From Kalmusia sp. IMI 367209 (Eukaryota > Ascomycota > Dothideomycetes > Pleosporales > Didymosphaeriaceae), in the NCBI GenBank assembly GCA_027946365.1, contig JAPEUQ010000001.1, positions 186,001 through 250,000 of the forward strand: DNA of 64,000 nt, in the 5' to 3' direction. The notes under the pieces are model-generated. The model saw only the letters and a list, made by a program, of their open reading frames with translations. It made no database searches and was not told where the DNA came from. Numbering within the stretch: the first letter of the stretch is position 1; each line of letters opens with the position of its first letter. Made by a program: the position numbers and the translations under genes. Shown here in pieces: positions 1-64,000 of the stretch.

Positions 1-2544
1 TACGCCCCAGCGTGCATTTGTACCCAACGAATTTGGCCTGTTGTGCTCGTCAACGAATAGACCCCCTGTGCGTCAGCTTTGCTTCATCAGCTAAATCTAT
101 TTCTATGGTAGATACACATACACAGCTTCATCGTCCATGCGCGACAAGTGCATGAACGGAGCAAAATCCAATCGAAGGGCGTAGTAGTCAACGCTGCAGC
201 AATGTGGTGAGCAGCAATGTGCAGGTGGGCTGAGGCTGCAATCTTTTTCTCTGAAAGTTGCGTAGCGAGGACGAATAGCGAATTGAATTGTGCTAAAATG
301 CGATAGGAGCGAGCAGGCTGCAAGGAAGCTGCATGATGCACGGGGATATGCCTGTCATTCATGTCGCCTCACTTAATGTCCGAGTGTGGCCAATCAAGGA
401 CCGAACTGGCCAAAACTCTTTCAAGACACGATAAGATCGCGATCCTAGTGTCCCGAAGATTTAGATTACACGCACCCCACTACCTTTTAATGATTCAGTT
501 GCCAAACGGTCCTCCCGATGTGACAGCTTTTCTGAGGGAGCCCGTAAACAGGTTGGTGAACCAGAAGTATACTGCTATCGTAAAGGCTGCATAGAGAGAC
601 TAAGACTGCTCTATAGTGATATGTTACGAATGATTGGAATGAGTCTGGGCGAGATTGTGTGTTACATCAACGAGACGATCAAAGTACCTCCAGATGAGAA
701 TAAGAAGGTCGAGATCGCTTCTAGTGCATCTGTTTTTTTCATTCCGTGTTGATTTGATTCCAGTGCCGCTGTAGCAGCTACAGAAGGAGAGGTCTGATAC
801 TAGGATAGGATAGAGAGGTAAGCGACACTAAAAGCATGACTTATGGCTGAACACGCCATTAAAGAAGCTTCTATAAGATCAACCTTGATCAATCACTTGG
901 ACCAGTTCTCAATATCGGATACCAAAGTAGTGGTTTGAAGCTCCTAATACTCACGATATTCTACATCGTCGGTGTCTGCACGTGGTGCAGAACCACCGTC
1001 ACGCTCCAGGGCAATCCAAGCCAAAGCACATGTCCGCTCAATGATCTTGTTTCGAATGCCCCAGCTTCCCAATGCATCTCTGTCGTTGTTGCTTGCGCTC
1101 AAAGCTGCACAGTATCCCTAGGTCTCGACCCGCATTTTAGAATCGTTGACAAGCATATGAAACTTACTTCGACCGCTCAACATGATATTACGTCCGACAT
1201 GTCTTAATTTTTGGAAGGCATTCGGGGACAAGCAAAACCTTCCAGGCATCAAGTCGCTTCATGTTTCAAATAGTAAAATCGAGCCGCCCGTGCTTTTTCC
1301 TATATCATTTAGAAAACAGCGACATGACGCAAATGCCATACGGGAGTTTTGAGGCGTCCTAGAGCGTCAGGAAGCCCCGATAGCCTGGGGTTGCGTAGTT
1401 TCAAAGCCCACCAGGGCCACGACCTTGACCATGAAAGTAGGCTGATTTTAGTGCAGCGCGCAGAGCGGAAGTGCGGAGGTTGCAGCGGCAGCACAGGATG
1501 TATTTATGCTTTTTGGTTACTGGGGACACTTATCCTTTTTTTCTTGGTGAGCATGAGATCAACGCGGTGAAGATTCAACATCAATATATGTTCCAAGCTT
1601 ACAGGGAGACTCCAAAAAGACTGTTCCATGAGAATTTGGAGTCGGAATCAGGACTGGTGATCGTATTGAATCATAATCCCCAGCCCCTTATATGAGATAG
1701 AGATCAGTGCCAAGGCTGCATACATGAGGACGTCCAAAGGTTCTCTGGGCACTGTATTGAATCAAGATAAGTTACCCCAAACCCAGACCATTTGAGGCAT
1801 GGCATTCATCTTCAAGGGTCGATCACATGATATCGTCCTTAAAGTTTTTGGACTCAGCGAGCATGTCTCCAACTACTAGATTACAGAGGGAAAACTCCAT
1901 AAAGTCTGGGTCTATCGGATTTGAGCGCGTATGAGACGTTCCCGCTTCCACAGAATACTTTTTTGAGTGGGTGTTTATTTTGTTTCTGTAAACAGCTCCA
2001 TTGCTCCCGCGACATGGATTTTAAAAGGAGAAAGGAGGAAACACATAGTAGATGGGGCCGCAGAGCTTTCGTGACCTTTAAATCAAGGTATTGGTATATG
2101 AAGAAGGGAAGAAGAGGAAAAGAAGGGCGGTATTTATATTAGTGGATGGGCTGGCTTCGGCTAGGATGGGACAATGTGCTCTGATGAGAATTAATGAAGG
2201 AGTCATATTTAGAGAACTGTAGGCAGGTACATCTACTATGGAAGAGGGTATAGGTCATTGTTTGATGTATACCTCGGCCACAGGCGACTGAAGGGTAGTT
2301 TCAATGTCCGAACGAGTCTGTGGCCAGTCCTCATTCTAACAAGATCTCAAGCTGAATGTTTGATGTGAAGTGTATCCTGAGGTGACTTGAAGAATTTTTA
2401 ACATTCTAACGATCCGAAGCTATGCCCTAATCGCTACTTAAACAGACCTAGGGTATCTTCCGTTTCCACTGCTATGCCCAAACGCCGAAAATGCACAGTG
2501 ACCCCACTCAACGCAGTAACCATCAACACCACAAGCCCCATATT
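1..2544. other. Gene-poor left edge, no supported gene
   Basis: Only short open frames lie here and none shows a recognisable domain. One stretch at 935-1207 (+) reads like a hydrophobic leader followed by a Cys-containing tail, but it has no ATG (it opens with TTG), so I do not call it. The sequence is moderately AT-rich. I see no tRNA, no obvious transposon end and no long repeat. Confidence 0.5.
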
Positions 2545-3378
2545 TTACTCAGACGGACATGTATCTCGGTACAACTCAAGCCCATTCCCACCCGACAGCT
2601 CCTGCATCCGCGTAACCAGGTCCTACATCGCCCTAGCCAGAGTTAGCAAACGTAGATCCGACGCTGTAGTACCTCGCAACAATACATACACCGGGTTTGG
2701 AGATATACCAGCAAGCATCTCATCCAATTGCACCCGCAAGTTCTCCAACTCGGAATCAATAGACAGCTCGGAATCAAGAGACTGCTCGTCCTCAGCATCC
2801 GTCGCACCGTCAAATCCGCCAAAGTCCATGATGTTAGGAAGTGCATTACGCCGTCCGCGCGAATGCCGCTTGATAATGCGGCCCGTCTTCATGCTCTGCT
2901 CCCAGTACACGTAGTCATTGCTGCGGTCGTAGCTATCCTGATTGGCGACGTAGAGCTTCACGCGGTTCTCGTGGGGCGAGAACTTGGCGTAGGTGTCAAA
3001 GTGGAGGGAGCGCATGTAGTAGCATAGCTCGACGGCGTGTTTCACAGTAGGCCCGTCTTGAAGAGAAATGTTTTCTGTGAAGAATTGCGCTTGGACGGCA
3101 GTGAGTTGGTCGGTGGCGTGGGCATCGAGGAAATTGAGCACGAGGATTTGAGCAGAGATGTAGCCGTCTGTGCGGCGCACTTTGGGGTGGTCTTCCTCCT
3201 TGTAGGTCGTTGGAGGGAGAGTAGAGACTAGGGTGACTGGCACCCTGGAGGGATCCTTCCTCGCAGGCGCGGACGTTTCGTCCTGGAATTGCGCGCGGAG
3301 GTCTTCTTGCTGGAGGGGAGTGAGCTGATGCCACGGCCCGAGCTGATTGGGGTTGAGAGGCGAGACAGAGCCTGACAT
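2545..3378 (-). CDS. Unknown fungal protein, 254 aa, two exons
   Basis: I do not recognise a domain. The model is complement(2545..2622, 2692..3378). The first exon opens with ATG at 3378 (MSGSVSPLNPNQ) and is an open frame of 229 codons. The unspliced frame ends soon after residue NP. A 69-nt intron (2623-2691) with a GCTAAC-type branch site and a TAG acceptor removes that stop and adds a plausible tail ending in DTCPSE. The donor is GTGTAT, which is less canonical; the overlapping GTATGT two bases further in gives a different tail, so the last 25 residues are uncertain. Seen: a mixed alpha-helical middle and an acidic Asp/Ser/Glu segment near residues 195-215. It could be a nuclear or cytosolic regulatory protein, but nothing in the sequence proves this. 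Confidence 0.6.
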
Positions 3379-3753
3379 TGTGTTAGTTTTGTTCTTTTTT
3401 TAAACGTAGAAAACGCAGAACAGGCGAAAGAGCTCGAGGAGTGTGATGTTGTGAAGTGGGACGAGGGCAGTGAAGATAAACAGATTGTGCCAAGAATGCG
3501 CGCTTGGTTGTTGCGGTGACAGTGACAGTGACGGTGAAAATGAAAATGAAAGCATTAGAAAGGAAGGCGCAGGCACATTGGTAGAATCATCATGCGTGCA
3601 GGCTATGGCTTGTGATGGTAGTTGAACTGTGAACGCACACAACAAAACGTGCGCTCCCAGAACCAAGGCGCTCTCTCGGGTACACACAAACAGCTCCTGA
3701 TATCTGACATTGTAAAACGTACCCTGATGGAACTCAAACGCTATTTTCCTCCC
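3379..3753. other. Intergenic, about 0.4 kb
   Basis: This spacer separates two minus-strand genes and probably holds the promoter of the left one. It contains short purine/pyrimidine runs with GTGACA-like repeats near 3515-3550. I see no gene. Confidence 0.5.
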
Positions 3754-4098
3754 TCATTTCAACTGCTTGCCCACATAGACGGTCCGGTCCCAGGTCGGCT
3801 TATCCGCTGTACTAGAGAAAATCGAACCCAGTCCCTTGATGCTATCATTGAATGCCTTCGCTTCCCCGCGGCTCTCGAAGTCGTACGCGACGTCCCCGTT
3901 GTTCGCAGTTCGCACCCTCAACAACCCCGCCGGTAGGGGTAAGAACACCCATTTGGAGCTATGATTGGGAAGAATGCGACCTTGTCGAGCTTTGCTCTGG
4001 AAGTACTCGGCTGCTTCTGCAGATGGAAAGACTAGCACAGGCTCGAAGGGCTTGACAGAAAGGAAAGAAGTCATGATGGTGGGGGCGGGTGGGGCCAT
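3754..4098 (-). CDS. Small unknown protein, 114 aa
   Basis: A single open frame starts at ATG 4098 (MAPPAPTIMTSFLSVKPFEP) and ends at 3754. The composition is that of a globular protein, with alternating hydrophobic strands (VLVFPSAEAAEYF, KWVFLPLPAGLLRVR) and no signal peptide, membrane segment or low-complexity tail. I do not recognise a family. A second in-frame ATG eight codons in (MTSFLSV) is an alternative start. A CCCCGCAG sequence just upstream could be an acceptor for a 5'UTR intron. Its frame is clearly longer and more protein-like than the overlapping frames, which is why I call it. Confidence 0.5.
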   Translation of the reverse strand: MAPPAPTIMTSFLSVKPFEPVLVFPSAEAAEYFQSKARQGRILPNHSSKWVFLPLPAGLLRVRTANNGDVAYDFESRGEAKAFNDSIKGLGSIFSSTADKPTWDRTVYVGKQLK

Positions 4099-4688
4099 GA
4101 TGATGATGCGAGCTGCGGGGTATTAGCCACTGATATGTAGATGCATGGAAGAGGTAGGTACCTGCCGACTAGCAGTGTTGTATGACGCAGGGATATGGAT
4201 GGTTCCGAGGTATCAGGTAGCGGAGGATAGATTCACACGTTGGTGTTGTTGCTGGAGGGCAAACGTGCACACATTTATACACGCACTTCATTTTGCACTA
4301 AACCAAGCCCCCAATCGATGTAGACCCTAATATACGACATTTTCCGCCCTTCTGGTCAAGTACAGTGAGGGGCAGCACCATATCATGCGCAATCGTGGCG
4401 GTGTACACCGAGCAAACGCCCGGCTAGGCTGAAAGCTGGCGCAGTACCTATGCTTGACGTAGTTTAGTACACTATACCTGAGCCTTCTGATTGGCATACC
4501 ACAGCCACAGCCACATGCAAAGCTCTCGTCGCATGCCTATTGCCGCAGGGCTATGTTGAGTGGGAAATCGTTCGTGCTGCCAAGAAACGAGGTTCGTTGA
4601 ACGATCGCTTAGTCATCCGGGCTAGCTCAACCTCACATCTCGAGAAGCTGCTCTCCGAACAGAAAGACCCCACATCCACACCGCGACC
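4099..4688. other. Divergent intergenic region
   Basis: About 590 bases lie between the minus-strand small protein and the plus-strand complex I subunit, so it probably carries both promoters. Short open frames overlap it without any recognisable feature. Confidence 0.5.
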
Positions 4689-5511
4689 ATGGCTTCTGGA
4701 TACGGATTGGCTGGCGGTATGTATTCCCCTGCACACCAATGACATCAGGAAGGGATTTGGGGAGAGTAAAGAGGGCTCGGGCTCGGACAATGGCGGGATG
4801 ACGGCGAGGAGATGCGCGACAACACCTTGTACGACAGCGACGACGAGACTCCGAGCGACGACACGATTCGATGCGCAATATAAAGGAACCATGTACACAT
4901 CCATGGATACCTGCAGATCCGCGCGCCCACGCTTCGAAGCGCTCCCGCATCTCCCGCACACAGTCCAGCTCCGACCGCCGACGAGCTATTCGTCACGCTC
5001 GCCTCCTCTACTCTGAACGCCCTGCAATATACTTCCCCTCTCCACACACTCCTCCATACCAGTGCAAGTCTCACACACGAACAGGCCCCTCCCGTTGCTT
5101 CCCCTTCTGGCAAGAAGTCCTCGCCTGCTACGTCACCAACACATCGCCCGAAAGCGACGCCGGCCGCGCGAAATGCGTGCCCGTCCTCGAGGACTACTAC
5201 GAGTGCCTGCACCATAAGAAGGAGGTACGTCGAGCCACTCTACGCAGCCACACTCCTTTTCTCCAGGTCCCTCCATGCCAGGACCGGCAGAGAAGCATCA
5301 GAAACGCCACGACGACACCTCGCTAACCCGTCGCTTTTAGGCTGCCCGAACCCTCGCCCTCCAGGCTGCCTACCGCAAAGCTGAAGCCAACATCAAGCGC
5401 GACGAGGCGCCGTCCGCAGGCGAGATACGGAGGCTGGGCGTCTTGGACGCGCCGCTCGAGGAGAAGAACCTCAAGGCGAGCAAGTGGCTCCCGCACAAGG
5501 AGATAAACTAG
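4689..5511 (+). CDS. Complex I twin-CX9C subunit (NDUFS5-like), three exons
   Basis: The model is join(4689..4716, 5085..5224, 5341..5511), 112 aa. Exon 1 encodes MASGYGLAG and stops at a GTATGT donor. Exon 2 gives the conserved block GPSRCFPFWQEVLACYV and then LEDYYECLHHKKE. Exon 3 ends in KASKWLPHKEIN. Cysteines at 14, 24, 40 and 50 form two CX9C pairs, typical of proteins imported into the mitochondrial intermembrane space by the Mia40 relay. Known for the family: a supernumerary subunit on the intermembrane-space face of NADH:ubiquinone oxidoreductase. The phases agree at both junctions. The first intron (368 nt) is unusually long for this window and splits the gene right after nine codons. 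The identification rests on motif similarity and is strong. Confidence 0.88.
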
Positions 5512-6260
5512 TCGTGGGGGAGTGGGCCAGGATTTTAGTAGACGGGAAGGCAGGAGGGAGTGTATACCATATGCGAGGGTGTAGTTTAAGCTCAGACAAT
5601 AGGACGAATCCAGGGAATGAACATAAAACAAAACATGATAATGTACATCTGCGTGCTGTGCTGCTAGCTTGCCCATTCGAGTAGAGCGTGAACCGATCTG
5701 ACACAGCATACCGCATCGTGATTGAAATTATCACAAAACAAGCACGTTTGTATATATCCATGCATTCATTCATCATACACATGCAACCTACCCAGCGCCT
5801 AACCTCCCCTTTGCAAAAACACATACCCGCACCAACAAGGACAACGACTCAATCTCTGCCTTTTGTCTCTCTCTCTCTCTCTCTCCGCGAGACGACCGAT
5901 TTCGTAATTCGTGACCCAGAATACAAGCCATGTATCCCGCCTCAAACGCCATAGCAGAGTGCGACTAAGCCCACCATGCAACCCACCAAACATATGCAGC
6001 AAAAACAGTAAAAAAAAAAAAAAAAAACAGAAAACATTTTGAGCCTCTCAATGCGGAAACAGCCGCGAACGACATGCTTGAGAGGCGGGAAAACCGAAAG
6101 ACATACACCAAAAACTTAAACATGAGTAGTAAAACAGACAGCGGGTAGAAGAGCCGAAGCAGGTGGACAATTCCGAGGACAGACTCAGCAGTCTCAAACA
6201 CTAATCGGATGCGCGAGCATCGTCAACCTCATAAGAATTGGTGCGGTGGCGAGCATTGTG
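5512..6260. other. Convergent 3' spacer with simple repeats
   Basis: This is the 3' side of both the complex I subunit and the forkhead gene, so it should hold two terminator/poly(A) regions. It contains a (CT)n tract near 5868-5885 and a poly-A run near 6009-6027. No gene is seen. Confidence 0.6.
5866..5886. repeat. (CT)n microsatellite
   Basis: A run of about ten CT dinucleotides lies in the convergent spacer between two genes. It is a simple-sequence repeat with no coding role visible. Confidence 0.8.
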
Positions 6261-8877
6261 CTACATGTTCGTCGTGACACTTGTTCGAGCCGATACCGGG
6301 TCCTGGCTCTGCGAAGAGCGCGGGCCGACGACGCCGTGTGCCTGTGCAATACTACGATGGAAAGAGCCGATCTTCTGGAAGCCCCTGTGCAAGAGTCAGC
6401 ACAACTGTGGGAAGGATTTGGTGAAGAGAGACTTACTTGGATAAATCAAAGCCCTCCTCCTCGGGCTCCTCTTCGAACGATCCCAGGCTTGCGCCTCGCA
6501 CCATGCCGGGCTTTGCGTCGAAGGCATTTACGTTCGAGTTGGAGCGGGAGCGCTGCGATCCAATCTCTCTTCGACTGACCGGTCGGGAAACTGTGCGGCT
6601 GGGGCTGTCTGGTGCAACATCCTCGTCCTCATCCATTCTGTCCTCGTCTTTTTCTTCGGACTCGCCGTTGCGCTCCTCATTGTCGAGAAGCGGTGGTGAA
6701 CTAGGCTGCGGTCCCTCATCCTCTCCATCCTTCTCATCAGTGCCAGGCCTCAACTTGATTGGGCTAAGATCCAACGGCGCTTTAGCAGGAGTACTAGGTA
6801 GATCGATGTATTTCCAGAACGGAGCCGGACTAGAGAAGTTCATGTACTGACTTGGAACCTGGGCAGTGCTCGGTGGCGCGAGTCGAGGAGCATGGCGGGT
6901 GACAAGGGGTGTGACCAGAGGGTTCATTCTGTGAGAGTCTTGCGCTCCGTTGGCATTGTTGGCTGTGACGTCCGAATATAAAGTGGGTGGTGAGTTGGCA
7001 GCCTCACCACGTAGACCACTTACATTGGGTTTGACTGGATCCACAGACGGCGAGGATTCCAGTCCGCGATGTGTGTCATCGGCGCTTTTGATGAATGCTG
7101 GGCCACGCGTTTCGTCTTCCCCGTAGACCAATCGTTTGGCCGGTGTCACAAAGCGTTCGTTGCCACCAAATTTTGGAGACTGCTTGAAGCCGCCTGACTG
7201 ATTCGGTGCCCTTGGACCACGGTCGGGGGTATACGATTCATTGGCCATGGGAACGGACGACAATGGAGGTGTCGCTGAGCGTGGAGGAGACTTGATGCGG
7301 CCTGATGGGTCCTGCTTGCGGAAGGCGTCTTGCTGTCCAAGGGCGCCCTGAAGCCGCTCTGAAGCTTGCAGAGGGTTCTCTCGATGGTCACGCGAATCTC
7401 GGAACTGGCCTAATGCAGGTGAGCTTGGTCCGGAAGTGTCCATGCGGAAGGCCCCACCGCCTTTGCGTGGGTTAAGCATCTGCTTCTTCACAAAATCTTC
7501 CCGCTCGCTATCTGTGATTTTCCACTTCATGCCCTTGCCAGGCTCGTCAGTGCGACGAGCAACTTTCTCAAAGCACTTGTTCAACGAGAGGTTGTGGCGG
7601 ATCGAGTTTTGCCAGCCGCCGTTTGTATGTCGAAAGAATGCGTACTTTTCCTTGATATACTCGTAGATATTGGCAAGTGTGAGCATTTCCTCCTCACTCT
7701 GCAGAATGGCTTGGCCAATCAACTGCGCATAGCTGTGGGGTGGCTTGATGTCCTTGGCGGAGTCCTGGCTGTAGTCGATGTCTTCAGTAGAATCGAGCAT
7801 TATGCCGCGGGCGTAAGTTGAGGGCGAATCTCTGCTACGGGAAAATGTCACCGGTGTCCCAGGAATGGGACGACCTGGAGTCGATGTCAATTGACTGCTA
7901 TATGGATGCGAAGCCTGCTTGCTGCGTGAAGACGTGGGTGGGAACGGATCATATGGCTCACGCTTAGGGGTTGGCCCATTTGGATGTGCATGTGGTGGCG
8001 CAGTGCGGGAAGGAGGCTCGCCATCTTCGTCATCGGATGGGAACGCATTGTGATTGTTCATCGTCTGGCGCCAAATCATTGGGTGGAAGTCGTCCGTCGC
8101 GTTTGCGAGGAGGAAAAGCATCTGAGTTCCCATGACCTGAATGCAGATACCCGAGTGAAGCGGTTCACGTTGTCCCTTGGACAAACTCCTGTCGTCTAAT
8201 TTGAGGCCGTTGCGACTGTTGCAGGTAAGGAACCACGACTGGAGTTCGCTGTCGTATTCGATGTCGGCGTGGATGCGGGACACTTGTCGCTCGGGGCCCA
8301 GATCAATGTCTACGCCCCATGCATTGGGCTCACTCATATCGCTGTAAGCTGGCCCACCCGCAGCTGGAGGGCGGGTGTTCGAGCGAGAAGCCGCATCTGC
8401 ACGTCCGATGATGAAGCGCGGTTTCTGCGCGAAGAAGCACCAGTCGCGCGCTGCAACCTTTGCATAAGCCGCGACATTGTTGCCGGTCATTTTGCGCAGC
8501 TGCAGGTCGTTGGCGTAGTCAATGGCGGCATTGGTCGTGTAGCCAGGTACCCGCAGATGGTTGATGAGATGGTTCTGGCGTTCTATGGGGTCCACAGGAG
8601 CCTCTGCGTCTGCTTGGGGCAGTGTTGCGTTGGAGTCGTTGCTTCCGACGGATTCCCTGCGGATGCGGGCCGTGAGGTCGGCGGGAGGGGCTTGTTCGGC
8701 ACCGTTCAGATGCGGGTACGGGGCGTGTAACTTGGAGGGGGAGTTTTGGGCGCTGCCCACCCGTCTGCGCTTGCGCGAGGGCGTGGCGATCGAGTCTGGT
8801 GTGTCTGCATCAGAGTGCTGGGCGTCGGCCTCGCGGCGGGAGCGCAGGCCGGCTCGCCTGGTAGCCGACGGCGGCAT
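6261..8877 (-). CDS. Forkhead transcription factor with FHA domain (Fkh1/Fkh2-like)
   Basis: The model is complement(6261..6384, 6437..8877), 854 aa. The start is ATG 8877 (MPPSATRRAG). An FHA domain lies at about residues 145-265 (FIIGRADAASRS, VSRIHADIEYD, NSRNGLKLDD). The winged-helix forkhead domain lies at about 380-470 (KPPHSYAQLIGQAI, NGGWQNSIRHNLSLNKCFEK). Long Ser/Pro-rich and acidic disordered regions follow. The family couples phospho-threonine binding by FHA to DNA binding and controls cell-cycle (G2/M) and developmental genes in fungi. Without splicing the frame would stop right after FDLSK. A 52-nt GTAAGT...CACAG intron (6385-6436), with a GCTGAC branch, adds a conserved-looking tail beginning GFQKIGSFHRS and ending TTNM. 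The promoter lies to the right, in a very GC-rich stretch. Confidence 0.92.
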
Positions 8878-10096
8878 CGTGCTCAAGCGGCAGCTCGAAA
8901 GACGGGATCGCGAGTGTGGGTCTGGCGTGCGCTCGCCGGTGCGGGCGGCGGCGGTGGTGGAGGGTTGGGAGGAGGCAGCTCAAGACGGAGGGTGTGTTGA
9001 CGGCTGGCTCTTTCGCCCCACCCGGTACTCGAGGGTATGCGCTGCCCGTCGCGGTCGGCCGACAGTGCCTCTTCGGCGCAGGGTGCGTGCCTGGGTCCAG
9101 CGGGTGCAGCGGCGGCAGGGCTGTTGCGGGAGGCAGGAGGCGGGCGAAGGTGGTGAGGTGGAAGGAAACGGGCGCGTGTTCTTCGGCCCAGGGTGGTCGT
9201 CTTGTTTGTTTTTCGCCCATGCGCGACGAAACGGCGGCGCTGCGTTTGGCGGGCGTTGGGCGGCGCAGACCCGGCAGGCTTGTTGGAACAGATTGAAAGG
9301 CAACACGTCTCAGTCATCCAAGGATCGCGAAGGCCTGCAGAAAGGACCATCGCGGCTCAATGGCGTCTGATCCTGGCCGTGCGCCCGTGGGTCAGCCACA
9401 CGTGATCCCTGGCGCGTCAAGACGTCACCCGCAAGCCGTAGGTCGCTTTGGGGACCGGCAACAATCCGTTCCTGTCAAAGACATCTTCTTCCGTCCTATC
9501 TAAGGGTGCGCTATCCACAGACGCGCTCCGATGGCGCCCATGAATGATGACGCCTTTTGTTATTGTGTATAAACGCTCTCGGACAAGCGCGCCTTGTCAT
9601 CCGAACGCAACGCGAAGAGTCGCACGCTGCGACCCACCGAACGAGTTCGCATGAGTGAAACCAGACCACCAAGCCAGCACCAAGCGAGCCCAGAGGCCAA
9701 AACGTGAACAGCGACCTGCCCTTTGCAAGATGCCATGTCAACGTGCTTCCCAGTAAAACTTTTCCATGCAGCTGACGCTACACAACAGTAAACAAAAAAT
9801 CTCACGGCCCGCGGCATCCGATCCACAATTACATCATCACTCCAACCACCGCATTTATACACGACCGCCAATTCTGGTCTAACATGTCCATTTTACGCGC
9901 TAAACGCGTGGCATGCGCGCTGCCTAAAAGTATCTACAAGAAATAAACATCCCCTTCATCCCTCGCCCAGCCTTGAAATCAAAGTTTTTCCATTATGTGC
10001 TGTCCTAAGACCCGACACCTATGCCCTGGTCGTAATCGCACTATCCAACCCTTGTCATGACAAAACATTAAACAATAATGACCCAAGATCCCAGGT
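8878..10096. other. Intergenic, GC-rich promoter of the forkhead gene
   Basis: The part at 8880-9300 is strongly GC-rich and gives many overlapping spurious frames, as expected for a 5' leader of a regulatory gene. The part at 9500-10090 is the 3' side of the beta-glucosidase gene. No additional gene is supported. Confidence 0.5.
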
Positions 10097-12986
10097 CTAG
10101 AAAGACAGCGTTGTGCTGAGCGGCAGCTTCCGCGACGACGAGCCCACGTGCACCGTCTTGGTGTAGTTGGTGATGACCCAGTTCTGGCTGATCGTATCCC
10201 AGTTGGACACATCACGGCGGGTGATGTCGGCCGTGAAGGTCGCGCTCTGGCCGGCCTGGATGCTCAGACGGTCGAAGTTGCGGAGAGCAACGACGGGGTC
10301 CGAAGGTCCGCCCAGCGAGATGTAAAGCTGAGCCACCTCGTCGCCGAGAACGGTGCCGTTGTTGGTGATGGTGGCGGATACGCGGAAGAGGACGTCCCAG
10401 AGCTGCGGGTTACCTCCAGGACCTCCACCGGCGGCGATGCGAGGCTGTGGTGAGCCGTCGGTGGCGCCCTCGGGATAGGTGTAGTTGAGGCCATATTCAG
10501 GGTCGAAAGACGCCTCCTTGAGGTCGGTCGAATTGAGATAGGGATAGATGTACTTGTTGACGTATGTCAGGTTGGAAGGCCACTGGTACTCAGCAGGATC
10601 AGTGCTAGAGTTGCCAAGGACCGGAGCTGCTTCAGTAAGACCAGTAGTGGCAGTGTAGGGAGCAGCATCGACCTTCTCGACCTTCAGGTCGGAATAAGAG
10701 AAGGTTGTGTACGACAGCCCAAATCCAAATTCATAGACGGGCGTGATGTTCTTCTGGTCGAACGCGCGGTAGTCGATGAAGACGCCCTCCTCGAAGTTGT
10801 CCTGCGGGCTGTCGTGGCCGGCGGTAGGCTCGTAGATCAGGTCCGGCCCGTACTCGGAAGCGTTCGCACCAAATGTGAATGGCAATTTTCCACCCGGGTT
10901 GACACGACCGTAGAGGACATCAGCAATAGCATTACCAGATTCTTGACCCGGAAGACCAGCCCACAGGATGGCTGTGACATTCTCACTGTTGGAGAAGGAG
11001 TCGATGAGGACCGGGCCGACGGAGTGGATGACAACAATAGTGTTATTGCAGTAGGCGGATACGTTTTGGACAAGGGTCTCGCCACCCTGCCAGATGGTGA
11101 GGTTATTCCTGTCACCCATGTTGCCGTCCACCGTGATGTAGCCCTCTCCGGAGTCCGCATTCACGAAAACGATGGCATGGCTGGCTTGCTTAGCGAGCGC
11201 GACGATCTGAGTCCAAGCATAGTTATCTGTGATGGATTGCAAGATGCCCCCGTTGCTTGCAACTTCACTCTTGATGGCCTCGAGAGGAGTGACGAGGTAA
11301 GGGAAGTCAGATGTTCCAGATCCCCAGCCCATGGCAAGAGTGCCGTTGTCACCGCCGCGGTCAGCGAAGCCGTTGGGACCATACTGATTTTCGCCAGCAT
11401 CGTTACCGAATACAACCGTGTTCTTCTCATTTCCCTTGAGAGGCAAGACGCCAGAGTTCTTCAAGAGAACAGTGGACTTCGCCGATGCCTCTCGGATGGC
11501 CTTGTAGTGATCGGCTCGGACATCGACATGCTGGTTGATCAAGCCAAAGCCCGTCTGAGCAAAGGCATGCTGATATCCGTACGTGTCGCGCGCCCAGCTG
11601 TTGAAGTTGGTGGGAACTGCGTGACGGTCACGGCCAACGAGGTAGTAAGCAGCCATGATACGTGTTGCAGCATCGTCGAGACGCCACTCCGGAACGGTGC
11701 CGTTGATGATAGACAGAGTTAGGTTGGGACCCCAGAAGGAGTAACCGCTATCGAAATCGGAGTCACCCTACACAATCAGTCGCTATCCGCCAAATCATGG
11801 TAGAAAGCAGCACTTACAGGCATAGTCATATCGAGGCCGGCAAGTGTGGAAGCTACACCAGAGTGCTGGGCATCCCAATCCGACATGATGAATCCTTGGA
11901 AGCCAAGCTCGCCCTTCAAAATGTAGTTCTGAAGATACGAGTTCTGGCACACCTGCGAGTTGTTCGCTTTGTTGTAGGAGCACATGATACTACCAGTGCC
12001 AGCGCGGGACAGCGTCGGCGAAAGGCCAAAGGTACAGCTCATGAAGAGTCTTGTCATCCACGTTGGAGCTGATGGCATCAACGAAGCCAAAGTCCTCGAA
12101 TGTACCTGGCGAGCGGAAGTGCTCCTGCTCATTCAGGATGTAGTGCTTGGTGCAAGCAATAACACCAGCGTCCTGAATACCTTTGATGGTCTCGGCAACG
12201 GCGATTCCAGAGAGAATCGGGTCAGGGCTGAAGCCTTCCCAATTACGTCCGCCCTTGGGATTGCGACCAAGGGGTCCAACAACAGGGCCGAGCTGAACGT
12301 CGACGCCCTTTGCGCGGTGCTCTTCGCCCATCTGGTACCCACGGCGGTAAAACTCACCACGGTCCCAGGAAGCAGCAATGGTGCCTCCGGCCGGGAAGGC
12401 GGAAACATAGTCGGCGAAACGAACGCCTAGAGGGCTGTCTTGTGTGCAGAAGCCAGGGAAGCCAAGTCGCGGGATGGCTCCGGTATTGCCAACACTGTAT
12501 GGATGAGCGACTGATGTAGCGCTTCCATCAAGGTATGTTCACTTACCAGGCCTCGCCTTCCCAGCCGACGCCAGTGGTGATGTTTACTTTTTCGAGCAAG
12601 GTCAACTGGCGAACGAAAGCTTGCGCTTTTGCGAGAGCCTCGGACCATCCAGCCGCTGAGCTGTCCACCCATGGGCTAGGATAGTATGGAGGACTATAAG
12701 CATTGTGCAGCTCGCCAGGCACCGTGCCGTTGGGGTCGGCAGGATTGGTGGAATACTTGTTTACTGTCAGCGCCAACCCATAAACAAGAGTGAAAAGCAG
12801 ACATTGGTAACTCTGAGGAACGGGAATAGAGACAAGAAGAAGCGCGCCCAACCTGCAGCCATGTGCGCAGCTTGTCCCGCAATTTCTCATGAATGTGATG
12901 TCGCGGTGTTGTGTGGAGGGAGAAAGCTTACCTGTGCCTGGGCGATGCCCAGAAGCGCGGGGAGCAAGCCACGCGCGGTGCAGCAT
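10097..12986 (-). pseudogene. GH3 beta-glucosidase, frame broken by extra bases
   Basis: Exons on the minus strand: 12932-12986, 12547-12755 (or to 12763), 11818-12494 and 10097-11767, with introns of 176 (or 168), 52 and 50 nt. The product would be close to 870 aa, the usual size of secreted family-3 beta-glucosidases, which hydrolyse cellobiose and other beta-glucosides. Seen in order: [10 protein letters not shown], the N-terminal barrel with [11 protein letters not shown], the nucleophile motif [13 protein letters not shown], the C-terminal sandwich with GLPGQESGNAIADVLYGRVNP, and a fibronectin-III-like tail ending KLPLSTTLSF. Between WPFADAV and [11 protein letters not shown] the frame shifts by one base at a GGG run (12006-12008), so translation stops early. 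The leader is also suspect: the ATG at 12986 reads into a non-hydrophobic peptide, while the next frame reads ALLGIAQAQ, a signal-peptide end; one C fewer in a CCCC run would join them. Either the gene is decaying or the assembly has two homopolymer errors. Everything else is intact. Confidence 0.85.
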
Positions 12987-14771
12987 GACGTCTAGGAATG
13001 CTCTCTAAGCTACGGGAGCTCTGGTTGGCAGGCCCTACGATAGAAATTGAGGGTTGAGATAGTGGGAGCTAGGGCTACGCGTTCAATGAGGGCGCTCGCA
13101 GCCAGGAAAAATCCAAGGACACGCTCTGCTTCTTATTCACAGCTCCCAAGCTTCGCGCGGGAAGGCGTGCACCCCTGCCCCGGCAGCTTGCGGGGGGTTA
13201 GCTGCACGCCCCAGGCACACCTGCTGATCCATCGCCAGTCCTGTTTCTTCCAGCCAAACTCGATCGAGGCCAGCCGTTGACCGGGTGCAGAAGATGCGTC
13301 GACGACAAGCAGCGCCCTCCCTGACACGGCGGCGCCCAACCGTCTCCGCCGAGCCCTTGCCTGCATAGTACAGTACACAGTGGGCTCCCGGGTCGCTGGC
13401 TTTTCACCTCCCTTCGAGCTGACGGCCATGCTGGCAGCGTCATCTCTCGCCGGCACATCATCATTTCCCGCGGCCGTGCGCCGTTGCTCCCCAGAAACGC
13501 CCCCAGCGCCCAGAAAAGCCCCATCCGCCCAGCCTCCGTTCCCCGGAGGCAAAGGTAGCGCGCCACCGTCAACCGTAGCGTGCAGCGACAACAGAAAGAT
13601 GCGGGGTCAGCGTCGTACACCAGCGTCGCTTCGTGCTCCGCTGCGATGAAGGCATGGCGTTGATGCCTCCAGCTGATTTGCTGCGTCTTCCGGTCTTCTC
13701 GTACCATACCCGGTTGTCGGTCTACGTTCAAGAAGTTCTCGAGCCAACCTCGCGGCACCGGACCAGTCACGTTTTCCCTCTTTTCCCTCTTTTTCCTCGC
13801 TGGCAGCTCTTTGTAGGCGCTAGATGCTGTGCTCTCTGCTGACGGCGGGGGTTGTACAGATGAAGCGGCCCGGTAGCGCTTGTACTTCGGCTCTCATCCC
13901 AGTATTCGCGCAGTCGAGGCTCCGAAGGTACCTTTTACCGATATTTCACCCTGGCAGTGCTTCTTGGTGGATTCCTCAAATCGGGAAGGTGAGACCAACA
14001 ACAATCGCGTCACCAGACCGTCAGAACCGGTTCCAAGACCAATTCCACCATCGCTGGAGCCGCTCAAGTAGGCCCAAGTTTGCTTCCCCATCCCGAGGTA
14101 CTGCCAGCATCGCACCATGCTCCAGTCGCTAGGTCATCCCGATGTACTAAAAGGTAGCAGCGTAGCACTGCATGGGCGTGGTGGCACAGCGGCACAAACA
14201 ATGTACAACATATGAGCTCTAGTCTGTCCTGTCTGTACAACATATGAGCTCCAGTCTGTACTACCCACAGTTGAGACTGCGGCCAACTTTTCGATGACCT
14301 AGTCGTCATTCTTGCTGCCTAACCAAGATTCACGTTTTTTACTTCTCCAACACGCCTAGGGTCAAGACTTCCAGAAGTTCTTCGTGAGACAGCTCAGTCC
14401 ACCAGGGACCACCGAGGCTCGACCGTCTCGAATCCTGGAATGCATTCCAAGTATCGGCAGAGCCTCATCTGCGTTCAAGTTCTGTTGTTGCGACCAGTCA
14501 ATCCTACTGCCAATTTGGAAAGAATCCGCCCGTTCACCCTACGCTGACTGACAGCCTAGCGCAGCCAAATCCCAGAGTCATCAACTTTGATGCCCGGCTT
14601 CCAACGTCTCCCCAGATTTGCAATTTTTTTAAGTTTACGGTGCACCTTCCACCTTCCGACGCTAGTCTCATACAGGTCAAGGGTCAACGGGAGAGAAGTG
14701 AGCCGTGGGCTGGGCGACCCCGCCATGCTGCCTAGCACACGAACATGCCCATGAAGATGTGATAGTACACC
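12987..14771. other. Divergent intergenic region, 1.8 kb
   Basis: It separates the minus-strand beta-glucosidase from the plus-strand HET gene and should hold both promoters. The part at 13080-13650 is GC-rich with overlapping spurious frames. A short imperfect direct repeat containing TGTACAACATATGAGCTC occurs at about 14200 and 14234. No gene is recognised. Confidence 0.5.
14198..14254. repeat. Short direct repeat, two copies
   Basis: The string TGTACAACATATGAGCTC followed by A/C and AGTCTGT occurs twice within about 35 bases. The spacing and near-identity suggest a local tandem duplication. Its role is unknown; it lies about 0.55 kb upstream of the HET gene. Confidence 0.7.
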
Positions 14772-16131
14772 ATGGAAAGAGATACACATCTCACATTCCG
14801 CGACATTCACGGGACGCTAGAAGCATTTTCTGCCAGCATACAGGACATTGAACGGACTGCCCTCGTCAAGGCATCAGACGATGCGCCGCTTCAACCTCGC
14901 TTCTTGACGCCTCGCAGTACCACGAGTGATTGCGTAGATTTCTGCCTCACTGAACCGGACCAGTACAAGCCGGAACAGGATTTCATCTCAGTGTCTTATA
15001 CTTGGACTCACTCTCAATCTACTGCAGACTTGAACATTCCCGACTACCGGATCTGGGAGAGCAACAAAACCAACCCGCGACGACTTCGCTGTCCACCAGC
15101 AGTCTTCCATCGCGCCTTACAATATGCCCGCACGAAGAGCTGTGCTTACATCTGGATTGACCAAGAATGCATTAACCAAGACGACGCAACGGATATCGAA
15201 AACCACCTACAGATCATGCATCGCATCTATCAAAAAAGCCGCTGGACCATCGCTGTTCTGTCATGCAGCTTATCAAATGAGTTTTTGCTGAGTACCATGG
15301 TGCGATTGCTAGAAGAAGGTTACGATTCTCGGGATAAACTTTCGGACATGACTTTGGACGACGATGATGAACCTCTACGTAACTCCTTCAATTTAATTCC
15401 TGGTGATCGGCAAGAGCGCTATAGGCAGTACGACGATCTTTTAAATCATATATTCGAGGACCTCTGGGTATGTACAATGGAACATTCTCCTCTTTATATT
15501 ACACCACGTCTTTGTTTTTGGAGGTTCTTGGAAGCGTCAGCTAAATTCTAATCCGTAGTTCACACGGACGTGGACTTTTCATGAGAAACTGTGTGCAAAG
15601 TACCTCGTATTCCTCATTCCCATCTCACCTCCGCTCAGACTCCAACCTAACCATGAACATCTTGCTGTGGACAACGACATCTCCTTCGGTGCCGACATGA
15701 TCGAAACTTTGTTCTCAAAGATGCCGGTTCGTTTCTTTTGGAAAAGATACCGGATGGTGTCCAACTTGACAAATCCTATCCGTACCTTACCACGCCCGCT
15801 CGCAAGATGGAACATGTACCGATATATGGAAAAGTGCGATAACCTCGTCGTGTCTGACCGGCTCGCCATATTTGCAAATATATGCGGTTTCGAGTGGAAG
15901 CTGAAAAGCACCTTGTTGGACACTTCGCAGTGGAGCTACAGCACGTGTCTGCTTGTTTTGCTTGTGGCAAACACCTGGCCGAGTAAAGCTGATAGAGACA
16001 TAATATATCGAAAATATCTCCTGAAAATTTGGAACGGGGAGACCTGGAAGTCGTCGTCTGAGCCTGATGCAGGGACGTTCATGGATGCATTCGTGCTCCC
16101 AGAGAACGCATGGACCGTCGACGACGAGTAG
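14772..16131 (+). CDS. HET-domain (heterokaryon incompatibility) protein
   Basis: The model is join(14772..15467, 15559..16131), 422 aa. The start is ATG 14772 (MERDTHLTFRD). The HET domain is seen as its three usual blocks: FISVSYTWTHSQ, then YIWIDQECINQDDATDIENH followed by QIMHRIYQKS, and finally DLWFTRTWTFHE across the splice junction. The 91-nt intron has a GTATGT donor and a TAG acceptor and is phase 0; skipping it would stop the protein inside the third block. HET domains trigger non-self recognition cell death after hyphal fusion, or act in related innate-immunity-like pathways. The C-terminal 170 residues show no NACHT, WD40 or ankyrin partner domain, so this is a stand-alone HET type. 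It converges with a Zn2Cys6 gene 303 bases away. Confidence 0.88.
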
Positions 16132-16434
16132 GAGGCAGACATTTGGGCGACTCTCTCGGGAAGATCGACCAGCTCGACTGCATCACCTGGTCTCCTCTTT
16201 TGGCGGGCAAAGCGATCATTTTTCCGACCTAAACTAGGTCACTCTTAAGTGTCCCTTGGTATGCCGCTTTTCTTGGACGATCGTATCCAAATCGCTCCTC
16301 TCGTTACTTTACTGGATTTACCGAGCCGGAAGGAAGGTACACGACTTGGCAACGAAGTGACTCCAAGCATGGATTTCGCCCTTTGCAAACAGCCGTTCTT
16401 CCTCCTCAAATCGCGTGCGACGAGCTCGAATCTC
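16132..16434. other. Convergent 3' spacer
   Basis: Only 303 bases separate the stop codons of the HET gene and the converging Zn2Cys6 gene, so the two 3'UTRs probably overlap or nearly so. No gene is seen. Confidence 0.6.
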
Positions 16435-18488
16435 TCAAATGAATGAGGGCATGCCCAATTTCCTGTCTACCAAATCTCTCCAGTCTCCAATTCGTGCATT
16501 GCCGTCCCTCCCCTCGTCTGCACATAAATCGGCTCTCTTCCACACGGCCTTCACTAACCCTGTAATAATGTCGTAGTTTCCTATTTTTCTTTCTCTAGCC
16601 CCCTCTTGAAAGACTTTCATCACCTCAATGCGGTCTCTATCCTCTATGACATTGCATGCCACTACGAACAATGGCCATGGCGAGGTGCACACCTCCATTT
16701 GGTCAAGTAACGTGAAGGCCTGACGAACAAGCGTAGGAATGGTTGGGAACGGATGCGGAGAGCTAGGCGAAGCAGATGTGGATGCAGCCGGAGCTGCCGA
16801 AGGGTACGTATTGTACAAGTATAGTATAGCGGCTACGCGGTAAAATTCCGCCGTGACATGAATGCGTGTGTGGGATATGACGCCAACGCTTTCGCCGGTC
16901 TGGATGTGAATTTCCTGGCGCAAGTTTAGAAGGCGCATGCGGAGGTGCATAGCGAGAGCGGTCAGGTCAGACTCTGAGGTGTGTATGTTTTTGGAAAGCA
17001 GGGTGCGCAGTTGATTGGTGCAGGAAATGAGGCGGAGAAGCTCTGTTGAACAGCCGAGTAGGCCGACTATCTGATTCTAGGGGTCAGCTCGTGGAAAGTG
17101 GGTGATGGCGTAGGCTCCTACTTTACGATCGCACGCGATACTCTCAGGAATCAGAATATCTTGGACTGACGGTTGTGGCGAAAAGAACTGAGCGGGGTGG
17201 GTGAACTCGGAAAAGGTATGGTGGTATTCGTACCATTCTTTCAAAAATGGACTGCATCGATACTCATGTTTGGGTAGTACCCGTCGGTAACTGTAGACAA
17301 TATTCCTGGCTCCTTGAAGATGGATGTTCCAACTCGTGTCCGAAGCATCGAAGACCTGTGTACGTGTTAGTATCAGGCGCTGTTCTAAAATCTCCGACTC
17401 TATATAGGCAGTCTCACGCTATAGACGCAAAGCATCATACACGATGCAAATTGCGCAAGTCGATGTCTCTCTTCACCAGGCGACCCGTTCTGGAAACTCT
17501 CCGAGAGCGCCTTAATCGACTTAACTTTATGGCTAAGCGCTTCCTCGCGGCATCCCAAGTGGAACGAGGCCAGCGCTAGTGTAGCCTCTAGTAAGCTTTT
17601 CGACGCTGCATCTGTGGACGAGAGCGCCATGGGCATGAGTTCGAGGCGGAAGCCGTTGGTGCAGTCATCGATGGTCGTAACCATTCGTGCGACAACCGAG
17701 TCATCTGGGGAAGACCCATGTTAGCCCAGTCCAACCGCGACCGTTCAGTGACATCTAAACGAGCGTTTCGCTCTTTCGGAGTTACTCGGCCGCGATGCGG
17801 CAATGGAATGCGAGCTGAGCTTGATCATCCATCCCGCGCAGCCCTGCCCGTACGGGTGCGATACGCGATACGCCCGAATCATTGGAACTTACAATAAGAT
17901 AAAAGCGCCCCTTCGCGCTCGCCTAGATGCAGGTTCCACAGCTCCAAACCCTTCGGCACGCTGCCCGCTGCAGAAAAGTCGATATAGGGTGAATTCAATT
18001 GAAGCAACTCTCGCACAGTATACCTCCTGTTTTCGAGGTCTCCGATGTCTGTGTTTAGGAAAAAGTACTCGCCGAACTTGGTCACGTATTTGGTCGCGCT
18101 AGCTTCTGGGTCTGCCTGGTACTTCTTCTGCTTTCTCCGTCCATCGTACTTATCGGGCCACGCAAGCTTCAATCCGTAGCCCTTGCACTCCCTCTTCGCG
18201 CGTGTGCAGTTCGCGCAGAACGGCAGCGCGCGATCACACCCAACCTTGCGTTCTGCAATCAGTTAGCAAACTTGCCGACAAGAGAACCGCAGTATGTGCG
18301 AAAAGAGCAGTACGAAAGCGGCGTAACCTGTACATGCACCTTCGGTATGTACGGCCGTAAGCCCCCTCGCATGGTTACTCAAACGGGGAGGCATCACAAC
18401 GTTATAATCGAACTTGGAAAACAAAATAAAGTCGACCCAACATACCTTTGCACGTCCAGCAATTACTCTTAGCCGTGGGCGCACTCAT
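16435..18488 (-). CDS. Zn(II)2Cys6 transcription factor, five exons
   Basis: The model is complement(16435..17076, 17122..17355, 17418..17704, 17893..18252, 18446..18488), 521 aa, with all phases consistent. Exon 1 gives MSAPTAKSNCWTCK. Together with exon 2 it forms a perfect binuclear zinc cluster: Cys 10, 13, 20, 27, 30 and 37 (CX2CX6CX6CX2CX6C), followed by a basic linker (DGRRKQKK). The rest is a fungal-specific transcription-factor region with SYYDSVVARMVTTIDDCTNGF, LLEATLALASFHLG and SCMMLCVYSVFDASDTSWN-type blocks, known from regulators such as the Acr2/ARCA-like group. It acts in the nucleus by binding CGG-type half-sites. The target genes cannot be told from sequence. Two introns (188 and 193 nt) are longer than average, so small undetected exons are possible there. 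Confidence 0.88.
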
Positions 18489-21400
18489 GCTCCTCACATG
18501 GTGGCTTGCTCCAGTCCAATTTCTCTCTCTGTCCCGTCCTCACCTACTCCAAAAGTCAAAAGCAATTTTCGGCGACAGCGCCCGAATCAGAGAATCGAGG
18601 GCGTCAGTCGGGTAATACTTTGACAGATGGGCAGCGTATGTAAGGCAGCCTCACGTATGACCCAACATTGCGATTGGCCCTGACACGATTTATCTACTGC
18701 CTCATAAATAGGTAAGCCAGTCAGCCATTATATGAATGGCGGACGCACCGCGGAAAGCGTGACTACGGCAGTAGTACGCGATGCTGGAAAAGTCATAGCC
18801 CTGGCCCCCCTTCAGGTTGGCCGCCGCCGCAAGCCATGCTAATCTACCTCCTAGAATCCTGCCACCACGAGAGATTTCAAATCGAACCTCAGAGACCTCG
18901 ACCACGCGGCACTGTCCACTTCCCTACATCTGATTCTCGTCGTAATTAGACGCCATTGGTCAGGTCCGCAGGGCTTACTCTAGTTGTCTCAGTTACTCCA
19001 CCCTCATTGGTACCTTTGGCAGGATGCTAGGCCCGTCCGTAAATTCCTCTATCCGTGGAGCTCGCCTGTTCACAGCGCCATACCTGTTCGGGGAAGCAAT
19101 CACCTCTTGGCAAAACTTACGGAAACTGGAACCTGGGGTGGATCCCGCCGCTACGGCGGTGGAAACTCTACCGCGTTAGCCCGCTACCCGAGAAATATTA
19201 AGCATAACTGCCTGGACGGCGGCGTTATGCACGGCTACGGGACGTTTCCAATACTAACGGACTAATCTTCCACGCGAGCGCTCGTAAGCCAGCCCTAGAA
19301 CCACAAGGCTGCTGTAAAGTTGCGAAATCGTCATACTCACAACGTCAAAGCGTCTGTTCGACCGAAAACTTAGTCGTTGGAGAGGCAGAAGCGAGTAGAT
19401 GGCGCGAGACTCGCTTCCTGATGCGAGCTACGCACATTCCAACCATTACCGTACGTCGGTGAAATTTCCTCCTATTAATGTTGTCGCCCAAGGACTTCTC
19501 TGTATACTATCTCCTTCCTTTCCCGACGAAAACGCACAGCCAAACAGCCAATTGCCAATCGTGTACACCCACGAAAACCGTACTCAGGTCCGCCCGTGCA
19601 CCCATCTCAGCTCACCCAGGGTGTGCAATTCTACACATCCCACGTAGACATTTTCCGTAGGTGCAAGAATGATGGCGAGATCAGGCCGGCTGTCCAAAAC
19701 AAGAAAACTTGACCTAGCTTAAAACGACGGCAAGCGTGGTGTATATCGAGAATAGGACGGGTGGGATGAGGATCCTAGCTTCTGCGTGAACCTAATGCAT
19801 TGGACCGTCGGCATACCGGGCGACTGGCCCCAGCGCTTCCTGCATCGGGCTCAAACAAATTATAGTGTAGAACTGGTAAGGTATACGCGAACTCGTTTTT
19901 TAGAACTGGCCCAGATATGATGCGAATCCGAACCATAACACAGGACGCGAATCCGACTTGGAGAACTAGCATAAAGCGAATCCGACTACATAGCCTTCGT
20001 ACATTACTACAAGGGGTTAGGAGGAACGAGCATGTGCTGTTCGAGGTTAGCACGATCTTGCTAGGCTCCTTCCCACGTGTTTGACTTGCGGTGATACGTC
20101 GGTAGTAACGAGTCACGTTGCAAAACACGAAGTGGAGTTAGCCTAACGGCGCTGATGAGTAAATCACTAGTGTAGGCTTCCCAGGCTCTCGACATCTTCA
20201 AACCACTCGGAGACATCTTTCGTCAATTGGATCGCTCGGAGGCATTTACGCTGAATCATTCCACCATGCCTACATAACGGACATAAACACACAGCTATCT
20301 CCGCAAGCCTTCCTTCCTGCACGCATCTTGGTCGAGGCAGTACACGCTTCAAGACACGAGGCCCATGCGCCTATACATAGACATAGCTTACACAAACCCT
20401 ATACCAACACCCGTAGACGAGGCTTGCGCGTTGTTCCCTCCAGAATCCCAAACCGAATCCTGCCGGCCGCGCCGGGCGATTCTACAAAGACAGATCCATC
20501 TTCGGTAAACGGCTACCTAAAGCTTAGCACTTGTATTCCTCCCCCCTGCCACCGCGCTAGCTGAGTGGTGCTTGTTTGGGACAATAACGCGAGGAGAGAT
20601 CTGAGGCCAGGATACACACCATCGCACAAACACAACCAACCATCCATTCAATCGCACATAGCCCTGTGTCCCCAGTGATCCAAAATAACCCTCCGCTAAG
20701 GATCCAGCGTAGAAAACCATTCCAACTAGCGGTATATTCCGTCCACTTTCGCCGTCTGTAAAGCCCACAAGGAAGGCAGAATCGACCCTACAACACGTAA
20801 TCCCCCCCACCGCCTGCCCGACATCTACGCCAGCGCAAGGCTGTGTCGGCTGATTGCCGCTCGCGGTCTAGACGCGCTCCGCGTTACTTCGCTCCTTGGG
20901 GGCCGTTCCGATGGGGGCCACGCGCAGACTAGCCCTTTGCAAAGCGGCCTTGTGCATTTTGTATTGCGCCGGGCGCCAAGCGTGATTACTTGATCGCCCA
21001 CAAGAGGCAAGGAGAAGATACGGTAAGTGGTAGATTGGGCGTGTCGAGGAGTGGATGCTGGGGGGCCAAAAAATTGTTTTTTTGTTGATTAGTATGCGTG
21101 GTCGTGCAGGGCGTAGTAGAAAAAAAGGGCGTACAAGACAAACCCTGTGGGATCTAGTCCTGTTCGGGTGCCTATGGGGAATCGGCGAGCTGTCTCACGC
21201 CAGAATAATGCGTCAAGAGCGCGTTTACCGTTCGAGCCGGGACGTGGAGTTCCACTCGGCGATGCTGCCTAGAGGACCCCCTTGGCTGGGGGGGATCACT
21301 AGGTTGACTAGAACGTGGTTCAATCTAGATAGATATGCAGTGTGAATAAGGTGATATCTGCAGGTGGGACGGCATGTGTAAATCTGAGTCTGACTTACTA

Positions 21401-22149
21401 AATGTGCCTAGTCATGTCGTCTCCTATCAGATAGTATTTTGATTCGTGCTGCACGCTATACATGCACAAATAACGGTCTTATTTTTAGTAGGAATTATAC
21501 TTGATACGCAGATGGTAGATTAGATTAGCCGAGCAGACTAGAATTAATCCTGATCCATGTCACATTAAACGGGGAGGTACGCAAGGCTCCGATTACACAC
21601 TGCGAATGGCATCACGCGAATAGCACCCGGGGGGCTATGTCTACCCGAAAATCAAACGGAAAACATCAATGAAAGCTTAGATGCTGAAGATCACAGGATC
21701 CACGGCCGACAATGTGGCTCATACATTACGACCACAAAAAAAATCGAAGTGATGCTATTCCTTTTTCCATTCCCTCCGCCGATGATGCTAACGCTAACAC
21801 TCCCGGGCAATGCTGAAAAAGACATGAAAGACGCGAAGGATCACTGAGAACGAAGAATCGACGTCATCGGGCAATCCTGAATGCGTGTTATACTGCTAGC
21901 TCCATCCATGCTGTAGATGATCCCCATTAAGGCGCCGATAGAAAACAACAAACGTGTCATGCCAGCTTGTCTCTCGAAATGACTGATATTCTGAAAGCGT
22001 TGTTCGACCCTAATGCCCCGAATTGCTCCCGTACTCCGCTCCGGATAATATGCGCCCGCCCTGCATAGCGCCGATCAAAAAGGTAGGGGTATATGTAAAG
22101 TATGGAAACCTCATGATGCGCCCGGAATTGTTCGTTTGTAGTTGCCCAT
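18489..22149. other. Long gene-poor region, 3.7 kb
   Basis: No open frame here shows a recognisable domain and none exceeds about 100 codons. One plus-strand frame (18984-19265, no ATG) reads rather protein-like near its end (NIKHNCLDGGVMHGYGTFPI) and may be a gene remnant. A GC-rich block near 20850-21000 and an adjacent block to 21310 look like foreign repeat DNA, but I could not find clear terminal repeats. Part of the region presumably contains the promoter of the Zn2Cys6 gene at its left end. Confidence 0.45.
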
Positions 22150-24843
22150 TCACTCCACGTTGTTAGGACCACGCCTCCGGTTAAGGCTTGCGCTGCGTCC
22201 AAGCGGGAAGCTTCCCCCTATCGAGTTCCTCTTCGAGGCAAATTGCGTCCTAGCTACTGGTTCGAGCGACTGCTGTTTCTCATATGCAGGAGAGGCTTGG
22301 TGATTCAGTCCATATCGTCGACTACTATCTCTATCTCGATAGAGAAGGTTATTTTCATTGCCAATTCCGGTCACAGTTGGCCGTCGGACAGGTAGGGTCG
22401 TTTGAAGAGCTGGTGAAGGTTGCAAATCGGGCATCGGTTCCCGAGAAGAGTACTCTCTGCTGAACCGCGACTTGTGTGCAGCTCGCGTCTCCCGAAAGTC
22501 AGTCATTGCCCGCGAAGGCGCTCGCAACGTTAAATCCTCGTCCTCCAGCTCTGCACCGCGTCGTGTGCGAAACAAACTGGTGCCTGCCCCTAAACGGGAT
22601 GGCGCTTGCGACTGTGATGGAGTGGGTGGCTCTTGGCTTGTTTCCCGTCTGCTCAGTATACTAGTTCGATGACGTGCCTCTATACGGCTCATAGCCCTGC
22701 TAGGGCTCGATCGAGGGAGAACGTCGCTCTCTGGCTCGATACTTTGGCGGATGGATGGTGAGTCACCGTTCAACTGCAGGCTGGGTCGACGAGACGGAGC
22801 AGCAGCTGATGATCTGCCAACTGCTGGGCTTGCAATGCTTAGCTTGTTGTCACACAAAGCAATACATAGTTCAGTCAGACTACGACACTGGATGAACAAG
22901 TCAGTACAGGTCCCTAATAAGCCGTGTTTGCCTAGTTATCCCATCTATGCGCAGCGGGGAAAACCCCGTTCGCAATCGTGAGCTAGCTAAAACGTATTCA
23001 GGGGTCAAAAGGCTTATACTTACAATGTTGTCAGCCTTTCGTCGAACCTGCCGGTCAGGTACCGATGGGCCGCCAAGAATCGAACTGGCCGAATGAAAGG
23101 TTCCTTGCGGGCCCGCGCTTCCTGTCATCTCTGCCAAAGCGAGTGCTTCCGAAGCGGTCGCTTCAAGTACACGATAGATTGCAGGTGCGGTGTGCTTCTT
23201 CGCCTTGGCTAGCGCCTCTCCTAGCAATGGGTGAACTTTGCTTGATGCAGAGGCGAGCACGATAGACTCGGACGAGGGTGCTTTTCTCTGTTGATTTGGA
23301 GATGAGGAGACTGTGGTGATGGAAGTGTTCGCGGTTTGCGGGCGCTCAGCAGAAGCTTGCGCGACGATGGCTCCAGAAGTAGCCGGTATCTTTCCACCCA
23401 TCTCTAGGCGTTTCATTCTCGACTTCAATTCATCCAGCTCATCCCACATAGAGGTTGCAGGTCCGGTGCTGCCATGGGATTCCGTGCCTTCGTATCGTGA
23501 TCGAGCCTCCTGCGGTGTATCCACGTGCGGGGTTGCAGGGGTTTCGCGCGAAGAGGAGTGGTAATGTAGATTGGAAGGTTTGAACGTTCCGGTTCGATTT
23601 GGTGGTGTCTGTAACGCATCTGGGTACGAAGGACGTCTCCTCGAAGTATCAAGCTGAGCAAGGAAATCTTTTGGTGAGAAATCAGTGTCTTTGGGGCGTC
23701 TTCTGGTTGCATCGGCCTTTGCAATAAATTCTTGTGGAGACTCTGCGTATGAAGGACGCTTGTCTTTTCTGCTTGCGTCGAGTTGAGCTAGAAATTCCTT
23801 TGGCGAAAGGTCAGAGTCTTTGGGCCGTGAGACAAACGAACGTTGGGGCGAAAGCTCATGAAGGCGTGTCCGTGGTGTCTCGACTGGATTGGCAGGCGTG
23901 ATGGGGGTTTGCTCCCGCGTGCTCCTCGTCGAGGAGGGAACGAGCGATGACCGGCGGTACTGGGTACCTGTCTGGGTGTCAATCGCCGCTGGAATCCTGG
24001 CACCGTTCGATCTCGTCAAGTTGGACGTCGCCGGGGATGACGATGGTATGGATGAGGGTAGCGATTGCCGGTTGCTGCGGGCTATGCGCGACTATGAAGC
24101 TGGGTCAGCGTGTGCTCGAGGTTTTGTGCAAGTCCCACTTGAGATCCGTAGTACATGTACTATCCGGCAATGAAAAGAGAGCTTACCCGTACTCTGTCCG
24201 ATCGCATGGTGATATTGGGCGTGGTGTCCCTAATCGAATTGTCCTCCGCAAGGTTGAGAAACAGATCCTCCCCGCCATCGCCTTCAGCACCAGAGGCGTC
24301 GGTATCGCCATAGCGACTATCGGTGCCACGCGCATCTTGCAGTCGACGGCGCGCGGCCGAATCGTACCCAGAAGAGGCGTCGCTGGAGCCAGCCATGCGG
24401 TCCGTGGAGTTTTGAAAGGAACGTGAGGGTGTCTCTTGTTTAGGCCAGGTGCCAGATGCGCTTATTGGGGGCCCTCGCGATAAATCGCCATATGCTTTGC
24501 CAAAAGAGCTGAAGGAGGCAGGCGGCCGGCGGACTCCTGGCGAGCGAGCGTCTTTGTTCTGCGAGGCGTGTTGTGGGGAAAAGTACGACGGTGTGGTTGC
24601 GGGCGACGCTGAAACTTGGGTGGTCGGCGTGCGCGCGGGGTTTGAGGCTCGCCGAGAGCGTGTAGACGTGCCTGCAGAGCTTGTCGAGGGCAGGCGCAGC
24701 AGCGTGGGCTTATCCGACGATGTGCGAGTGTGTGAATGTTTGGGTGTTGTTGTTGACTGCGCGTCAGCCGGTTGGCGCGCCGTCCGAGAAAGCGAGGCTG
24801 GTGGACCGCTGTTCATAGCGTCGGTCGGGTTGCGTTGGCGCAT
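22150..24843 (-). CDS. Disordered conserved fungal protein with FLAQLD repeats
   Basis: The model is complement(22150..22887, 23024..24091, 24187..24843), 820 aa, with phase-0 junctions. The start is ATG 24843 (MRQRNPTDAMNS). Most of the chain is Ser/Pro/Arg-rich and predicted disordered. A three-copy repeat of the form S-P-[KQ]-[ED]-F-[LI]-A-[QK]-x-D-[AT]-[ST]-R lies around residues 295-370 (for example DLSPKEFLAQLDASR and DFSPKDFLAQLDTSR). A short coiled-coil-like segment follows (MWDELDELKSRMKRLEMGGK), then a conserved-looking helical patch (ADNICRSLTELCIALCDNK) made by joining exons 2 and 3. Similar proteins are often named LPXTG-motif proteins in fungal databases, a label I do not trust because that bacterial anchor has no role here. 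Function is unknown; a cytoskeletal or cell-polarity scaffold is a guess. Confidence 0.75.
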
Positions 24844-25696
24844 ATGCAAAGAGCTTCTCAGCTGAACTGCAACAGGCAGGGAACCAGCATCGCGACCGTC
24901 AAGGTCCAGGGTTAAGAAGTTGGGACCGACGAAGGTATGTTCTACGAGCCGCTATCGCATCTCGGCCAGGAGTCGAACGATGCTCCCAGCCATCGAGCGA
25001 GCTAAGACCGTCCGGCCATGCACGATATGTCACAGTCACAGACTACTGTCGCCATCGTTTCGACGGTGACGTGCAGATGCAGACTAGTTTACAGCTACTC
25101 AACGTCTATCTTTATATTTCCCCTGTGCGCATTCGAAAGTTCGTCTTCTCGAAGCACGCACTCAATGTCTCCGAACTGTACAGCGACTCCGGCACGCAAA
25201 AAGCAAAATCTACTGCTTTTTGGAAACGAACTTTGACACCAACCCTAGCCCCTCCCATGCCCGTAATCTTTATACTTTTGTCGATCTCTCTGTTGGTGCA
25301 CACAAACACTCCGCTTTAGATCTTCATAGCACGTTAGGGACATAGTTTTACTAGTAAGCGAATGCACTTTGTATTGATGAGCACCACAAGGTGAACGCTG
25401 TCTGTTGCCCGAGGATTCGCTATATTGAAATGCCCAAGGCCATATCTCGAGCCGCAACACTGAGTTTCATCTTAGTATGAGCAGTGGGCATCTAGCGCCA
25501 TAGCTACCACGAGGCGAGTCGCGGGTACCTCGCTTGGCTAGTGAAATTCGGGAGGCTGGACCCGCTACCACCTCACACGTGACTTGACAGTCCGGCCATG
25601 GCAGAACTATCATCCGTTCCTTCCCCGTTAGGTTGAAAGTTTCGCCCTCGTCATTCACGTCGACCATCACAACCTATCGCGCAACAACCGCCCAAC
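24844..25696. other. Divergent intergenic region
   Basis: About 850 bases separate the minus-strand disordered protein from prp45, so both promoters should lie here. A sequence near 24965-25018 folds partly like a tRNA D-arm but lacks an anticodon arm (see rejected items). No gene is seen. Confidence 0.5.
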
Positions 25697-27367
25697 ATGT
25701 CCGTCGCGACCCTTTCAAAGTCTTTGCCTAAGCCGAAATATGCAGGCGACGTGGAGGAATTGCCCGACTCGCGAAGCACGCGCGTACTCACCACCGAGCA
25801 GTCTACGCAGATCGCGAAACGACAGAACGGTCCCCCTCCCTATGGCCAGCGCATAGGATGGAGGCCCCGATCAGCAGAGGACTTTGCGGAGGGCGGAGCA
25901 TTTCCTGAAATACATGTCGCACAGTACCCTCTTGATATGGGGAGGAAGGGCACTGCAAGCACGTCAAACGCGCTCGCAATGCGCGTTGATAATGAGGGAA
26001 AGACAAAATATGACGAGATCGCAAGAAGGGGTCACAGCGAGTCGAGGATAGTCCAGGCTAGCTTCAAGGACCTGATACCGCTACGACAGCAGGCAAATGC
26101 AGGAGAGCTAGATTTGGACCGACCGAGCCAGGAGATGGTGCAGGCCACAAAAGAGAGGACACAGGAGGCGCTCAACGCGCTGATTGCAGGGCAGACCGCA
26201 GCGCAGCGACCAAAGATGGTCAAGGGTCGCGCAAAGGACGAGCCCACCTTCGTGAGATATACCCCTACGGCGCAAATGGGCGAAAGTCAAGGCAACACAC
26301 GCATCCTTAAGATCCAACAGCGGCAGATGGATCCTATGGAACCGCCAAAGTTCAAACATAAGCGCATTCCGCGCGGGCCTCCCTCACCTCCACCTCCGGT
26401 TCTGCATTCCCCTCCAAGAAAGCTCACAGCGGAAGATCAAGAAATGTGGAAAATTCCGCCTCCGATTTCAAATTGGAAGAATCCAAAGGGTTACACTGTA
26501 CCTCTAGACAAACGCCTTGCAGCTGATGGCAGGGGATTGCAGGATGTGACTATCAACGACAAGTTCGCTCAATTTGGAGAGGCCCTTCAGGCCGCAGATC
26601 GTCATGCTCGTGAAGAAGTGAAACAGCGTGCGCTGATGCAGCAGCGGCTTGCCGAGAAAGAGAAGCTGCAAAAAGAGGAGCATCTTCGAAATCTTGCCCG
26701 GCAGGCTCGCGAAGACCGCGCAAACCATTCTCGCCGTCGTTCTGGCAGCTACTCTGACTCCGAGTCCGATCCTGAAGAAGAAGCGGTTCGCCGCCGCGAA
26801 GAAGCTCGAAAGGAACGCCGTCAAGACTTCCAACGTGAATTGCGGCAGTCACGAATGGGTACCGAGCGTAAACTCCAAATGCTGGCTCGCGAGCAGAACC
26901 GGGATATCTCCGAAAAGGTCGCCCTCGGCCTTGCCAAACCTACACAAAGCGGCGAATCAATGTACGACTCGCGGTTATTCAACCAGAGCAGCGGTTTCGA
27001 TGCCGGTTTCAATGAGGACCAGGCTTATGACAAGCCGCTGTTCGCCGCACAGGATGCCATCAGCAGCATTTATCGACCGAGCCTGCAACAAGATGATGGG
27101 GAGGACGAAGGAGCTACCTACGACCGGATCACTAAGAATAGCAAATTTGAAGTTCTCGGCAGAGCAAAAGAAGGATTCAAGGGCGCTGATCTGCAAGAAG
27201 CTCGTGATGGACCTGTGCAGTTTGAAAAGGACACCGATGACCCCTTCAACATCGATCAGATGATCAAGGAGGTTCGCGGTGAGAAAGCCGGTGAGAAGCG
27301 TTATGGGATGCAAGAACCCGAGGGCAGGTCAGCGAAGCGTGCCAGGGTGGAAGATGATAGCGATTGA
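25697..27367 (+). CDS. prp45: Pre-mRNA-processing protein 45 (SNW/SKIP)
   Basis: A single exon of 556 aa starts at ATG 25697 (MSVATLSKSLPKPKYAGD). The SNW domain spans about residues 190-345 and includes the diagnostic block PPPISNWKNPKGYTVPLDKR, preceded by RIPRGPPSPPPPVLHSP. A Lys/Glu/Arg-rich helical region follows (REEARKERRQDFQREL), then an acidic region and a basic C-terminus (SAKRARVEDDSD). Known role: component of the Prp19-associated complex in the activated spliceosome, threading between Prp8, the snRNAs and the branch helix during splicing; in animals SKIP is also a transcription co-regulator. Length and order match other ascomycete orthologues. No introns are needed. Confidence 0.95.
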   Translation: MSVATLSKSLPKPKYAGDVEELPDSRSTRVLTTEQSTQIAKRQNGPPPYGQRIGWRPRSAEDFAEGGAFPEIHVAQYPLDMGRKGTASTSNALAMRVDNEGKTKYDEIARRGHSESRIVQASFKDLIPLRQQANAGELDLDRPSQEMVQATKERTQEALNALIAGQTAAQRPKMVKGRAKDEPTFVRYTPTAQMGESQGNTRILKIQQRQMDPMEPPKFKHKRIPRGPPSPPPPVLHSPPRKLTAEDQEMWKIPPPISNWKNPKGYTVPLDKRLAADGRGLQDVTINDKFAQFGEALQAADRHAREEVKQRALMQQRLAEKEKLQKEEHLRNLARQAREDRANHSRRRSGSYSDSESDPEEEAVRRREEARKERRQDFQRELRQSRMGTERKLQMLAREQNRDISEKVALGLAKPTQSGESMYDSRLFNQSSGFDAGFNEDQAYDKPLFAAQDAISSIYRPSLQQDDGEDEGATYDRITKNSKFEVLGRAKEGFKGADLQEARDGPVQFEKDTDDPFNIDQMIKEVRGEKAGEKRYGMQEPEGRSAKRARVEDDSD

Positions 27368-28504
27368 GAGGCTATTGGAGGCATTCAGCATTCAGTATTC
27401 TGGCACGGTCCGTTGTCGATTCTAATAATCTTCACATGCACTTACTTGGATCGGGGGATATGACTAGCTGTATTACATGGGTGCTCCCAGCAGAAAGAAT
27501 TCAAGTTTGCATTTACCTTTGCATTAGCATGGCGGAGTTTGTCATTGGATTTGGGTAGCCCAACAAGAGGGCATGATTGGAGGTCACACATCCAGCTATT
27601 ACAATACAATTAAATCATTCATCAAATATGAGAGCCTAAATGTCCATAAAAGTGCCAAATCGCTGCTACCATCTGAAACAACCTTTGCTGGTCGATCTCA
27701 TTACGAAAGCATCTTCTCAAGCGTTGTGAACTTTTCCTTTGTATTATGTGTTTGTACCCTCCGCCCTCACGTCCGGGCACGACCGAACATACAGGGCCGC
27801 CTTTTCTACAATCACGCAGCAACCTCCGCAACCTCTGCAAATAACACTCATCGACTCGTACTACGCTTAGAGCAGCGCGTCCGCAAGGATCTTGTCCACT
27901 TCTTTGCACCTCATTTAGGACGCCGCCTTTGTGTAAAAGTATCAATCCCGTATCAGTGCTGTCATGGCAGGCAATAAGGATGAGCAGAGTTGCCACTTTA
28001 GTGATTTTCTTTAGGGCACTTGCGGCAAGGTGGGCACGCAGGTACGTATTGGAGCAGAGGCAATGAGATCAAAAGGGTTGGTGACTAGGTCAAGTTCTAA
28101 GTATAGAGTAGAGAGTTCAATAGCGGCTTCAGACGATTGAACACCTTCTACTAAGATGAATCCAGTAGGGTGTTTATTTCGAAGACGGACATGCCGAGGG
28201 AAATTCTTTTCATGCCAACATAGCTGCCGCTATTACTGTATGCCAGTAATCGCAGTCTGTACGGAGCAAGTGAGCGGGAAAAGTTACTCTGTGAGAGAAT
28301 GGAAAGCGTAGCGACATCAAAGTGAAAGCAGACGCGTCCGTGCCCCTCCGCCTCGCTAGCGCCTTTTTTCGCGACCGGCGCGCCATTGAAGCTCCCGCAC
28401 CTCTGCTTCAACTCCCGCTCTGCGTACTCGACCGACCGCCCCATCCCCGCGCCTCAGTTACCGAACAAAGCAATATCTAATACTCGCAAAATCCCACATG
28501 CAAC
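27368..28504. other. Intergenic, 1.1 kb
   Basis: Contains the 3' side of prp45 and the promoter of TAF11. Open minus-strand frames exist (28151-28444 beginning MGRSVEYAEREL, and a 65-codon stop-free stretch around 28020-28220), which could be exons of an unrecognised minus-strand gene. I could not join them with consistent splice phases, so I leave them uncalled. Confidence 0.45.
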
Positions 28505-29524
28505 ATGGCCTCACCGCCACACATTCCCCAAATCAACCTTCCAAACCCTCGCAAACGGGGCTCCATCTCTAGCGTCTCCTCACAACCAAAGAAACGCAAA
28601 CCGTCTAACCTCCGCAATTCATTCGCCGCCGAATCAGAATTTGCAGTCGGTTCCCCCCTGCGTCATAGCCGTTCCCCCTCAGTCGGCAGCGTCGACACGG
28701 CCTCGCTCGCCAACGGAACCGGCGGCAGGAAGAGAAAACGAAAGGATGGCGATGCTGGTAGCATAGCAGGAGGCAGCGTGCGCGGCGGTAAGCGTCCCGA
28801 CGGTGCCTCAGTCAATGGTGCGGGAGGCGGCGAGAATGACGACGAAGATGAGGAAGACGACATGGATGATCTAGAGGAGGACAACATGACGAGACTAGAA
28901 GGCGGTCGCGTAACTGAAGCCTCGAAGCTTCAAGAGAAAGAAAACGAGCGCATTCTCGTGCAGGCTATGGATCCAGAACAGCAAGAACGTTACTCCGTAT
29001 ATCGCCGCATCAAGCTACGACCAGCTATCGTGCGCCGCCTCGTCAACCAGACGCTTTCGCAGTCCGTCCCGCCCAACGTTATCATCGCTGTGACTTCGTA
29101 CAGCAAGGCCTTCATCGGCGAGCTGATCGACCGCGCGCTCACCGTCCGTGACGAATATACCGCTGCCCGCACACACACGCCCAATGCAAAGATAGAGCCA
29201 GCGGTTCTCCAACAAGGTCTGCAAGAACCTTTCGGACACCGCCCCGAGAGCAAGCCTGCAAACTCGCATATTCAGAATGCCGGTCTTTATCCGAACCAGG
29301 TTGATCGGAGCCAGGGGTTCTGGACAGAGATACCGAAGGACGCGAGCTTGAAGGATAGGTTGAAGGAGGAAGATAAGGGCCCGTTGATGCCGGCACATTT
29401 GAGAGAGGCATTAAGGAGGTATAAGAGAGATAGGGAAGGTGGTGGGGCGGGATTTGCCGGACTTAGTCTGGAAGGGCCGGAGAGGACACTGGCGAGGACG
29501 GGTGGAAGGAGATTGTTTCGTTGA
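28505..29524 (+). CDS. TFIID subunit 11 (TAF11)
   Basis: A single exon of 339 aa starts at ATG 28505 (MASPPHIPQINLPNPRKRG). The N-terminal 140 residues are basic and Ser/Gly-rich, with an acidic stretch (NDDEDEEDDMDDLEEDNM). The TAF11/TAFII28 histone-fold region follows: MDPEQQERYSVYRRIKLR, AIVRRLVNQTLSQSVPPNV and IIAVTSYSKAFIGELIDRA. The closing helix is GPLMPAHLREALRRYKRD, typical of the family's C-terminal extension. TAF11 pairs with TAF13 through histone folds in the TFIID complex and helps load TBP at RNA polymerase II promoters. A roughly 75-residue insertion separates the two halves of the fold, which is common in filamentous fungi as far as I recall. Confidence 0.93.
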   Translation: MASPPHIPQINLPNPRKRGSISSVSSQPKKRKPSNLRNSFAAESEFAVGSPLRHSRSPSVGSVDTASLANGTGGRKRKRKDGDAGSIAGGSVRGGKRPDGASVNGAGGGENDDEDEEDDMDDLEEDNMTRLEGGRVTEASKLQEKENERILVQAMDPEQQERYSVYRRIKLRPAIVRRLVNQTLSQSVPPNVIIAVTSYSKAFIGELIDRALTVRDEYTAARTHTPNAKIEPAVLQQGLQEPFGHRPESKPANSHIQNAGLYPNQVDRSQGFWTEIPKDASLKDRLKEEDKGPLMPAHLREALRRYKRDREGGGAGFAGLSLEGPERTLARTGGRRLFR

Positions 29525-30468
29525 TTGAGAGGACTGGTGGTGTTCTCTGCGTCTTGAGTCGGCGCGAAGACCAAAGAAGATGTGTCTGGGCTGGTAAGAC
29601 GTTAGGCTTGGACTCTCACCAGCTGGCCCTGCTGTGGGATTTGAAAGTCTGAACCTAACGCTGAGGCCTGGGTACATCATGTAGTCTGAATTGTCGTCGA
29701 TGGCGAGGCTCTGGTCAAAGGTGTGTGATTAGATCAATAAGTACAACGCACCTCTCGACATTCTAGTCCAGCTCATCTGTCCTGACCTCAACATCCTGCA
29801 CGAGGTCAAAATGAGGCGGTTGGGAACGTCGGGGGCGATTGCATGCATAGCGCGGCGTTTGGGAATCAGGGCTAGCTTAGTTTGATACCCTTGTAGCTCT
29901 ACGAATATGATTGCTCTTCACTATTTTTCTACACGGCTGTTCGTGCGATGTGGAAGGATACGTTGTGAGATGAATATGCTCAGTAATATCTGCCATGACA
30001 GACAGCATTGACCTTCAAACATGCTTAATTTGATAGCAATATGAAATATCAGTCGAGTATTGTTGGTCACAGATGCAGTTGTAATAGAACGGTCTCTGCC
30101 AACCAATGTCAGTGCGCTGTGCATTTGGACGTCATAATATACGGTCCTATTTCATCCACTACGTCAAGATTGTAGCAGCGGGATCTCTCTATTCTCAGGT
30201 CGACTCACATGGAGCACTGTGCAGCCATGGATGTTACACACGTAGCAAGATGTATATAGAGAGAAACGCGCAGCATCCGCGATCAACCATATTCACGCAG
30301 GCGACATGCTTCAGACATCACTACATGGACACACAAGACGAGAATGAAGAGGAAGAACCCTTCTCGGTGGGATATTTTAAGCGACAGCTACGTTAAGCCA
30401 TCACCATTCACTCCCTCCAGCATCATGAAAGAACCCTAGTAAGAAAACCCAGAACCAAACCCAAGCAC
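29525..30468. other. Convergent 3' spacer, 0.9 kb
   Basis: It lies between the stop codons of TAF11 (+) and uL4 (-), so it holds two 3' ends. No recognisable gene is present. Confidence 0.55.
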
Positions 30469-31981
30469 CTAGTTCTCATGAAGCTGCTCGGTGAAGGCCT
30501 CGCCAACACGCTCGGGCTTGCCAGACTTGACCTTCTTCGAGCCCTCCTTGTTCTTAGAGAATGCAGCCGCGTACGGGTTGAGGCGGAGCTGCACCTGGAA
30601 GTTGCGGAGAGGGTTCTTCTTCTGCACATTGGTGCGCTTGCTGATGGCGCCGCCGCGGACGGGTCGAAGCACCTTCTGGACATCGCTGGAGTTTATGATC
30701 TTGCTGAGATCGGGCTGCTTCATCAGGGTCGATGGGAGGAGGAAATCCTTCTTCAGCGCTGAAGGCTCAGTAGTGGAGCCGTAGACCTTGTCGAGAGCAG
30801 CGAAAGCCGAGGAGGTCCAGACGATGAAACGTCCAAGGTGACCACCAGGAGCGAGCTGGAGAAGGTTGAGCGAGTAGACGGATGAGCTCTCGACACCAGG
30901 CAGGTTGCGGAAAGCGGTGACAAGCTCCTTGCCATCCTCATCGGGGTTGTAGATGACAAGAGGACCGCGGCGCTGCCTGTAACGGCGGCCCCTCAGCTTA
31001 CCCTTACCAGCGCGAACTTTCCTCGACTTCTTGACCTTGTCGATATCCGCACCAGCACCGACAGCCTTCAACAGAGCGAGGGCAGCGGAGGTCTTGGCGA
31101 TAGCAGCATCGGCGAAAGCAGTCGAGGAAACGACGAGGGGAACTTCTGGGACGGTGGAGATGTTATGGCCGCGGGCGAGGAGAAGAGCAGCGCTGGAAGA
31201 CGCAGCGATAGCGGAGGCGGTCGCGAAGCGCTTCTGGTTTAGGTTGATCTTCTGGTGCCACTTCCTCCAGACCTTGGTGGGAGCGAACATGCGACCGGAG
31301 CGGCACATGTTACCGAAAGCAGCCTGACCGGCACGGTGGGTACCACCACCAGAGACACGGGGGATACGGGCGACGGCACGTCCAGTACCCCAGGACTCGG
31401 CGGAGGTCTGGTGACCAGCCTTCTCGGAGCTACGAGAGTCAGCGGAGAAGCTGAAATTAATTCTATTGTAACTTACACAGCGTACGGCTGGCGCTTGTTC
31501 TTGTTCATGCCAGTGTGGACCGCATGGACGATATCCGGGCGGATGGGGCTCTGTTGGTGAGTTAGTAATTGAGGCTCGATTGATAGTAATACTAATCTCC
31601 TCGAAACATGCTATCCACGGTGTTTCAGGATCCCAAAGCACGATGGGGACCAACAGACTTCCCAAATGTGTGGAAATGGAAGAGCCTGTGTTTGTGCCAA
31701 CGCTCCGCCAAATCCTCATCCGCGCATGTTGAATCGTTGACGGCTTATGTCTCCAGTCTCAATCAGAACCTCCCATTTGACCATTATTTCCTTAGACCAT
31801 AGCCATCAACTTCAAACATATGCGCGGGTTCGGTGGGCGTTGCGAGGCGGGATGTGTTGTTCGGGAGCTGCTGCGATTACGAAAAAGTTGTAAGACTTGC
31901 CTTGAAGACATTGGGGATAGGAGCAGTGTCCTTAGAGGCCTCCCCAGAGCCGGAGATGATGGTGACGGTAGGCCGAGACAT
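30469..31981 (-). CDS. 60S ribosomal protein uL4 (L4), GC-AG first intron
   Basis: The model is complement(30469..31429, 31477..31550, 31901..31981), 371 aa. Exon 1 gives [18 protein letters not shown] and ends TTC AAG. Exon 2 gives [20 protein letters not shown]. Exon 3 begins in [19 protein letters not shown] and carries the family blocks [38 protein letters not shown] and [19 protein letters not shown]. uL4 is an essential rRNA-binding protein whose internal loop lines the peptide exit tunnel; the long basic C-terminal extension is eukaryotic. The first intron (350 nt) uses a GCAAGT donor, a rare GC-AG type, while the second is short (47 nt). Long first introns close to the start codon are typical of fungal ribosomal protein genes. 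Confidence 0.96.
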
Positions 31982-34622
31982 GGCGGTCGTCTTGTGCTGC
32001 GGGTTAGTACGCTGTGTTGAAGTTGTGAACTTGACCTCGCGAGTATTTTTCGGTGTGGGCTTGCCAAGACTGCGACTATCAAAGGTGCTAAGCGAGCCTC
32101 GTTACGTAAGCAACGCCTTGCTCACGCTAGGAAAATCACCAGGACGAGACGCTTTATCTATCGATAATCTATTTAATTAAGTAAAATTTACTGTTTCGTG
32201 AATGCAGTGAGATGTGAACAGTCGAGCATAGAATATGAATCTCAATACAGGAGAGCCTTCAACGACATACAAAGCCTGTCTCATATTTGACACCCTATAG
32301 CTGACCATGCTCATCAAACCGACTTTTTGTGATTCTAACATACAGTTTGTAGCATCAGACTAAGAATATATCTTGTGTAGATACCAAACACAATCAGAAA
32401 CCCAAATAGCATATCCCACGCTATTCCAAGCGCTGGCAAGACTTCTGATCTATGGTGCGGAAAACTATTTGCAAACATACCTGATTCTTATCCTATAGAG
32501 ATCATGTCGTCCCTATATGATATGTGAAAGAATAAATCAAGTATATATATGTATATATAATACTAAGAAGGATTAAACTTTGCATATCGTGCCATTACAC
32601 CTCTGGAATGCACGCCGTAGCTTCCAGTGTTCTCTGCAATTTACAAGCACTCGTATTTTCCAGATTCCATAGGAAATCTCTACAGATAATTAAGACACTC
32701 TCGCAGCTTCCTCTCCTACCGAAGGTACTCACCACGTCGGTAGGCTGGGTATGGTTCGTTGTTTAACGCGTTTCATCGGATCCTGCTGGGATACCGGTGT
32801 TGGCAACGTGGGTTTCGGAATCGGACAATACTCACTCTACTTAGTCAAAGATGGCTTAATTGCTCGAACGGCATCAAAATGTCCAGAAACTTAGCGATGA
32901 AGACTGATGCAAGCGAGGTGCACGACATGAGCTTAAGAAGCGATGTGTCGAACTGTTCCAAGATTTCGCAGAGTGTTACATTGAGAAGCCGCATTTGGAT
33001 GACTATGACCTGCGATTTGTCTGGTTGGACCAGTGACTGGAAACGAGAAACAAAAGATGTCATTTTGCGCGACAGCATTCTGTCGAAAGAGCACCTGAAA
33101 CTGGCGGTCAGATGACCGAGGCCGTCGCAAGTTTCGAGTACTCACCCCGCCAACGCAGCCTCATGTTTCACAATGAGCCTTGTCGTCGGACAATTTTTCT
33201 GGTGGCAGTGACAGGCGCAGTGGTGATGGAATCAAATGACAGTCCGAGAAGTGCGGGCAGAGGGTACGATGGTTGGTACGGAGTCCAGCCAACGAGGCTG
33301 ACGAGCTCCGTGCGCAGCAGAGCCTCAAGACGCACGTTTGAGACGGGATTCCTTGAGCTCATATCGCAGCGGAAGGCATGCTAGATGGATCGCATGCTGG
33401 GCAGCTGCGCGTCGTGTGGGCCTCGAGGACAGGAATACTGTGTACTGATGCTGAGGAGTTCGGGTGGTCTTGCCACATGAGCGAACGGCCGAGTGCGGCT
33501 GCTATTTATAACCCGGCTCATTTGAACAAAGACGTCGTTGCAAGCATCGCGAGCACACAGGAGCAGCTGCAAAAAAAAAAGTCGCAAGCAGCGTCGTACG
33601 AACGAGAGACTCGAGCAGCAATTTCATCAGGGCTGCCACGGCGCAAATGTGCGTGCAGAGGTGGTTTCCAGGCCGAACGCTCCCGCACGGTTGCCCCTTC
33701 CTTTCTATTTTTGGGCAGTCCTGCGCGCCGTCCAGCGTTGTGATTGGCCTGGGCTAGGCGCTGCTCTAGAGGCCGTCCTGCTGTCTGCTCTGGCGACGCC
33801 CATCCTCTTCAACCACAGCGACAGCGCCGTACCGCGCAAACCCCCCACGACATCCTCGCCCACGGCGCTTGAGACCGACTTCCTCGCCCGCTCCCAAGTC
33901 GGTCGCACCTGCCCCCAACGCCCTCGAGGAAGTGCGCTCCTGCCTCGCCGCACCTCACCACACCACACACCACCGCGACACTGACGATTGCCTGCCCACG
34001 ACGCTGTGCACACGCTCCGTCGACGTTGATTCTTCTTCCTCCACCCACTTCCAGGGCGCCTTTGGCCCAGTCGCTCCCTACTGCGCTAGTCGAGAATCTG
34101 GCATTCTCGTTTCAAGTCGCCAACACAGTTCCGTTCTGTTGTTGGACGTCGGTGCGTACCACTGTGCCCCAATGTTTTCCTCTCTCCACGCTCTCCTGCT
34201 CCCCGTTCACTGTTCCCCGTCCCCGCTATAACAGCCTGGAGCACGCGGCTTGCTGCGCCCTCCGTCATTCTTCCTGCCGCCGCCATCGATACACTAGCCG
34301 CGCCTCAACCAGCACCTGGCCTGCCTCACGGCTGCCTCAACTCACCCTACTACCTTCCAGCCCAAGCCTCTGGTCTCTCATACTCGAGACTGTATCATTG
34401 AGGATAGGCGACAGCCACAGCGATTCATAAAGCTAACCTCGCAACGCTACAAAGGGCATTTCCACTTAATATTTCCTTTCCTTCGAAAAGCTCGAGTGCA
34501 CGCTTCCGCAACGCTCGCACCGATACCCGTCATTCCGCGCATTCGATTCACCACCGTGGCCCGATAGTACAATCAGTCGCTCGCCCAGGTCGGGGCCGCC
34601 TGCCGGAGCCCGCAGACCCAGT
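31982..34622. other. Divergent intergenic region, 2.6 kb
   Basis: The region carries the uL4 promoter on the left and the long leader of the phosphatase gene on the right. It contains an AT-rich block near 32180-32680 with TATATATATGTATATATA near 32540-32560. At 32759-33115 an ATG-less open frame overlaps another frame that reads protein-like in pieces (ELFQDFAECYIEKPHLDDYD, HQNVQKLSDED) but is broken by stops, so it may be a decayed gene fragment. The GC-rich stretch at 33650-34000 gives only shadow frames. Confidence 0.45.
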
Positions 34623-37600
34623 ATGCAAACAAGCCCAAGGTCATTTGCGCCGATGCCCTCGTTTGGCTCGGTGTTTGGAGAAGACTCACATAATTCCCAT
34701 CTCAAACCATTATCAGGCGCAGACAGCACGAGCGCACATGGCACGTTAGGAAGACCATCTTCGAGTGGGAATCCCCATAGTGCAGTCCCTTTCTCCTCTT
34801 TCCACGCCCACCGTGATAGTCGGGACAGCACGTCGACCGCATCTTCGGATAACTCACCTACCACGACTATATCCACCATGGATTCTTCATCGGTAACAGA
34901 TCCGTCGCCAGGACCGTCGCCCGAGTCACCAGTCGCCAAATCTGCATCGTCTTTCGTTGCCGACTTTCGATCTCGCAGGACAGACAACGGTTCCCAGGAG
35001 TCGTCGCCGAGCACATTCTTTGAGCTCCAGAGGCCGACTACACCTGCGAAGAAACCGCGAAACCTCAAGAATCTCGGGATAAACACTTCAACTTCACTGG
35101 GCAACCTACGCATGAACCCCACTGCTGCACTTCCCGCGGTGGAGAAGAAGGAGAAGAACAGCTCGGCACCTCCGTCTCCTTCCTTCATCAAGCCTCCGAC
35201 ACCTCCTAGGCGGCGACCGTCTAATTTAAGCTTGACCATATCAACTCCAGGGAGCCAAGAGAACAAGCCTATGCGGTTGATCATCCCTTCCACCCCGTCT
35301 TTCAATCGTCCTGCACTCCGGCACTTTCAGTCTTCTCCGTCATTACCATTATGCTCACCCGCCGTTGGCCCATCTGGCGGTATGCAATTCCCTTCTCTTC
35401 GTCCAGTAAAAGCCAACCCACGTGGACTATCTGAAGTTCCTTACGAGATGGAGGAAGAGGAGGACCAGGAGCCCAATTTCGATATTCCTCAGTCACGCGA
35501 AGAGAAGCCAGCGGCGTACCCGAATGGACCTATTCAGATATATCCTTCCGGTGTTTTCCTCTACTTCGAGCCTACCGCAGAGCAAGCCTGCACCTTTAAC
35601 GTGATCATCAATGTGGCTAGTGAAGTCAAAAATCCGTTCACTACGCCTGCTTCCGAGTTGCAGAAAGACCTCGACGCTCGTCGATTGGATGGTCCGCCAG
35701 CTGAGAATCCCGATTTCGCATCCATTGCGGACAGGACAAAACCATCGCCGGAGCAGCAGAATAGCTCCCCAACAACACCGAAAGCCACGCCTGTGATTGA
35801 GACTGCGCATCCCACTGAGTACGTGATCGATGGCAAGACACATAAAACACCCGAGTATATTCACATGATGTGGGAGCACAACACCGATATCGTTTCTGAT
35901 CTGTATAAGCTCGTCAAAACCATGGACGATCGAGTGCAACAAGGCAAACGTGTTCTCGTGCATTGCCAATGTGGTGTTAGCCGTTCTGCTAGTCTTATCG
36001 TAGCCTACGGCCTATACAAGAATCCGGGGATGAGTGTCCAAGAAGCCTACGACATTGTGAAGAAGCGAAGCAAGTGGATAGGTCCGAACATGAATTTGAT
36101 CATGCAGCTTCAAGAGTTCCGAAATGGATTGCTCAAAGCTAACGACAGTCGGTCATTCAATCCAGCTTTTGGCAGACGATCTGCTGGCTTGCCAACGGGA
36201 GTCTCTGTTGCCACGGGTCGGCATTCTCCGTTTGACAGGAACATGCCTACGGGCCCCAGGACTCCTCGTACCGCGCCTCTGCCACCTGACAGTGACATGA
36301 GCCTCCAACGTGCAAGCACTGGAAACATGATGGCGATATCGCCCGGTCCTCTGTCTGCACCTTCCGGCTCGTCCCTCTTTTCTCCTGGATTCCGCCAGTC
36401 GTGGGCCGCAAGTCAAACTCAATTTGACTTATCACCCAAATCTTCACCAACCGCTACGCCATATGTGGATCCTAAAGGTCACATCGTGCCGGTGCTAGCC
36501 ATCACGGACAATGATCCTTCCGTGGACCAAACTCAACCATCTTCTACAGAAGAGGCACAGCCAACCGAGCAAGAGGCAGGCCTCCAACCGCTCCCTATGC
36601 CAAACTTTTCCCGGCAGTTGCCGTTCCGGTTAGCAGACGATAATGCTAATCTTGACCGCCCACGCACCTCGCCAAATTTGAGCGAACTACTCGCTCCATC
36701 GCAAGGTCTCGATTTTGGCCCGTTGCGGTCTCCTGCTATGGCAACTTTCAATATACCTTCCCTCGCTCCGGATCATGCACTGGGCGTTCCATTAAAATCA
36801 CCCGCAAAGCCAGAGTTCAACTTAAATCCTTGGCCGAAAGGTTACGACCTAGACTCCTATTCATCAAGTTCGGATTCACCGCCACCACCACCAATGTCAC
36901 CTAAGTCTTTCGAATTCAGCGTACCTCATCTGCACGAGAATGATAGGAGTGAATCATATGGGTCACCGTATGATCGGTCCTCATCCTCGAGTTTCGGAAC
37001 ACCTCCAATGGCATCGGAAATCGCACATCAAGATAGATTCGCCCAGTCATCTGACGTCACCTCTCCGATCCGGACTGAATTCCCTACGGATGTTTTTGGA
37101 CGAGCAAATGATGCAGTAGAACAGGAGCTGACGTCTCCACGAGCGACCGAGTTTCACATGACACCACTCAAACCGAGAGTTGCAGATGAAGACCCGTTCG
37201 GCTTAGCATCCCCGAGACGCTTTGAATTCCCCCCAGACCCTTTCAGACACAAGGGATTCGCTCGAGAAGCGGAACTTGAAGCTGAAGCTCGACGCCCATC
37301 CTTCCAGGCGATCCTGCCGCCTTCCGATCTCGCGCAACCGGAGAGCGTCAATGGGTTTGCTTCGTTAAATAGCACAGCACAAGCACTTCCAATTGTTCCT
37401 CCACAATTACTTGTTCGACCCAAAAGTGGAGAGCTGGATGCTCGCATCGACAGTGTCAGTCCTTTGGCGGAACCGGAAAAGATCATACATTCAGAGAGTC
37501 CGCTACCTGTCTTGAAAACGCCATTGCAGGAGCCTCCAGTCACTCCCAAAAGCCCAGGCCACGAATTCCTATCAACACCTTCTAAACAACCTGAAATTCG

Positions 37601-37961
37601 ATCAAGGTTTTCCTCTCCGAATTTAAGGGAACAACGGAAATTACACAAGCTACAGACGAAGATGGAGGCCATGCTCCCCAGCCGGATACCGCAACCTACG
37701 CAAACTGTTGACGACCTGGATGCCCTCATGTCCCCACGGGCAGAGGAATTCACGCGCAATCCATTTCATTTTGATCTACGCTCCCCAACCGACGAGGTCA
37801 GTCCGACATCTTCCAACGAGACGGTCAAAGATGGCCAAAACCGCACTGAATGGACCGAGAAGCGCCAGTGGACACCGCAAAAGTCCCTTGACGAAGATCC
37901 ACGAAGCCCTGTTCAAACTGGAAGCAGCCCAATTGTGAGGAATATCTGGGACGTATTATGA
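34623..37961 (+). CDS. Dual-specificity phosphatase (Msg5-like), 1112 aa
   Basis: A single exon starts at ATG 34623 (MQTSPRSFAPMPSFGSVFG). The catalytic DSP domain spans about residues 295-510: GPIQIYPSGVFLYF, NVIINVASEV, then VLVHCQCGVSRSASLIVAYG with the nucleophile Cys at about residue 448 in the HCX5R signature, and KWIGPNMNLIMQLQEF. Between INVASEVKNPF and PEYIHMMWEHNTDI lies an insertion of roughly 65-75 disordered residues rich in Pro/Ser/Thr. The large N- and C-terminal flanks are also disordered and contain many Ser-Pro and Thr-Pro sites and repeated acidic motifs of the type [SA]-x-F-E-F. Family members such as yeast Msg5 dephosphorylate and inactivate MAP kinases; the Ser/Thr-Pro-rich tails suggest feedback phosphorylation by their substrates. 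The substrate here is inferred, not shown. Confidence 0.92.
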   Translation: MQTSPRSFAPMPSFGSVFGEDSHNSHLKPLSGADSTSAHGTLGRPSSSGNPHSAVPFSSFHAHRDSRDSTSTASSDNSPTTTISTMDSSSVTDPSPGPSPESPVAKSASSFVADFRSRRTDNGSQESSPSTFFELQRPTTPAKKPRNLKNLGINTSTSLGNLRMNPTAALPAVEKKEKNSSAPPSPSFIKPPTPPRRRPSNLSLTISTPGSQENKPMRLIIPSTPSFNRPALRHFQSSPSLPLCSPAVGPSGGMQFPSLRPVKANPRGLSEVPYEMEEEEDQEPNFDIPQSREEKPAAYPNGPIQIYPSGVFLYFEPTAEQACTFNVIINVASEVKNPFTTPASELQKDLDARRLDGPPAENPDFASIADRTKPSPEQQNSSPTTPKATPVIETAHPTEYVIDGKTHKTPEYIHMMWEHNTDIVSDLYKLVKTMDDRVQQGKRVLVHCQCGVSRSASLIVAYGLYKNPGMSVQEAYDIVKKRSKWIGPNMNLIMQLQEFRNGLLKANDSRSFNPAFGRRSAGLPTGVSVATGRHSPFDRNMPTGPRTPRTAPLPPDSDMSLQRASTGNMMAISPGPLSAPSGSSLFSPGFRQSWAASQTQFDLSPKSSPTATPYVDPKGHIVPVLAITDNDPSVDQTQPSSTEEAQPTEQEAGLQPLPMPNFSRQLPFRLADDNANLDRPRTSPNLSELLAPSQGLDFGPLRSPAMATFNIPSLAPDHALGVPLKSPAKPEFNLNPWPKGYDLDSYSSSSDSPPPPPMSPKSFEFSVPHLHENDRSESYGSPYDRSSSSSFGTPPMASEIAHQDRFAQSSDVTSPIRTEFPTDVFGRANDAVEQELTSPRATEFHMTPLKPRVADEDPFGLASPRRFEFPPDPFRHKGFAREAELEAEARRPSFQAILPPSDLAQPESVNGFASLNSTAQALPIVPPQLLVRPKSGELDARIDSVSPLAEPEKIIHSESPLPVLKTPLQEPPVTPKSPGHEFLSTPSKQPEIRSRFSSPNLREQRKLHKLQTKMEAMLPSRIPQPTQTVDDLDALMSPRAEEFTRNPFHFDLRSPTDEVSPTSSNETVKDGQNRTEWTEKRQWTPQKSLDEDPRSPVQTGSSPIVRNIWDVL

Positions 37962-40900
37962 TCATTCATCACGGTTTCAGCGCTTCACCACAGCACTCTC
38001 TAGCCAAACTATCAAACGCCGCGTCGTCCTTCAAGGACACTCCAGACTCCTCCAGAAGCCGACATGATGACCAAAACAAGCTCTCCGGATTGGAAAAGGG
38101 GACACACTACATGGAGCAAATTTCCGAACCGGCAGGAAGACGAATCCTTTGCGTTGGTGATGCTTCTACTGGTTTTCGAGTCTCGGCAATAAGCCACCAA
38201 CATGATACGCGGTTCTTTTGGGTGAAAGACGCAATTTAAACACCCAAAGAGGGATCGCTTGTTCCATCGCGATCATCAACGCTACACTCACGCAATCTTC
38301 CGTAGGCGCAACGACAGCGTCACGGCACTACTTTTTCTTAGCGCATCCATCAATCTTTCATTTTCATTGGGTTCGTCTTTCACTTTCTTCTGAGCAATCA
38401 TGACTCCATGTGGAGGTATGTTATGCACCCTTAATGTTCTAGTTTCTAGTCTCTAGTACACGTGAACCTCCACCACGCTCTTTACGCTTTTCCCGTCAAC
38501 ATCAACATCCTATCACACATTCTCTGTACCTCTCCTAGCCTACATCTCATCTTCTCCCGTATCTTATCTCATCAACCCGACTTTCTTCTTTATGAAGTTT
38601 ACGCTCTGCTACAGCGAGCAAAGAAGACGCGGCATCACGCACTCCCTCTTCGAGACTATTCCGACCTGTATATACAGCGCTGGATTGGATTGGGTACTGC
38701 GAGTGGTCAGCAGTCTCGCATCTCATATGTTGCTTTTGGTCCTCGGGCCTGCTTTCGTTTGGATTGCACATTGGTCACTCTAAGGGACTGGCCTGGATGG
38801 CTTTGGATAGCTTTGGAGTACGCCGTCGGCCTCGGTGACGGTTCTGGTTGAGGAAAAGTAAGACTCGGGTGTCGTCTTACGGATCTTGTTTTGGTTTATA
38901 TTTTCAGTCTTGGTCTGGTGGGAGGGCTGAGGGGATTGGAGGACAAGGTGTAGATGACCAAAGAATCTATACATTTACTAAGTATTCGTGATCTGCGCCT
39001 GCTTGATATGCGATCCATTGTGCTATGTTACACGCTCCCTCAAATCGAAATCGTGGCATGCATACTATGGAATATTGAATATGCACAATTGAGCTAGATC
39101 TCCCACGTACAGCTTCTGTGGCGCAATGTTTATGACGAGACTTGTCTGGTGGCTTGCAGAAGGCACAGCCTAGTCAAAAGTCACCCAAGGTACGACAAGC
39201 CGGCCCGTACCGCATACCGCGTATCGCATTGCTGACTTCATCATGAGTGGCGTCTTACTCATGCGCCCGATGGCCGTGTCTCGGACCCTGATCTACGAAG
39301 AAAAGCCATTACCAGCTCGCGTGGCAACTCACTTGCGCTCCCAGGACTGGCATCGCCACAATGAGAGATTTCTTTGAACACTTACAGAAAACTTCCAATG
39401 CATCATTATGCCATAATGCGTAAAACATACCTCGGGAGATGGCGATAGGAGACGGATCTGAGAAAGAGTAGGGTGTCAGGCGAGCATAAGCTGACGGTGT
39501 GGTTGAGATTAGGTTCCGTGTGGAAGGGTGGAGATCGAGGGGTTTCTGTGGAGAGGCTGTGTGTGTCAGACGTTGTCAGATTTCTTACTTTTATGTTTGG
39601 CGGTGGGGGAGGTGCGTGCGGGTGGGAAGAAAGAACAGTCTCGGGATTCTGCGTAGTGCTCACAGCTTGGATTTTTTAAGGACTTGCAATTCAGATGCGT
39701 TCTAAATATGTTTTCTGTGAGCTGTCATGCATATTCATGTGATGAACGAAGGAATTATTGAGTTGAGACGTTTTTCTCGAGAATGCATCACGCATTAAGT
39801 ATGCTTGTGCACTAAACGTCTCTTTTTTCACTAAGTGCTGTTATTTATTGTCTTGAACCTATTACATTATCTACCTTTTCACCCTTCACTATCTTCTCGG
39901 CGTCCCTCACTGGTTTTGGCTCCCTATTATTATCTTAGGCCTTGTGACTCCTTTCCCACTCCTTTTCCTTAGATTCCTCTTTAGACTCTTTTACTGTATT
40001 TTTCTATCTCCTTTTCTTTCTATGCTTCTTTCACTGCTTATTCTTCTTCTTGACAGTTTTTTCTAAGCTCTAAGCACTCTCCCACATCCCCATTGATCTA
40101 TTTAATTTCCACTAGTCGCAGTCCAACTTACTACACACAGAGTCAGATTTAGAGTCGAAGTGACTGTCCCCATCGGTCGTGTCGTGTCAAGTTTTACATT
40201 TCCAACTGCCTTTCGATGAACACTGAATTGATATACCGCAGGCTTAGCAAGTAGGCTGGGAGCATTTCAGCGCTATGATCTGGCGTAAATGCTAAAGGTA
40301 TAAGTAGTTCTCGGTAGAGATCTCGTAAAGAGGGTAGCTATTTCGGAGGAGTAGAGGTAAGCTGGCGCAGCTTTTATGCTTTGGCTCGGTTCACTTCTGA
40401 CTCACATGTTGCGTATGCGCGATCAAGAATTTCGATATATTCAACGGGTTATTTCAGCTATCCACCTTGCCGGCTGGTATTGTACTTGTCTCGACAAAAA
40501 TGGCTCAAGGGCCATACCGTGTGAATATACATCTAGAGAATATCCAACAAGCTTAAGTGGTATTGTGCCGAAACACTTGTATTAAATATGTCAAAGGCAC
40601 ACCTAGGTAGATTGGGATAGCAGATTCCCATTCCTGCTGTATACTTATAGATGACTAGTCTAGCAAAATCGAAAGAGAGAGAGAGTGATGCCTATGTCGG
40701 TATATTTCAGCCAAGGATAGCTCTGTTACAAAGGAGCGCATCATCGACATACTTGCCCTACGAGGAGCACTCTGCGCGTTAGCATGTCCTTCTACGATCC
40801 CGAGCTGTATACGGTGAAGGATAGGTACTAGGTTTAGAATATCACCTCAATCGACTTCTACATCGGGGTATACCTGAGAATGAGAATTTTGAGGTTGGGT

Positions 40901-42133
40901 GGCTGATTGGCATGTCTTTCGCTGAAGCAGGCTCTGTGCGGAGTGTGTTCTAGTTGCACGGTTTAATAAGTATCTTTTCCGCTGCGCCATTCGTGCGCGT
41001 ACTAGGCATACAAAGCAGGTGGGGAGTTAGTGCTATTCTATCGTCTTTGGTTCTTTGGAATGCTTAAACGTGTGATTGCAAATCGAGTACAATGGCTATC
41101 TTGTATGAAATGAGCGCTAGCTCACGCCTTGAAGGTTCGTCAATGTTAAGTCACCGTTCCATCTACTGCAGCGTGTTGCATGAGAGCTCTCTTTATGTAC
41201 ACCTCAGCTCCAATTAATCACGCCATGCAACGTTTTCACCGCATTCACAAGCCTCATTTGACGACATGAAGAACACGATCTCGGTTATAATCTCGATATT
41301 CCCATTCCTACATACAAGCGGAGCGCGAACCAAATCGTACTCAACGCTCCAAACCACCGATGCACACGCCGGCCGCCTTCTGCCTGCCACCCCACAAGCG
41401 GCGCGTATATGACCGTCATCATCATGAATCATGTAGCGAATGTACTACTCCGGGGAGTCCCAAAAGAGAGAGAGAGAGAGAGAGCGATGACGACCCTCGT
41501 CCCCCCCAAAATCCAAAAACGCCACAAATGAGTATGCCGCCCAAGACCGCGCGATGGAAAAGTAACCCGCCCCAACACAAGTTTCTCACATTTCAGGTAA
41601 AACAGAGGAGGAGCGACAGAATGGGAATGTCAAGAACTTACATCATTTACAATGAAGCGGTGCACCTACCGGAAGCAACGAGTGGAGCGAGGCCCACTCG
41701 TTGACAGCGGCGGTGAGCGCATTGGGATGGAAAAACGTATAAAAAAGCAAAACAAAATCAAGCCTAGACTCTCGACTTGTAACAAAGCAATGGCAATGAC
41801 AAATAAAAACAACAACTAAAAACACAGTGAACTCCGGAAAAGCACGTCGAGAGCCAGGCGTGGGTATCCAGCTATGAACGTATGTTGTATGTTGCGTACG
41901 TGTATGTGTAGTGCTGTGGATCGTGATGTTGAACAAACTCTTCGGAGAGCAGTGATTGCTCTCCTAGTCGGCGCTGTGGAACCGTTCTCTGCAATGGCTC
42001 GCTGTACGATACAGAATGGTTGAAGTTGTGGCCGTCTCACTCACGATGCAGCTTTCGCTTTTGAAGCCACCCGTAGATCGAGTGGAAGTCCATGAAATCT
42101 CTCAGAGTGCGCGTTAGCACGGCATTCGCGCCA
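37962..42133. other. Gene-poor region, 4.2 kb
   Basis: No gene is supported. A short ATG frame at 38592-38783 has a hydrophobic tail (MLLLVLGPAFVWIAHW) but no recognisable family. The stretch 39700-41100 is AT-richer than its surroundings and contains only short, stop-rich frames, consistent with old mutated repeat DNA. A long (AG)n tract lies near 41466-41484. The right end contains the 3' side of the J-domain gene. Confidence 0.5.
41466..41484. repeat. (AG)n microsatellite
   Basis: About nine GA dinucleotides in a row form a simple repeat inside the gene-poor stretch downstream of the J-domain gene. Confidence 0.8.
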
Positions 42134-43882
42134 CTAGTACACATACGTGGCGTGTCTGCCTAGCGTAGGCTTTCCATACTCTCGATCATCACGACCGCCA
42201 CGGGGTGCCCAGCTGACGTCTTCGGGACCAATCTTTCGCGAGTATGACACCTTGTCTGGCGAGAAGCTCGTCTGGCGTCGTGCGTTCTCGCGTCGTACGC
42301 GATCAGAATCGATCTCCCCGTAAAGGCGACGGCCGCGGTCCTCGTTCACGTTCATAGTGGCAGAGCGCCCGAGCGGTGGCGGGGCGAATGATGCTTTCGG
42401 TGCGGCGGCACTGTATTTCGCAGAGCTTTCTACATGCCTATTGGGACCCATGGGAGGACGTGTGAGTGGCGATGGCGAGCGGTGGCGCTGGCGATCGGGT
42501 TCGCGAAGCACCGTACGATGACCGTTGGCTACCCCTACGTCTTCGGGGGCTAGATTGACACCGCCCCCAGGCGTGGGATAGTAGTAACGCTTGGTGGAAG
42601 ACGCCGAGGGAACCGTGGGGTAACTTTCCGGAGCATTCGGTGCCGGCTCCTGCGGCGTGACTGACTCACGTAGGGTAGACGGGCGAGGCGCAGTAGATTC
42701 TTTCCTGCGAGTCGACGGATTCTGTGGCACAGAGGGCATGGTCTCGGAGCGACGGAAAAGTGGCGTGGGCGACGTTTGGCGGTGGTCGCGAGATGACTCC
42801 GTGTACGATCGATGAGGCGTGGCGCGCGGCACATGTATCTCGGCCGGTGACGACGACGAATGCTTGAAGGGAGGCGGTGCTCTGTCGTCTTCCCAGTCAA
42901 CGATTTCGGGGCCTTTGTGTCGGTCCTTGGGACGTGCCGACGACCGACGAACCACTTCTGGTCGATCTCGTCGAGAGCGGCTGTCGCGGCTGTCGCGAGT
43001 GTCGCGAGTGTCGTAGTACTCTCGTGTGTCTCGCGCCGAACTGGTCCTGGCTGGCGAAGGCCGATCGGCTTCCACCTTGGAGCGGTGGATGTAGCGCACT
43101 GCATCGCTTGCCTGATCGCTCAGCTTCTGCTTGCGGTCGTATTCAGTAGACCTTCGCTCCTCTGCTTTGCGTCGAGCATCGGCAGCTTCCTTGCGGAGAG
43201 CCTCTTCGTCGGCTCGTCTGCGGGCGTCGTCACTGCGTCTCTTGTATTCGGCTTCGTAGCGTGTTTTCTCGTCTCCGGAGGGTTCGCTGTCGCGTTCCCT
43301 TTCTGAGGCAACGTGTCGACGGTCGCGATCCCTCTCTTTATCGCGCGACTTCTTGTAATCGGTTCTCGTACGATCCGATGTCTCTCTGGTCGCTTTCTGC
43401 GGGCTAATCTTCTCGCGGGAGGTGCGGGTTGAGGTTTTGGGGTATGCTTCGTACGTGTCGTACTTGCGCGAGCGCTCCTCGTAATGTCGGTCGTCGTAGC
43501 GTGACGGCCTGTGTTCCTCGTAGCGTGCGGGTCCAGTGGCCCTGAAGCTTGCGCCTGCGGGGGCTTGCGTGCGAATGTCGTAGCGGGCGGTTCGCACCTC
43601 TGGCCCGCCGCTGCTGGCTTCCCTCGCGGCCTTCTCTTTGCGGAGGCTCTCCAGTTTCAGTCTGGCCTCATAGTCTCTGCGCGCCTCCTCCTCGCCGATG
43701 AGCTCGTAGGCTTGCTGGATCTTGTGGAACTCTTCCTGCTTCTGCTTCTTCAACGACTCATCCGTGACTTTGTCGGGGTGGCACTTGAGTGCCAGTTTCC
43801 GGTAGGTGGCCTTGATGGTCGCGTTGTCGACGTCCCTAGAGAGGCCGAGCGCCTGGTATGGGTCTGGTGGCAGCGGGTCCAT
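42134..43882 (-). CDS. J-domain (DnaJ-type) co-chaperone, 582 aa
   Basis: A single exon; the start is ATG 43882 (MDPLPPDPYQALGLSRDVDN), since the frame upstream has no better ATG. The J domain covers residues 8-75 with the essential HPD at 35-37 (ALKCHPDKVTDES) and the QQAYELI helix. The rest is a long charged disordered region with dense Arg/Asp/Glu/Ser (DKERDRDRRHVASERERD) and RD repeats (DTRDTRDSRDSRSRR). The tail ends GRHATYVY. J proteins recruit Hsp70 and stimulate its ATPase; the RS/RD-like region hints at a nuclear or RNA-linked client, which is inference only. The protein lacks zinc-finger and C-terminal substrate-binding domains, so it is a class C J protein. Confidence 0.9.
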   Translation of the reverse strand: MDPLPPDPYQALGLSRDVDNATIKATYRKLALKCHPDKVTDESLKKQKQEEFHKIQQAYELIGEEEARRDYEARLKLESLRKEKAAREASSGGPEVRTARYDIRTQAPAGASFRATGPARYEEHRPSRYDDRHYEERSRKYDTYEAYPKTSTRTSREKISPQKATRETSDRTRTDYKKSRDKERDRDRRHVASERERDSEPSGDEKTRYEAEYKRRSDDARRRADEEALRKEAADARRKAEERRSTEYDRKQKLSDQASDAVRYIHRSKVEADRPSPARTSSARDTREYYDTRDTRDSRDSRSRRDRPEVVRRSSARPKDRHKGPEIVDWEDDRAPPPFKHSSSSPAEIHVPRATPHRSYTESSRDHRQTSPTPLFRRSETMPSVPQNPSTRRKESTAPRPSTLRESVTPQEPAPNAPESYPTVPSASSTKRYYYPTPGGGVNLAPEDVGVANGHRTVLREPDRQRHRSPSPLTRPPMGPNRHVESSAKYSAAAPKASFAPPPLGRSATMNVNEDRGRRLYGEIDSDRVRRENARRQTSFSPDKVSYSRKIGPEDVSWAPRGGRDDREYGKPTLGRHATYVY

Positions 43883-45866
43883 GATGGCGTTGCGTGTCGT
43901 GTGTTGTTGAGGCTCACACAATCCGGTGGGTGAGGTGTTTTAAATGCGATCGCCGGAGGTGGTCCCTGAGACGGGTGCGGGATAATGCTGGTTCGAGATG
44001 TGGCGAGGACGTGGTCCCGGCTTGGCTCCAGGAACCGTGGCGAGCGCAATGTCGACGGTGGTTAATGACTGTTCGACGATGCGCTCGCGGTGGGGCGACT
44101 TTAAAAAGAGCGTGATGTCGCTATGTCGTGGAGAGTCGGGACGGTTGCTCGTGCCGGTTTGGGTGAGGTGACGAGGCCGGGTGATGAGGTAAGTGGGTGG
44201 TGCGGGAGGCGGTAGTAGTGCTAAAGCCGTCGCAAGGGCACCCAAGGAACACCGTAGAAGCCGGGCAGAGTCGCTCCGTGGGTGATTCACTTCTGAATAA
44301 GCCGTGCTCAGGAATGATTCTTCAGCGACAGATGATGCGGCTGTGCCCGGGACACACCCTCTTGTCTCGTCCGTATGGCAGCTTTGTTATGGCAACGGCC
44401 GGGAGACGCTGCGGGTCGTTCTGGCGGTGAGTGACGTACGTAGAGCGAGCCGATGGAGCCAGCCCAGACGCGAAACGTACCGAAGGGCTGTGTGTGTGTA
44501 TTACCTATTGCGCACGGAACGGGCGGAGAAGAGAGAATGGAAGAATGGTCTCGAGAGGAAGAAGGGAAAATGGACTGGGAGCACAGCAGCAGTAGCGGAC
44601 GGGGGAAGGGGGGAAGGGGGCACTTGGGACAAGCAGGCAAGGCTCTGGGTGGTGTTGCTCACTCGAGGCTATACTACGGTCGTCGACGACAGCGACACCT
44701 GGCGCACTCGCTCACGCTTCATCAGCGCACCTGCATTGTTCGGCATCTGGGGGACCAGCAGCCAATGCCCGTCAGCTCCGGACTGCAACACCTCTCCACT
44801 GCACTCCACCGCTACGGCTGCGTGGTAAGTCAGTTGCCAGCTCTTGGACGACCAGCGACGCAGCCAGTCACACCCGGCGTGCACCACCATCGGCCCACGC
44901 CTCGTCCAGTGCCAGACGGGGCTCTTTGCGAGACCTGAGCCACTCCACCCCCAAAGGCGCGCAGACCGTCTGCGAGACCTGCAGCATGCACTCTGCGTCG
45001 CGGGCACAGCGGCTAGAAACACAGGCCCAATCACGCCCGCCCACGGCCACATGGAGTTGTTTTGGGACCTGACGCTGCGCCCGCCGTGATAGGGCCGGCG
45101 CCCGCCTGCAGCAATCCAGAACCCCGAACAAGAATTCCACGAGTCGCCGATGGCACCACGTCTGTCCAATGAGAAAATCAGTCCCTCGCTCTGCCAGAGA
45201 CATTTACGAGGCGTGACCCAACGATGGCGAGGGCGGCAGGAAAATGCCCATGCCAGAGAGCCAGAGAGCCAGAGAGCCTGACCAGCCCTCCACCCCCTCG
45301 CAGCCCGCGCAGCCCTTTCGCAGCCTCTCGACGGTTGCCCTGATCACCCTCAACATGGGGGGACGTACCCGCCGTACCGAGCCAACGGAGCCCTGGAGGG
45401 ACGAGCGATCCGTCACGAGGGCCTACGAGGCGATGCCCCATCCGGCGCTGCCCCTCGCCTTGTTGAGAAGGGATGCGAGGATTTGCCCTGACGCACCGGC
45501 GGTTGCATCGCCAGGCAGACATTTATCAACTCGATCCGTCCCGGATGACAAGCGTTAGAAGGAGAGTAGTCTGCAGTAGGCGCCTGGGCTTGACTGGCCA
45601 GATAAGACACGATGCGGGGACGGCACCACTAAATAGCGGGGCAGCATTCACGACGGCTACCAATCGCCGCATACTCGTCCTGTTCAAACACCACTACGGC
45701 ACACGTACGTGGGAGGGCTTGATTGAAGCGCACTTGGAGCCCGACTTGTTGACCCAGACTTGTTGACCCAGACGAAGTCCGTCGCGGATCGTAAATTTGT
45801 ACTACGAAATGACAACACAGATCGTCCCAGAGATCTCGACCGGGGGGGGGGGGGAAACCTTCGACA
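43883..45866. other. Intergenic, 2 kb, GC-rich
   Basis: It separates two minus-strand genes and contains the promoter of the J-domain gene. The block 44180-45500 is GC-rich and yields many overlapping frames with no recognisable feature. A run of 13 G lies at 45842-45854, just past the phosphoesterase stop. Confidence 0.5.
45842..45854. repeat. Poly-G run, 13 bases
   Basis: An uninterrupted G homopolymer sits about 12 bases beyond the stop codon of the metallophosphoesterase gene, in its 3'UTR. Length is likely to vary or be misassembled. Confidence 0.9.
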
Positions 45867-47086
45867 TCACGCCGCATCCTCTTCCCTTCTCCACACGGGA
45901 AGATCGACATCCACCACAATGGGCTTGTTGAGCGTCGTTTTCAAGTGGTATGGGCCTAAGAAAGCCGCATTGATCATGACGGTTTCCTTGCGCTCACCGG
46001 CCTCCACGTCAGTCTGGTGCCCAAGTCCGACCTCGCTTGAGCGCAACCCTTGGCGAAGCTCGATGGCGCCCCCAAGCATGACCTTTGCCCTTTCGCTTAC
46101 CTCAGCAGCAGCTACGCCTTGCTCGAGGGACGAGGTTATTTCGATATCAGAAGGCTGAAGAAGGCCAGGCGGACCAGGCAGACCTTCGGGGGGCTCGCCC
46201 TGGGTTAAGAGCTCGGGGTTGTTATACATCTGACGTGTCAGCCAACTGGCATTGTCCAAAGGACGCCCCCCTTTGGCCGTCAAATTGACCAGTGACTGCT
46301 TGTTCCCCGTGCCTGGATCTTCCCACACCTCGACATGCTCCGTTGGGGAACCATTTCCCGGAGTCTGAAGGTTCCACCGCACCCTTTCGACACCACGTGC
46401 TTCGTGAATATGCCCAAAGACGGAAAGCATTGGTCGAACGCGGTGGAGGGCGTGGAGCAGGACTCCACAGCCTGTTCTATGATCTCCTACAGCCGTATCG
46501 AGGTGGCCCTGTGGCGGGGTATGCGTAATCACGATATCAGCATCAGACGGAATTGCGTCCCACATGTGTGTAGCGCGGTCAGGTTTGTACCCGAAGGCCC
46601 AATTCCTATTGTTGGGCGTGTACGGGCTGCCGTATACCTTGAAACAGGTATGCGGGCCCTTTGGTGCATTCAAGTAGATTGTGGCAGCCTCGTTTTCAAG
46701 ATAGGTAATGGAGCTTGACTCGGTGAACAGCCTCCGATTCTCTTCGGGATCCTGAGGCCGTGGCCACTTCCGCGACGCTCCCAGCTGCGCGAAGAGCGGT
46801 GCATCGAGCGTGAGGTCGTGGTTTCCTAATTCGGATGAGTCAACGAGCTAGCCATTGTAGAAATGGCATCGAAATCCCTACCCGCAATGACAATCTTGGC
46901 CTCGAAATCCGCTTTCTCAAGCCAGTCGACCGTCTTCTTCAACTCCGAGTAGCTTCCTTGCTTGGTCAAATCGCCGGCATGGATGAGCACGTCGCCCTTG
47001 GGCAGCTTAGGCGTCTGGTTGTGCGTGTCTGAGATGCAAACTATGCGCGTCTTGCGCGTCGGTGGGGGCTGCACAGTAGTCGTCAT
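45867..47086 (-). CDS. Calcineurin-like metallophosphoesterase (MPPED-like)
   Basis: The model is complement(45867..46825, 46882..47086), 387 aa. The start is ATG 47086 (MTTTVQPPPTRKTRIVCISD). Metal-binding motifs appear in the usual order: CISDTHN, HAGDLTKQG, AGNHDLTLDAP (formed across a 56-nt intron with GTAGGG donor and TTAG acceptor), DIVITHTPPQGHLD and FGHIHEARGVERV. These supply the Asp, His and Asn ligands of a two-metal phosphoesterase. Fungal relatives of MPPED1/MPPED2 have about 300-350 residues; this one adds a roughly 130-residue C-terminal part rich in Glu and Pro. The substrate is unknown. It is cytosolic as far as sequence shows, with no signal peptide or membrane segment. Confidence 0.92.
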
Positions 47087-49514
47087 AATGGGCCATATCT
47101 CTGGTCGTTTGTGGATCTTTGCTCTCAGTGCTAACTTTAGCTTTGACGGTAGTATGTTGACGCGTTGAAGGTACGCTTCACTGGGGGCTCATGGCTGACA
47201 CTTGTACTGGGTACGGCTAGTCGATGTGAGTCATGGCTGGCAACCGCCTCATTGACTCTTCCATCCCCGTGCTCGAATTCGCCTCTGCCTTGAAACAGTT
47301 GAGTCATTGTCTCGTACAAAGAGTTCTGCGATGGATTACAGCCTCGGTCCGTAATCCCCGGAGCAAAGCAATTCCACACGTTTGCGCCACTGCGCCACTG
47401 CGCCACACCCCTGGGATTCGGCTCCAGCCAGCCGAGGCACCGCCACCCGCCTTCCTCAAACCGGGATATCCATCGCAACGAAGCACGCCAGGAACCCCCA
47501 ATCCACCGTTCCCCACAGAAGCATACCAATGGAGCATTTTACTTCTCGCGTCGGAACTCTCAGACGACGCGAAGCCAGCAGCCCCATCGCCTCGCAATCG
47601 ACGGCTCCCAGAATGCGCACTACCTGTCTGACGGGCGTGCAAAACGAGAATGAAGCTGAAAGCCAGGGAGCGTGAGCACCCGCGCTAGCTCGCACGACGG
47701 AGGGAATACCTCAGCGCTCACCGCAACGTGGGCGTCGGCAGGGGGGTGAGAATGCTAACGCGGAGCGTACTCATCTTGCGAGGCGACGGCGCTGCTGGGA
47801 ATTCCTAATGCTGCGTTGCGTTACATTCGCAGCTTACGTTTGAGCCCGCGAGTAATTTGTGGACGAGAGAATGAAGAGGGTGGTCGTGGGCGTCATGCGT
47901 ACACCCTCTTTGTGCCCGAACTGGTCCTGGGTAACGCTTTTTTGCATTGATCATGACTGTGGTGACTTTCAATGCTGCTTTCGTGATGCTAATGCATGCC
48001 TGGCCTGCTCTGCTATGCTCTGCTCTGCCCGCGTACGTCTTCCGGTGGGCGATTCAGGCAGCAGTATCGAGCACTCCACCCCGCACCCCGTACCACCACC
48101 GACCGCAGAGGGAGCTCGAGCCTGCTCTTGCATGCGCCGCAGCAGTTCCCGCAACGCCAGTCTGACTGGACGGTGAGAGAGATGAGCACACACAGCGTCC
48201 CAACCAGGCTAAATCATCACGACGTAACGTTTTAGTCCGCGCTGCAATGCACGCGGGGCATTTTCCGACCACGGCCTTGGGACGCTGCGAGAGGCCATGG
48301 GTTTTGTTCCCCAGGGATACCGTCGCATCGACCGTTTTTCTAGAAGATCTGCTGCTCATGCTTGTGTTGCCCCCGCCCGAGGTGACTTACGAAGCTTCCG
48401 CAAGGGAGCCTGTGTAGCCATGGGGATAAGCATCCGCATGTCGCTTTTGCTGCCTTGCTACATAACGTCATGGGGAGAGAGAGATGAGCGCCCGATCTGC
48501 GGTATAGCGCTGAGCTCATCTGTGGGAACGATGGGAGCGGGAGGTAGAGAGAGAGAAGAGTCCTGGCGTGGGGCTCGGGGGGGTCGTGATCGACTCACCG
48601 CAAGTTGGGAGCGCTTGGCTTCCTGCCGGCGTAAATCTTTCGGTGAATTTTTTTTTCGTTGCGCTAGATATTTGGTGAGCACGCCGTAGAACTTGAAGAC
48701 GGAGCTCTCTCTTGGATATCGGGGACGAGCAAAGGGTTGTTATCCTGAAGAAAGAATGAAATGTTCACGGACGAGTTCTGTGCGCTTTGACCATTTGTCG
48801 TTGCCTTTGTGTACAGATAGATCTAGGAGGGAAGCTCCACATCACCGAGGAGGTGCAAGGCACACATGAATCTTTCAGTAATGCAATTAACATCAAATGT
48901 ATATTTCCTGCTCGACCGCCATACCGAGAAACGCGCATACCAGGGCCATCCCTCCAGAGTGCAACAGCCTATATAAAAGCCCCACGCCGCTCATGCTCGT
49001 GTGTAAAACTCCATATCCCTCATGTCACGTAGACGCCTTCGGGAAATCCTTACTCGTCGTTCCGTTGCAAAGGTTCGCGATGAAGCCATGCCGCTCATGC
49101 GGGTGTGAGCCCATGTAAACGTCCATCTTGCCCAAGCCGTGAAAATGCCTAGCAAACGCCTACGCCGCAGTCCATTTCGTCGAAAAGGAAAAGTGGTATC
49201 GTCTGAGAATACATCATGATGAACAATGGAGTGTTGGGGGAATGTAAAGAGCAGCGAGATCAAGTGTTGTCAGCTTTGGTAATGAGCCGAGAGAGAGAGA
49301 GAGCACAAGATGGTCGTCTGCGTGCATACTCGCAGAATGGTAAGTCGGTGGGATTGTCTTGGTCGATTGAATGAGATGCTGATGATGGAGCGCGAGTATT
49401 GCGGGAGACCTAGTTTCGGAAGCCGTACAGATCATTATCCGCTATACCGCGATTCTTCTTATCGTATTATGGACTGTTGGGCTCACGGAATTCGTCATTG
49501 CCGGTCTGGCGGTT
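47087..49514. other. Intergenic, 2.4 kb
   Basis: This region carries the promoter of the metallophosphoesterase on its left and the 3' side of the C48 protease on its right. A good TATA-type string (TATATAAAA) lies at 48970-48978 with no convincing gene downstream. Short frames overlap but show no domain. Confidence 0.5.
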
Positions 49515-51518
49515 TCACTCATGGAAGTCGCCGCCGCCATTCTGAAGGTTTAGAGCATGAAAGTCTTCGCGATCAACCTCGTTAGCTGCACCATAGTTAG
49601 TCATGGCCTGCGTTGGCTAGCTGATCGGGCCGCTGTTCTTACCGATGGCTGGTGTGGGATGGTTCAGGGCCTCTAAGATCTTGTTGACTAGATCTGGACT
49701 CATGTCGCTGAATTTTAGGGGTTGCGTGAAGTCTAGGATATTCGAGTGCTGCTCTGCGTTCATCTCACTGCCAGCCGTGACATCCACGGGAACTCCTCCG
49801 GGCTCATTATCCTCTTCGATGGATGTCGGGTCGTCGCGCAGTTCCCCGTCGGTCAAATTGATGTCCACTGCAGGCGGACTATGACTGAGTTTTTCATAAG
49901 TTCCGCTAGGCTCGCCGCCTTCGAGTGATGATAAAGAAGGATTCTCGCTAGAAGAAGTGCACGAGTCTGAACACGGTCGACGGTGTGGCTTATAAGGCTC
50001 GGGACACTCCAGACGTCGAATCGTCAGGGCTTCCTTGTCAAAAAGCGGCGCATCCCAAAATATTGGCGCAGGATCTGGGAGTTCAGGAAGGTCGATGAGG
50101 CCTTTTGCACGCAAGTCCCCCAATGCAGCCTCGTCATGCTCGTTGCGCAATCGGCTCGCTATCTGGCTAGCTTTGACACTACCTAACGTGTAGATGAGGT
50201 GCCAGCGTAGCTGCTCCGAGTCGAACTCATTCTTGAACATTTCCTGCACAAAGGGGCTGAGATGGAAAAGAATATCTGCCTCCCTCTCCATGTGCTGCAC
50301 GTCACGAATGTGACGTGTGAGAACATTGACCATCTTCAGAACAAACGGACCGCAAGGACCTCGATCAACGACTGATTTGTTGTGTTTCCATTGGTTGGGC
50401 GCATTCCACTCAATGTAGAACTCGTACTCTTCCTCGAGCAAATTTCCAATCGCGTGTGCATACGTACGTGCTAGGTTCTGCCATCCTTCGTGCTCTTTGA
50501 AGAGAGAATCAATGTAATGCGCCCTGGAGTTTGGGCGATCGATCAAAAGGAGGGCCCAGTGCACGCCGTGTGTCACCGTTGTCGATAATTCTCCGTAACC
50601 ATCGTTGAGTGGCATGAAGATGAACTTTTTGTCTTCAAACATAGCCCTGTACTCTCGCAAACCACTTATATCATCGTCTGTAGTCATGTCTGCCGCAGAC
50701 AGTACGCACTGGGCGGTAAGGGAACTCGCAATGGCAATCCCATTCGCCTCGCCGTTGTAGTATAGTGAGGTTAGCTCCAGGCCGATATCTAGCACGTTGT
50801 CCCTGAACCAACACTCGGGCACTGTGGTTTCGACGATGGAGTGGAAATCGTCATTAGTAAGCGATGCTTTGCCGATATCTACATATATATCGTCGTCTTG
50901 TGGTGGCACGATATTGCCCCATCGATGTAGGTCACGATGTCGGAGCGGGTCCGGCAGGCAGAGGCAAGGTCGTCGTCGTAGCGGCTCGTCCGTCTCGCGA
51001 ACGGTGACGCAAGCTTGCTCCAGACGTATCTGCGACTGGAGCAGGGGTGTGTGTTGTTCAAGGTTTCCGCCGTCGTAGCTCCAGCGTCGCTCGTGGTAAG
51101 CGTGGGTCACATCGATTGAATATCGGCGCGCTCGAAGCGCAGGCCGCGTAGCTGTTGTCGGCGGCAGCTCGCGGTCGAATCCACGTGAGGACAAGACGCC
51201 CAGCGTACGAGTGTCGTATCGAAGGACACTGCCAGTTTGCTTGAATATGCAGGCGCGCTGATCATGTGCATCAGTCGCGACTGGCGGAGGATTCGGACTT
51301 GCTGACAACTGTGGTGCGCTCATTGTGAATAAGGAGCGACGTGAGCGCGACGAAGTAGGAGAGTATTCAAAATTATTCATTGACAAACTGCGCTCCTTAG
51401 ATGGCGGGTGCTCAACGTTTGTGTAGGTTGAGTCGTCTTCGGTACCCTCTGAGTTGGGAGAGCAAAGCGGGAAAGTCAAATCCTGGACGAACTTTTTGAT
51501 CTTGCAACGGACCCCCAT
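49515..51518 (-). CDS. Ulp1-type cysteine protease (C48 family)
   Basis: The model is complement(49515..49585, 49643..51518), 648 aa from ATG 51518 (MGVRCKIKKFVQDL). The frame stays open further upstream without an ATG, so a short 5' exon is possible. The protease core shows the catalytic triad region: GVHWALLLIDRPNSRAHYID gives the His and Asp, and VVDRGPCGPFVLKMVN gives the nucleophilic Cys. Preceding blocks (VDIGKASLTNDDFHSIV, WFRDNVLDIGLELTSLYYN) match the Ulp1 N-lobe. C48 enzymes process SUMO or cleave SUMO/NEDD8 conjugates. The Cys motif DRGPCG differs from the usual Q-x-D-C-G of true Ulp1 enzymes, so the substrate is uncertain. The small last exon follows a 57-nt intron with an ideal ACTAAC branch site and adds a tail ending GGGDFHE. 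The N-terminal 150 residues are disordered. Confidence 0.85.
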
Positions 51519-52696
51519 TCCACAGCGGCGGTTAGCTTGAAGTGAAAAATGCCTTTTGTAGCGACTGTACGTACGACTCTCACTGGCCGGCCGTTGTTCC
51601 GCTTGCTTCACCGTGCGTTTGCGACTAGCTTGATAAAGTGTTTTCACCGTTGAATGTTCCTACCAAGGCAAATATTTGTAGAACGGCCCACGATTCGCTC
51701 GAGAGTCGAACATCTGGATATAATTTTGAATGTTTGGAGCCGAGGTCGGATGTTTGGACGATGAGCCTGAATATTCGGATGTTGAATGGTGTCATAGTGG
51801 TAAATGTTTGCGCGCCAGCTCAAGCATTATAAACGACTAGCAACGGTTGAGACTCAAAGACGCGAACCAAGGTCCGCAAGATATTCTCGGTAACAGCATG
51901 GAAGCCATTCGTCACTGCGCCAGGACAGGACTTCGTACCCCCAAATATGAATTGAGTGATCGTACTATGTGTACTGGGAGTAGTCGCACTTACCGCATAA
52001 CAACTTAATGCGAATTCGTAAAGTATGCAAGAGATGCTGGAATGAAGTCCTACTGGCATCAGTGTAGAAATCGTACACTTGCAAATATGAAAGTGTGACC
52101 AAGTGGACTTGGTCTACTAATATTCCTCCAGCCGCAGTATTGAACAAGCGCGTGGCGTGTATGGATCCCAAGGCAATTGGAGAGAGTGTGGCGTGTGGGT
52201 ATCGTTGCCTACCTTTTCCTTCTGTACAAAGCTTGCCTTTAGCTTCCTGCCATAGTCATGTTGGTTTGTATACTCGGTATACTGCATGATAGAAGTCTGC
52301 CCTCCATATGTTTCCAGAGTCGCGACAGAGCGTCTGTTGAAAACAATCAAATGTCAAGAACGACTCGACGTGCGCGGGCGCTTTCTAATCAGATTTGATA
52401 TCCAAAAGTCTTCGACTCATCCTATGGCTATATGCGAATTGTTGGATAGTTTCGCTAGACTGTTTGTGGACGGAACCACAGTTGGCAGTTCACGTCTACC
52501 CAATCACAGATGTAATGACATTGCTGAGCGTTGATAAGCTTGCATCGAACTTGCAAAGATAACGTAGGCCTCGAGTTTGACTTGTGTCTTCGATAAACCA
52601 GGTTTCAAATGCTGGGGGCACTGTAATTATCTAATAGTCCTGCTGTTTTCAGCTTTTGATATTTACGTAATGATATACGTACAGGTCGGACATTTG
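51519..52696. other. Intergenic, 1.2 kb
   Basis: Between two minus-strand genes; the promoter of the C48 protease gene and possibly a short 5' exon of it lie at the left. The rest shows only short frames. Confidence 0.5.
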
Positions 52697-54396
52697 TCAC
52701 CTACGCTGCTTATTGACGTTTAGTTCATCCATGCCAAACTTCCAGACTTTCCACGCATCAAATCCACCAGAGTTTTGTACGATTCCCATCAAATGCCGAA
52801 GCTGCTCGACGTCTTTCATGTCGACCTCTGGGTAGTAGGAGTGATGAGTAGATAGCATACGAACCAAGCATGTGCCGGCGTGGGATATGCTCAAAGTCGT
52901 GGACAGTCCGAGATGAGGTTTTAGGAAGAATTTCGCACTGATGGCAATACATATGCAGTATTTGAGAATACTAGCACTGGACGTGGGGAGCGTGTCGCTC
53001 TCGGCGTTCATTACTGCGGGGAATTCGCAGTACATCAAGTCCATCGTTGCATGCAGAATAGTGCAGGCTGTCCAGTATATCGTCATGGCATATAGATAAT
53101 GGAGTCCAGTTCGTTCTAGCACTTCCGGTATGTAGACTTGCTTTGACAGATCGTCCATCCCATTGACGAGAGCCTCTGCAGCCTGAGGATGAGCGTGCTC
53201 GAAATGCGAGATGAGATTGCGATACCATGTTTGTAGTTCATTTTCGATACCTTCACACCGCTGTTTAAAACATTGCGCTCTTTTGAGCGTTTCAAGGGTC
53301 TGCGGCTGAGTGCTGATCAAGTCCCACTCCTCGAATATTCCCGGTATCTTCACCATGATATCCATGGAAGTGTCAATGACGTCTTTAGTCCTGTTATTCC
53401 AGGGTCCGGTAGTCCAATCCGGGAAGGAGAGAAAGCTTGCTTTGCGATTCGAAAGCCCAGATATCACACCGTTATAGCGAGCTTCGAGGAAGAGCTCGTG
53501 TGTTCCTGGGTGTGAGAAAGCCTCAGGGGGATGAAGGCGAACGAGATTAAGTAAGCCATGTATATGACCTTTCCAGTTCTGCGCTGAGGCCCCCACATCA
53601 TTGAGTTGCTGGGATGGGTTAGATCTGCTCTGATCGTAGGAAGAATGAATAATGTACCTCGTAGAGTGCTAAGAGGCGGCAGCTGTTCAATACCCCGAAC
53701 GGCTTTACATTGCCCGGAGTTTTCAATTCTTTCGCAAGTAACGATAGCGCTTTGCCGTATAGTTCGATGCCTCGCCGCAGAAGGTATTTATCCTGCCGAT
53801 CTCTTCCGACTTTAGAGGTGCTCAATGCAAGCAAGGCGCATCTCAAAACTTCGCTCTGGGGCACCGTGTATGATGTGTATTCCGCCCATTTAGCCTCGCG
53901 GCGTACTGGGGTTACCCTATCAGAAGTGACTGTGACCGATTTGGGCAAGTAGAGGCTCCAGAAGATGTCAAAATACTGAAGCTCCAGCGAAGTACGAATC
54001 AAATCATTGGATAGCGTAGCAGTAGAAGACACTTCATGTCGCGGGGACGATTTTTGCGGTATGGGAGGCGACCGTTCCGTCGCCGGTCTATAGGTGCCTT
54101 TTCCCGCGTCGTCGACTTGGACTACAATCATACTACGCTCGTATCCGCCGCACACGTACCGCCCTCGAGTGCAGTTCCCGCATACCGGTTGCAGCAAGTC
54201 GCACTACAGGGGTCCTCGTTAGCTGAGTGATCGTCTCATGAGGCAAGGGATTGAAACATACTTTCTTCTTTCTTTTCCGGCAAGTCGAGCACCCTTTTTG
54301 GTAACAACATCAGCGCCACTTATTCAAAAAAGACTGGGCATGCCGGGGAGGGAAAATGGGGCAATCACCTTTCGATCGGCCGGGAACGCCCACCAT
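52697..54396 (-). CDS. Zn(II)2Cys6 transcription factor, four exons
   Basis: The model is complement(52697..53608, 53658..54203, 54262..54293, 54369..54396), 505 aa, with all phases consistent. Two tiny exons of 28 and 32 nt encode MVGVPGRSK and the first half of the zinc cluster, GCSTCRKRKKK. Exon 3 supplies CDLLQPVCGNCTRGRYVC. Cysteines at 11, 14, 21, 28, 31 and 38 give a perfect CX2CX6CX6CX2CX6C. The remainder is a fungal-specific regulatory region (SLELQYFDIFWSLYLPKS, SEVLRCALLALSTSKVGR, HIHGLLNLVRLHPPEAF) as in the Zn2Cys6 regulators with a Fungal_trans_2 domain. The acceptor of intron 1 (AAAAAG) is unusual but is the only one that yields both an ATG and the complete zinc cluster. It lies about 4 kb from a UstYa/RiPP-precursor pair and could regulate it; that is inference. 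Confidence 0.87.
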
Positions 54397-55366
54397 AACC
54401 ACAGCACGGAAATGGGGATAGAACAGTGGACCGAGGTTTCAGGAGCACGCTTGAGATGCTTCAGATTAGAAGGCAAGTGCGCGTACTTCGTTAGGTAGCT
54501 TCTCAGACACTAGAGACGACATTCACGAAAACGAGAAAGCGGGGAAGCTGCGAAACCCCTCACTTCGATAGCAAAATGCACTGCACGATTGATCGCTTGG
54601 CCCGCATCTAGGGTATACAGCAGAACTACATAGATACGGTGACGTTGCGCCTTACGAGCACGGGCCAATGTGGGCTGGCGCAAAATGCATCCTGTTCAAG
54701 CCTAGCCGAAGGATAGCTCTTTTCTTGCCATGGTGCTTACAGGTACCCCAATCGTCTCATTTTTTATCTTCGAAATCGCCTATTGCTCTTTCACCAGAAT
54801 TGCTAAAGACACAAACTTCTCCGTCAGCTCATCCACAGTGATGCATCTCTAGAACATGCTTCGACAGAACCACCAAGCACTTCGTATTAGGGATTTGGGC
54901 GTGTTTAGGTGGTGAATAAAGACATTGTACGCCCCTACAGCCTACAGTCTCAATGCGACCTCGATTTTCATTTTGTAGAGTGATGCACTGAATGATGTAA
55001 AACAGCAGACATGTTTGAGGAAAAGTAGGCCTGTGGTTGTTTCGCTTGCTGATCCTTCATCAATTGGACTCCTTTGAGCCGTTGGATAACATGTGGGCGA
55101 TACACTCCTTGGTATTTCTCCATGGTTTCAAGACGTCTGCTCTTACCTTCACCTTCACTTTCACTTTCACTCAATCTTCCTGGAGCTATAAGTGCTCATG
55201 GTCCGTGCACACTCATTCGCACAGACACCTTTTCCTACAACAGCTTTTAACTGCTCTTCTGCAAAGCAGTCTCCTCTCGTGATCTTTTTAACACTCAAAA
55301 GCTAGAGGTCGTGAGCTAGTGCTAAGTTTCCGATTCCGCACCTTCATTTCAGCATCATCTACCATT
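54397..55366. other. Divergent intergenic region, 1 kb
   Basis: It separates the minus-strand Zn2Cys6 gene and the plus-strand ankyrin-like gene and should contain both promoters. A short (TTTCAC)n-like array occurs near 55146-55168. No gene is seen. Confidence 0.55.
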
Positions 55367-56866
55367 ATGGAGCTGCTGGACCTGCCTCCCGAGATCTTCC
55401 AGCGCATCATACAGAAACATGTGGGCAGAGTTGGACTTTGCAAGGCGTGGAAGCAGCGAGAAGTCTGCAGTAAGTGCCAAAATCCCGACTCGCAGATCCG
55501 TACACGCATTGTCGGCCAAGCGATACGCAAATCTATCACACGCACGATGACCGTTCCCTGGCTTCTATCCTGCAGCCATATAGGTAGGATTTTTACTAAT
55601 GGTAGCACCTCAGAAACATTCAACACCTTCATCACCGAAGAGGTCTTCGGGCGCCAGCCGATGAAGGTCTACTCTCGCGCCTCGAGCAAGCAGTTGTTTC
55701 GCAACGGCTTGGATATCTTCTTTGAGTATCGTGTTGCTGCCCCATATGACGCGCACGATTTTATGCTCTCAGTAGTTCGCAAGGCTGTTAACGGGATCAT
55801 GAATATCACCCAAGAGGATTCCAACGATATACGAGCAAATTACATCAAGGAAATCGCTATTGCCATCAAGGAATATTGCAGGGACATAAAAGGCTTGATC
55901 ATGGATCAGGGAAAACGAGCTACACGTTTGTCAGCAAAAGACTCGGATGACGCACTCTTGCTTTGCCTAGTGGCCGGTATGGGCAATGCGAAACTGGCTC
56001 ATAAAGTCCTCAAACACTGCCCCGCTCTATGGAAGTCAACATACTGTTTTGGCCTGCCCATCGAAGTGGCTGTTCGCGCCAAAGATCTAGATATGGTGAA
56101 GCTGTTTCTCCAGGACCCCCAATCGTCGGACAAGAGCAAGACATCGTCGCTCTTCACGCCAGTCGTAAGTCAGCAAATGAAGAGTTACTACCAGGACATA
56201 CCGCAAGATTTCTTGAAAGAACTCCTTTCCTTGTATGTTGCCATCCTTGGCCGACCTCCTGGCGTGTATTGTGGTCTATGGTTCGCCGATGCTGTGATTT
56301 CACAGAAGATTGTTCTTGTTGAAGAGATTTTGGATATGGGCTTCACCCCGGCTCTTGCTAAAACCTACCGTACAAAGTGTATGGTATCATCTGCCGGCCT
56401 CAGATTCCGCAACGATCTTATGAAACTTCTACTGGAGAGAAAGATTTTCAGCACCAGGAAGTCATATACAATTCTGTTCGATCGATCGATTAGCACAAAG
56501 GAAGATATGCTAGAAGAGTCTATACTAAATTACGCTGTCCGCAACAGGGACCAAGGTCTAGCTACAGTCGCTCTGGAAGCTGGTGCGGAGCCTGACGGTA
56601 TATTCACCTCCCGAGCACTCGATCGCGAGTATCCCATTCGCACTGCGGTCGTGAATGATGTGTTTGATGATCCCATGATGGTGGAGCTTCTTCTTGAATA
56701 TGGAGCAGATCCTGAAGGTGGCGATGATTTCTACAATGAGCGTATTATAGACAGCATTCCAAGGCGCTCCTTAATGCACAGGGTGATCAAGAAGGCCATC
56801 AAAACCAAGCACGCGACCAAGAAAGCCAACAAGAAGGGCAATAAGACCACTCGCTCTATCAAATGA
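55367..56866 (+). CDS. F-box-like / ankyrin-repeat protein, 499 aa
   Basis: A single exon starts at ATG 55367 (MELLDLPPEIFQRIIQKHVG), which begins an F-box-like helix pair. The frame extends upstream without an ATG, so 55367 is the natural start. Ankyrin-type helices recur along the chain: DSDDALLLCLVAGMGNAKLA, GLPIEVAVRAKDLDMVKLFL, ESILNYAVRNRDQGLATVAL and DPMMVELLLEYGADPEGGDD. The C-terminus is very Lys-rich (KKAIKTKHATKKANKKGNKT). Many dothideomycete genomes carry families of such proteins, presumably substrate adaptors for ubiquitin ligases or of unknown role. It sits directly next to the RiPP-type pair; membership in that cluster is possible but not supported by any motif. Confidence 0.75.
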   Translation: MELLDLPPEIFQRIIQKHVGRVGLCKAWKQREVCSKCQNPDSQIRTRIVGQAIRKSITRTMTVPWLLSCSHIGRIFTNGSTSETFNTFITEEVFGRQPMKVYSRASSKQLFRNGLDIFFEYRVAAPYDAHDFMLSVVRKAVNGIMNITQEDSNDIRANYIKEIAIAIKEYCRDIKGLIMDQGKRATRLSAKDSDDALLLCLVAGMGNAKLAHKVLKHCPALWKSTYCFGLPIEVAVRAKDLDMVKLFLQDPQSSDKSKTSSLFTPVVSQQMKSYYQDIPQDFLKELLSLYVAILGRPPGVYCGLWFADAVISQKIVLVEEILDMGFTPALAKTYRTKCMVSSAGLRFRNDLMKLLLERKIFSTRKSYTILFDRSISTKEDMLEESILNYAVRNRDQGLATVALEAGAEPDGIFTSRALDREYPIRTAVVNDVFDDPMMVELLLEYGADPEGGDDFYNERIIDSIPRRSLMHRVIKKAIKTKHATKKANKKGNKTTRSIK

Positions 56867-57369
56867 GGCCGGCTGACCAATATTATCTTGGTATATGCCT
56901 GGCATCTTCAATATTGTAAATATTTGAAAAAGGCGTAAGAAGTATGTCAAAGCTGACTTCCACAGTGCTCTTTTTCCTTGAACCCGTACTGAATCGGACT
57001 GTCGGCATTGGCTCTCAATCAAGTGGATAGGCTCTTTGGATGCGTCGGCGTCATTAAGAGACAACGCACCTTCGCTGACGATTGCTTGGACCAAGGTTTT
57101 CACGTCTAGAATCAACAGTCTCACAAAAGAAGATATACTGAGATTCACTTTCCTTCTTCCTGCCGAACTTGGTCATGGAAAAGTTTCACGAACCCTCTGC
57201 TGGCGTTTCAAATAGACATTGAACTCTATGGTCAGAGCAAAGACTCACGTAGCAATGTGTGCTTAAATATTGGCATGAATCAATCGAACTTTCTCAATTA
57301 GCTCTCCCTTTTCCACCTTTGACTCAAGGTAAATAATCTATCTCGACCCCACCATCTCCTTCCCTGAAC
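56867..57369. other. Convergent 3' spacer
   Basis: About 500 bases between the ankyrin-like gene (+) and the UstYa-family gene (-). No gene is recognised. Confidence 0.6.
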
Positions 57370-58423
57370 TTATAATCCCATCCCTCCACCCGCCCCATAT
57401 CCGCCGCCCTCCTCCGCCCACCCAAGTAGCCCCTCATAATTACTACACATATGCCCCGTATGGAAATTCGGATACGGAGTACTCAGCCCCTTCACCCACC
57501 TGAACGTCACTATACTAGCGTCCGCGGTGCACATCAGCCTCTGTCTGATGACATCGACACAGTGTTCTAGATGCGCCTCCTCGATGTCAGGCAGGTCGGC
57601 GATTTTGCCAGCGAGATGCGAGAAGAGGGGATTGCTGGGGTCTTTGTCGTAGTGGTGGCGCGCCCAGATTGCTTCGAGACAGTGTAGTTGGTGCGCGGAT
57701 TCGAGGTAGCCGATATAGCCCTAGGAGAAATTAATGCTGGGGAAAGGGGAGAGTGAGGGGGGACGCACGCCGCCAGCGCTCTTGGGCCATTGGACGGAGT
57801 CGGTCGAGAGGCCGAGTTGGGAGATTTCATTAGCGGTCAGATTGAGTGCTGGAGTGACGGTGAGATGATCCCACGCTGCCATTGTGTCCTTTGTGGGGCC
57901 CTTGGGGTATGCTGTCAGTCTGTCAGTAGGTTTGAAACACGTGCGACTGAAGCGTGGCAACAAAGCACCAGTTCTCGGTGCTGGTTGTCCACTCACCTTT
58001 GTATGGTGTCTTCTCCCAGAAGGCCGTTTTGAAGATTCTGGTTAACGTGAGTTTCGAACGTAGATACTTGGTTGGAAATTGCTCACTCGTAATGAAGTGG
58101 TCGCTTGGAATTCACATATGCAGGTGCTACCGCATTTGTCAGCCCCAGTCAAGGAAACACGAGCAAGCGCTCTTACAATAAAGATCCTTTGAATGCTCAG
58201 ATTGAGGTGCGGTGTTCCTTTGCCCAGCGAGTATGATTAAGAGCAACATGATTGTAATACCATGAGCAAGCCAGTGCAAGGACGACGAAAATCGAGATAC
58301 TTTTGCCATCACGGACGATGGTCGTGATCGGTGCAAATCTAATGAACCTCCATCATCTGAAGATTCGTTGCCTCGTAGTAGCTTTTCTTCATCTTGTGAT
58401 AGTTTAACGTATGAAGGAGGCAT
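57370..58423 (-). CDS. UstYa-family (DUF3328) RiPP-modifying oxidase
   Basis: The model is complement(57370..57720, 57769..57911, 57997..58037, 58087..58126, 58177..58423), 273 aa, with four introns of 48-85 nt and consistent phases. The start is ATG 58423 (MPPSYVKLSQDEEKLL). One transmembrane helix is seen at about residues 50-70 (HWLAHGITIMLLLIILAGQ). After it come SPAYVNSKRPLHYE and DTMAAWDHL, the usual UstYa blocks. The two signature motifs are present: HQLHC at 167-171 and HLEHC at 207-211 (HxxHC...HxxHC), the latter in EEAHLEHCVDVIRQRLMC. Known family role: oxidases in ustiloxin, phomopsin and asperipin pathways that crosslink side chains of a ribosomal core peptide, anchored in the secretory pathway. 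It is transcribed away from a repeat precursor 767 bases to the right, which fits that role. Two small exons (40 and 41 nt) explain why no continuous frame shows the protein. Confidence 0.9.
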
Positions 58424-59190
58424 GACATTAGAGAAAGCGACAGCAGAATGAGAGAGACGCAAAATATGAGGCGTGTGAAGGCAACCCTATGCCTTTGTTT
58501 CGAGTGGTAAGCTCAATCAATGTTCGGATGGTTCTTCACTACTTGCCCCTCGAATTGCATCATCATGGATTACAATCTTATCAGCATCTGATCGCTGTAA
58601 TATTCAACCCCGCTTTCATACTACGAACGGAAGGAGGGCAGATACCACGGTTGTGAGTACGGGAACTGCGTAGAGGGATCAGCCAATCAAAGTGACGATG
58701 AAATGTATGGCAAAGCTTATTGATCATAAGCACTGTCAGATATGCTTCTTTGCTGATTGCGCAGGAACGCTATGGTGCAATTGCCTTACCAGGAGGGGTA
58801 GGTGTTAAATCGGCAGATAACGTGCGACTGGAGCTAAATCGACGTTGACGGTCGCAAGATGGTAGTTATCCGGTGGGGGCTGTGAATCCTTCTTTGTATA
58901 ACCATATTCGGAAGGTTCGGATTTGGCTAACGCGAAGATAGTCATCGCTTATGCAGGATAATCCTCGCAGTATTGCTGCTTTTAGCAAGCATGTATACCA
59001 CCAGGGTTACACGCTGTGAGGGGATATTGGCTGATGCTTCGAGTGTCGTCAATAGCAGTGATAGTCACGACGGTGAGATCCACAAATCCAGATCCAAAAG
59101 TAATGGATATAAATTTCGGCGCGGTGCATGGATCGATCTTACCAGTGCTTCTTCGTGTACACGCCAGTCTGTCTAGCTAGAATCTATAAC
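58424..59190. promoter_or_regulatory. Shared bidirectional promoter, UstYa and precursor
   Basis: This 767-base region separates the start codons of two divergently transcribed genes, the usual layout for co-regulated pathway genes. A TATAAAT string lies 77 bases before the precursor ATG. No open frame of note is present. Binding sites for a regulator could not be assigned with confidence. Confidence 0.6.
59108..59114 (+). promoter_or_regulatory. TATA box of the precursor gene
   Basis: TATAAAT lies 77 bases upstream of the chosen ATG (59191), a normal distance for a fungal TATA element given a short leader. It also argues for starting at 59191 rather than the upstream in-frame ATG at 59128, which would leave only about 14 bases of leader. 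Confidence 0.55.
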
Positions 59191-59760
59191 ATGCATTCAA
59201 AGTTCATCATCGCTGTGGCTGCGGCCCTCAATAGCGCCGTCCTTGCTGCACCGGTTTCTGCACGTAGGTTTGCCTTCTGTGAGAATATTTGGTATTATCG
59301 CTTACTAAACAATTCAGCTGCGGCCCCTATCGAATTTGGAGCAGCGGCGTATCGACCTCTGTATAAGGAGGCAGAGGATGCTGGGCTTGTCCCCGGGAAA
59401 GCAAAGCGTGCGGCCCCTATTGAATTTGGAGCTGCGGCGTATCGACCTCTGTATAAGGAAGCAGAAAATGCTGGACTTGTCCCCGAAAAGCGGGCTGCCC
59501 CCGTCGAATTTGCTGGAATCTCGTACTCGCGCTTGTATAAAGAAGCGGAGGAGGCTGGTTTGGCGGCGGACAAGGCGAAACGTGCCGCCCCCGTTGAATT
59601 TGCTGGAATTTCGTACTCGCGCTTGTACAAAGAAGCGGAGGAGGCTGGTTTGGCGGCGGACAAGGCGAAGCGTGCAGCTCCCGTGGAGTTTGCCGGAATT
59701 TCGTACTCGCGCTTGTATAAAGACGCGGAGAAGGCTGGACTCGTCAAGGATGAAGAGTAG
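59191..59760 (+). CDS. Secreted RiPP precursor with five Kex2-bounded repeats
   Basis: The model is join(59191..59263, 59318..59760), 171 aa. Exon 1 encodes a signal peptide (MHSKFIIAVAAALNSAVLA) and ends inside a Pro codon. A 54-nt intron follows with a GTAGGT donor, TTACTAAAC branch and TTCAG acceptor. Exon 2 is almost entirely five tandem units of 28-30 residues. Each unit starts AAP[IV]EF, contains a Y-x-x-L-Y-K core (AAYRPLYKEAE in units 1-2, ISYSRLYK[ED]AE in units 3-5) and an A-G-L tail. Units 1-4 end in Lys-Arg, the Kex2 site; unit 5 ends at the stop. This is the architecture of dikaritin precursors and of other Kex2-processed repeat proteins. The neighbouring UstYa-family oxidase supports a modified cyclic peptide. 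The mature product, its crosslink and its activity are unknown. The in-frame ATG at 59128 would bury the signal peptide and is rejected. Confidence 0.9.
   Translation: MHSKFIIAVAAALNSAVLAAPVSARRFAFCENIWYYRLLNNSAAAPIEFGAAAYRPLYKEAEDAGLVPGKAKRAAPIEFGAAAYRPLYKEAENAGLVPEKRAAPVEFAGISYSRLYKEAEEAGLAADKAKRAAPVEFAGISYSRLYKEAEEAGLAADKAKRAAPVEFAGISYSRLYKDAEKAGLVKDEE
59320..59757 (+). repeat. Five in-frame peptide-coding tandem units
   Basis: Units lie at 59320-59409, 59410-59493, 59494-59583, 59584-59673 and 59674-59757. Lengths are 30, 28, 30, 30 and 28 codons. Units 1-2 form one sequence class and units 3-5 another. Units 3 and 4 encode identical peptides and differ by five bases, all synonymous. Lys-Arg codons close units 1-4 at 59404-59409, 59488-59493, 59578-59583 and 59668-59673. 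Confidence 0.95.
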
Positions 59761-60198
59761 AAGCACTGGTATTGTGCTGCCTAGCAGTAGCTACATCGCC
59801 TGCAATGGGGCCATATGTGGGATTACGGTCAGTTTTCAGGGGCGCTGTCTATTCTAATATGGACGGTGATGAAGGACACCTTTGATGTAGTACGCCTTAA
59901 AGGCCTACGCAGAAGCGATGCTCAGTTCGCACAAAGAATAAGCTCTATATGAAGATGATGTGATGTATCCATAGCACTCGGGCAAAAGTGTTTTGGGATG
60001 GCTGAGCAATTTAGAGTTACAGTACCATATCAGACGATTGCGGACCTCCGGTGGCCTGTGCCTCGCTTATGTAATATCGATATGCGGGACAGGGAAGTCG
60101 CGACGTGGTGTCCGGTTGCGTAGTCGACATGGTCTACAACTAATATGATTTTGCGCACTTCCAAGCCTCGACAGCCACCCGGAAATATTTAATATACC
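59761..60198. other. Intergenic, 0.4 kb
   Basis: Contains the 3' side of the precursor gene and the promoter of the Sec39 gene. No gene is seen. Confidence 0.6.
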
Positions 60199-63036
60199 AT
60201 GGCTGAGCTGCAGAAGCTTGAGAAGCTTTCAGCGTCGCACTGCGTCCTCCTCGCCGTTCATTACGCCAACGAATCCAACATCATTGCCCTGCGCGCATTG
60301 ACAGCCCTCCGCGACACCGATCTCGATGTCGAGCTCGTTCTGCAGATTTTATTGACATACCTTCCTGAAGGTCTCGATCCATCCGTGTACCTCGAGTACC
60401 TCGACGAGCTCGCAAGCAATAACCGTACACCTGGCGACGACCCCGCCGCCGCACTCGACGTTTCTCCAGTAGAGGAGTTGTCAAACTCACAAGCACGGAA
60501 GAAGCGGCGGAAACTGGGGCTTCTGCCCATCGTACACCCTCTATACAAGGCTGAGACGGAGCTCGACTTCTTCACACACTTCCTTATCCACCGCGCACAC
60601 CGCGTCGATGCTGAAACTGGGCTGCTCAACACAATCCCCCAACTGATTGTTCCTTTCCTGGGCTATTCTGAATATATACGGATATGGCTTATATCTACTG
60701 CACTGCCGCTCCTCCGATTGACATACGAATACTACCCTCAGAGCCCCGCTCTTTCGCTCGACGAGTTCGCTCGGTTGAAGGGTAGGCGGGCTGTTGACCT
60801 ACAGCTTTCGAACTTGCGTCGGTCGCATCAAAGTATTAAAGAAGAGGGGGATGCGGCACGAGACATCAGAGGCGTGATTGGTCCTTGGATATGCGGAGCG
60901 AATGAGCGCAAGAGGCGGAAACTTTCGCCGGATGACAGAAGAGCATCCGTAGCTGAAGCGCCTCCCCAAGAGCCCGAGGACTGGGAATGTTTGTTTGAGT
61001 GGCTGGTGCATACATCGAAAGAAGATTTTTCCCTGGTGTCATCCGCTATTATAGAGTGGGACGGCCCTGTTGACCTGGACCTGGGTGGTTTTGAGGAGGG
61101 ACGCGACTATGTCGATGACGAAACTCAACGCCGGCTAGAGCGTCGGTATGCACAAACAGCCTTGGCATGTTTATACCTCGTTGAGAATAGTCATGCGGAA
61201 ACCTTGCAGACAGCACATACTCTGCTTTCTCGAATATCTGATCTGTTGGGCCTGGAATCGCCGCCAGGGCTGAACGTAGCCGTCGACGCATTGCCGACCT
61301 GCGACCCGAACATGCCCATATTCCAGGAAGCAAAGGCTTCTACTCTCCAAGAAGAATCTATCACACGGCCCGATAACCCTCTCACACAACCAAATCAGGA
61401 TGCGGTACATCTTCTCGAACTGTTCCTCTTCTCCGCTTGCGTTCTGTCCAGCCTACAGCATTCTACATCTACTAGAGAGGCTGCACGGATGTTTCTCCGT
61501 AATGACTCTTCTGAGCAGCTTCTGCTTCTTCAGAAGATTGTCCACGCTCTTAGCACTAGGGGCAAACTCGACGGTGAACAATGGCGGGCGACTCGAGCTA
61601 AGCTCCTCTGGCTGTGGAACTGGGGTGCTGGCCCCCATGCGCAAGGAATATTCGGTCTTATTGACGGCAAGACGGTCGAGACAGAAATACTTAAGGGTCT
61701 TTTGGAGAGCAGCCAATATCCGTTGGCTATCCAATTATACGTTCGGCCAACTTCGGATCGTCCCTTGGCTCTTGTTGATGTTGAGAAAGTCATAGTAACG
61801 GCTGCAATGCATCACTACGACAACGCAAGTAACGGCAACCGGACGAGGGGTGGCATGAAGCGGGCGTCAGATATCGTAACGGCTTTCAAACCACACTTTG
61901 CCAAATCAGATCGCTTCCAAAGAATACAGGCCCTCCTTGCCGCAACACACGCTATGTCATTTTACTCGCTCATACTACAGCATGGTGTTCCATTCCAGCC
62001 AGTTAACATTAGAGTGAGTGCGGATCCACTGTCGCTGATCAAGAAACTGCTGGAGCAAAATCTGCGGAGCTACACACATCTCGACGACCTTATCTCTATT
62101 GGTCAAAACCTCGTTGTCGCTATGCCGTCAACCCTCATGGACGACGATTCAACTCACAATAACTTGAACGCGGTTGCCGTTGAGAAAAAGAAGGCAGCGG
62201 CGGAGCGCCGGGTGATAGGCATGACGGTGGAAGCAGCACTCGCAGAAGATGATTTTGAGACTGCCTACTCGTACGTGGTCAATAGACTTACACCGCACCA
62301 ACCAGACCCAGCGGAGTCTCCCTCTGTATCGACGTCATCTCAGCGCTTCTCTTTCGGTTCCTACGATTCAGTTACTCAGGAGGATGAGGGCGAGGATGTG
62401 GCATGGCGCGCCGCGCTCCAAGCTGGGCGTCACCGCTCGTCACCGTCGTCCTCGCTGAGCTGGTCGCAAACAAACACAGCTGCTCTCACAGCTGCCCGAC
62501 CCAACCTGCGAAGATTAGAGCAACGGATGGAGCTTCTCTCACAAGCCTTACTGCTTACGCCGGGTCGCCATTTAGAAGAGGTGTTGGCTGTGTGGAAAGA
62601 GTGTGAGACCGAAATGATGAACCTCTTGGCCGAAGAGACTGAAGCAGAAGAGCGACACAACGATGCTGCCGACCGCAGGCTTCCGGGAACTTTCGCCGAA
62701 GCAATCATAGTCCAGCCACGGCGCGAAGTCGGCAGAGGTGCAGTTGAAGAAGCGCCAATGGGTCTCTTCGACGTCGCTAGGGGCGCCGCAGCAGCCTTCT
62801 CGAAGAGTGCATTCCCTCTACGTGGAAATAATCGAACAGCATCAGGAGCCGAGAGCCGTGATCCGAACTATGATAGCGGACGTGTCTCCATGGACCTCAG
62901 CGACTCGGGCAGCATAAATAGCGCTGGCGACGAGCGGGTTAGGAAGAGAGATCAATTAGCTAATGCCGTGACTGGCGGATTGGCCAGTGGTCTGGGTTGG
63001 GTGCTCGGGGCCACGCCTGTGAATGAGCGACAGTAG
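60199..63036 (+). CDS. Sec39-domain protein (NRZ/Dsl1 tethering complex)
   Basis: A single exon of 945 aa starts at ATG 60199 (MAELQKLEKLSASHCVLLAV). The N-terminal Sec39 domain is recognised by YANESNIIALRALTALRD and DLDVELVLQILLTYLPEGL, followed by a long alpha-solenoid with no membrane segment (FEWLVHTSKEDFSLVSSAII, LLWLWNWGAGPHAQGIFGLI). The C-terminal 200 residues are partly disordered and end in a Gly/Ala-rich helix (GGLASGLGWVLGA). Yeast Sec39, with Dsl1 and Tip20, tethers Golgi-derived COPI vesicles at the ER; the animal counterpart is NBAS. The presence of this conserved gene marks the right boundary of the RiPP-type locus. Confidence 0.88.
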   Translation: MAELQKLEKLSASHCVLLAVHYANESNIIALRALTALRDTDLDVELVLQILLTYLPEGLDPSVYLEYLDELASNNRTPGDDPAAALDVSPVEELSNSQARKKRRKLGLLPIVHPLYKAETELDFFTHFLIHRAHRVDAETGLLNTIPQLIVPFLGYSEYIRIWLISTALPLLRLTYEYYPQSPALSLDEFARLKGRRAVDLQLSNLRRSHQSIKEEGDAARDIRGVIGPWICGANERKRRKLSPDDRRASVAEAPPQEPEDWECLFEWLVHTSKEDFSLVSSAIIEWDGPVDLDLGGFEEGRDYVDDETQRRLERRYAQTALACLYLVENSHAETLQTAHTLLSRISDLLGLESPPGLNVAVDALPTCDPNMPIFQEAKASTLQEESITRPDNPLTQPNQDAVHLLELFLFSACVLSSLQHSTSTREAARMFLRNDSSEQLLLLQKIVHALSTRGKLDGEQWRATRAKLLWLWNWGAGPHAQGIFGLIDGKTVETEILKGLLESSQYPLAIQLYVRPTSDRPLALVDVEKVIVTAAMHHYDNASNGNRTRGGMKRASDIVTAFKPHFAKSDRFQRIQALLAATHAMSFYSLILQHGVPFQPVNIRVSADPLSLIKKLLEQNLRSYTHLDDLISIGQNLVVAMPSTLMDDDSTHNNLNAVAVEKKKAAAERRVIGMTVEAALAEDDFETAYSYVVNRLTPHQPDPAESPSVSTSSQRFSFGSYDSVTQEDEGEDVAWRAALQAGRHRSSPSSSLSWSQTNTAALTAARPNLRRLEQRMELLSQALLLTPGRHLEEVLAVWKECETEMMNLLAEETEAEERHNDAADRRLPGTFAEAIIVQPRREVGRGAVEEAPMGLFDVARGAAAAFSKSAFPLRGNNRTASGAESRDPNYDSGRVSMDLSDSGSINSAGDERVRKRDQLANAVTGGLASGLGWVLGATPVNERQ

Positions 63037-63555
63037 CTTCCTTCACGCGTTAACGTAGTAAATGATTGTTACGTTCCAATTTGGCAGCCGTGCTTGACGT
63101 TTGGTGCGTACGCTCTATATCATAAGTGTCTCACCACGACACACCTCCCGATTGCCCATTGACCTCGAGAAACGTTGTGCTTGGTGGCAAAAACATCATA
63201 CTTGCACTGCAGCATTCCTTCATGTCTCAAATCCCTTCTTCATCGGTTCTCCTCGGCCCCGTTCTCGTGCTGCTTTCGCAAGTCGCTCCTTCCTCAACAA
63301 CATCGCACCACCCTACCCACCTGCAAAGCCCAGCCAGCCAGCCAGCCAACCAGCCAACCGAGTCTATCCGTCCCTCACACCCTCACTTGAGCATCACCAA
63401 CCTACCATCCTACCCAACCTGACCCGACAACAAACGCCCTACACCGAGTCCGTTGTATGAAGATCTCCTCCTCTCCCATCACTCTCCAACACACCTTCCG
63501 CTCGATCTGTCTTGCCTCCAACAAAAATTCTCGCAGCAAAACACCATCAATCAAC
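63037..63555. other. Intergenic promoter region, pyrimidine-rich
   Basis: Contains the 3' side of Sec39 and the promoter/leader of the secreted small protein. A CAGCCAGCCAGCCAACCAGC array (imperfect CAGC/CAAC tandem repeat) lies near 63330-63360. Confidence 0.55.
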
Positions 63556-63976
63556 ATGCACGCTCTCGCCCTCCTCGCCCTCCTCATCACCCTCGCCCTC
63601 GGCGCACCCACCACGTCCTCGCCCCGCATCTACCTCGCCACGTCCCCCCAAGCCGGCTGCGCCTCCCAGCGCGATCCACCAATCTACCTCTCGCCAGCCG
63701 ACGGATGCTACGCCTTCGCGCCGGGCACGCACAGCCTGCGCGTCGTGGGCGTCGGCTTCCCGGAGATCCTGAAGTACAACAGCCGTAAGTTTTCTTTTAC
63801 ACTTTGACGAAGGGGGAGGGCGGTAGATTTGTTAACGGAGGGACGTAGTGCGCGTGTATCCTGGTGTTGACTGCACGGGGGGCTGGAGCCTTGAGCCGGC
63901 GACTACGTGTTTTCGGGAGGGATGTGCATGTAGCGATGTTAGTGCGTACAGGAGCATTCAGGTTGTTCAGGAGTAG
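63556..63976 (+). CDS. Small secreted cysteine-rich protein, 118 aa
   Basis: The model is join(63556..63784, 63849..63976). The start is the ATG at 63556 because it opens directly with a signal peptide (MHALALLALLITLALGAPTT); an in-frame ATG at 63457 would place 33 extra residues before it. The 64-nt intron has a GTAAGT donor and a GTAG acceptor and is phase 1. The mature part contains six cysteines, at 35, 51, 85, 97, 102 and 104, including a CFREGCAC cluster, enough for three disulfides. Length, secretion signal and cysteine content fit the loose class of effector-like small secreted proteins of plant-associated fungi. I recognise no family, and function is unknown. It is not obviously part of the neighbouring RiPP locus. 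Confidence 0.78.
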
Positions 63977-64000
63977 GGTTGTGGTCTGGGTGCGCCGTTC

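Follow-up and report, generated by a model that had tools for sequence, protein, structure and literature searches.

The 64,000-nucleotide stretch of DNA analysed here (the window) carries a real two-gene UstYa RiPP locus, in which the gene for a Kex2-processed repeat precursor (KEP) and the gene for a UstYa/DUF3328 oxidase point away from each other, and the precursor family is apparently undescribed. By analogy with characterised fungal pathways the pair would make a cyclic peptide, as the first-pass annotation had proposed. Our reading, which we regard as probable, is of a minimal RiPP locus of the UstYa type with, most likely, a Tyr-cross-linked secreted peptide as its product.

The divergent gene pair and its neighbours

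The two genes and their parts are as follows:

57370..58423, minus strand: UstYa/DUF3328 oxidase gene (predicted gene model, PF11807 match and relatives)
58423-58177, 58126-58087, 58037-57997, 57911-57769 and 57720-57370, minus strand: predicted exons of the oxidase gene
58223..58273, minus strand: likely transmembrane segment, residues 51-67 (from sequence; a hydrophobic stretch aligned in the relatives)
57679..57693, minus strand: first HxxHC motif, HQLHC, residues 167-171 (its H, H and C are shared by all 9 sequences of the alignment)
57559..57573, minus strand: second HxxHC motif, HLEHC, residues 207-211 (H, H and C likewise invariant in 9 of 9)
57370..57417, minus strand: C-terminal tail of the oxidase, out of frame relative to the Bimuria protein P0006 (three-frame translation and alignment)
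58424..59190, no strand: divergent intergenic region of 767 bp between the start codons, candidate shared promoter
59191..59760, plus strand: KEP precursor gene, 171 amino acids, exons 59191-59263 and 59318-59760 (predicted gene model)
59191..59262, plus strand: predicted signal peptide, 24 residues (hydropathy)
59264..59317, plus strand: predicted intron, 54 nt, GTAGGT..CAG, at the boundary of signal peptide and repeats (gene model)
59320..59409, plus strand: unit 1, 30 residues, KR end (sequence)
59410..59493, plus strand: unit 2, 28 residues, KR end (sequence)
59494..59583, plus strand: unit 3, 30 residues, KR end (sequence)
59584..59673, plus strand: unit 4, 30 residues, KR end (sequence)
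59674..59757, plus strand: unit 5, 28 residues, DEE end without KR, closing the protein (sequence)

The first-pass annotation had described a signal-peptide protein of five 28-30-residue units, the first four followed by Lys-Arg, and, 767 bases away in the opposite direction, a membrane-anchored protein with two HxxHC motifs; the gene models bear this description out.

The oxidase model joins five exons, at predicted splice sites, into a protein of 273 amino acids, with its start at 58423 and its stop at 57372-57370. In the Pfam scan this protein matches PF11807 from position 7 to position 219 of the 220-position profile (E 4e-41), scoring 141.7 bits against a curated cut-off of 25. Judged from the hydrophobicity of the sequence alone, it has a single membrane helix, at residues 51-67. 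Eight relatives were found, three of which carry names (Mytilinidion, Lepidopterella and Bimuria); these names suggest that the DNA comes from a dothideomycete, probably a member of the Pleosporales. A PDB sequence search with the protein gave no match at E 0.1 or better. The AlphaFold model of one relative, P0004 (aligned with the seven others), was dropped before any fold search; its mean pLDDT of 50 is poor, so it supports nothing by itself.

Past YEGLLGW (about residue 258) the frame of the oxidase departs from the tail of P0006, the Bimuria protein and the closest named relative, and a P0006-like tail is recognisable in a different frame of the window. The shift may have arisen naturally, or it may reflect a wrongly modelled end or a fault in the assembly. 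It would fit a decaying locus, in which the precursor would have been kept and the oxidase would be non-functional through its altered C-terminal end. We hold this to be highly improbable, since the change falls beyond the two HxxHC motifs, beyond the final cysteine common to P0004-P0006 and P0008 (the remaining four relatives end before this position in the alignment) and near residue 261, where the Pfam match ends, and since the relatives differ in their tails too and the assembly may be at fault.

The precursor model runs from an ATG at 59191 to a stop ending at 59760, with predicted splice sites. KEPs have been defined by a signal peptide and by three or more repeats, each 8 to 100 residues long, between dibasic sites (PMC7329392). 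The window precursor has a hydrophobic 24-residue first exon, with a best 12-residue mean hydropathy of 2.16, and five units, four of them closed by KR. Alternative 5′ models include an unspliced frame and an upstream-ATG model (hydropathy 2.44 vs. 2.16), and every alternative start or splice model retains the repeats. The repeat detector found nothing when run on one two-base-block shuffle of each scanned sequence (273,978 bases in total).

Comparison of the units with one another suggests that the encoded peptide matters. Between units 3 and 4 there are 5 silent base changes and 0 replacements (P 0.0009), between units 1 and 2 there are 6 and 3 (P 0.009), and between units 4 and 5, over 26 codons, 10 and 6 (P 0.0015); in the absence of selection, replacements would be expected to make up some 75% of the changes. 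The three comparisons are not independent because they have units and history in common. The differences are mostly silent and all lean in one direction, and thus point to purifying selection.

The surroundings of the pair are:

60199-63036: Sec39 gene, right neighbour (Pfam scan)
55367-56866: gene whose ankyrin match is weak and under the cut-off, left side (Pfam scan)
Left side: Ulp1-type protease gene (Pfam scan)
52697-54294: split Zn2Cys6-like regulator gene, left side, about 3 kb from the pair

The cysteine halves of the split gene (near 52.7-54.3 kb), at 54294-54256 and 54203-54141, do not share a frame, as if an intron separated them, and form a motif that we take to be Zn2Cys6-like; Pfam gave no match on two later pieces of the gene. 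It is a possible pathway regulator and a PhomR-like candidate. Downstream of Sec39, positions 63391-63804 encode a small predicted secreted protein without a Pfam match. A Pfam scan of 18 frames and models from the window, a set that leaves some short exons outside, found no P450, methyltransferase, reductase or transporter.

The repeat unit and its proposed product

A protein search with the whole precursor found no relative at E 0.001 or better among 687 candidates. A profile of three-unit rows gave exactly one match at E 10 or better among 154 candidates: P0009 (E 5e-17), a JGI-sourced protein of 107 amino acids with three units and 52% identity to the window precursor. Its length is within the limits of the whole-precursor search, so length is not why that search missed it, and the lack of relatives there meant little. 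Searched against the genome, P0009 matches the window gene alone, so the precursor family looks single-copy here. A second own-genome match to the precursor (L010, E 0.72) was judged to be due to chance, the 9.9-kb stretch around it (L032) being without a KEP.

The window precursor and P0009 have the unit pattern EF....Y..LYK.A..AG in common. E5, F6, Y11, L14, Y15, K16, A18, A21 and G22 are invariant over the seven distinct aligned units, among which positions 7-10, 12-13 and some of the back part vary; Tyr11 and Tyr15, four residues apart, sit in the variable stretch, with the front conserved and the back largely so. Read from sequence, the pattern would fit a core with recognition flanks, but also a peptide helix of which one face is held constant. 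The eight-residue cores first put forward, AAYRPLYK and ISYSRLYK, are plausible, but the conserved stretch is longer than either and runs from EF to AG.

In the reading that we prefer, the predicted signal peptide would take the precursor into the secretory pathway, Kex2 would cleave after each Lys-Arg and a carboxypeptidase would trim the basic tail, so that five peptides of two sequence types would be released. The oxidase from the divergent gene, membrane-anchored and presumably lumen-facing and copper-dependent, would then oxidise these peptides; for CctR, another member of the DUF3328 family, copper dependence is ascribed to HxxHC...HxxHC (PMC12435403). Most likely this oxidation would close one side-chain ring, or two, with the participation of Tyr11 and Tyr15, both invariant across the units. 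The conserved residues on either side (EF before and K-x-A-x-x-A-G after) may be a recognition sequence or may be retained in the product. Once secreted, the peptide would probably serve as a signal or be directed at other organisms. The calculated monoisotopic masses of the linear units without Lys-Arg are 2874.4915 (unit 1), 2746.3965 (unit 2), 2926.4712 (units 3 and 4) and 3055.5502 (unit 5, which has no Lys-Arg to lose); one ring would lower them by 2.0157 and two rings by 4.0313.

The main rival is that the UstYa protein acts on the peptides without ring closure, and hydroxylates, halogenates or desaturates a residue. DUF3328 members have indeed been implicated in hydroxylation, halogenation and isomerisation as well as macrocyclisation (PMC12435403). 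We nevertheless judge this rival unlikely, because both tyrosines are invariant in the window units and Tyr ether bonds close the rings of the ustiloxins, asperipin-2a and phomopsins, all of which arise from KEPs with the help of DUF3328 proteins (PMC7329392). The same survey also speaks for our preferred reading: DUF3328 genes are most numerous at the position adjoining KEP genes, and Tyr occurs in 65.6% of the repeats of KEPs accompanied by DUF3328, vs. 38.2% without it (PMC7329392).

A further reading, which we find distinctly doubtful, follows from the length of the conserved block: the mature product would be the whole 26-28-residue unit, a secreted helix with a UstYa-made Tyr-Tyr staple. 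If true, this would be a ribosomal Tyr-Tyr staple between residues four apart on one helix face, in contrast to the short rings known from described members, and the genome's numerous divergent UstYa-KEP pairs would between them yield a combinatorial set of oxidised peptides, a different one from every pair.

UstYa loci and repeat precursors across the genome

We scanned the whole genome, 42.8 Mb in 30 contigs. PF11807 has 102 matching stretches, of which 100 score above the curated cut-off; by distance the stretches group into 73 gene-like sets and 55 loci, and one of these loci rests on a below-cut-off match. In the Umemura survey 1461 strains had 9399 DUF3328 proteins between them (PMC7329392), or about 6.4 per strain by our division, a figure obtained by different methods from ours. 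P_proprotein has one match in the genome, as expected for a Kex2 protease.

Nineteen of the 55 loci were read with wide flanks (200,077 bases), and seven of these have KEP arrays (L012, L021, L023, L026, L028, L030 and L031). The detector requires at least three repeats within one open frame, and its nine ORF hits became seven arrays once each array was counted a single time, without the hits in its other frames or on its opposite strand. By eye the units of the seven arrays are mutually unrelated (DSDDIWLW, AVAVGPIIEEAGEGYES and ATYAPLVYTGGL types, for example). A signal-peptide start could be modelled for five of them, none being convincing for L026 and L031. The distance between a repeat frame and its nearest UstYa stretch ranges from 776 to 1334 bases; six of the pairs are divergent and one convergent (P 0.0013 if orientation were random). 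The genome thus has at least six further UstYa-KEP pairs besides the window pair, which, with the Pfam match and the precursor features given above, upholds the initial reading of the locus as a UstYa gene beside a Kex2 precursor.

Control DNA from the same genome (93,901 bases, a small sample made up of the window minus a 10-kb stretch around the locus, plus four other stretches) has no KEP array. At the survey mean of 5.25 KEPs per ascomycete strain (PMC7329392), the chance expectation is 0.025 KEPs in 200 kb, with the reservation that detection methods differ.

These counts bear on the idea that the precursor yields unmodified linear secreted peptides, signal- or pheromone-like, and that its UstYa neighbour is coincidental. 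Arrays at seven of 19 loci, set against none in the control, make this very unlikely, as does the survey's statement that mating-factor and pheromone KEPs are without DUF3328 neighbours apart from three exceptions (PMC7329392). The idea draws on the 6120 of 7878 KEPs that have no DUF3328 neighbour (PMC7329392), on the helical look of the unit and on the abundance of UstYa stretches and loci here, which raises the odds of chance neighbours. It also draws on the 12 wide-flank loci at which no KEP was detected and on six loci with 1.5-kb flanks (L001-L006, 21,588 bases), none with a KEP; the latter are counted separately because their flanks are short, and they count against a general UstYa-KEP rule.

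Some other loci deserve mention in their own right. At G000:C4:1094122-1105196 (L025-L027) a precursor whose units contain ARTPIGQFISIWYGEDGDD has UstYa stretches on either side, and the four gene-like sets in about 11 kb make this a candidate multi-oxidase RiPP cluster. Tyrosinase stretches lie within about 2 kb of UstYa stretches at G000:C7:87660-90016 and G000:C28:1915195-1917997, as in ustiloxin/phomopsin-like clusters.

Taken singly, the window locus is a modest surprise. What it contributes is a family of precursors whose conserved pattern is clear and for which there is one candidate oxidase, and it offers a simple two-gene system for asking which residues UstYa enzymes pick for cross-linking. 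The wider result is the genome itself, with its 55 UstYa loci, its precursors beside seven of the 19 read widely and the divergent orientation of six; such genomes look rich in fungal ribosomal peptides that are still unread.

Comparison with known systems

A KEP gene next to a UstYa/DUF3328 gene is a common fungal arrangement that has already been surveyed (Umemura 2020; PMC7329392), and on divergent KEP/DUF3328 pairs this survey alone was on the subject among the literature matches listed. The novelty was thus rated too highly at first. The six unit strings are absent from searchable PMC text (5.39 million papers, supplementary tables not covered); the supplementary KEP tables of the Umemura survey lie outside that text, so the precursor family may already appear there. 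The window pair answers to the survey's KEP definition and has the adjacent DUF3328 gene, and its unit family was matched to no published KEP type, the same tables again lying outside the comparison. The long, helix-like conserved block of the window unit differs from the short cores of described members, and this weighs against our main reading.

In the broad sense, of which DUF3328 is the defining feature according to work cited in a passage of PMC12048977, the original label of a dikaritin-type locus stands, there being a DUF3328 gene beside a precursor. In the narrow sense it does not. Ustiloxin and phomopsin clusters resemble the window locus in their signal peptide, Kex2-cut repeats and UstYa-family protein, and a candidate zinc-finger regulator gene lies nearby here, but they have two or five UstYa genes (PMC7329392), where one is seen at the window locus, and typically a tyrosinase and an S41 peptidase. 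Our six-frame, exon-by-exon search listed 37 tyrosinase stretches genome-wide and none on the window's contig (C1), and 8 S41 stretches genome-wide (best E 3e-7), again none on that contig; all the S41 matches are weak, so a diverged S41 peptidase could go undetected.

The epichloecyclins (GigA) are alike by description, with a signal sequence, repeats at KR sites and a Tyr-based ring, and in the portion of PMC6514808 that treats them lysine methylations are a GigA feature. Another close parallel is the asperipin-2a locus of Aspergillus flavus. Its cluster, as outlined in excerpts of PMC6514808, has four genes that include a reductase and a transporter, neither of which is among the Pfam-scanned window frames, and the window units differ from its units in sequence and length. 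According to the same excerpts, it has a precursor (AprA) with a Tyr-bearing core and no tyrosinase; AprY is its single DUF3328 protein and is essential for asperipin-2a, the rings of which are ethers of Tyr side chains (PMC6514808). With no tyrosinase or S41 match listed on its contig, the window locus resembles this one-oxidase asperipin plan rather than that of ustiloxin and phomopsin.
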